A stretch of 37,718 bases of DNA from Opitutaceae bacterium (GTDB lineage Bacteria > Verrucomicrobiota > Verrucomicrobiia > Opitutales > Opitutaceae), in assembly GCA_003140665.1 (NCBI GenBank), contig PLKS01000146.1:274-37991 (forward strand), written 5' to 3'. Under the pieces are notes generated by a model. The model worked only from the letters and a program-made list of their open reading frames with translations, was not told the origin of the DNA and ran no database searches. Shown one piece after another: positions 1 through 37,718 of the stretch. The position numbers and the translations under genes are program-made. How positions within the stretch are numbered: the stretch's first letter is position 1; every line of letters begins with the position of its first letter.

Positions 1-32
1 GCGCCATCCTTAGCGCGGCTCCTAACAACGTT
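1..32 (+). repeat. Recurrent inter-gene element, copy A (GCGCCATCCTTAGCGCGGCTCCTAACAACGTT)
   Basis: 24/32 ungapped identity by eye to copy B at 1156-1187; may be cut by the window edge. Confidence 0.6.
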
Positions 33-35
33 GCC

Positions 36-395
36 GTGAAACCGCTTTTGCCCAAACCGCTCCTTCGCATTGAAGGTCTGACCGTACTTATGGGAGCATG
101 CCTCCTTTATCGGGCCTTGCACGGCTCGTGGCTCATGTTCGCTGTGCTGTTTCTGACTCCAGACCTATTCATGCTCGGTTATTTGTTTGGTGTCAGGGTA
201 GGGGCATGGGTCTATAATCTCGTTCACACATATACCGCACCGTTGGCGTTGGGTTTCGTTGCTTATTTTACCCCAATTCCCTCACTCTTAGCCATCTGCT
301 TAATTTGGACGGCCCACATCGGATTTGATAGGTTTCTCGGCTACGGCTTGAAGTATGAGACTGGGTTTAAGGATACCCACCTTGGGAAAGTGTAA
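36..395 (+). CDS. DUF4260-like small membrane protein
   Basis: ORF of 119 aa, GTG start, several hydrophobic segments, ends ..IGFDRFLGYGLKYETGFKDTHLGKV as in DUF4260 proteins. Confidence 0.8.
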   Translation: MKPLLPKPLLRIEGLTVLMGACLLYRALHGSWLMFAVLFLTPDLFMLGYLFGVRVGAWVYNLVHTYTAPLALGFVAYFTPIPSLLAICLIWTAHIGFDRFLGYGLKYETGFKDTHLGKV

Positions 396-459
396 ATCAA
401 CGCGATTCAATATGCCCAGCCACTCGCGGGATGCCGCCCTTGCTCCGGTCGCGCCCCCT

Positions 460-479
460 GCAGGGCAGTCTCGCCCTGC
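460..479. repeat. Perfect inverted repeat GCAGGGC-agtctc-GCCCTGC
   Basis: 7-bp stem, 6-nt loop between two CDS. Confidence 0.55.
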
Positions 480-484
480 CAGGA

Positions 485-506
485 CGCATCCTTGCAACGT
501 TCAGCG
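485..506 (+). repeat. Inter-gene element, right part only (CGCATCCTTGCAACGTTCAGCG)
   Basis: Similar to 2373-2394 (CGAATCATTGCGACGTTCAGCC) and 1171-1192. Confidence 0.5.
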
Positions 507-510
507 AGCC

Positions 511-1002
511 ATGCGGTGCACGCTCGGCATTCGTCCTGTTCTTGGGCTCTTTTTCGCGGCCTTCTTGCCTGGCGCAAGAGCGTCCGACCTGCCACCGGAG
601 CTCGGCGATCTGATCGACCCGGCGCCAAAGGTATACGTGTATCGCATGTCGGAAATTGGGCCTTCGGTGACGGATGCGATTAGCCTGAGCCTTCATTGGG
701 GAAGGCTCGAGATCGCCGACCAAGGCAAACCTTGGAACGCGACAGACGTTGTGGTGGATCGCTCACTGCCCTTCAGACGGTTGATATGGGCGGCTGCAGT
801 AAGGGGCTATGTTGTGATCCACTACGAGCTTGGGGGCAGGGGACATGGCTATCATATTCTTGTGATATCACCTCCAAATAGGAGCGGGAAGCGGTTCCTT
901 GTTTGGTCCGCAGTTCTCCCGCACAGGGCTAGCGACTTTGGGGATTTTATGCAGATGCTCGACGCCGGTTCGTTTAACGATGATCCGCGAAACGGACATT
1001 GA
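511..1002 (+). CDS. Hypothetical secreted protein
   Basis: Internal ATG of ORF 355-1002 gives signal peptide MRCTLGIRPVLGLFFAAFLPGARA. Confidence 0.6.
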   Translation: MRCTLGIRPVLGLFFAAFLPGARASDLPPELGDLIDPAPKVYVYRMSEIGPSVTDAISLSLHWGRLEIADQGKPWNATDVVVDRSLPFRRLIWAAAVRGYVVIHYELGGRGHGYHILVISPPNRSGKRFLVWSAVLPHRASDFGDFMQMLDAGSFNDDPRNGH

Positions 1003-1027
1003 TGCACAAGTCGCAGAATGCTGTCAC

Positions 1028-1043
1028 CGGATCCGACGTTTGC
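1028..1043 (+). repeat. Post-gene motif CGGATCCGACGTTTGC
   Basis: 15/16 identical to 1528-1543. Confidence 0.5.
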
Positions 1044-1054
1044 ATGGAACTCCA

Positions 1055-1070
1055 CCCCTGCGGGCAGGGG
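1055..1070. repeat. Perfect hairpin CCCCTG-cggg-CAGGGG
   Basis: Read directly. Confidence 0.5.
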
Positions 1071-1155
1071 TCGCGCGAACCTTGGCGAATAGTTTGAACG
1101 ATCGACAAGGGATCCAAGGCCTTCGCGAGGCACGTCTTGCGCCCCCGAAGGAAAT

Positions 1156-1187
1156 GCGCCATCCTTGGCCCGCATCATCAAGACGTT
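1156..1187 (+). repeat. Inter-gene element copy B (GCGCCATCCTTGGCCCGCATCATCAAGACGTT)
   Basis: See copy A. Confidence 0.6.
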
Positions 1188-1195
1188 AGGAATGT

Positions 1196-1212
1196 GTGAT
1201 CCTCCGGATCAC
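1196..1212. repeat. Perfect inverted repeat GTGATCC-tcc-GGATCAC
   Basis: Read directly; no T-run follows. Confidence 0.5.
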
Positions 1213-1247
1213 GTCGTGGGGTGGCGGCCCTCTTGTAACTTTTCGAA

Positions 1248-1493
1248 ATGGGCCGTGTTCTAGGGATGACCAACACCTGGTTCTGCATGAAAACCGTCAT
1301 CGTCCTGCTTCTTTGGGCCATATTATTGGCCGTCAGCTGGCCACTTGCGCTATTGCTCCTCGTTGCTTGGCCGATTTTATGGCTGCTTTCCATTCCATTT
1401 CGGGTGGTAGCCACGGTCATGGACGCGATGCTCGCGCTTCTGCGAGCTATCTTGTTTCTGCCAGCCCGCCTCCTGGGCTTCCGTCGCCCCTGA
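1248..1493 (+). CDS. Small hydrophobic membrane protein
   Basis: 81 aa, two hydrophobic segments; start uncertain (alternative ATG 1287). Confidence 0.5.
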   Translation: MGRVLGMTNTWFCMKTVIVLLLWAILLAVSWPLALLLLVAWPILWLLSIPFRVVATVMDAMLALLRAILFLPARLLGFRRP

Positions 1494-1527
1494 TTCTTCA
1501 AAGCGCCTACCCAATCTGACCACGCAA

Positions 1528-1543
1528 CGGATCCGACGCTTGC
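1528..1543 (+). repeat. Post-gene motif CGGATCCGACGCTTGC
   Basis: 15/16 identical to 1028-1043. Confidence 0.5.
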
Positions 1544-1573
1544 CTCAGGCACGCCACCCGCCGAGCGGCAGCC

Positions 1574-1604
1574 GCGCCATCTTGGCGCTGTTCATTGCGA
1601 CGCT
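1574..1604 (+). repeat. Inter-gene element copy C (GCGCCATCTTGGCGCTGTTCATTGCGACGCT)
   Basis: Aligns to copies A and B with one 1-nt gap; most columns match A or B; first part is a hairpin GCGCCA-tct-TGGCGC. Confidence 0.6.
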
Positions 1605-1683
1605 GGACTTCCTCACCGATTGTCCGGCCGTGTTCTGATGCTTGATTCCCAAAGATCGGTTCAAGGATGATCCATTCGGCCGG

Positions 1684-2124
1684 ATGAAGATGCGCGAAAG
1701 AGTCGAGCTCGGGCTGATCCCTGCCGCGGTGATTGCCATTGGACTGTCAGCACCCCTGCTGCCGGTGCAGCTCGCCACGGGCGAGCTGCTGGCGGTTGCC
1801 TGCCTTGCATGGCTTGTGCAGGGCGGCCTTCGCGATCTCTGGCTGATCTATTTGACGAAGGCGCGGCCCGAGGCGGCGCCCCGCCGGAAACTAGCCTGCA
1901 TGTGCCTGGAATCAAGCGCGGGGCTGACGGGCCTTCTGGTCGGCCTCGGGCTAACGTTATGTGGGATCGGCGGCCACGTCATGCTCGACCCGTGGCGCTG
2001 GATGCTGCTCGCCGCCGGAGTGCTGACGCTGGGGTTTCTGGCCAGGGACCTCGTGATCAGCTGGCGCCCACTTGGGTTGCGGCGCGTGCCCGACCACCAT
2101 ACCATCCTCTTCACGTGGTGGTGA
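1684..2124 (+). CDS. Hypothetical multi-pass membrane protein
   Basis: Hydrophobic helices; ORF opens with TTG at 1642, ATG at 1684. Confidence 0.6.
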   Translation: MKMRERVELGLIPAAVIAIGLSAPLLPVQLATGELLAVACLAWLVQGGLRDLWLIYLTKARPEAAPRRKLACMCLESSAGLTGLLVGLGLTLCGIGGHVMLDPWRWMLLAAGVLTLGFLARDLVISWRPLGLRRVPDHHTILFTWW

Positions 2125-2372
2125 CAGGAGGCCATCAGGTCCTGAGAAGCGCCGCATCTTGGGCCATTTCCGCAGCAGGCAACGGGCTGAGACAGCCGCC
2201 GGACCCGGCGCTTGAACTCCAGCGAGCAATCTCTCACGTTGGCCGGCCGGCAATGCCGATTGTGCGCCATCCTGAAGCATCCTCCAAGAACTCGCCGGAG
2301 GTTGGCCAAAGAGCGCGCCGAGACGGGCGGCGCATGCAGGCAGCAGGACAACCGGCCTACCCGTCCCGTTCG

Positions 2373-2394
2373 CGAATCATTGCGACGTTCAGCC
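2373..2394 (+). repeat. Inter-gene element, right part (CGAATCATTGCGACGTTCAGCC)
   Basis: Similar to 485-506. Confidence 0.5.
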
Positions 2395-2416
2395 ACTGAC
2401 CCGACCTAGCCTCACC

Positions 2417-2800
2417 ATGGAAGACAAACCGCACTACCCGTACGCAACCCACCTGAATGTGCATTATCGGCCATTGGAGCTCGTGGACACCCCGGCTCTG
2501 ATCTCCGCCTGTAAGGATCGTTGGTACAACCAGACGCTGTGCCAGGTAAACGATTCCGTGGTGAGACTGGGAGTCGTGCAGGGGGAGTATCACTGGCACA
2601 AGCATGAGAAGGACGACGAGTTCTTTTTCGTGATAGACGGCCGCTTCATGATAGATCTGGAAGACCGGGTGATCGAGCTGCTGCCACGACAGGGATTCGT
2701 CGTGCCGAAGGGGGTCGTGCACAGGACCCGCGCTCCTGAGAAGACCATCATCCTGATGGTGGAGACGGCTGGGATCGTTCCGACCGGGGACGCGAAGTAG
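2417..2800 (+). CDS. Cupin-domain protein
   Basis: HWHKHEKDDEFFFVIDG...LLPRQGFVVPKGVVHRTRAPE matches cupin motifs. Confidence 0.85.
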   Translation: MEDKPHYPYATHLNVHYRPLELVDTPALISACKDRWYNQTLCQVNDSVVRLGVVQGEYHWHKHEKDDEFFFVIDGRFMIDLEDRVIELLPRQGFVVPKGVVHRTRAPEKTIILMVETAGIVPTGDAK

Positions 2801-2949
2801 CATTGGACGTCATGGATCCGGACCGCCCAGGGGATCCGACCCTCGCCGGAAACCAGGTCTTTTGCGGTTATTCCGGAAGCAAACGAGAGGCCTGGGCCGT
2901 TCACTTTTTTAGGCTGCCAAGGGAAGGGTTTTCAGGGTAGGTGATTTCC

Positions 2950-3405
2950 ATGAAGCCATTTCTTTTCTTGGCGGCGCTGACCGCGGTCCTCCCCGCCGGC
3001 CTTCGCGCGGACCCCGGCGTTTCAAGCTACAAGGCCGACCTTCTCTCGGCCGACAACGCATTTTGCGCACGGGCGGCCAAGGACGGAATACTGGAGGCTT
3101 TCATGGGCGTGGCGACCGCCGATACGAAACTTCTCTCGGAAAGCGGAAAGGGCTTCGACGCGGTAAAGTCGGGCTTCCAGGACATGCCCGCCACGGCGAC
3201 CCTCACTTGGAAGCCGTCGCAGGCCGAGGTGTCCCTGGGGGGCGATCTGGGCTACACCTGGGGTCGCTATGAATATCGGGACCGGACGGCCGACGGCAAG
3301 CCGGTCATTGAGACAGGCACCTACGTGACGATTTGGAGGCGTCAGTCGGACGGCTCGTGGAAGGTGGTTCTGGACGGAGGCACCGCCGATCCGAAGGCCA
3401 AATGA
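2950..3405 (+). CDS. Secreted SnoaL/DUF4440-like (NTF2 fold) protein
   Basis: Signal peptide, then ADNAFCARAAKDGILEAFMG...GYTWGRYEYRDR...WRRQSDGSWKVVLDGG. Confidence 0.75.
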   Translation: MKPFLFLAALTAVLPAGLRADPGVSSYKADLLSADNAFCARAAKDGILEAFMGVATADTKLLSESGKGFDAVKSGFQDMPATATLTWKPSQAEVSLGGDLGYTWGRYEYRDRTADGKPVIETGTYVTIWRRQSDGSWKVVLDGGTADPKAK

Positions 3406-3508
3406 CCCCGATGATCCGCGCCGGAACCGAGGCCGCAGATTCCGTGAATGGATGTCGCGACGATGAAGGCTGACCCGCAGCCTCCGCTCGAAACGCATCC
3501 TGCCGTGC

Positions 3509-3529
3509 CGCGGCCTGTCCGAGGCCGCG
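3509..3529. repeat. Perfect 8-bp hairpin CGCGGCCT-gtccg-AGGCCGCG
   Basis: Read directly; ends 14 nt before ATG 3544. Confidence 0.5.
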
Positions 3530-3543
3530 CAGGGTCGACCGCA

Positions 3544-3966
3544 ATGTTCGGCTGGGCCAGGATGAGATGCGGCCGTTTATCGGCGCTTATCTTCCTGGCC
3601 TCCGCAGCGCTTGGGGCCGGCTCGACGAGCCAGGTCACGGTGTGCGTCGCATGGACCAATTGCGAGGAGACGCAGTGCGCCGGGTGCCACGTCCAGATAA
3701 TCACGATGGACGCGGGTTCGTATTACATCGCGGTCCACGAGCGCGCGGGAGTCAAAATATACACGAAGGTTTCGGGCGACTGGGTCGGCAATGAGATCAA
3801 GGTATCGCTCACGGATGAATCCCGCCGGGGCGACGGCACGTTCGCGGACGGCAAGGGAACCTCCGCGATCGTGAAGACGGGGGAGTCCAGGGAGCTCCAG
3901 GCCGGCATCCTCAAGGCCCTCGTTTCCCTGCCGGGGGCCACGAGGGATTATCCCGACCCAAGGTGA
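3544..3966 (+). CDS. Hypothetical secreted protein
   Basis: Signal-like N-terminus, CxxxxCAGCH cysteine cluster; ORF opens at 3448 but ATG 3544 is more plausible. Confidence 0.55.
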   Translation: MFGWARMRCGRLSALIFLASAALGAGSTSQVTVCVAWTNCEETQCAGCHVQIITMDAGSYYIAVHERAGVKIYTKVSGDWVGNEIKVSLTDESRRGDGTFADGKGTSAIVKTGESRELQAGILKALVSLPGATRDYPDPR

Positions 3967-4110
3967 AAATGCCGTACGAAGCATCGGCAGATTGACCCGA
4001 GTCTCCTGGACCATGTCATGAAGCACCCTGAGTCGTTCGGGGCTGGCTCCCAATCCGATGCCTAGAAATTCCAATTCAATCCCACGATCCGCCGCTCGAC
4101 GGAAAAACGG

Positions 4111-4127
4111 ACAGGGGCGTCCCCTGT
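4111..4127. repeat. Perfect hairpin ACAGGGG-cgt-CCCCTGT
   Basis: Read directly, 23 nt before ATG 4150. Confidence 0.5.
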
Positions 4128-4149
4128 AGGCGCGAGGCGGGAGCACGAC

Positions 4150-4554
4150 ATGTACTATCGCGAGAGAATCCTCATTTGGATGCTCCTTGCCGTCGCCGCC
4201 GCCTATCTTGTCTGGTCGATGCTGCGGTCGATCAAATGGATGCGCCTCCAGGCGGAATCTGCGGAACGGCAGAAATGCCTGGTCGCGCGTTCGGCGGACG
4301 CGGAGCAGACCGTGATGGAATCGATCCGGCACCAGGAGGAGCAGATTCGGCTCATGAGGGTACTGGTCGCCGAGATATGCGCGCTGCGGGAGGAATCGGC
4401 GGAAAGGCAGAAGAGCCTGGTCACGCGGGCCGCGGATGCGGAGCAGGGTGTCCGGGAGTCGATAAGGCTTCAGGAGGAGCAACTTCGGCTCATGGGGGAG
4501 CTGGTCCGGCAGATCGAGGGGCTGCGCGGCGACCTGGAGCGAAGGAATGCATAG
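4150..4554 (+). CDS. Membrane-anchored coiled-coil protein with duplicated 46-aa unit
   Basis: N-terminal TM, then two ESAERQK..LV.R.ADAEQ..ESIR.QEEQ.RLM units. Confidence 0.65.
   Translation: MYYRERILIWMLLAVAAAYLVWSMLRSIKWMRLQAESAERQKCLVARSADAEQTVMESIRHQEEQIRLMRVLVAEICALREESAERQKSLVTRAADAEQGVRESIRLQEEQLRLMGELVRQIEGLRGDLERRNA
4255..4530 (+). repeat. Two tandem 138-bp in-frame repeat units
   Basis: Units 4255-4392 and 4393-4530 are collinear without gaps. Confidence 0.8.
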
Positions 4555-4810
4555 CCAGGCGCCGGATTCGGGCCGGGTCGCCCATTCCCCGGCCAACCGG
4601 TATCGGCCTCCAGGCCGGCCGCAGCCATTCCCGATCAGCCGGAAATCCGGGCGAAAGCATATGCAACAGCCGGATCCCCGTGACGTTATGGCATTGACCA
4701 GCGGGGGATCCTGCACGATCACAGGAGCCTGATCCTTGTGCCTGTCATGGCCCGCGCGGGTCGCATGTCGTGAAGGGGTTCGGCGCGGTTCATTTCAAGT
4801 TTGGGAAACG

Positions 4811-5344
4811 ATGAGAAAATGCTGCCTAATTCCGATTTGCTGCCTCCTTCTTTCAGGCTGCGGGAGGCACCTGGACCTGCCTGCCCAGGAGCCCGCGGAC
4901 CTCGTGAGGGTGACCACGCTCGCCGGGCTCCCGACCCTTCAGATCAGGGAGATCCGGGAGAAGGAGCGAGTTGCGGCCCTCGTTGCATTTGTGAATTCGC
5001 TCCCCGCCAACTGGAGCGTTCCCTGGTACGGCCCGCAGATCGGATGGGTCTACCTCGAGTTCTACAGCAATCGGAGAAGCATCGGGACGTTCTGCGTGGG
5101 CCCGGGCTTCTTCGGCAGGGTCTCGGGCAAGTCCTACTCCGAGGATGCGTCGAGGGGCAGGATAGATGAGCTTGGAAAGATCATGGACGTGGACCTCTGG
5201 ACCTACCTGAGCACAAACGAGCTCGGGCATGCCCCTGAGCCGGGGGCCGTGCCTGCCATGCCGGTCGCGCGCATCACCCCGACCCCCCGCGTCACGCCAA
5301 CGGCCGTTCCGCCGACAGCGGTTCCGCCGACCCGCCATCCTTAG
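4811..5344 (+). CDS. Hypothetical lipoprotein with Pro/Thr-rich C-terminus
   Basis: MRKCCLIPICCLLLSGCG lipobox; tail TPTPRVTPTAVPPTAVPPTRHP. Confidence 0.65.
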   Translation: MRKCCLIPICCLLLSGCGRHLDLPAQEPADLVRVTTLAGLPTLQIREIREKERVAALVAFVNSLPANWSVPWYGPQIGWVYLEFYSNRRSIGTFCVGPGFFGRVSGKSYSEDASRGRIDELGKIMDVDLWTYLSTNELGHAPEPGAVPAMPVARITPTPRVTPTAVPPTAVPPTRHP

Positions 5345-5362
5345 GGGGATTCCCCCCCAAGG
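5339..5362. repeat. G/C hairpin CCTTaGGGGG...CCCCCAAGG
   Basis: Spans stop codon of the preceding CDS. Confidence 0.45.
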
Positions 5363-5388
5363 CCGGGGCAACGGGCGGCCACCCAACT

Positions 5389-5694
5389 ATGAAAAAGCAA
5401 ATATCGCGCATATCGGTGCTGCAATCGTGCAAGATCATGACGGCCCTCTACGTCCTGTTCGGATTTGTCTACACGCTGATCGGCATTCCCCTGGTCATCT
5501 TCGGGAACGTGCAGTTCAAGGTGATGGGGGTCGTGTATTGCTTGATGCCCGTCATTTTGGGTGTCTTCGGGTTCCTGTTTTTCGCAGTGTTTGCGGCGGT
5601 CTACAATCTCCTGGCCAAGCGGCTGGGAGGAGTCGAATTCGAGGTCCTCACCGTCGGGGAGGCTCCTCCCCAGATCTCCGCCTCCGCCGCCTGA
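5389..5694 (+). CDS. DUF3566-like small membrane protein
   Basis: Two TM segments, ends YNLLAKRLGGVEFEVLT. Confidence 0.6.
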   Translation: MKKQISRISVLQSCKIMTALYVLFGFVYTLIGIPLVIFGNVQFKVMGVVYCLMPVILGVFGFLFFAVFAAVYNLLAKRLGGVEFEVLTVGEAPPQISASAA

Positions 5695-5701
5695 TCCCGC
5701 G

Positions 5702-6175
5702 ATGCCTCCCGCGGGGAAAAGGGCGCGCGATGACCGGAAGGGAAGCCCTCCGGCTTCCAGCCGGCCGGCCGCCGGATACTCCGGGACGCCTCTCTGGAAG
5801 AAGCTTGGCTACGCCCCGGGAACCCGCGCCCTGGCCGTGGACGCGCCGGGCGGCTACGCTCGGCTCCTGTCGCTTCCCCCGGAGGTGAAGGTCTCATGGC
5901 TCGGACGCCCCGAGCGCGGAATGAGATTTGTGCACGTGTTCGCGAAGGAATCGACATCGCTTCAAGGCGAGCTCGCCAGGTTGCGCCGGGAAATCGTCCC
6001 GGACGGTGTCGTCTGGGTGTCGTGGCCGAAAAGGGCCTCCGGTGTTCCCACCGACATAACCGAGGATACGATCCGGGAAATCGCGATTCCCCTCGGATTC
6101 GTGGACATCAAGGTCTGCGCGGTCGACAAGACGTGGTCCGGATTGAAGCTGATGATCCGGAGGACCGAGAGATGA
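5702..6175 (+). CDS. DUF3052 family protein
   Basis: PLWKKLGYAPGTRALAVDAP...VWVSWPKRASGVPTDITEDTIREIAIPLGFVDIKVCAVDKTWSGLKLMIRR. Confidence 0.85.
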   Translation: MPPAGKRARDDRKGSPPASSRPAAGYSGTPLWKKLGYAPGTRALAVDAPGGYARLLSLPPEVKVSWLGRPERGMRFVHVFAKESTSLQGELARLRREIVPDGVVWVSWPKRASGVPTDITEDTIREIAIPLGFVDIKVCAVDKTWSGLKLMIRRTER

Positions 6176-6204
6176 CCCTGCCGGCGCTTCCTCCATGGGA
6201 GGGG

Positions 6205-7257
6205 CTAGGCGTTCCTGGCTGAAAGGATCTGCGTCATCCACCGGCGGTGGGGGCCGGACAGGGCGATGGAATCGAGGTCCCCGAGGCGGACCCAGACCAG
6301 CCCGGGCCCGAGCCTTCCCCCCGGATGCCGCGCCGAATGGATCGACTCGACGATCCGAAAGCGGGTGATCCCGCGGCTCCTTCGGGCGACAAGCGGCCCC
6401 GTGGAAGCGCTCGCCGGGTCGAGTCCCGCCTGCTGCGCCGTGGGAAGCTCGTGGAGATCCGCGAGGCGCCGCGCGCCGGGCGCGTTGCGATGGAGGAGCA
6501 CCGCTCCCCGGCGCTCGCACCACACCCGGACGACGGATCGGCGCTCGATGCGCCTCGGCTCGAGCCGGGGATAGGCCTCGGGGTCGCCGGCCTTCGCGGC
6601 GGCGCAGAATCCGCGCACCGGGCAGATGAGGCAGGACGGGCGCCGGCGCAGGCACACGGTGGCCCCGAGCTCCATCATCGCCTGGTTGTGGTCCCCGGGG
6701 GCCCCGGGATTGACGAGCTCCTGGGCGAGAGGCGAGAACGCCCGCGACGCCGAGGCGCTATCCCTGTAGGCGGTTCCGTCGCGGGTCAGCCGGGCCAGGA
6801 TGCGCACCACGTTGCCGTCCACGCACGCGCTGGCCTCGCCGAAGGCGATGCTCGCGATGGCGGCCGCGGTGTAGGGCCCGACGCCGGGAAGCTCCCGCCA
6901 GCCGCCCGAGGAGCGGGGCAGCTCCGGCGCCGGCGCGACGGACTTGGCCAGGCGATGCAGGTTGCGGGCGCGCGAGTAGTAGCCGAGGCCCTCCCAGAGC
7001 TTCAGCACCGTCGCCTCGGGAGCGGCGGCGAGCGCCGCAAAGTCGGGCAATGCGGACATCCAGCGCCCGAAGTAGGTAAGGACCGTCGCCACCCGCGTCT
7101 GCTGGAGCATGAACTCGCTCACGACCGTCCCGTAGGCGGACGTCGACTCACGCCAGGGCAGCGGCCTGCGCGCCGCGCGGTACCAGGCCAGCAGGGCATC
7201 CCTGAATTCCGCGCGCCCCGCCACCAGCCTGTCCCGGGCGGAAGTTTTGCGTGTCAT
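6205..7257 (-). CDS. mutY: A/G-specific adenine glycosylase MutY
   Basis: LPWR..SAYGTVVSEFMLQQTRV, LPGVGPYTAAAIASIAF, HNQAMMELGATVC, Cys cluster CLRRRPSCLICPVRGFC. Confidence 0.93.
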   Translation of the reverse strand: MTRKTSARDRLVAGRAEFRDALLAWYRAARRPLPWRESTSAYGTVVSEFMLQQTRVATVLTYFGRWMSALPDFAALAAAPEATVLKLWEGLGYYSRARNLHRLAKSVAPAPELPRSSGGWRELPGVGPYTAAAIASIAFGEASACVDGNVVRILARLTRDGTAYRDSASASRAFSPLAQELVNPGAPGDHNQAMMELGATVCLRRRPSCLICPVRGFCAAAKAGDPEAYPRLEPRRIERRSVVRVWCERRGAVLLHRNAPGARRLADLHELPTAQQAGLDPASASTGPLVARRSRGITRFRIVESIHSARHPGGRLGPGLVWVRLGDLDSIALSGPHRRWMTQILSARNA

Positions 7258-7287
7258 TGGCGGCAATTTTGTGACTATGGATCCCTC

Positions 7288-8295
7288 ATGCCCAAGCGCG
7301 GCCAGGACGACGAGGAAAAACCCAAGAAGCTCAGCGCCTATTCGCTCAAGCTCGACGACTCCCAGATGGAGCGACTGCGCTCCCTGCTGAGCGGGCGCGG
7401 CTGGGAGGCCTTCGACGTCGCCTATGCGCGCTACGCGTTCCGGGGGCGCGACTGCAACGTCACCGCCTACGAGAGCGGGAAGCTGGTCGTCGCGGGAAAG
7501 GGCACGGAGGAATTCGTGACGATGACGCTCGAGCCGGAGGTGACGCGGGCGCCGAAGCTCGGCTACGACGGCGTCCTGCATCCCGAGTGGTTCGAGCCCC
7601 ACGCGGGACTAGACGAGAGCGGCAAGGGAGACCTCTTCGGGCCCGTGGTGGCGGCGACCGTCATCGCGGACCGCCCGGCGATAGAGGCGTGGATCAAGGC
7701 GGGCGTGAAGGACTCGAAGAAGATCGCGGAGGCCCAAATCATCAAGCTGGACCGGCTGATCCGGGGGACCGCGGGCACGGCGGTCGCCACCTGCCTGTGC
7801 GGGATGCCCAAGTACAACCTCCTCATGTCCCGTCCGGGCGCCAATCTGAACCGGCTGCTCGCCTGGCAGCACGCGACGGCGCTTTCCCAGGCGCTCTCGA
7901 GGAAGAGGGTGCCGTGGGGCCTCCTCGACCAGTTCAGCAAGCAGCCGCTCGCCCAGCGGGAGCTCGCGAGGATGGGGATCAAGGATTTCGACCTGAGGAT
8001 GCGCACGAAGGCGGAGGAGGACCCGGTCGTCGCGGCCGCCTCCGTCGTCGCGCGGGCCGAGTACGTGCGCCAGATGCACGCGCTCTCGAAGCGTTTCGGG
8101 GGGCCGCTGCAAAAGGGCGCGGGGCCCCTCGTCAAGGAGCAGGCGGCGCAGATCATCGAGCGCTTCGGGGCGCGCTCGCTCGGGGATTTCGCAAAGCTTC
8201 ATTTCCGGACGGCCTACGAGGTCGTGCTTGCCGCGGGCAAGCTGGACGAGCTTCCGCTTCCCGAGCCCAAGGCGCGGGTGGAGTGGGGCGGGTGA
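7288..8295 (+). CDS. rnhC: Ribonuclease HIII
   Basis: N-terminal DUF3378-like region, then LDESGKGDLFGPVVAATV, VKDSKK, EDPVVAAASVVARAEYV. Confidence 0.92.
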   Translation: MPKRGQDDEEKPKKLSAYSLKLDDSQMERLRSLLSGRGWEAFDVAYARYAFRGRDCNVTAYESGKLVVAGKGTEEFVTMTLEPEVTRAPKLGYDGVLHPEWFEPHAGLDESGKGDLFGPVVAATVIADRPAIEAWIKAGVKDSKKIAEAQIIKLDRLIRGTAGTAVATCLCGMPKYNLLMSRPGANLNRLLAWQHATALSQALSRKRVPWGLLDQFSKQPLAQRELARMGIKDFDLRMRTKAEEDPVVAAASVVARAEYVRQMHALSKRFGGPLQKGAGPLVKEQAAQIIERFGARSLGDFAKLHFRTAYEVVLAAGKLDELPLPEPKARVEWGG

Positions 8296-8315
8296 GGGGG
8301 GCCCGCGATCGCCCG

Positions 8316-9077
8316 ATGCCGAAGCGCCGACAGCTCCGCAGCTTCGACCTGAAGAAGATCGAGGGATTCGAGGGCCTGATCGGCGTGGACGAGGTTGGCC
8401 GGGGCGCGCTGGCGGGCCCCGTCGTCGCCGGCGCCGTCCTCGTGACCCGGGAGTTCCTGGGGAGCCGGTGGGCCGCGTACAAGGCCGGCCGCGTGAACGA
8501 CTCGAAGCTGCTGACGGCCGCCGACCGCGAGTCCCTCTGGGGCGAGTTCGAGTCGCTCGCGGCCCTGGGCCAGATCCACGCGCACTTCGGGTCCGCGAGC
8601 GTGGAGGAGATCGAGCAGCACAACATCCTCGGAGCGACCAAGCTCGCGATGCGGCGGGCGATGGAGGGCATCTATCCCGCCGCGGCGTTCAGGCGCAGCG
8701 AGGAGCCGGACCTCTTCTCCTCGGTCGAGGAGCGTGAGGCATTCGTCCCGGCGGTCTCGTGCCGAGTGATCGTGGACGGCCTGCCCCTGAGGGGATTCCC
8801 ATACCCCCACACGGCCGTGGTGCGGGGCGACGGCAGGTCGCTCTGCATCGCGATGGCCTCGATCATCGCCAAGGTGGCGAGGGACCGGATGATGGCCGAG
8901 CTGGACGCGAGGCATCCCGGCTACGGGTTCGGCACCCACAAGGGCTATGGCACCAGCGACCACCGGGACGCGGTCATCCGGCTGGGGCGCAGCCCCATCC
9001 ACAGGGAGATGTTCCTGCGCAAGCTGCTGGCGCACCGCGCGGACCCGGACCAGATGGATTTCCTTCCCGGCCGTTGA
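8316..9077 (+). CDS. rnhB: Ribonuclease HII
   Basis: GVDEVGRGALAGPVVAGAVL, VNDSKLL, IAMASIIAKVARDRMM, HPGYGFGTHKGYGTSDH. Confidence 0.95.
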   Translation: MPKRRQLRSFDLKKIEGFEGLIGVDEVGRGALAGPVVAGAVLVTREFLGSRWAAYKAGRVNDSKLLTAADRESLWGEFESLAALGQIHAHFGSASVEEIEQHNILGATKLAMRRAMEGIYPAAAFRRSEEPDLFSSVEEREAFVPAVSCRVIVDGLPLRGFPYPHTAVVRGDGRSLCIAMASIIAKVARDRMMAELDARHPGYGFGTHKGYGTSDHRDAVIRLGRSPIHREMFLRKLLAHRADPDQMDFLPGR

Positions 9078-9109
9078 CCCGCGCGGGCCGCACGGGCACA
9101 ACGGCACAG

Positions 9110-10273
9110 ATGGCAGGAATCAAGAACACCTCGCTCGACCGCGTGCTGGGGAGGCTGGACAGCCTCGACGCCGTCAACCTGACGAACCTCGTCCAGCGGC
9201 TCGCCAAGGAGCGCGCCCTCTTTGAGCAGATCTTCAACACGCTCCAGGAGGGGGTGCTCGTCATCGCCGCCGATGGCAACATCGAGTACGCGAACGAGGC
9301 TGCCCACCGCCTGATGGGGCTGCGCGGCGAAAAGCTCGCCGGCCAGACGCTCTGGCGCCTCGTCCCCGGGCTGCGGCCGTCGCTCGGCGACGACGGCGGC
9401 GCCGGCGCGGAGGTGGTCGCCCGGGAATTCGAGCTCACGTACCCGGAGCCGCGCACGGTGAGGCTCTACATGGTCCCGTTCCGGGCGGAGGGCGGCGGCC
9501 CGCGCCGCCACGCCGTGATCCTCGCGGACGTCACCCGCGACAAGCTGACGACCGAGCAGCGCATCGAGGACGAGCGGATATCCTCGATCCTCATGCTCGC
9601 CGGCGGCGTCGCGCACGAGCTCGGCAACCCGCTCAATTCGCTGACGATCCACCTGCAGCTGATCGCCCGCAAGCTGAAGAAGATCAGCCCCTCCCCCGAG
9701 GCCGAGTCGATCGCGGATTCCGTCGGCGTCTGCCGCGCCGAGGTCGAGAGGCTCGACGGCATCATCACCCATTTCCTCGAGGCGATCCGCCCCCGCCCTC
9801 CGGACCTGTCGGAGACGAACGTGGCGGACGTGCTCGCCGAGGTCCTCAAGTTCCAGAAGCGCGAGTTCGCCGACCGCGGAATCGCGGTGGAGGCTGAGAC
9901 GCCGGCGGAGCTCCCGAGCATCATGGCGGACCGCGGGCAGCTCAAGCAGGTGTTCTTCAACATCACGAAGAACGCGATGGAGGCGATGCAGCCCGGCGGC
10001 AGGCTGAAGATCAGGTCGCGCGCGGACGACGACTCGGTCTACCTCATCTTCGGCGACAGCGGCGCGGGCATCCGGCAGGAGGACCTGGCCAAGCTGTTCC
10101 AGCCCTACCACACCACCAAGCCCGGCGGCCACGGGCTCGGCCTGACGATCGTGCAGAGGATCATGCGTGCGCACGGGGGCCAGGCCGGCATCGAGAGCAG
10201 GGAGGGGCTCGGTACGGTCATCACCCTGCAGTTCCCGCGCAAGGACCGCAGGGTGCGGATGCTCGGCGGCTGA
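9110..10273 (+). CDS. PAS-domain sensor histidine kinase, NtrB-like
   Basis: H-box LAGGVAHELGNPLNSL, N-box NITKNAMEAM, GDSGAGI, GGHGLGLTIVQRI. Confidence 0.92.
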   Translation: MAGIKNTSLDRVLGRLDSLDAVNLTNLVQRLAKERALFEQIFNTLQEGVLVIAADGNIEYANEAAHRLMGLRGEKLAGQTLWRLVPGLRPSLGDDGGAGAEVVAREFELTYPEPRTVRLYMVPFRAEGGGPRRHAVILADVTRDKLTTEQRIEDERISSILMLAGGVAHELGNPLNSLTIHLQLIARKLKKISPSPEAESIADSVGVCRAEVERLDGIITHFLEAIRPRPPDLSETNVADVLAEVLKFQKREFADRGIAVEAETPAELPSIMADRGQLKQVFFNITKNAMEAMQPGGRLKIRSRADDDSVYLIFGDSGAGIRQEDLAKLFQPYHTTKPGGHGLGLTIVQRIMRAHGGQAGIESREGLGTVITLQFPRKDRRVRMLGG

Positions 10274-10279
10274 GCACTC

Positions 10280-10888
10280 CTACTTTGCGGCCGGCTTTGG
10301 ATTGCCCGAGTCGTCGAGGACGTTCTTCACGAGGATCGTCCGGGTCTCCTTGGCCTTGCCCAGCTGGAGCCTGACCGTGAAGGGGAGCTCGTCGGAGCTC
10401 ACGCCCAGCTGCGAGACCATCGGCGTCGGCTCGGCGGTCGTGCCGGGCGGGATCGTGATGGTGGCGGGATCGATGACGAAGTTTCCGAGGTCCGAGTTGA
10501 AGTCGATCATCGTGACGGCGATCGGCTCCGCGCCGGGATTCCCGAGGATCAGGTGAAGGGTGACGGGGGGCAGGGGGCTCCCGAGGGTCTGCTTGCCCTC
10601 GCTGTACTCATAGTCCCGGTAGGTGGTCTTGTCGCCGGAATCCCCCCGGCCCTTGCCCGACTTCAGCCCGGGGCCCACACCGCGGCTCACGGTGATCTTC
10701 GCCGTCACCGCTCCGCTGAAGAAGGCGTCGCCGCCCTCCATCGCGACCGGACGCTCGCCCGAGACGACCCCCTTGGTCATCTCGTCGTTCGGGGGCGCCC
10801 CGCATCCGGAACCCAGGAGGATCAGCCCGAGGCAGGCGGCGCACAGCGAGGTCCTTAAGCGATTAGCAGGGGATATTTTATGAAGCAT
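10280..10888 (-). CDS. Hypothetical lipoprotein
   Basis: Lipobox-like LGLILLGSGCG from internal ATG at 10888. Confidence 0.6.
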   Translation of the reverse strand: MLHKISPANRLRTSLCAACLGLILLGSGCGAPPNDEMTKGVVSGERPVAMEGGDAFFSGAVTAKITVSRGVGPGLKSGKGRGDSGDKTTYRDYEYSEGKQTLGSPLPPVTLHLILGNPGAEPIAVTMIDFNSDLGNFVIDPATITIPPGTTAEPTPMVSQLGVSSDELPFTVRLQLGKAKETRTILVKNVLDDSGNPKPAAK

Positions 10889-11043
10889 TTTGGAGCGCGG
10901 GGACTCCACCCCCCGCCGGGGTTGAACGGGGTGGGCATCCATGTGCATGAAAGGTTGCATGCCGTCCGCTCTTGCGCCAATTGAAAAAGCGCATCTTTCC
11001 GGCCGGATCTGCGTCTGGTCGGCCATAGGACAATGTCACACGC

Positions 11044-11589
11044 ATGGATGAAAGTTCAACGACCTCGCTGGGCGACCGAGTGCGCCGGGCGCAGCGCGGA
11101 GACGAGGTGGCCCTGCGGGAGCTCATCGTGGCCTACCAGCACCGTGTCGCGGGGTTCACGTACGCCATCACCGGAAGGAGCGACTCCGTCGAGGACATCG
11201 TCCAGATGGTGTTCGTCAAGATGGCCCGCGCCATCGCGCGGCTCAAGGCCCCAGAGCAGTTTGAGCCGTGGCTTTTCCGCCTCGCCCGGAACACCTGCAT
11301 CGACCACCTGCGGCGCCAGAAGCTGCGGCGCATATTCATCCCCTTCGCGCCCGAGCACGAGAACGTGCCCGAGCCTTCGGGGGCCGTCGACACGGAGGAG
11401 CTCGACGCGCTCCGCCATGCGCTCGCCCAGCTGCGACCCAAGGACCGCGCGCTCCTCGCGCTCGTACAGGAGGGCCGCAGCCACGCGGAGATCGCCGAGA
11501 CCTTCAAGACAAGCGTCGCGGCCGTGAAGGCGCGCCTTCACCGCGCAAGGGAACAATTACGACAACACTACCACAGCGATGAAAACTGA
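11044..11589 (+). CDS. ECF-type RNA polymerase sigma factor
   Basis: DSVEDIVQMVFVKMARAIARLK...FEPWLFRLARNTCIDHLRR; region 4 EGRSHAEIAETFKTSVAAVKARLHRAREQLR. Confidence 0.93.
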   Translation: MDESSTTSLGDRVRRAQRGDEVALRELIVAYQHRVAGFTYAITGRSDSVEDIVQMVFVKMARAIARLKAPEQFEPWLFRLARNTCIDHLRRQKLRRIFIPFAPEHENVPEPSGAVDTEELDALRHALAQLRPKDRALLALVQEGRSHAEIAETFKTSVAAVKARLHRAREQLRQHYHSDEN

Positions 11590-11851
11590 AAACCATGCAT
11601 GGGAGCGCCTGCGCGAGCACGCGGCCTCCCAGATTTCGCCAGGATTTCCCGACCGGGTCCTCCGCGCGGCGCGGGCAGCCGCATCGCCCCTGCTCATCTC
11701 CCACCTCGCCATGTGCGCAGCGACGGCCGCCGTGTGCCTCGTTGCCGTGGCGCTCTACGACGCCCGCATCTCGGGCGACGAGGACGCGACGAACATCGCG
11801 GGCTGGGGGGAAATCGCCGCGCAGGCGAGCGATCTAGAGCAGGGCCTATGA
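11579..11851 (+). CDS. Small single-TM protein, candidate anti-sigma factor
   Basis: Overlaps sigma gene by 11 nt; ~37 aa cytoplasmic-type basic N-terminus, one TM, ~30 aa acidic tail. Confidence 0.65.
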   Translation: MKTENHAWERLREHAASQISPGFPDRVLRAARAAASPLLISHLAMCAATAAVCLVAVALYDARISGDEDATNIAGWGEIAAQASDLEQGL

Positions 11852-12495
11852 GGGAGCGCCTGCTCACGGTATTGCTTACCGCGCTGGTGTTCGGGTTGGG
11901 GACCGGCGCGGGGATCTGGGCTGAGCGCCACCGGCCGTTTCCGCGGCCGCCGGGCTCGTTCCTGGAGGAGTATGGCGGCAGGAGGGCTCCCCCATGGCAC
12001 AACCCGCAGCCCATCAACCGTGCCCAGCTGTCGGAGCAGATCGAGGCGATCCGCCCGCAGATGGAGGCGTTCAAGGCGCGGGTGAACGAGATCTACAGCG
12101 AGTTCGACCGCGACATCGAAACCGTGCTCACGCCCGACCAGAAGGCCCTCTACGAGAAGCGATTCCGGTCGCAGCGCGGCCTCGCAGGATCCCCGGGGCT
12201 GACCGCCGGCGACAAGCCCCTTTCGGACGAGCAGATCGACCAGCTTCTCCAGCGGCCGTTCCGCACGCTGGCCTACTTCGTGGTCATCCCTATGACGCTC
12301 GACCGGATGTCGACCGAGCTGAACCTCGACGAGGCGCAGCGCGGGAAGGTGAAGGATTTCCTGCGCGTGCGCAGGGAGAAGTTCATCGAGCTGGTGGACA
12401 GCTCGCCCCCGCTCAGCCTGATGCTGAGCCGCCTCGCGCCCATTGCGCAGCGACTGGCGGAGCCCGCCAGGCCCGCGGCGGCGCCTGCGCACTAG
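11848..12495 (+). CDS. Membrane-anchored periplasmic Spy/CpxP/CnrX-like sensor
   Basis: ATGA overlap with upstream gene; N-terminal TM; helical, with VLTPDQKALYEKRF and LNLDEAQRGKVKDFL. Confidence 0.65.
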   Translation: MRERLLTVLLTALVFGLGTGAGIWAERHRPFPRPPGSFLEEYGGRRAPPWHNPQPINRAQLSEQIEAIRPQMEAFKARVNEIYSEFDRDIETVLTPDQKALYEKRFRSQRGLAGSPGLTAGDKPLSDEQIDQLLQRPFRTLAYFVVIPMTLDRMSTELNLDEAQRGKVKDFLRVRREKFIELVDSSPPLSLMLSRLAPIAQRLAEPARPAAAPAH

Positions 12496-12548
12496 GGACC
12501 CGCGTGGCCAGGGCTTGACCGCCCCGGCGTGTCGCTTGGAATGGCTGC

Positions 12549-13937
12549 ATGGTCCCCAGCGTCCTCATCGTAGACGACGAGAAGCACACCCGCGAGGGGC
12601 TCAAGCAGGCGCTCGCGGAGAACTACGACGTGAGCCTGGCGGCGAGCGCGGACGAGGCGTTCAACCTGATGGACGCCCACCCGTTCGACGTCATCCTGAC
12701 CGACCTGAGGATGCCGGGCAAATCCGGGCTCAAGGTGATCGACCGCGCCCTCGCGCTGCCGAGCAAGCCCGCGGTCCTGATGATGACGGCCTACGGCAGC
12801 ATCGACACGGCGGTGGAGGCCATGCGAAGGGGCGCGGTCGACTTCCTGACGAAGCCGGTCAACATCGAGCGGCTCGACGTCCTGATCCGCAGGGCGCTCA
12901 AGGCGAAGACGCTGGAGGTCGAGGTCGAGCAGCTGCACGAGCGCCTCGACCAGAAGTTTGACCTGGCGGGGATCGTGGGGGATTCCGCGCTCCTCAAGGA
13001 CATCATCGAGCGGGTGAAGAAGGTGGCGCTGTCGAAGGCGACGATCCTGATCGAGGGAGAGTCGGGCACGGGAAAGGAGCTGATCGCGCAGGCGATCCAC
13101 CAGGCGAGCCCGCGCTCGAGGGGGCCCTTCGTCGCGGTGCACTGCGCGGCGCTCTCGGAGAGCCTGCTCGAGAGCGAGCTCTTCGGGCACGAGAAGGGCT
13201 CGTTCACCGGCGCGACCGAGCGGCGGATCGGCCGGTTCGAGTCGGCCGACGGCGGCACGCTCTTCCTGGACGAGATCGGCGAGATCTCCGGATCGATCCA
13301 GGTGAAGCTGCTGAGGTTCCTCGAGACCAAGTCGATCGACCGGGTCGGCGGCAGCAAGACGGTCGAGCTCGACGTGCGCCTCGTGACGGCGGCCAACCGG
13401 AGCCTGGAGCAGCTCGTGCGCGAGGGAAAGTTCCGCGAGGACCTGTTCTTCCGCCTGGACGTGGTGCGGTTCGTCATGCCTCCCCTGCGCCAGAGGCGGG
13501 AGGACATCCCGGCCCTCCTCGCCCATTTCATCAGGCTGTTCTCGGAGGAGAACGGCGTCCCCGCGCTCGAGATCGAGCCGGGCGCGATGAAGACGCTCCA
13601 GGCCTACTCCTGGCCCGGGAACATCCGCGAGCTGCGCAATTTCTGCGAGAACGCGGTGGTGCTCAGGAAGGGAGGCAAGCTCACCGAGTTCGACCTCGAT
13701 CCGCGGTTCCGGGGCGCCCCCGAGTCCCCGATCGCGGCGGGCGGCCTGGCGGACGGGGCGGCGGGGGCCGCCGGCACGACGCTCTCGGTCGAGCAGAACG
13801 AGAAGCGGATCCTCAGGGAGGCGCTCATAAAGTCGCGCGGCAACAGGACGAGGGCGGCGGAATTGATGGGCATCAGCCGGCGGACGCTCCACCGCAAGCT
13901 GGCCCAGTGGCCCGAGCTCGACGTCATGGACAAATGA
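12549..13937 (+). CDS. NtrC-family sigma54-dependent response regulator
   Basis: VLIVDDEKHTREGL receiver, GESGTGKELIA, GSFTGA, DEIGEISGSIQVKLLRFLE, Fis-type HTH. Confidence 0.95.
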   Translation: MVPSVLIVDDEKHTREGLKQALAENYDVSLAASADEAFNLMDAHPFDVILTDLRMPGKSGLKVIDRALALPSKPAVLMMTAYGSIDTAVEAMRRGAVDFLTKPVNIERLDVLIRRALKAKTLEVEVEQLHERLDQKFDLAGIVGDSALLKDIIERVKKVALSKATILIEGESGTGKELIAQAIHQASPRSRGPFVAVHCAALSESLLESELFGHEKGSFTGATERRIGRFESADGGTLFLDEIGEISGSIQVKLLRFLETKSIDRVGGSKTVELDVRLVTAANRSLEQLVREGKFREDLFFRLDVVRFVMPPLRQRREDIPALLAHFIRLFSEENGVPALEIEPGAMKTLQAYSWPGNIRELRNFCENAVVLRKGGKLTEFDLDPRFRGAPESPIAAGGLADGAAGAAGTTLSVEQNEKRILREALIKSRGNRTRAAELMGISRRTLHRKLAQWPELDVMDK

Positions 13938-15724
13938 CCGTCCGCCCGCGCACGACGCAGGAGCTTATCCACTGGCTTGAGATGGGTGGGGGCGCGCGCT
14001 GGGTCCGGCTGGGGGCGCTCATCGTGTGCGGGCTCGCCATCTCGAGCCTGGTCGCCTGGAGGCAGTTCCACGGCGCCGCGACCGAGGCCACGCTGGCGCA
14101 GGCCGACATGGCCGCGCAGATCGCCCGGGGCGAGGGCTTCACGACCCGCGTCAACTATCCGCAGGCCGTCGCGTTCTTCGCGGCGCGCGGCGTCCGCTTC
14201 GATCCGTTCCGCGCCTACCCGGACGTCTACCAAGCCCCCCTCTACCCGATGGCGATCGCCGGCGCGCTCAGGCTCCTGCCGCGCGCGGCGCGCGCGGCGC
14301 TCTTTGCCACGGCGCCGGCGCCGCCGTTCGGATTCGCGGCCGACTATTTCCTCCTGGGGCTCAATCTCCTCCTTTTCTGGCTGGCGGTGGGGCTCGCCTT
14401 CGACCTGGGACGGCGCCTGTTCGGGGCCCCCGCGGGCTGGCTGGCGGCGATCGCGCTCTTCGTCTCGGTGCCGGTCTGGCAGCAGGTGGCGGCGGTCAAC
14501 GGCACGGCGCTCATGATGGTGCTCGGGCTGGCCGCGTTCCATGCCTGGTGGCGGGCGGAGTCGGCGCCCGACCTCCGGCGCGCGGCGGCCGCCCTCGGGG
14601 TCCTGGGCGCCCTGTGCGGCGCCCTGTTCCTCGCCGAGTATTCGGCCGGCGCCCTCGTCGCCGTCGCGCTTTGGGGCACGGCGAGGCGGTTCGGCGCGGG
14701 GGCCCGGTGGCGGGCGCTGGCTCTCGTCCTTGGTGGGTTCGCGCTGGTCGCCCTCCCATGGGTCGCGCGCAACATGGCGGTCACGGGGCTGCCGGTCGGC
14801 CTCGCGATCCAGAACATCGCGCTCAAGTCCGGCGACGCCACGGCCGAGCCGTCGGTCATCCGCGCGACCCTCTCCGCGCAGCTTCCGGCCATCGACCTGA
14901 ACAAGCTCTCAAACAAGGTGCTGACCTCGATCCAGGAAAACCTGAGGTCGCGCGTGTGGTCCGGCGGCGCGATGTGGTTTGTCGCGTTCTTCGCGGCGGG
15001 CTGGCTCTATACGTTCCGGTCCGAGCCGGTCAACCGGCTCCGCTGGCTTTTCACGGCCTCCCTCCTGGTTCTCATCGGGTCCCAGGCCGCCTTCAATTCC
15101 GGGGACAGCGAGCGCCAGGCGGTCGTTTGGCTCTCGCCGCTCATCATCGTCTTCGGCGCGGGTTTCTTCTTCGTCCTCCTCTCCAGCCACCCCGTTCTTT
15201 CCGGCTGGCCGAGGGCCTGCGCAGCGGCCCTGCTCGTCCTCCAGGCGCTTCCGCTCGCGCACGACGCGCTCGATCCCCACTGGCTCCATTTCCAGTACCC
15301 CCCCTATTTCCCGGGACTCCTGCAGGGCATGCGGCGCCAGCTCGACGCCTCGGACGCCACGGGGCGATACGGCCTCATGGCGGACGTCCCCGCGGGCCTC
15401 GCCTGGTACGGCCGGACCCGGGCCTGGGCGCAGCCCTCGACGCTGCACGACTTCTACGCGGTCCAGATCGAGCAGCTCACGGGCGAGCTCCTCCTCACCC
15501 CGAGGACCCTGGACCGGCCTTTTTTTTCCGACCTGAACGCGCGGCCGAAGGCCCCCGGGTTCCTGTCGGCGTCCGTCCCTCGGATCGGCCAGTGGGGCGA
15601 GGTGTACGGGGGCCTGCTCACCGGCGCGATGCCGCGCGAGTTCCCGCTCTCCTCGCCCCAAAAGCTCGCCGAAAACCTCTATGTCCTCTTCAATTCCTCG
15701 CTCCCCGAGGCCCGTCCGCGCTGA
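13934..15724 (+). CDS. GT39-like multi-pass membrane glycosyltransferase
   Basis: ATGA overlap with regulator gene; many TM helices, periplasmic loop RAYPDVYQAPLYPMAIAGAL. Confidence 0.7.
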   Translation: MTVRPRTTQELIHWLEMGGGARWVRLGALIVCGLAISSLVAWRQFHGAATEATLAQADMAAQIARGEGFTTRVNYPQAVAFFAARGVRFDPFRAYPDVYQAPLYPMAIAGALRLLPRAARAALFATAPAPPFGFAADYFLLGLNLLLFWLAVGLAFDLGRRLFGAPAGWLAAIALFVSVPVWQQVAAVNGTALMMVLGLAAFHAWWRAESAPDLRRAAAALGVLGALCGALFLAEYSAGALVAVALWGTARRFGAGARWRALALVLGGFALVALPWVARNMAVTGLPVGLAIQNIALKSGDATAEPSVIRATLSAQLPAIDLNKLSNKVLTSIQENLRSRVWSGGAMWFVAFFAAGWLYTFRSEPVNRLRWLFTASLLVLIGSQAAFNSGDSERQAVVWLSPLIIVFGAGFFFVLLSSHPVLSGWPRACAAALLVLQALPLAHDALDPHWLHFQYPPYFPGLLQGMRRQLDASDATGRYGLMADVPAGLAWYGRTRAWAQPSTLHDFYAVQIEQLTGELLLTPRTLDRPFFSDLNARPKAPGFLSASVPRIGQWGEVYGGLLTGAMPREFPLSSPQKLAENLYVLFNSSLPEARPR

Positions 15725-15797
15725 TACGCCGCGCAGGAATGGTCTTGCCAGCCATTAGCGAAGTGCCAGCTTGGCGGGCATTGTCGGCCAGCCATCC

Positions 15798-16976
15798 ATG
15801 AGACCGCTGCGTATCATCCTTTTGGGTTCGTCGTTAGGCTTTTGCGCGATTGCGCGGGCCGTCTACGCGCCCATCCCCGAGGAGGAAAAGGGAAAGGGCC
15901 TGACGATATCCCTGGAAAGCGGGATCACCTACGATAGCAACATATTCGGCGCCGCCTCGGACGCGATCAGCAGCTTCGTATTCGAGGTGTCCCCGAAGAT
16001 CGCCTTCAACTCGTCCCTCGACGAGCAGACCTTCTTCACGGCGTCCTTCCAGCCCAGGCTCGATTATTTCGAGAACAGGCCCGGCACGAAGGCGCTGTAC
16101 AGCCAGGATGTCGACGCGCGCATCGCCCACACCTTCTCCACCACCTCGGCCCTGGACCTGAGCGACGAGTACGCCTACGACCAGGATCCCGCGTCGCTCC
16201 TGTCCGGCGTTCCGGTGAACACGGACCAGACCTTGCAGAGCAACCAGTTCGACGGAAGGTACACGTTCTCCCCGGTGGAACGGCTCGAGGTGGCGCTCAA
16301 GACGCGCATCATGTACTATGACTACATCGACCCCGTGATCGGGGACGAGCTCAACCGATTCGAGAACCTGTACGGCGTGGAGTCCGACTACACCCTGCTT
16401 CCGGAGCTCAAGCTGGCGGGCGAGTACCGGCACGAGGACGTCGACTACGCGAACAACCCGGGCGAAAACGACAAGCACTCGGATTTCCTGATGGCGGGGT
16501 TTGACTACAAGGTGGGCCCGCAGCTCACCGCGACCCTGCGGGTGGGCGGCGAATACACCCGCCGGGACAGCCTCTCGAGCCTGACGACCCCGTACGTCGA
16601 GGCCGCGGTCAAGTACGACTACGCCAAGGGCTCGTTCATAAGCGCGGGCTACACCTACGACCTTGAGGAGACCTCGGACCCCGTGCTGTTTTCCGACGAG
16701 AAGACCAACACGATGTTCGTGAACATCCAGCATGCGTTCACCGCGCTTATCGTCGGATCGGCCTCCCTGGAGTACATTCCCGCGACGCTCATCGGCCGGC
16801 CGGGGCAGGCGAACATCGAGGAGGACACGACCCATGCCGGGCTGGCGGCGACCTACCTGCCGACGAAGAACTGGACGGTCTCCGCCTTCTACGACTATGA
16901 CTTCGTCGACTCCGGGCTCTCCTACCGGGGGATGAACAGGTCCCAGGTTGGCGTGCGCGCCGTCGTGACCTTCTGA
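15798..16976 (+). CDS. Outer-membrane beta-barrel protein, exopolysaccharide-locus type
   Basis: Signal peptide, alternating aromatic strands, terminal Phe (..VGVRAVVTF). Confidence 0.75.
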   Translation: MRPLRIILLGSSLGFCAIARAVYAPIPEEEKGKGLTISLESGITYDSNIFGAASDAISSFVFEVSPKIAFNSSLDEQTFFTASFQPRLDYFENRPGTKALYSQDVDARIAHTFSTTSALDLSDEYAYDQDPASLLSGVPVNTDQTLQSNQFDGRYTFSPVERLEVALKTRIMYYDYIDPVIGDELNRFENLYGVESDYTLLPELKLAGEYRHEDVDYANNPGENDKHSDFLMAGFDYKVGPQLTATLRVGGEYTRRDSLSSLTTPYVEAAVKYDYAKGSFISAGYTYDLEETSDPVLFSDEKTNTMFVNIQHAFTALIVGSASLEYIPATLIGRPGQANIEEDTTHAGLAATYLPTKNWTVSAFYDYDFVDSGLSYRGMNRSQVGVRAVVTF

Positions 16977-17028
16977 TTCCGCTGCCCGGAGCCGCCTCCC
17001 GGCATCCGGAGGACCTCCCAACAGCCCC

Positions 17029-19170
17029 ATGGCATCGTCTTCCGGCACCAAGGAAAGCGCGTCCCTTGCCGACCTTGCGAGGGTGCTGAGGCTGCGGTGG
17101 GCGCTGATCGCGCTCATCGCCGGCGTCGTCCTCGTGACGACCCTGGTGGTGACGGCCTTCCTTCCCCGGTGGTACCTCGCGACGGCGAAGGTCGCCGTGG
17201 AAAAGCCCGAGGGGGAGGTGAAGCTCTTCCAGGCGCAGGGCAGCGGCGCCTACGACCCCTACTTCATGCAGGACCAGTTCAGGACCATGCAGGCGGAGCG
17301 GATCCTGTACCCGGTCATCGACCGGCTGGACCTCAGCACGAAGCTCGCCGCCGCCATGGGGGCGCCCGGCACGACGCTTCCCAAGGACATCACCTACCGC
17401 TTCCTCGTGAACAAGATGCTCAGGGTCGAGTCCCAGAGGAGCTCGTCGCAGATCGACATCAACGTGTACGCGCAGCAGCCGGCGCTGGCCGCGGACATCG
17501 CCAACGAGATCGCCCGCGTGTACTCGGACGACCGCATCGCCCTCGCGACCTCCGAGCAGCGCGAGGGCCTCGCCCAGCTGGAAAAGGAGCTTTCCGAGCA
17601 GGAGGGCAAGGTGACGAGGCAGCGCGACGTCGTCGAGAAGCTGCGCAAGGACCTGAACATCTCCGGCGTCGACCTCAACGCGAAGTACTCCGACATGGAG
17701 ATCGAGACCCTCAGGCAGATGCAGAACTCGCTCATCGCGCTCCGGGTCGACGCGATCGGCCGCAAGACGCGCTGGGAGCGGTTCAGGAGCATACCGGTCG
17801 AGGACCGGATGGGCCTCGTGAATTCCGAGCTCATCCCGGACCAGAACATCCAGAACCTGCTCCAGGCCTACCTCATCGCCGACCAGAAGGTCACCCAGCT
17901 CAAGGCGCGCCTGGGGGAGGCCCATCCCGACCTCGTCGCGGCGATCGAGAGCCGCGCCAAGATCAAGGAGCAGCTCGAGGCGCTGCTGCGCGGATATGAG
18001 AGCGGCCTCGAGATCGCCTACAAGGAGGCCGAGGCGCGCGTCGACGAGCTGGAGAGCCAGCTCGCGAAGGCCAAGGTGGACCAGATCCTTTCCGCCCGCG
18101 ACCGGATGCGGCCGTTCGACGAGGCGGCCCAGACGCTGGACGACGAGACGAGGCTGTACTCGACCCTCAAGCTGACGCTTCGCCAGCGCGAGATCGACTT
18201 CCAGGTGCCGAAGCGGACCATCGAGATCCTCAACACGGCCGCGCCCGCCCGCCGTCCCAGCCGACCGAACTGGATACTGAACATCGCGAGCGCGATCGCC
18301 TCCGGCCTCGTGCTCGGGGTCGGCGTGGCGCTCACGCTGGAGTATTTCGACACCAGCCTCCGCGATGTCGCGGATATCGAGGACCGGCTGAAAGTCCCGG
18401 TCCTCGGCGTGATTCCCCACCACCACGAGCCCATGGGCCCGGAGAAGGACGAGCCGGAGGAGGCGGAGCCGTACCGCGTGCTCCACACGAACCTCAACCT
18501 TGCCCTCAAGCCGGGGCAGCCCGCGGTCATCGTCGTCTTTTCCGCGGGGCCCGCGGAGGGGAAGAGCACGACGATCTGCAGGCTCGCGCACCTCATGGGG
18601 GCCTACGGCGAGCGCACCCTGCTGATAGACGGCGACCTTCGCAGGCCCGCGCAGCATCACCTGGCGGGCTGTCCAAGGTCGCCCGGGCTGAGCGAAGTGC
18701 TGTCGGGCAAGTGCGACATCGACGCCGCCATCCGGAAGTCGGTCGTCCCCGGGGTCGACCTCCTGACGAGCGGGGGCGTCCCCGGATTCTCGCTGAGCCT
18801 GCTTTTCGCCAACCGGCTCCGGGAGCTGTTCGCCTCGCTCCGGACCCGCTACGACCGGATCATGCTCGATTCGCCGCCGATCATCGGCGTGAGCGACTCC
18901 AGCCTGCTCGCAGGCGTCGCCGACGGCGCGATCCTGCTCATCCAGCACCGGCGCAACCCCGCGAGCATGGTCCTGCGGGCCCAGCAGGTCATCGTGGGCC
19001 TGAAGACCCCCATCCTGGGCGCCGTGCTGACCCAGGTGCCCCGGGGATCCGGCGAGGACTACGGCTACTATACCCAGGCCTATTCGTACTACTCGGGCCG
19101 GGACAAGCGCGGGGACGGCGGCGGCCGCGGCAAGCCAGGATCGGACCCGGACAAGCTGATCCTGAAATGA
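17029..19170 (+). CDS. Wzz/Wzc-like polysaccharide biosynthesis tyrosine autokinase
   Basis: Two TM helices around coiled coil, Walker A SAGPAEGKSTT, IMLDSPPIIG, C-terminal Tyr cluster YGYYTQAYSYY. Confidence 0.9.
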   Translation: MASSSGTKESASLADLARVLRLRWALIALIAGVVLVTTLVVTAFLPRWYLATAKVAVEKPEGEVKLFQAQGSGAYDPYFMQDQFRTMQAERILYPVIDRLDLSTKLAAAMGAPGTTLPKDITYRFLVNKMLRVESQRSSSQIDINVYAQQPALAADIANEIARVYSDDRIALATSEQREGLAQLEKELSEQEGKVTRQRDVVEKLRKDLNISGVDLNAKYSDMEIETLRQMQNSLIALRVDAIGRKTRWERFRSIPVEDRMGLVNSELIPDQNIQNLLQAYLIADQKVTQLKARLGEAHPDLVAAIESRAKIKEQLEALLRGYESGLEIAYKEAEARVDELESQLAKAKVDQILSARDRMRPFDEAAQTLDDETRLYSTLKLTLRQREIDFQVPKRTIEILNTAAPARRPSRPNWILNIASAIASGLVLGVGVALTLEYFDTSLRDVADIEDRLKVPVLGVIPHHHEPMGPEKDEPEEAEPYRVLHTNLNLALKPGQPAVIVVFSAGPAEGKSTTICRLAHLMGAYGERTLLIDGDLRRPAQHHLAGCPRSPGLSEVLSGKCDIDAAIRKSVVPGVDLLTSGGVPGFSLSLLFANRLRELFASLRTRYDRIMLDSPPIIGVSDSSLLAGVADGAILLIQHRRNPASMVLRAQQVIVGLKTPILGAVLTQVPRGSGEDYGYYTQAYSYYSGRDKRGDGGGRGKPGSDPDKLILK

Positions 19171-19172
19171 TG

Positions 19173-19202
19173 TTGACGGCGGGTGGGGCGGGGTCGTCTG
19201 AT
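19173..19202 (+). promoter_or_regulatory. Possible sigma70 promoter for tRNA-Gly (TTGACG-18-TCTGAT)
   Basis: Consensus match by eye, correct distance to tRNA. Confidence 0.4.
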
Positions 19203-19215
19203 CGCCCCCTTATTT

Positions 19216-19291
<76 letters not shown>

Positions 19292-19404
19292 TTTTCCAAG
19301 GGATCCTGAGACAGGCGGCTGGGACGGATGCTAGCAGTTTTTTGCGCGCCTTTATTCGCAGGCCCGCGACTCCTGCAGGCTCCGCGTTTCGGCGCCCGGC
19401 GGCA

Positions 19405-20190
19405 TCATTTCCTGAGCCCCCTCGCATCCGGGCGAAGCCCCTTCTTCGCAAGAATCCCCGTCAGCCGTTGCCGGATGGTCTTATGGACCCTGGCGACAAG
19501 CAGGAATCCGATCGGGTTTGAGTCCGGGAAATTCTCCTCCACCCGCAGGATCTCGATCCTGCCCGGCCAGATGCGCGCCCGGTTGCCCAGCGCGATGACC
19601 TCCTTCGCCACCGAGCTCTCAAAAACGTGGAAATGGATGTTGATCTCAAGGCCGGCCTCGACGCTGCGGTGATACACCGAGGCAAGTTCCGACTTGGCGT
19701 CCCCCAGATTGGCGTGGGCCGTCGCCGGGGAATACATCTGCCAGTCTACCCCATGTACAAAGTCGTCGATGTGGGTTCCGTCCGATTGGGTGACGCCTGT
19801 CCTGTAATCCTCGAGGATATGCTCGGCGCTGGTCAGGGGGCGCCCGTGGTCAAACGTCTTCGCCCTGTCGGGAACGACGAGGTAGATGATCCCGCGGTGC
19901 TTCAAGGCGCGGTACCACTCGGCAAGGGCCGCGAGCGGATTTGCCACGTGTTCCAGGACGTGCGACGAAGCCACGTAGGCGAGGGATGAGTCGTGGTAGG
20001 GCAGGTCGCAGGCATCCCCATAATAGTCCGCCAAAGTCGGTTCCCCCGCGAAGGCGGCAAACCGGTCGAGATAGGTGGGCTTGATGCCGGGAATGGGCGT
20101 CTTGAAGGCGCCTATTTCCACGCCCGGTTCCCTGAGGTAGCGAGTGACGAGCTCCAGGTGGTCCATGAACTGTGGACCATTGAACCGCAT
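19405..20190 (-). CDS. Class I SAM-dependent methyltransferase (Methyltransf_11-like)
   Basis: GVEIGAFKTPI...DLPYHDSSLAYVASSHVLEHVANPLAALAEWYRALKHRGIIYLVVPD; start uncertain (ORF open to 20451). Confidence 0.8.
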   Translation of the reverse strand: MRFNGPQFMDHLELVTRYLREPGVEIGAFKTPIPGIKPTYLDRFAAFAGEPTLADYYGDACDLPYHDSSLAYVASSHVLEHVANPLAALAEWYRALKHRGIIYLVVPDRAKTFDHGRPLTSAEHILEDYRTGVTQSDGTHIDDFVHGVDWQMYSPATAHANLGDAKSELASVYHRSVEAGLEINIHFHVFESSVAKEVIALGNRARIWPGRIEILRVEENFPDSNPIGFLLVARVHKTIRQRLTGILAKKGLRPDARGLRK

Positions 20191-20453
20191 GGCGGGAGGG
20201 TCTTCAAACCCGATTGCTGCCGGGCGCCGAATCAGAGAAACGACGGAAGGAGGAGGGGAGGGCCCGCCCATTCTTCGATTGATGCCGTTGGGGTGGCCTA
20301 TCTCAATGGGCGGGCCCATTTGGAACCGAGCATGCATCGAATTCCATCCCTTGCCCCCGTGAGCGCCGATGCAGTTCCGGCTGCGCGTCAGTCCCCGCAA
20401 CTCTCGCAGCCCGCTCGCGCGCGCCTGGAAGCGGCGCAGGGGCGCCGCCACGA

Positions 20454-23400
20454 ATGAGGCTGTCGACCATCGGAGCGTGCCTGGTTCTTGCCCTGGCGGG
20501 CGCGGTTCCGTTCCAGCCCTGGGCGGGATCCCGGAGCGGTTCGTGCTCGTTTGAGGTGGACGTGGAGTCCGACGAGTCGGGACTTGCGACGCTCTACTAT
20601 GACGTGGGCCGGGGCATCAACCACGGCGACTCGCAGGTTCAGCCGGTCATCGCCGGCCATCCCGGGAGGCTGAGGTTCGCCCTTCCCTGGGGCAGGCTCA
20701 GGTCGCTGAGACTCGAGCCGATCGACCGCGACCTCCGGATGACCCTTGGCGGGGCGCGGATTGTCGACCGTTCCGGACACACGCTGGCCCGGTTCGGCCC
20801 GGAGCAATTTCGACCGGCGAACCAGATCGAAACCCTGGCCGTCAGGGACGGGAAGCTGTTCATCAGCACCGACCGCGATGCGGAGCACCCGCAGGTGGAC
20901 GTCGATCTCGCGAGTCCCCTCGAGTTGCCCCGGTCGCACGGGTGGCTGGGAATCGCGATGGCATTCGCGGGGCTTCTCGCGGCGTGCCTTGCGTTCGGGC
21001 TGGCGCGGCGGTCGCCGCATATGCGCCTCGACCAGCGCGCGCGGTCGGTCTGGTTGGCCGCGGATGCCGCGCCAGGCCGCGCGATACTGGCGGCCGCCTT
21101 CCTTGCGACCCTTGCCGCCAACTACCCCGTGGTGTTCCTGGGCAAGAGCCTGGTTTCACCGAACCTGGGCACGGCCCTCCTGTATGGCGAGAATCCGTGG
21201 GTTCCCGGATTCCAGAGCGTCGAGCGCGGGAATTCCAACTCGGCGGACATCGATGCGCTGATGTGGCAGCAGGTGCCCTACTCGATGATGCAGCACCGCG
21301 CCCTGCTCATCGACGGGGAGCTGCCGCTCTGGAACCGCTACAACTCGACCGGGACGCCCCTGCTTGGCCAGGGCCAGTCCTGCTTCGGCGACCCGCTCCA
21401 CCTGATCCCCCTACTGGCGAACGGCGCCCCCTGGGCCTGGGACGTGAAGCTCCTGCTCGCCAAATTCCTGTTCGCCTGCGGCATCGGATTCTGCGTCTGG
21501 CGGCTCACCCGCAATCTTCCGGTCTCGCTGCTGATGGCGGCGTCGGCCCAGTTCATCGGGTTCTTTGTCTACCGCATATGCCATCCCGCGGTCTTCAGCT
21601 TCTGCTATTCCCCGTGGATGATCTACTGCTGGCTGCGCATCGTGGACAGCAGGTCGGCGCGGGGCTCGACGCTGTGGATCGCGGCCCTGCTCGGCGCAAA
21701 CCTCATGGAGTTGAACAGCGGGACCGTGAAGGAGGCCTATATCCTGCTCCTCTACATGAATTTCTCGGGCGCATGCATGCTGATCGCGTGCGCGCGGCCG
21801 GCGCTGGTCAAACTGAGAATCCTGACGGGCATCGCCGTCGAGAGCGCGGTGTTTGCGATGATCGCATCGCCCGTCTGGTACACGTTCTACAGGGCGCTCA
21901 AGAACTCGAATACGACCTATGACGCCCCGCAGGCGTTCCAGGTCCAGCCGGGGATGCTGGTCTGCCTGTTCGACGAGCTGTTCTACCGGCCCTTCCAGAT
22001 CTTCGCAAACGTGATCAATCCCTCCGCCAATTTCTTCGTCCTCATGGGATTGCTTTGGGCGGTGGTCCGGTGCCGCCCCGTGCTGGCGGACCGGCGGGCG
22101 GTCGCGCTCGCGCTTTCGAGCCTCCCGGCGTTCGTCCTTGTGTTCGGCGTGATCCCACCCGGGGTGATCACCCGGATTCCATTCCTGGGAAACATCCTGC
22201 ACATCGACAACACGTTCTCCTGCGTCCTGGTCGTCCTCTTCACCGTGCTCGCGGGCGTCGGCTGGCGGCAGGCCCTGGAAAGCCTCGGCTCAGGGGAGGG
22301 CAGGCGCGAGGGCGGGGCTGTCCTGGTCCTGCTGATGGGCATCTACGCCGTTTACCTTGGCACCGCGCAGGCGATCTCGCGGAGCGCCTATTTCGAGCAG
22401 ACGTGGGGCAAGCTGATCCGCGTGGTTCCCTTCGTCCACGTCTACGGTTGCAGCCTGGTCGCGGCGGCGGCGCTCCTCATTTGGGTGATCCATTGCGCTG
22501 GTACGCGGGGATCGTGGACGCCCGCACTGGCCCTTTATGCGGTTCTTGCCTTCTCCGCGCTGTATTGGCGGGAGGGGCTCCAGGTCGGCATGGCCTTTCC
22601 CAATTTCGTCATCATGCCGACCAGCCGGGTCGACCTGCAGGCGAGCTCGCCGTCGATAGAATCCATGGCAGCCAGCCGGGCTTCGCCCCTGCGTGCCGTG
22701 GGTTTCGTCGATAATTTCTTTCCCGGATGGTCGGTTGCCTATGACCTCGAGGGAATTTGCGGCCCGGATCCGCTGATCAACCCCTTTTACAAGCAACTGA
22801 TGGATGCCTCGGGCATCGAGCAGGTTTGGGATTGGCGCTATAAGCTGGAGGACAAGGACTTGGATTCTGTCAAGCCGGTGCTGGACATGCTGAATGTCCG
22901 CTTTTATCTCGATTATCCCGCCGGTCAGAGGCGGCCGAGGAAGGAGCTGAGACCCTTTTCATCGGCGGACATGGAGGCCTACGAGAGCCCATCCTATTGG
23001 CCGCGGGCGTTCTTCACCGACAGCGCGGCGGTCTACGACGACCTGCCCCAATTCGTGTCGTGGATCAAGGGGGGCGACGGGAGGCCCTTTGCCGCGGTCC
23101 AGCACAGCGACTGGATCAACCTTAGCCCGGTTCCAAGGGCCTCGCGGGACCTGGGGACCCGCCAGATCAGGCTGGCCGAGGACTACAGGCTGACCACCAA
23201 CTCGACTTCCTTCACGGTGACGGCGACGGGACCGGGATTCATCGTCCTGACCGAGGCCTATGAGCGGTCCAACTTCCATGCGACGTTGAACGGTGCGGAG
23301 GCGCACTACCTGCGGATAAACCATGCGTTCAAGGGAATCTACGTCGATTCGCCGGGAACCTACCTGGTCAGGTTCACCTACTGGCCGCGGGGCTTTTCGA

Positions 23401-23507
23401 CGACGCTGGTCCTTTTTGGAATCGGGCTGCTGCTGGCCGTGCTGGCAATCTCGACGGCGATCTTCATCCTCAAGCCGCCGCCCGATGCGGGTCCGAGAGG
23501 AATCTGA
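20454..23507 (+). CDS. YfhO-like large membrane protein (GT-C type)
   Basis: 1017 aa, many TM helices, PLWNRYNSTGTPLLGQGQSCFGDPLHLIPLL motif and C-terminal YfhO-type beta domain. Confidence 0.75.
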   Translation: MRLSTIGACLVLALAGAVPFQPWAGSRSGSCSFEVDVESDESGLATLYYDVGRGINHGDSQVQPVIAGHPGRLRFALPWGRLRSLRLEPIDRDLRMTLGGARIVDRSGHTLARFGPEQFRPANQIETLAVRDGKLFISTDRDAEHPQVDVDLASPLELPRSHGWLGIAMAFAGLLAACLAFGLARRSPHMRLDQRARSVWLAADAAPGRAILAAAFLATLAANYPVVFLGKSLVSPNLGTALLYGENPWVPGFQSVERGNSNSADIDALMWQQVPYSMMQHRALLIDGELPLWNRYNSTGTPLLGQGQSCFGDPLHLIPLLANGAPWAWDVKLLLAKFLFACGIGFCVWRLTRNLPVSLLMAASAQFIGFFVYRICHPAVFSFCYSPWMIYCWLRIVDSRSARGSTLWIAALLGANLMELNSGTVKEAYILLLYMNFSGACMLIACARPALVKLRILTGIAVESAVFAMIASPVWYTFYRALKNSNTTYDAPQAFQVQPGMLVCLFDELFYRPFQIFANVINPSANFFVLMGLLWAVVRCRPVLADRRAVALALSSLPAFVLVFGVIPPGVITRIPFLGNILHIDNTFSCVLVVLFTVLAGVGWRQALESLGSGEGRREGGAVLVLLMGIYAVYLGTAQAISRSAYFEQTWGKLIRVVPFVHVYGCSLVAAAALLIWVIHCAGTRGSWTPALALYAVLAFSALYWREGLQVGMAFPNFVIMPTSRVDLQASSPSIESMAASRASPLRAVGFVDNFFPGWSVAYDLEGICGPDPLINPFYKQLMDASGIEQVWDWRYKLEDKDLDSVKPVLDMLNVRFYLDYPAGQRRPRKELRPFSSADMEAYESPSYWPRAFFTDSAAVYDDLPQFVSWIKGGDGRPFAAVQHSDWINLSPVPRASRDLGTRQIRLAEDYRLTTNSTSFTVTATGPGFIVLTEAYERSNFHATLNGAEAHYLRINHAFKGIYVDSPGTYLVRFTYWPRGFSTTLVLFGIGLLLAVLAISTAIFILKPPPDAGPRGI

Positions 23508-23553
23508 GCCATCGTGGAGGCAATCAGCCATCCTTCCATGCCCTGTCCCCGCC

Positions 23554-24519
23554 ATGAAGCCGCTCCCTACGCTGATCGAGATTGAGTCCATCTCGGCCGA
23601 GATCGACGCGGTCGTGCCGCCCACGCCCCAGTTCTCATGGCCGCTCCTCAACGCCCGCGCGGGATGCGAGCTTTGGGTCAAGCATGAGAACCACACCGCG
23701 ATCGGCTCATTCAAGATCCGAGGCGCGCTGCATTACGTTGCCCGGCTGGCCGCGCGGGAGCCGGGCGTGCGGGGAGTCATCGGGGCGACCCGGGGAAACT
23801 ACGGCCAGGCGATGGCCTTCGCCGCCGCCCGGCACGGGCTGAAGGCCGTCGTCGTGGTCCCGCACGGCAACAGCCCGGAGAAGAACCTCGCGATGCGCGC
23901 CCTCGGCGCCGAGCTGCTCGAGCATGGCGACGATTTCCAGGCGGCGCTGGTCCACTCGGAGGCGCTCGCGAGGGAGCGGGGCCTGCACTGGATGCCCGCG
24001 TTTCACCGGGACCTCGCATGGGGAAACGCCGTCTCGATGCTCTGCTTCCTGAGGGGCGCCCCTCCGCTCGACTGCGCCTACATTCCGATCGGGATGGGCT
24101 CGGGCGTCTGCGCGCTCATCGCGGCGCGGGACGCGCTCGGGCTTTCGACACGGATCATCGGCGTCGCCTCGGAACATGCGCCGGGCATCGCGCTTTCGTT
24201 CGAGGCGAAGAGGGTCGTACCCCATCCGTCGACGACGCAGATCGCCGACGGCATGGCCTGCTCCACGCCGGACCGCGACGCGCTCGAGATCATCCTGCGC
24301 GGCGTCGAGCGGGTGGTGCGCGTGTCCGATTCCGAGGCGGAGGAGGCGATGCGCGCCTGCTTCTCCGACACCCACAACGTGGCCGAGGGCGCCGCGGGAG
24401 CGGGCCTGGCTGCGGTGCTCAGGGAGCGCGGGGCCCTGGCGCGAAGGCGCGTGGGCATCGTTTTCACGGGAGGAAACGTGGACGCGGGCACGTTCGCGCG
24501 GGTGCTGGGGTCCCGCTGA
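23554..24519 (+). CDS. PLP-dependent threonine dehydratase-like enzyme
   Basis: KHENHTAIGSFKIRGAL (PLP lysine), GATRGNYGQAMAFAA, GMGSGVCALIAA, FTGGNVD. Confidence 0.88.
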   Translation: MKPLPTLIEIESISAEIDAVVPPTPQFSWPLLNARAGCELWVKHENHTAIGSFKIRGALHYVARLAAREPGVRGVIGATRGNYGQAMAFAAARHGLKAVVVVPHGNSPEKNLAMRALGAELLEHGDDFQAALVHSEALARERGLHWMPAFHRDLAWGNAVSMLCFLRGAPPLDCAYIPIGMGSGVCALIAARDALGLSTRIIGVASEHAPGIALSFEAKRVVPHPSTTQIADGMACSTPDRDALEIILRGVERVVRVSDSEAEEAMRACFSDTHNVAEGAAGAGLAAVLRERGALARRRVGIVFTGGNVDAGTFARVLGSR

Positions 24520-24568
24520 CTCCCGCATCCAAGGGAGCCCCATTCGTGCCTCGCGGACAAGACCACCG

Positions 24569-25072
24569 ATGATGCTGCTCCGCGCGCTCCTCGCCTTCCT
24601 GGCGCTGCCCGGCGTCGTCGCAGGGGTGTTGCCGCTCCTGATCGTGGGCGGGGATTTTCGCCCCGGCCGGGCGGCGGCCGCCGGGGCGGTGTTGCTGGCT
24701 GCGGGCCTGTTTCTCCTGCTGTGGTGCGTGAGGGATTTCTACGCGCTCGGGAAGGGCACGCTTGCGCCATGGGATCCCCCTGGGCGCCTGGTCGTCGCGG
24801 GACTCTACAGGTTTGTCCGCAATCCCATGTATGTCGCGGTGCTCGTGCTCATCGCGGGGTGGGCATTGGTGTTCGGATCGCTTCCGCTTGGGGTCTATTT
24901 CGTGCTGCTTGCCGTCGGATTCCACCTGCGCGTCGTCCTCGCCGAGGAGCCGTGGCTGCGCCGGAAGCATGGCGCGCAATGGGAGGAATACTCGAGGGAG
25001 GTTCCGAGGTGGCTGCCCCGCCTGCGTCCAGCGGGGAGCAGGGGGGCGGTGAAAAGGGGCCCTTTTCCATGA
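24569..25072 (+). CDS. Isoprenylcysteine carboxyl methyltransferase/PEMT-like membrane protein
   Basis: LYRFVRNPMYVAVLVLIAGWAL...EEPWLRRKHGAQWEEYSREVPRWLP. Confidence 0.85.
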   Translation: MMLLRALLAFLALPGVVAGVLPLLIVGGDFRPGRAAAAGAVLLAAGLFLLLWCVRDFYALGKGTLAPWDPPGRLVVAGLYRFVRNPMYVAVLVLIAGWALVFGSLPLGVYFVLLAVGFHLRVVLAEEPWLRRKHGAQWEEYSREVPRWLPRLRPAGSRGAVKRGPFP

Positions 25073-25132
25073 AATTCGCATTTTCGTCCGTAACCAACAG
25101 GCGGCGGCGCCTGTCTTACTGGGCAGGCATCC

Positions 25133-26203
25133 ATGAAAACCCCGCTCTCCCTTTTGGTCGCGCTTTGCCTCGCCGTCGCGCTCCGGGCGCAGGCGCCAGG
25201 CCCGACCGGGACGGAATACACTCCTGAGCAGCTGGACCAGCTGCTGGCGCCGATTGCCCTCTACCCGGACCCGCTCATCGCGCTGATCCTTCCCGCGTCA
25301 ACCGACCCGAAGGACCTCTCCCTTGCGGCGCAGTATGTCGCGGCAAACGGGGATCCGTCGGGGATCGACTCCCAGTCCTGGGATCCGAGCGTGAAGGGCT
25401 TGGCGCACTACCCCGACGTCCTTAAGTGGATGAACGACAATCTCGACTGGACGCATGCCCTCGGGGCGGCGTTCGCGATGCAGCCGGCCGACGTCATGAA
25501 GTCGGTCCAGCAGCTTCGGGCGAAGGCTAGGGCGGCGGGCACCCTCGTCGACACGCCCCAGCAGCAGGTCGACATGGAGGGTGACGACATCCGGATAATC
25601 CCGGCCCAGCCGAGCACGATCTACGTGCCCCAATACGATCCCGACGTGGTGTACGGGGACGCGCCCGACGGATACGCGGGCCCCTATGTCACGTTTGGCG
25701 TCGGGTTCCCGGTCGGGGCCTGGCTTGGGTTCGAATGCGACTGGGACGATTTTGGCATCTGGGTCGGCCCATGGCATCCGGGCTGGGGGTACCGGAGGGA
25801 TTGGAGCGACCCGCGTTTCGGCGGCGCCCGCTGGCATCCCGACGCCCGCAGCGGCCACATGCTCGTGCGGAATTTCTACCGTCCCGGGGCGGGCATCCCG
25901 GGCGCGCGCCCGCTCGGGGGCGAAAGGATCCTGGCGCGCAACCCGATCGCGACCTACCACGCGGCGGCGCCCGCTCCCGAGTCGCGCCCCAACTACCGAG
26001 GGTATGGGGGGGGGCCGCCGGTGCCGTCGACGCCCGCGCCCCGCGGCGACCTCTACGGCGGGTACAGCCGCGGCACGGAGACCAGGGCCTACAGCACCCG
26101 GGGCCAGACAAGCCGCAGCGCTCCCGTGAGGAGATCGGCTCCCGCCGCAAGGTCGGCGCCCGCCCGCGCCGAATCCGCCCCGGCCGGCAGGGATCGCCGC
26201 TGA
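25133..26203 (+). CDS. DUF3300 protein
   Basis: QLDQLLAPIALYPDPLIALILPASTDPKDL...YVPQYDPDVVYG. Confidence 0.9.
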   Translation: MKTPLSLLVALCLAVALRAQAPGPTGTEYTPEQLDQLLAPIALYPDPLIALILPASTDPKDLSLAAQYVAANGDPSGIDSQSWDPSVKGLAHYPDVLKWMNDNLDWTHALGAAFAMQPADVMKSVQQLRAKARAAGTLVDTPQQQVDMEGDDIRIIPAQPSTIYVPQYDPDVVYGDAPDGYAGPYVTFGVGFPVGAWLGFECDWDDFGIWVGPWHPGWGYRRDWSDPRFGGARWHPDARSGHMLVRNFYRPGAGIPGARPLGGERILARNPIATYHAAAPAPESRPNYRGYGGGPPVPSTPAPRGDLYGGYSRGTETRAYSTRGQTSRSAPVRRSAPAARSAPARAESAPAGRDRR

Positions 26204-26223
26204 AGGCCTGAAATTCCGGCATC

Positions 26224-27183
26224 ATGACACCCTTCCTCCCGATGATTCGATCCATGCGCATGATCCCCGCCGCGCTCGCCCTGGTCACCTGCGCCGTTCC
26301 CCAGCTTCGCGCGGATGCGGCGGCCGACACCGGACAGCAGCGCCATTTTTCCTCGCCCGCGGAGGCCGGGAAGGCGCTCGTGGCCGCCGCTCGGGCCGGC
26401 GACAGGGCCGCCGTCGACGCGATCTTCGGCCCCGGCGTCAAGGAGCTCCTTTCGGGCGACGGGAAGCAGGACGCGATCGAGTTCGCGGCGTTCGCCAAGT
26501 CCATGGGGCAGTACACCCATTGGGTGCAGAAGGCGGACGACCGGTTTGTCCTCAGCATAGGCGACCAGGACTGGCCGATGCCCATCCCCCTTGTCCGCAG
26601 GGACGGCGCGTGGTTCTTTGACACGGCGGCGGGGAAGGACGAGGTCGTGAACCGGCGGATCGGCAAGGACGAGGTCACGGCGATGGGGGTCTGCCGGACC
26701 TATGTCATCGCCCAGCGCGAGTACGCGAGCGAGGAGCGCGACGGGAGCGGAACGCTCATGTACGCACAGAGAATCAAGAGCACGCAGGGGCAGAAGGACG
26801 GCCTCTATTGGAAGGCTCCGCCCGACGAGGACCAGAGCCCGTTCGGACCGCTTGTTTCCGAGGCCCGCGCGGAGGGCTACACCCGCAAGACGGCCGACGG
26901 CGAGCCGCAGCCCTTCCACGGATACCTCTTCAAGATCCTCACCGCCCAGGGGCCGGCGGCCCCGGGGGGAGCCTACGGCTACGTGATCAACGGCAACATG
27001 GTCGCCGGGTTCGCCCTGGTGGCGTATCCCGCCCACTGGGGGGAGTCGGGGGTGATGACCTTCATCGTGAACCAGTGGGGCAAGATATATGAGAGCAACC
27101 TCGGCGCCGACAGCGCCGACGTCGCGGCCTCGATGACGGAGTTCAATCCCGACGCGGACTGGACCCAGGTGGTCTCGCCCTGA
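26224..27183 (+). CDS. DUF2950 protein
   Basis: FSSPAEAGKALVAAARAGD...PFHGYLFKILTAQGPAAPGGAYGYVINGNMVAGFALVAYPAHWGESGVMTF. Confidence 0.9.
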   Translation: MTPFLPMIRSMRMIPAALALVTCAVPQLRADAAADTGQQRHFSSPAEAGKALVAAARAGDRAAVDAIFGPGVKELLSGDGKQDAIEFAAFAKSMGQYTHWVQKADDRFVLSIGDQDWPMPIPLVRRDGAWFFDTAAGKDEVVNRRIGKDEVTAMGVCRTYVIAQREYASEERDGSGTLMYAQRIKSTQGQKDGLYWKAPPDEDQSPFGPLVSEARAEGYTRKTADGEPQPFHGYLFKILTAQGPAAPGGAYGYVINGNMVAGFALVAYPAHWGESGVMTFIVNQWGKIYESNLGADSADVAASMTEFNPDADWTQVVSP

Positions 27184-27222
27184 GGAACGGCCGGCCCGGC
27201 TCGCGATCCCCTTGGGAGGCGC

Positions 27223-27252
27223 AAAAAGCCGCTGTCAACCGGCGGATTTTTT
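27223..27252. terminator. Candidate bidirectional intrinsic terminator
   Basis: AAAAAGCCGC tgtcaaccg GCGGATTTTTT. Confidence 0.5.
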
Positions 27253-27270
27253 GTGCACGCTGAAGGTCCT

Positions 27271-27951
27271 GTGAAGGCCTCTGATTTTTTCGCGCTCCCC
27301 AACTCGCTCGCCGTATTCCGCTCCTTCTTCCCGGCCGACACGGCGCCTTGGGAGTGGCTGAAGCAGATCGGACCGGCGCTGGACGTGCATCTGCATGCCC
27401 CGAGGACGCCCAAGATCCCCGCGGGAATCCATGTGGAGGGCCGCGTGCACATCGACCCGAGCGTGACCCTCCCGGGCCACGCCACAATCATCGGCCCCGC
27501 CTGGATCGGCGCCGGCACGGAGGTCCGGCCGGGCGCCTTCATCCGGGGAAATGTGATCGTCGGCGAGGGATGCATCCTGGGCAACGCCTCCGAATTCAAG
27601 AACTGCCTCCTCATGGACGAGGTGCAGGCGCCGCATTTCAACTACGTGGGCGACTCGATACTGGGGAACCGGGCGCACCTGGGAGCCGGCGCGATCTGCT
27701 CGAACTACCGGCTCGACCACAAGGACGTGCCCGTGCACCTGCCGAGCGGGACCGTGGACACCGGGCTGCGGAAATTCGGGGCGATCCTCGGCGACGAGGC
27801 GGAGGTCGGCTGCAACGCCGTCCTCAACCCGGGAACGCTCCTTGGCCCCAGGTCGCTCGTCATGCCGGCGATGTCGTTCGGGGGCGTCCTGGCCGCGGGG
27901 ACGATCGCCAGGGTCCGGCACCAGGTCACGCTGGTCCCCCGCAGGGCCTGA
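27271..27951 (+). CDS. Left-handed beta-helix acyl/nucleotidyltransferase-like protein
   Basis: Hexapeptide repeats IDPSVTLPGHATIIGPAWIGAGTEVRPGAFIRGNVIVGEG; GTG at 27271 has GAAGG upstream and avoids the terminator. Confidence 0.8.
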   Translation: MKASDFFALPNSLAVFRSFFPADTAPWEWLKQIGPALDVHLHAPRTPKIPAGIHVEGRVHIDPSVTLPGHATIIGPAWIGAGTEVRPGAFIRGNVIVGEGCILGNASEFKNCLLMDEVQAPHFNYVGDSILGNRAHLGAGAICSNYRLDHKDVPVHLPSGTVDTGLRKFGAILGDEAEVGCNAVLNPGTLLGPRSLVMPAMSFGGVLAAGTIARVRHQVTLVPRRA

Positions 27952-27952
27952 G

Positions 27953-28918
27953 ATGCGCACGCTCACCGGAATCACGCCCTCGGGCGCCGTGCACATTGGC
28001 AACTATTTCGGCGCGATGAGGCCGGCCATAGAGGCCCAGGCGGCGGGCGACTGCTTCTACTTCATCGCGGACTACCACTCGATGACCTCCGTCACCGATC
28101 CCGGGGAGCGCAGGGCCAACACCCGGGGCATCGCGGTCGACTGGCTCGCCTGCGGGCTCGACCCCATGGCGAGCGTGTTCTGGCGCCAGAGCGACGTGCC
28201 CGAGGTTTGCGAGCTGACCTGGCTCATCGGAAGCCTGACCCCGATGGGGCTCCTGGAGCGCGCGCACAGCTACAAGGACAAGACGGCGAAGGGACTGACG
28301 CCCAACTTCGGGCTTTTCGCGTACCCGGTGCTGATGGCCGCCGACATCCTGCTCTATGACACGAATGCCGTCCCCGTGGGGCAGGACCAGAGGCAGCACC
28401 TGGAGATGACCCGGGACATCGCGATCAAGTTCAACCAGACTTACGGCGCCACCTTTGTCGTGCCGGACGCCGTCATACGCGGCGATACCGGGAACGTCCC
28501 CGGCCTTGACGGCCAGAAGATGAGCAAGAGCTACGGGAACACGCTCGAGATTTTCGGCGACGAGAAGGCGCTTCGCAAGAAGGTCATGTCGATCGTCATG
28601 GACAGCAGGACGCCGGCGGAGCCGAAGCCCGACGCCGACCGCAACCTCTGCATCCAGCTCATGAAGCTCCTTGCGCCGCCCGCCGTCGCGGCGGACTACG
28701 AAGCGAGGCTCCGCGCCGGGGGCCTGGGCTACGGCGACCTGAAGAAGGCGCTTTTCGAGCACTTCTGGACGTTCTTCGCCCCGGCGCGCGCCCGCCGCGA
28801 CGAGCTCCTTGCGGATCCCGGCTATGTCGACCGGGTGCTGGCGGAGGGAGCCGCCCGCGCCCGCGCCTTGGCCTCGATCGTGATCCAGCGAGCCCGCAGG
28901 GCCTGTGGCCTCGAATAG
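27953..28918 (+). CDS. trpS: Tryptophan-tRNA ligase
   Basis: TGITPSGAVHIGNYFGA (HIGH-type), KMSKSYGNTL (KMSKS). Confidence 0.96.
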   Translation: MRTLTGITPSGAVHIGNYFGAMRPAIEAQAAGDCFYFIADYHSMTSVTDPGERRANTRGIAVDWLACGLDPMASVFWRQSDVPEVCELTWLIGSLTPMGLLERAHSYKDKTAKGLTPNFGLFAYPVLMAADILLYDTNAVPVGQDQRQHLEMTRDIAIKFNQTYGATFVVPDAVIRGDTGNVPGLDGQKMSKSYGNTLEIFGDEKALRKKVMSIVMDSRTPAEPKPDADRNLCIQLMKLLAPPAVAADYEARLRAGGLGYGDLKKALFEHFWTFFAPARARRDELLADPGYVDRVLAEGAARARALASIVIQRARRACGLE

Positions 28919-28932
28919 CCCCGCTTCCGCCG

Positions 28933-29592
28933 TCAGACGACGGTCACCGGCGGGGGACCAATCCGGTTGATGGCCGCCATGATCCTCGCGGCCGTCCGCG
29001 CATACCGTTCCTTGCCGTCCTCCGGGTGATCATAGTCGGACGGCGAAAGCGGGCGGCCGTAGGCCACCGAGATCGGGGTTCCCAGCCGGAGGCGCCCGCC
29101 CCGCCCGAACGCCTCGAATGAGCCGAAAACCCGGGCGGGCACCACCGGAACGTGGGCCTTGCAGGCGAGGAGCCCGACGCCGGGCCTCGCCGTCTGCAGC
29201 TCGCCGTTGGGCGAGCGCGTCCCCTCGGGGAACAGGATGACGACCTTGTCGTTGGACAGCGTCTGGAGCACGCGCTTGATCGCGTCGATGCTCGTCCCAC
29301 CATCCCTGTCGACGGGGATCGTCCCGACCGCGGTGAGCCACCACGCGGCGACGCCGGGCTTCCAGAGGGTCTTCCGGGCGAAGAAGCTCACCTGCCTCGG
29401 CAGGAACAGGCCGACGATGGGCGGGTCGAGGTGGCTCACGTGGTTTGCCGCCACGATGTACCCTCCGGTCTCGGGGAGGTTCTCGAGCCCGGCGACGTCG
29501 CCGCGGAAGAACATCTGGTAGGCCATCCGGCACAGGCCGTAGAAAAAGCCGTAGACGGGCTCCATCTCGAGCTGCGGGTGCTTGGGCTTCAT
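28933..29592 (-). CDS. plsC: 1-acyl-sn-glycerol-3-phosphate acyltransferase
   Basis: ANHVSHLDPPIV (HX4D), FPEGTRSPNGEL. Confidence 0.92.
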   Translation of the reverse strand: MKPKHPQLEMEPVYGFFYGLCRMAYQMFFRGDVAGLENLPETGGYIVAANHVSHLDPPIVGLFLPRQVSFFARKTLWKPGVAAWWLTAVGTIPVDRDGGTSIDAIKRVLQTLSNDKVVILFPEGTRSPNGELQTARPGVGLLACKAHVPVVPARVFGSFEAFGRGGRLRLGTPISVAYGRPLSPSDYDHPEDGKERYARTAARIMAAINRIGPPPVTVV

Positions 29593-30257
29593 GCTGCGAA
29601 CCGCGGCGCGATGACCGCTGCCATCCGATCCGTGACCTCCTCGATCGTCAGCTGGGTGGTGTCGATCGAGATGGCGCCCTCCGGGCGGGAGAGCGGCGAC
29701 GCCTTCCTGGACGAATCGAGCCGGTCGCGCTCGGTCACCCTGTCCTCCTGGCCCTGCTTCACCCGCCGGCGCTCGCGCTCGGACGTGTCCGCGTGGAGGA
29801 AGAACCGGAAATCGGCGTCCGGGAAGATCACCGAGCCGATGTCCCGGCCCTCCATGACGAGGCCGGCGAAGGCGCCCTTGCGGGCGGCGCCGGCCTGTCC
29901 GCGCTGAAACGAAAGAAGCGCCGCCCGAACCTCCGGGATCGCGGCGAAATGGGAGACGGCGTCGTTGACCTCCCGGCTGCGTATGTCGTCGCCGGTCGCG
30001 CGCCCCGAGATCTCGATCTCGGCCGACCGGCCCTCGATCCGCGTTCCAAGGCGCAGGTCCGCGAGCGCGGACCTGACCGACCCGATGTCGCCCGGGGACG
30101 CGCCGCGGCGCAGCATCTCGGCTGTGATCGCGCGGTAATAGGAGCCGGTGTCCGCGTGGAGCAGGTTGAACCGCTCGCTCAGGGCCCGGGAGGTCGATGA
30201 CTTTCCCGAGGCCGCGCCGCCGTCAATCGCGACGATGATGAAGGGATTGACGGACAT
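29589..30257 (-). CDS. cmk: Cytidylate kinase
   Basis: IAIDGGAASGKSSTSRAL, DTGSYYRAIT, MEGRDIGSVIFPDADFRFFLHAD. Confidence 0.95.
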   Translation of the reverse strand: MSVNPFIIVAIDGGAASGKSSTSRALSERFNLLHADTGSYYRAITAEMLRRGASPGDIGSVRSALADLRLGTRIEGRSAEIEISGRATGDDIRSREVNDAVSHFAAIPEVRAALLSFQRGQAGAARKGAFAGLVMEGRDIGSVIFPDADFRFFLHADTSERERRRVKQGQEDRVTERDRLDSSRKASPLSRPEGAISIDTTQLTIEEVTDRMAAVIAPRFAA

Positions 30258-30263
30258 CGGGGG

Positions 30264-31610
30264 TCAGGTCCCAGAGGATTTTCCGCGGAGCTCGCCGAGC
30301 AAATCAAAAAACCCGGGGAATGTCTTCGCGCAGCAGGACGGGTCCGCGATGGACAGCCAGGGCTTCCCGTCGCCTCGCACGTCGCGGCACCCGAGGATGC
30401 CGAAGCTCATCGCGAACCGATGGTCCCCGTGGGACTGCACCGTCACGCCATGTCGAAGCGGCGCCGGCCGGATCTCCAGGGCATCCTCCGACTCGATGAC
30501 CTCCTGGCCGAGGCGCCTGAGTTCGCCCGCCATCCCGGACACGCGGTCGGTCTCCTGCCTGCGCGTGTGGCCGATTCCGTCGATCCGCGTCGGCCGGTCG
30601 AAAAGCGGCGCGATCGCCGCGAGCGTGAGGAACGTGTCCGAAAACCCGGAGAAATCCTGCGTGACTCCGCTCGGCCGTCCGCCGGGGGCGAAGGAGACGG
30701 TGGTCGCGCCGCCCTCGCTTGCGACGGCCGCCCCGCACCGGGCAAGGACTTCAAGGAAGCCCACATCGCCCTGGAGGCTGTCGCCCGCCGGCCTCAACCC
30801 GTCGAGGCGCAGGGTACCCCCGACGACGAGCGGCAGCGCCGCGAAGTAGCTCGCGGCGGTCGCGTCGGGCTCCACGGCATAGGACGTGGGCGAGCGGTAC
30901 GCGGCCGGAGCCACGACGATCTCACCGTCCGCGCCCCCGCGCCCCGGGTCGACGAGACCGAACTGGCCCATCTGGCGAAGGGTCATCCGCACGAAGGGCA
31001 TCCGGACGCCGGCTGCCGGCCTCGCGGCCACGGCCTCCCCGGCGAGGGGCGCCACCATGAGAAGAGCCGAGAGCATCTGGCTGCTTTCCCGGGCGTCGAT
31101 TTCGACGGGGCCCCCGCGCAGCCCCGCGGCGTGAATCTCGACCGGCAGGTGGTCCTCGGTGCCCAGGCACCGGATGTCCGCCCCCAGGGCGCGGAGCGCG
31201 TCGATCAGGCCCCCCATCGGGCGCTTCCGCATCTGGGGCACGCCGTCGATCCTGTAGACGCCGCGCCTCGACGAGGCGCAAAGGGCCGTCAGGAACCGCG
31301 CCGCCGTCCCGGCAAGGCCGGTGAAGAGGTCCGCGTCGGTCGCGGGGACCTCGCCGCCCCTTCCCACGACCCGGATTTCGCGCGCTCCCTCGTCCTCGTC
31401 CACGGCGAAGCCCAGCCGGCGCAGCGCCTCCGCCATGATCTCCGTGTCGTCGCTGAAGAGCGCGCCCGTGATCCTGACGGGGCCATCGCACAGTGCCGCG
31501 AGCAGCATCGCGCGATTGGTTATGCTCTTGGAGCCCGGCAGGCCCACGCCACCGCGGACGGGACCGGCAAAGGGCGTCACCGCGAGGGGATCGGGCAGCG
31601 GCGCTATCAC
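30264..31610 (-). CDS. aroA: 3-phosphoshikimate 1-carboxyvinyltransferase
   Basis: GLPGSKSITNRAMLLAALC, GLAGTAARFLTAL; GTG start forms GTGA overlap with tyrA stop. Confidence 0.94.
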   Translation of the reverse strand: MIAPLPDPLAVTPFAGPVRGGVGLPGSKSITNRAMLLAALCDGPVRITGALFSDDTEIMAEALRRLGFAVDEDEGAREIRVVGRGGEVPATDADLFTGLAGTAARFLTALCASSRRGVYRIDGVPQMRKRPMGGLIDALRALGADIRCLGTEDHLPVEIHAAGLRGGPVEIDARESSQMLSALLMVAPLAGEAVAARPAAGVRMPFVRMTLRQMGQFGLVDPGRGGADGEIVVAPAAYRSPTSYAVEPDATAASYFAALPLVVGGTLRLDGLRPAGDSLQGDVGFLEVLARCGAAVASEGGATTVSFAPGGRPSGVTQDFSGFSDTFLTLAAIAPLFDRPTRIDGIGHTRRQETDRVSGMAGELRRLGQEVIESEDALEIRPAPLRHGVTVQSHGDHRFAMSFGILGCRDVRGDGKPWLSIADPSCCAKTFPGFFDLLGELRGKSSGT

Positions 31611-32461
31611 GATGTCGGCCGGAACTTGTCGCGGTAGGCCTGCCCGCGCTCGAGCCGGGCCGCCACCTCTATGAAGTCGCGGTTGGCCAGGGCGGCCTGG
31701 AACCCCTCGAGGTCGTCCTGGAACTGCCTGAGCGCGCGAAGGACCTCGTCGCGGTTCTCCTCGAGGATTGCGGCCCAAAGCCTCGGATCGGAGCCGGCGA
31801 TCCGCGTCGTGTCCCTGAGGCCCCCGCCGGCATAATTGCGCCAGCCGGGGTCGCGCGTGGCGAGAAAGGCGCACAGCGAGGACGCGAGCAGCTGGGGCAG
31901 GTGGCTGATGTGGGCGACGATCTCATCGTGCTTGTCGGGATCGACGGTCACCACCTCCGCGCCCAGGTCCCTCCAGAATCCGACCACCTGGGTCACGGCA
32001 TCGGCATGGCTGGAGCTGAGCGGCGTCACAAAGCATGTCCTTCCCTCGAACAGGTCGGCGGTCCCGTGCTCCCAGCCCTTCTTCTCGGAGCCCGCCATCG
32101 GGTGCGCGCCCACGAAGTGAGCCCTCCCGTGCACGGCCTCATGGCAGACGCGGGAAATCTCGCCCTTCACGCTCCCCACATCGCAGACGACCGCGCCCGG
32201 CTTGAGCCTCGGGGCGACTTGGCGCGCGAGCTGCGCGATGCGGTCAACCGGCGCCGCGATGACGACCAAGTCGGCGCCCTCGACGGCCTGCTCGGGCGTG
32301 TCGCCGGCGGAGCTGCACCACGGCTGCTCCCTGAGGGCGATCCTTGTCTCGGGCCGCCGGGCCCACAGGACGATCCGGCGCGCCGCGCCGCGCGCCCGCG
32401 CGGCGCGGGCGACGGAGCCTCCGATCAGGCCGGGCGCAAGGATTGTGAGCTGATCCAGCAT
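31607..32461 (-). CDS. tyrA: Prephenate dehydrogenase
   Basis: LAPGLIGGSVARAARARG, DVGSVKG, GAHPMAGSEKKGWEHG, HDEIVAHISHLPQLLA. Confidence 0.92.
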   Translation of the reverse strand: MLDQLTILAPGLIGGSVARAARARGAARRIVLWARRPETRIALREQPWCSSAGDTPEQAVEGADLVVIAAPVDRIAQLARQVAPRLKPGAVVCDVGSVKGEISRVCHEAVHGRAHFVGAHPMAGSEKKGWEHGTADLFEGRTCFVTPLSSSHADAVTQVVGFWRDLGAEVVTVDPDKHDEIVAHISHLPQLLASSLCAFLATRDPGWRNYAGGGLRDTTRIAGSDPRLWAAILEENRDEVLRALRQFQDDLEGFQAALANRDFIEVAARLERGQAYRDKFRPTS

Positions 32462-32550
32462 GGCCGCAGGGACGCAAAATCCCACCCTGCTGTCGAGCCG
32501 TTCGTGGGATTGCGTTTTGGCCCGCGGTACGGTTGCCTCTCTTCTTCGAT

Positions 32551-32697
32551 ATGGATCTCGAGCCCCCCGGGAAGGCAAAGGCTGATGCGCGTGCGCTCCG
32601 CGCGCGCGCACTCATCCTCATCGTGATGGCTGTGTTCATCATCGCGCCGGTCATCCTGTGGCTGCTCGCCAGCAGGGGCGGACCGCAAAGGCCATGA
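32551..32697 (+). CDS. 48-aa single-TM small protein
   Basis: MDLEPPGKAKADARALRARALILIVMAVFIIAPVILWLLASRGGPQRP; stop overlaps next ATG (ATGA); below the 60-aa cut-off of the ORF track. Confidence 0.55.
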   Translation: MDLEPPGKAKADARALRARALILIVMAVFIIAPVILWLLASRGGPQRP

Positions 32698-33716
32698 ACC
32701 GCACCCTTTTCCCGATCCGGCTCGTGTTTGTGCTCCTGTGCACCGCGGGGGGCTGGCTCGTCTGCTACACCGTCCGCGAGTGGGACAACTACAGGCTGAC
32801 CGCCGCGGCGATCGGCTTCTGCATCGGCGCCCTTGTGGTGCTGGTCGACGTGATGCTCAAGGGCTTCTCGCTCCGCGGGCTCTCCGCGTTGACGTTCGGG
32901 CTCGCGGTCGGATCCATCATCGCGAGCCTGGTCGCTACATCGCCGCTTTTCGCCGAGGGGGATCCCGAGATGATCTTCCTTGCCCGCCTCGCGCTTTTCC
33001 TCATCTGCCCCTACCTTGGCACCGTCATCGCGCTGCGCGGAAAGGACGAGTTCAACCTTGTCATACCCTACGTCCGCTTCGTCCCGCACGAGGTGGATGT
33101 CCCCCTGGTGGTGGTCGACACGAGCGTCCTTATCGATGGCCGGATCGCCCGGGTCTGCGAGACCGGGTTCCTGAGCGCCGCGCTCGTCATCCCGCGCTTT
33201 GTCCTCAACGAGCTCCAGGCGATCGCGGATTCGCCGGATCCCATGCGCCAGGCCCGCGGCCGCCGCGGGCTCGACGTGTTGAACGCCCTCCGCGCGATCA
33301 AGACCCTCGACATCCGGATCACCGAGAGCGAGGTGGCCCGCAAGGAGGACGTGGAGGCGAAGCTCGTGTTCCTGGCGCAATCGATGCGGGCCAAGCTCCT
33401 CACCACCGACTACAACCTGGCCAAGATGGCTGAATTCCAAGGGGTTCCATGGCTCAACCTCAACAAGCTCTCGAAGTCGCTCCAGCCGGAGCTGATGATT
33501 GGTGAGAGGCTCGAGGTCGAACTCGTGAAGCCCGGCAAGGAGGAGGGACAGGCGATCGGCTACCTTGCCGACGGCTCGATGGTCGTCGTGACCGGCGGCC
33601 GCCCCCACGTGGGCCAGCATGCCGGCGTTGAAATCGTCAGCCTCCTTCCGACGGGGGCCGGGAAGATGATTTTCGCGCGGATGGCGAGCGAATCCGACCG
33701 CGCCCGGTCGGGCTGA
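32694..33716 (+). CDS. Membrane PIN-TRAM protein (YacL-like)
   Basis: N-terminal TM helices, VVDTSVLIDGRI PIN start, LLTTDYNLAK, C-terminal TRAM-like GYLADGSMVVVTGGRPHVGQ. Confidence 0.9.
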   Translation: MNRTLFPIRLVFVLLCTAGGWLVCYTVREWDNYRLTAAAIGFCIGALVVLVDVMLKGFSLRGLSALTFGLAVGSIIASLVATSPLFAEGDPEMIFLARLALFLICPYLGTVIALRGKDEFNLVIPYVRFVPHEVDVPLVVVDTSVLIDGRIARVCETGFLSAALVIPRFVLNELQAIADSPDPMRQARGRRGLDVLNALRAIKTLDIRITESEVARKEDVEAKLVFLAQSMRAKLLTTDYNLAKMAEFQGVPWLNLNKLSKSLQPELMIGERLEVELVKPGKEEGQAIGYLADGSMVVVTGGRPHVGQHAGVEIVSLLPTGAGKMIFARMASESDRARSG

Positions 33717-33780
33717 CGGAGCGGCCCAAGTTTGTGATGGACTTGCAGGCCGCGGAATTTAGATAACTTCCCTTCCCCTC

Positions 33781-33856
33781 GGGGCAGTAGCTCAGTTGAT
33801 AGAGCGCGTCGTTCGCAACGACGAGGTCGTCGGTTTGATCCCGATCTGCTCCACCA
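33781..33856 (+). tRNA. tRNA-Ala(CGC)
   Basis: GGGGCAG/CTGCTCC acceptor with G3:U70, anticodon loop TTCGCAA, CCA encoded; D-loop AGTTGATA, T-loop TTTGATC. Confidence 0.88.
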
Positions 33857-33872
33857 AACCGGATTCGAACCG
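33850..33872. repeat. 23-bp imperfect direct repeat, copy 1 (overlaps tRNA-Ala 3' end)
   Basis: TCCACCAAACCGGATTCGAACCG; 20/23 match to 34591-34613. Confidence 0.65.
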
Positions 33873-33990
33873 ATCTCCACGGCTCTGCTCCACAGCAGGT
33901 CAGTACGGAGCTGCGTTTTTGAGTTCAGTTTTCAAACCCACGAGCTGAGTTGACCTTGACTTTGACCGCCAATAAACTACAGGTATTATC

Positions 33991-34236
33991 ATGAAATCTA
34001 CCGTGAGCATCACAGAGGGCCAGGATTCCTTCCCAGCCCTGGTAAAGGCTGCCGAGAAGGGGGACGTGGTCACCGTCACCCGTCATGACGAGCCAGTAGC
34101 CTGCATGATTGGACATGAACGCATGAGTGCCATCGCGGAGACGCTGGAGATCATGGGGAACGTTGCGGCGATGCATGCGATCAATGAACACAGGGCCGGG
34201 CACACGCAATTCGGCAGTCTGGACGACATTCCATAA
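33991..34236 (+). CDS. Phd/YefM-family antitoxin
   Basis: MKSTVSITEGQDSFPALVKAAEKGDVVTVTRHDEPVACMIGHE. Confidence 0.88.
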   Translation: MKSTVSITEGQDSFPALVKAAEKGDVVTVTRHDEPVACMIGHERMSAIAETLEIMGNVAAMHAINEHRAGHTQFGSLDDIP

Positions 34237-34523
34237 TGGTTCGTGTTGTGCGACCGTCGGTGCAGGTCGTCGGGTATGCGCGTCGGCTTGCCCCAGAACC
34301 GAGGCGCGCCGTTAAGCTGGCGCTAGTTGGTCTTCGATCGGAGCGAGGAGACATTCGCGCATTGGAGGGGAATCTATCCGGATACTATCGCCTCCGTGTC
34401 GGCCGGCATCGGATGGTCTTCAGCTACGCGGCAGACGATGCTATCGAAGCGATCTTCATCGAGGAGCGGCAGCTCGTATATGAGATCTTTGAGGCCCAAT
34501 TCATTAAGCGTCTGAAATCCTAA
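34236..34523 (+). CDS. RelE/ParE-family toxin
   Basis: LEGNLSGYYRLRVGRHRMVFSYAADDAIEAIFIEERQLVYE; TAATG overlap with antitoxin. Confidence 0.88.
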   Translation: MVRVVRPSVQVVGYARRLAPEPRRAVKLALVGLRSERGDIRALEGNLSGYYRLRVGRHRMVFSYAADDAIEAIFIEERQLVYEIFEAQFIKRLKS

Positions 34524-34552
34524 TCCAAGCGTAGAGCAAGTTTGCAGAAAAA

Positions 34553-34580
34553 GTTTAGCACCCCTTCGTTCGTGCTAAAC
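34553..34580. repeat. Perfect 9-bp inverted repeat GTTTAGCAC-N10-GTGCTAAAC
   Basis: Read directly. Confidence 0.6.
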
Positions 34581-34590
34581 CAACAGGTCC

Positions 34591-34613
34591 TCCAACAAAC
34601 AGGACTCGAACCG
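34591..34613. repeat. 23-bp imperfect direct repeat, copy 2
   Basis: TCCAACAAACAGGACTCGAACCG. Confidence 0.65.
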
Positions 34614-34777
34614 CCAAGTGTACGCCCATTATGTTTCACTGGGCACCAACGGAAAGGGCTTTCGCCCGAAAAATTCACGCAAATCTCCGCAGATACCCGT
34701 CAAAAAGCGGTGGTGGGTCAGTTTGAATGGAATGGCCGATTGACCAAGGGAGAATCGCGCCTAAGAATTCGGCTGCC

Positions 34778-35095
34778 ATGCGCTGGTACCACTACCTGTC
34801 TTATTTTTTCGGGGGCGCCTTCCTTGTGAATGCGCTACCCCACCTCGGCAACGGCCTCTCGGGCCATGCCTTTCAGAGCCCCTTCGCGAGCCCGCCCGGG
34901 GAGGGATTGTCATCCTCGACCGTCAACGTCCTTTGGGGACTCTTCAACCTTGCCGTGGCCTATCTGCTCGTGTGCCGGGTCGGAAATTTCGAGCTACGAA
35001 GGACCAGGCACGTTCTTTTTCTTGGCGCGGGAATCTTGGTCTTTGCGCTCATGCTTGCCCATACCTTTGGCCGGCTCCACGGGGGATTGAGGTGA
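34778..35095 (+). CDS. Hypothetical three-TM membrane protein
   Basis: MRWYHYLSYFFGGAFLVNALPHLGNGLSG..; internal ATG. Confidence 0.6.
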   Translation: MRWYHYLSYFFGGAFLVNALPHLGNGLSGHAFQSPFASPPGEGLSSSTVNVLWGLFNLAVAYLLVCRVGNFELRRTRHVLFLGAGILVFALMLAHTFGRLHGGLR

Positions 35096-35228
35096 GCCTC
35101 GGGATCGTTTGCCCGCGAAGGCTTTTCTGAACGACCCACTACCCCAAGGTAGCGGGTTTACGGGTTGGCAAAGCGAAGCTGTACCAAGTGGGCCAAGTCC
35201 GCGATCAGCTCAAAACTCAAACTCTCTC

Positions 35229-35675
35229 ATGAAACCTACCGTCAAAGATTACGAAGTCCGCATCTGGTACAGCGAAGTTCCAGGTGATGATTGCTACGTC
35301 GCGCAAGTCAACGATATGCCCGGCATCATGGCGCATGGTGATTCCCGTGAAGCCGCAGCCAAAGAGATCCAAGAAGCACTGCGGTTGGCTCTTGATTCCT
35401 ATGCGCAAAATAAGGAGGAACCGCCGGCTCCGCTATTGGGACGAATGACCCACCGCTCGCGGGACTTAATCATCCAATCCCTTTCCATTGAGAATTCGCC
35501 GGCTGCATTTTTCAATCCTCGACACCCGGGTCTTGGATTGTTTGGCCGCAGAAAAATAAAAGATGTATCCTCTTTGCCGCCCTGGCGTCAGCGCATAGAA
35601 AGCAGTTTTCAAGGCAGGGGTATCATCCAATTTATTTTGGAATTCCTCAGGAATGGGTTTCGGGTTCTTGTTTAG
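35229..35675 (+). CDS. HicB-like antitoxin domain with abnormal C-terminal run-on
   Basis: YEVRIWYSEVPGDDCYVAQVNDMPGIMAHGDSREAAAKEIQEALRLALDSY; last ~70 codons antisense to DUF1801 gene. Confidence 0.6.
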   Translation: MKPTVKDYEVRIWYSEVPGDDCYVAQVNDMPGIMAHGDSREAAAKEIQEALRLALDSYAQNKEEPPAPLLGRMTHRSRDLIIQSLSIENSPAAFFNPRHPGLGLFGRRKIKDVSSLPPWRQRIESSFQGRGIIQFILEFLRNGFRVLV

Positions 35676-36050
35676 AATCACCTTCAAACCGGCCTTTTCC
35701 GCTTCAACGGCCTCATAAATGTAGGCCTTCAACGTTGGTTCCATCTCAACTATTTCCCGAACACTGGTGAACCGAGCCTGGCGCGCGGCCTGCGTATGCT
35801 CTCCGATTCTCTTGAGAACACCCTTGGTGTCCCTTAACAAGGCGCCTTTGCAGAACATAAGCGCACAGTATTCCTTAAATCCTTGTATTATAACCACGTT
35901 ACTTTCCTGGAAGGTGTAACAAGGTTTACCCCACTTCAATTCTTCGGTCAGCCCACAGCCGAGACTGATCATTCTCAATCTCTCGGATTCTTTCCGCCAC
36001 TTCCGGTCTTCGCTGATATATGCGTCAACCTTGAGGTTCGTTCTCTTCAT
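35466..36050 (-). CDS. DUF1801/YdeI-OmdA-like protein
   Basis: LTEELKWGKPCYTFQESNVVIIQGFKEYCALMFCKGALL...ALTPGRQRGYIFYFSAAKQSKTRVSRIEKC. Confidence 0.88.
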   Translation of the reverse strand: MKRTNLKVDAYISEDRKWRKESERLRMISLGCGLTEELKWGKPCYTFQESNVVIIQGFKEYCALMFCKGALLRDTKGVLKRIGEHTQAARQARFTSVREIVEMEPTLKAYIYEAVEAEKAGLKVILNKNPKPIPEEFQNKLDDTPALKTAFYALTPGRQRGYIFYFSAAKQSKTRVSRIEKCSRRILNGKGLDD

Positions 36051-36150
36051 TTACGGATTAGCTGAACGGCGTTCTTGAGATTATTCTTCCGTGCCCTGCG
36101 GATGATGATCAATCCGTGGTCGGGGTAAGCAATGGCTTTTGCATTCTTGT

Positions 36151-36492
36151 TCAATCCAACCCTCCAACGACACGCTCCAAGTCGCCGGTGAACTTCTGCC
36201 AGCCGTGGCCCGCGCCCTTGTAGTTGGCATCTTCTTCCGACCGGAAACCGGATTGCTCCATGCGGACATGCGTTCCGCCCTTGGTCAGCGTCGGCGTCCA
36301 GGCAACGACGCTCTTCATTCCCATAGAACCCCAGGCATAAGAGGTCCGTGAATTCGGTTCAATCCATAAGCCCAATCCCTTCATCACGGGCTTCGAGCTC
36401 GTGACGGATGCCTGCATAATGGGTGCTGTCGTCACGGGTAAAGGGTTCGACTGGGATTGGCTGTGCCAGTCCGGGCAGTTTGAGGCGAGCAT
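36151..36492 (-). pseudogene. Truncated SRPBCC (AHSA1-like) gene, C-terminal part only
   Basis: EPNSRTSYAWGSMGMKSVVAWTP..GGTHVRMEQSGFRSEEDANYKGAGHGWQKFTGDLERVVGGLD; N-terminal half of the fold missing. Confidence 0.65.
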
Positions 36493-36556
36493 GAGCGTTT
36501 GCCCTTTTGGTCACACCAAATTCTCGCTCGGCAAGCAGGCATCGGGGAATCGGCCC

Positions 36557-37651
36557 TTACGGCCCTTGGGCTTTCGGGCGAAGATCCGTTTGGATGGCGA
36601 GGACCAGCTGGTCGATGAAGCGTTTGCCATCGACCGCTTTGATAACAGTCACATTCGAAACTCCAAAACGCGGTTTTGCGTTCACAGGTCCTATGACCGT
36701 TCGGCCATAGTTGATTCCGTGGTCGATATCGACGTCCATGGTTACTTCAAAGCTCTTGGTTATCAGCGTTGGATCCGCGATGATCGAGGTAGCCAATTCT
36801 CCCCAAAGGGGCAGGCCGATTGCGGAATTCTGCTCCAGGTAGTCGCTTGCTGGTGACGGGTGCGACTGGATCCGGCGCATTAGGTCCTTATCCAAATAGA
36901 AATCATTGCTGACATCGGCGACCGAGATGATCTTGGCCCAGTGCGCGGCCAACACGATATGGGCGGCCTCGGGATCGAAGATCACATCGAAATCCGAATG
37001 AAACCCGTCTGCATCCCCGTCGGACAATTGTCCAAGGGCTCCGCCAAAGAAAATGAGACGCTTCGCCAAGCCCGCAAATTCTGGATCGAGCCCGATGGCC
37101 AAGGCCAGATTGGTCAGCGGACCGCCCACAAAGATCGTAATTTGATGAGGATGCTCATGCACCGCCTTGATAAGAAAATCCGCGGCTGTGCCAGCAGTGG
37201 GTCTCAATTGGGGCATCCTATCAAGGGGTGGAACTATCTTGTAGGGTTCATCGGGATGGCTTCTTGGGAACTTTGCCGGGTCGTTCCAGGCTCCCTTCCA
37301 GTAAACGTAGCCATAGGTTTCCTCCCAATGTTTCATGCGCTCGCGCGTATTCACGAGTGGGAAAACCGCTCCGTTGTAAACGGGGATGTCCGGCCTTCCG
37401 ATTATCTCAAGGTAGCGAAGGAGGCTTGCCGCGCCTTCGTCGCGCCAGCAGTCGCCAGTCACGGTAGTACATGCGAGCACCTTTACGTGCGGAGACGCCA
37501 GAAGCGGCATCAGCGCATTCTGCTCGATGTAGCTGCCTGGAATATTCCAGTCGTTGTCGTAGATGACCAAGTCCTCCTGGGCGCGCAGTGATCCATGGCA
37601 GAAGGCTGAGACGATGATCGCCGCCAGAAGGTGCTTTTGTGCGGGAGTCAT
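36557..37651 (-). CDS. Secreted nucleoside hydrolase-like protein (divergent IUNH)
   Basis: Signal peptide; IYDNDWNIPGSYIEQNALMPLLAS, GGPLTNLALAIGLDPEFA, FFGGAL, DFDVIFDPEAA. Confidence 0.85.
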   Translation of the reverse strand: MTPAQKHLLAAIIVSAFCHGSLRAQEDLVIYDNDWNIPGSYIEQNALMPLLASPHVKVLACTTVTGDCWRDEGAASLLRYLEIIGRPDIPVYNGAVFPLVNTRERMKHWEETYGYVYWKGAWNDPAKFPRSHPDEPYKIVPPLDRMPQLRPTAGTAADFLIKAVHEHPHQITIFVGGPLTNLALAIGLDPEFAGLAKRLIFFGGALGQLSDGDADGFHSDFDVIFDPEAAHIVLAAHWAKIISVADVSNDFYLDKDLMRRIQSHPSPASDYLEQNSAIGLPLWGELATSIIADPTLITKSFEVTMDVDIDHGINYGRTVIGPVNAKPRFGVSNVTVIKAVDGKRFIDQLVLAIQTDLRPKAQGP

Positions 37652-37718
37652 GGGTCAGGAGCCAGATAGCAGCACATGTGCCGCATTCGAGCATAAATTG
37701 ATTCAATGTAACTTGTTA

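Follow-up and report, generated by a model that had tools for sequence, protein, structure and literature searches.

An array of integron attC sites beside mutY in an uncultured Opitutaceae genome, very probably the decaying distal end of a sedentary chromosomal integron

Organisation of the locus

The window, by which is meant the whole stretch of 37,718 nucleotides that was analysed, corresponds to C144:274-37991 of G000, a draft genome of 278 contigs (87% complete, 2.9% contamination) belonging to a genus of uncultured Opitutaceae (Verrucomicrobiota). With 12 congeners it makes up the comparison set of 13 genomes. The window begins directly 3' of an NN assembly gap (C144:272-273), and in the 273 bases upstream of it an ORF that is GNAT-like by eye ends and is followed by GCCTAACCAATCACCGCATCCGACGCTTGCGTCGGGCACGGCTCNN, which is the canonical R'' box and left half of the first copy of an inter-gene element. 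Further copies separate a run of small ORFs that, as had been described earlier, all lie on the + strand, and the run is followed by mutY on the opposite strand (Table 1). The copies are labelled as attC sites for reasons given below.

Table 1. Features at the left end of the window. Positions are those of the window unless a contig is named; R1 and R3 are the covariance models described in the text.
Feature	Position	Strand	Evidence
attC site 1	C144:227-309 (window -47 to 36)	+	45 bits, whole-genome E=2e-10 (R1); R'' box GCCTAAC upstream of window
Cassette gene, DUF4260 membrane protein	36-395	+	Pfam PF14079, E=1.5e-41
attC site 2, decayed	413-506	+	27.4 bits (R1), whole-genome E=1.8e-4; 29.5 bits (R3)
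Cassette gene, predicted secreted protein	511-1002	+	ORF; no Pfam match
attC site 3a, strongly decayed	1022-1107	+	20 bits (R1); E=0.0016 over 104 kb, 0.06 whole genome
attC site 3b	1092-1192	+	26 bits (R1), whole-genome E=5.5e-4; 33.3 bits (R3)
Cassette gene, small membrane protein (81 aa)	1248-1493	+	ORF; 70% identical gene in G003
attC site 4, best preserved of window	1513-1609	+	51.9 bits (R1), whole-genome E=1e-12; 62.1 bits (R3)
Probable cassette gene, membrane protein	1684-2124	+	ORF; sub-threshold Pfam match only
Half-site, R'-side end of attC; left half unrecognisable	2374-2393	+	20-mer, 0 expected at 3 mismatches
Probable cassette gene, cupin protein	2417-2800	+	Cupin_2, E=5.7e-11
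Small ORFs: DUF4440 protein, secreted, coiled-coil, lipoprotein, membrane	2950-5694	+	ORFs and Pfam
Candidate fossil attC	4708-4807	+	16 bits (R1); 14.8 bits (R3), E=0.04 over window, not significant alone
DUF3052-like gene	5702-6175	+	Sub-threshold Pfam DUF3052; 56% identity over 165 aa in G005
mutY, right-hand flanking gene of the integron insertion	6205-7257	-	Found once in each of 13 genomes

The attC sites are secure as far as position 1609 and weak beyond it. Sites 3a and 3b overlap, with no ORF between them, and the half-site ahead of the cupin gene gives no covariance-model match over the whole site. The small ORFs that follow the cupin gene are possibly older cassettes; no clear attC was found among them save the weak candidate, which stops 4 nt short of the lipoprotein ORF at 4811. 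The DUF3052-like gene is also present near mutY in G003 and G005 and is therefore probably part of the flank and not a cassette. Together with the last secure site, the half-site and the fossil candidate, this places the right boundary of the array between about 2400 and 5700.

The inter-gene element

The earlier note on this DNA had reported a recurrent element of about 32 nt ahead of successive genes, and the repeats are present at the positions given. The copies at 1-32 and 1156-1187 are identical at 24 of 32 positions (75%) without gaps, and right-half versions precede two further genes, the copies at 485-505 and 2373-2393 being 86% identical. The 20-mer of 2374-2393 recurs in the 37.7 kb only at 486-505 when up to 3 mismatches are allowed (0 expected from shuffles). 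The right-end consensus GGATCATTNCAACGTT, again with 3 mismatches allowed, is matched only at 17, 486, 2374 and 4787, where 0.37 matches are expected; all four are on the + strand, each is shortly 5' of an ORF, and the last is the R' end of the fossil candidate. The core GCGCCATCNTTRGC taken alone showed no convincing excess in the window (8 matches against 3.6 expected). The repeat unit is, however, longer than had been described. The full unit measures about 83-101 bp, of which the 32 nt form only the right third, and the first copy begins upstream of the window, its left end occupying C144:227-273, across the assembly gap.

Read as a whole, attC site 1 runs GCCTAAC...ACAACGTTGCC. Its R'' box agrees with the RYYYAAC that is paired with GTTRRRY (R') at the ends of attC sites, a site on contig C5 of the same genome reads GTCTAAC...GTTATGC, and the sites of the congeners are at or near the consensus, whereas the later sites of the window have decayed. 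The ends had been thought to fit the consensus so poorly that an atypical attC family, or a different repeat, was proposed. That impression arose from the truncation of the first site, whose left half falls outside the window, and from the decay of the other copies; intact copies carry standard ends (GCCTAAC or GTCTAAC ... GTTAGAC or GTTAGGC) and also form an imperfect hairpin of the standard type, with an extrahelical base. What separates the genes is an ordinary, canonical integron attC, a single-strand hairpin of about 98 bp with R'' and R' ends. The idea of an integron-like array in which one-gene units are divided by a shared site thus stands, and the word 'atypical' falls away.

attC models and fold

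Full-length IntI proteins of 340-352 aa are encoded by six congeners, and ten intact attC sites from four of these were used to build a covariance model (R1) that contains no G000 sequence. The ten sites occupy 98 alignment columns with a mean identity of 88%, and their consensus forms one imperfect hairpin of 27 pairs with one unpaired base inside the L helix. Pairing is possible in 97.4% of cells, compared with 89.3% after shuffling and 29-38% after sliding of the partner, and the fold shows covariation, with 7 pairs changed on both sides (22 such cells). Individual attC sites of the window fold no better than shuffles (z -1.3 to +1.0). The evidence for structure therefore rests on the intact sites of the congeners.

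Searching the genome and its relatives with a covariance model had been suggested as a check, and R1 finds four sites at the array (1, 2, 3b and 4 of Table 1) with whole-genome E values from 5.5e-4 to 1e-12. On C5 it gives 84.5 bits to C5:6359-6456 and 52.8 bits to C5:5784-5882. Its output includes opposite-strand echoes of the palindromic sites, and these were not counted as sites. A wider model (R3) comprises 38 sites fitted with R1, the window still being excluded. It replaced a model (R2) for which 21 sites, some of them divergent, had been aligned with MAFFT; R2 was dropped as it kept only 7 pairs and had lost most of the structure. By score alone the candidate at 4708-4807 is not separable from chance, and R3 gives a higher score to 28615-28710, outside the array. 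The latter is an isolated match (17.9 bits, E=0.004 over the window) that R1 does not report, and is either chance or a solo degenerate attC.

A cassette is captured as a circle, and the R'' near its end should in consequence complement the R' at its start. In the better preserved arrays (C5, C211, G005, G008 and G009, taken together) 17 of 25 cassettes carry an R'' exactly complementary to their own R', as against 50 of 251 other pairings. In the window array no such match can still be seen, in line with decay.

Integrase and attC sites elsewhere in the genome

Three tyrosine recombinases were found in G000, two of them XerC/XerD-like and the third an integron integrase (NCBIfam TIGR02249, E=1.3e-40). 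The earlier note had proposed to look for an IntI near the window. None is present on the window's contig, which breaks inside the array, but the integron integrase is encoded on contig C5 of the same genome as a C-terminal fragment of 195 residues that is without roughly the first 127 model positions. The order on C5 is parE-parC (by eye), an ISL3-like transposase, the IntI fragment (- strand), attC, cassette, attC, cassette, and an IS110-like transposase at the contig end. The first cassette holds two genes, a HicA toxin and a preceding gene that is HicB-like by eye, and the second a Phd/YefM-YoeB toxin-antitoxin. Within this stretch (C5:5235-7018) the IntI fragment runs straight into the R'' side of an attC. 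The position of the fragment in a tree of the IntI proteins of the genus is not firm (support 82/64). DMNR01000155.1, from a MAG labelled Actinomycetota (UBA10799), carries an IntI that has 72% identity to the fragment and is nested among the Opitutaceae IntIs; the MAG is probably mislabelled or mis-binned, or else horizontal transfer has taken place.

Besides C144, at least five contigs of G000 carry attC sites recognised by R1 (C5, C211, C4, C139, C38, C240 and possibly C17), and those on C38, C240 and C17 lie well inside their contigs. In the window, C5 and C211 the units have the same layout, with one or two genes in one orientation and compact spacing to the attC sites. That parC (C5) and glyS (C211) might flank a second integron at a shared site was considered and found unsupported, as glyS does not lie within 1.5 kb of parC in the relatives. 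A second DUF4260 gene, 64% identical to the cassette gene of the window, was observed at G000:C229:9349-9699.

The epim-mutY locus in congeners

Each of the 13 genomes searched has a single mutY. In four congeners that have no array there it closely adjoins the gene for a xylose-isomerase-like TIM-barrel protein (PF01261), here called epim. From the epim end to the mutY 3' end the distance is 12 bp in G007, about 30 bp in both G011 and G012, and about 170 bp in G010. In G003, G005 and G006 a full-length intI follows directly after epim, tail to tail. In G008 a single contig carries 16 attC sites, then a DUF4260 gene, then mutY; the array has the same orientation as that of the window and its attC sites show a trend from intact to decayed towards mutY. 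This DUF4260 gene, which lies after an attC, is 82% identical to that of the window. At this level of similarity a DUF4260 gene is absent from the other 11 of the 12 congeners searched. In G003 a gene 70% identical to that of the 81-aa membrane protein in the window lies about 1.1 kb from mutY, and three attC sites likewise precede mutY. For the cupin gene, 3 of the 12 congeners have homologues, all of them distant (27-39% identity) and on other contigs. Cassette content therefore varies among the congeners while the flanking genes stay, and the conserved gene order across relatives that the earlier note had raised as a possibility is not seen at this locus. The attC family of the genus was found in 9 of the 13 genomes, which at E<=0.001 have between 3 and 43 matches each (a few opposite-strand echoes included), and some congeners yielded no attC copy at all in the R1 search. 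The 43 matches are in G009, which has long further arrays on G009:C119 and G009:C55 and is a rich source of intact cassettes.

In G000 the two sides of the locus are found on different contigs. C139 has the order dnaE - rpsU (by eye) - epim - 37 bp - attC, so that epim is followed directly by attC with no intI beside it, and C144 has the order array - mutY. Judging from gene order in the relatives, the simplest reading is that C139 and C144, which no single contig spans, would be the two flanks of the same integron insertion.

Origin of the array

The window from position 1 to about 2400, and perhaps to about 4800 or further, is very probably the distal, oldest and decaying end of a sedentary chromosomal integron whose intI has probably been lost. 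IntI inserts cassettes at attI next to intI, and the cassettes farthest from intI are therefore the oldest. Here, IntI would have taken up circular cassettes at an attI beside intI and epim, and newer cassettes would have pushed older ones towards mutY, leaving at the mutY end the oldest cassettes with decayed sites. The trend from intact to decayed sites in G008 agrees with this order of age. In G000 intI would then have been lost from its place beside epim, after which the attC sites would no longer be selected and would decay. The sequence suggests a loss of integrase activity. The only IntI found in G000 is the C-terminal fragment beside the ISL3-like transposase, and unless the unassembled part of this 87%-complete draft holds an intact intI, the array is therefore probably frozen.

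The gene-cassette layout that had been recognised at the outset is backed by the independent attC model, by IntI in the genome and in six congeners, and by the empty site in other congeners, and it is against these findings that other origins have to be set. A dispersed intergenic repeat, REP-like or of another sort, that has no recombination function would also be repeated between genes, form hairpins and have copies at several places in the genome. The scattering that had been linked to such a repeat does occur, in so far as attC clusters lie at several genomic places, but by sequence, structure and neighbourhood these are attC and not REP elements: the copies are clustered and follow one another head to tail in a single orientation, with one for each small gene, they adjoin intI in congeners, complementarity of R'' and R' within a cassette is seen in the better preserved arrays, cassette content varies between conserved flanks, and some congeners hold no copies. 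This explanation is scarcely credible. It is also very unlikely that the locus is an ordinary operon-like run of lineage-specific genes whose repeats are due to chance or recent duplication. For positions 1-2400 this is contradicted by a model built from other species that finds sites at E values down to 1e-12. Past 2400 there is no convincing attC, and the ORFs of 2950-6175 could accordingly be ordinary genes; the DUF3052 gene near mutY is indeed common to the window, G003 and G005.

The remaining explanation retains the cassettes but not the local integron. The cluster would be a CALIN, a cluster of attC sites lacking an integron integrase (PMC8618304), that never had an integrase of its own and was formed by off-target insertion, IntI acting in trans having put cassettes here and elsewhere. 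The presence of attC on at least six contigs, in some cases well inside the contig, favours such a process, as does the lack of an intI adjoining the window array, and off-target insertion may well be right for the other attC clusters of G000. At this locus, however, three congeners carry intI exactly in the corresponding place, directly after epim, and G008 has a long array in the same orientation with the same mutY flank, which makes loss of intI the simpler explanation; an off-target origin of the window cluster is unlikely.

A broader proposal, put forward tentatively and with some doubt, is that G000 may now be without any single integron. Its cassette pool would be spread over clusters beside core genes (parC, glyS, epim/dnaE, mutY and others), either through off-target insertion driven by IntI or through break-up of the original platform by transposons, of which the intI fragment next to parC beside the ISL3-like element might be a trace. 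These clusters would be integrase-free, and the IntI of a congener could perhaps still mobilise them.

Relation to known integrons

The kind of system and its mechanism are already well known. In Xanthomonas, sedentary chromosomal integrons have intI next to ilvD, often inactivated by deletion or truncation, while the arrays persist; extra attC clusters occur elsewhere in the genome, and in some strains a truncated intI lies beside transposases (PMC12444791). G000 resembles them in the fixed place beside a housekeeping gene, the lost or truncated intI, the retained array, the extra attC clusters and the truncated intI beside a transposase. It differs in belonging to the Verrucomicrobiota, in its IntI and attC sequences and in the place of insertion, between epim and mutY. 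Loss of intI has been proposed as one origin of CALINs (PMC8618304). The window array is like a CALIN in having at least four attC sites and no intI on its contig (which ends inside the array), and is unlike one in that congeners have intI at the same locus. Integrons have already been reported in the Verrucomicrobiota (PMC8618304), the phylum to which G000 belongs. No description of an Opitutaceae integron at the epim-mutY locus, nor any integron study of this group, was found in the literature searched, outside which most subscription papers fall. What is new for the Opitutaceae is a defined integron locus and an attC family that can be used as a covariance model. The genus moreover offers a natural series at one locus, from the empty site (G007, G010, G011 and G012) through an intact intI beside epim (G003, G005 and G006) and a long array before mutY (G008) to an array without intI at that place (G000), and what becomes of a chromosomal integron once its integrase is gone can thus be read off directly.

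Other features of the window

An Rfam search of the window returned two tRNAs and nothing else. A 138-nt tandem duplication (4246-4521, 73% identical) lies within the coiled-coil ORF at 4150-4554. Beside mutY, at 7288-9077, are two adjoining genes resembling rnhC (RNase HIII) and rnhB (RNase HII), and their order is kept in several congeners.
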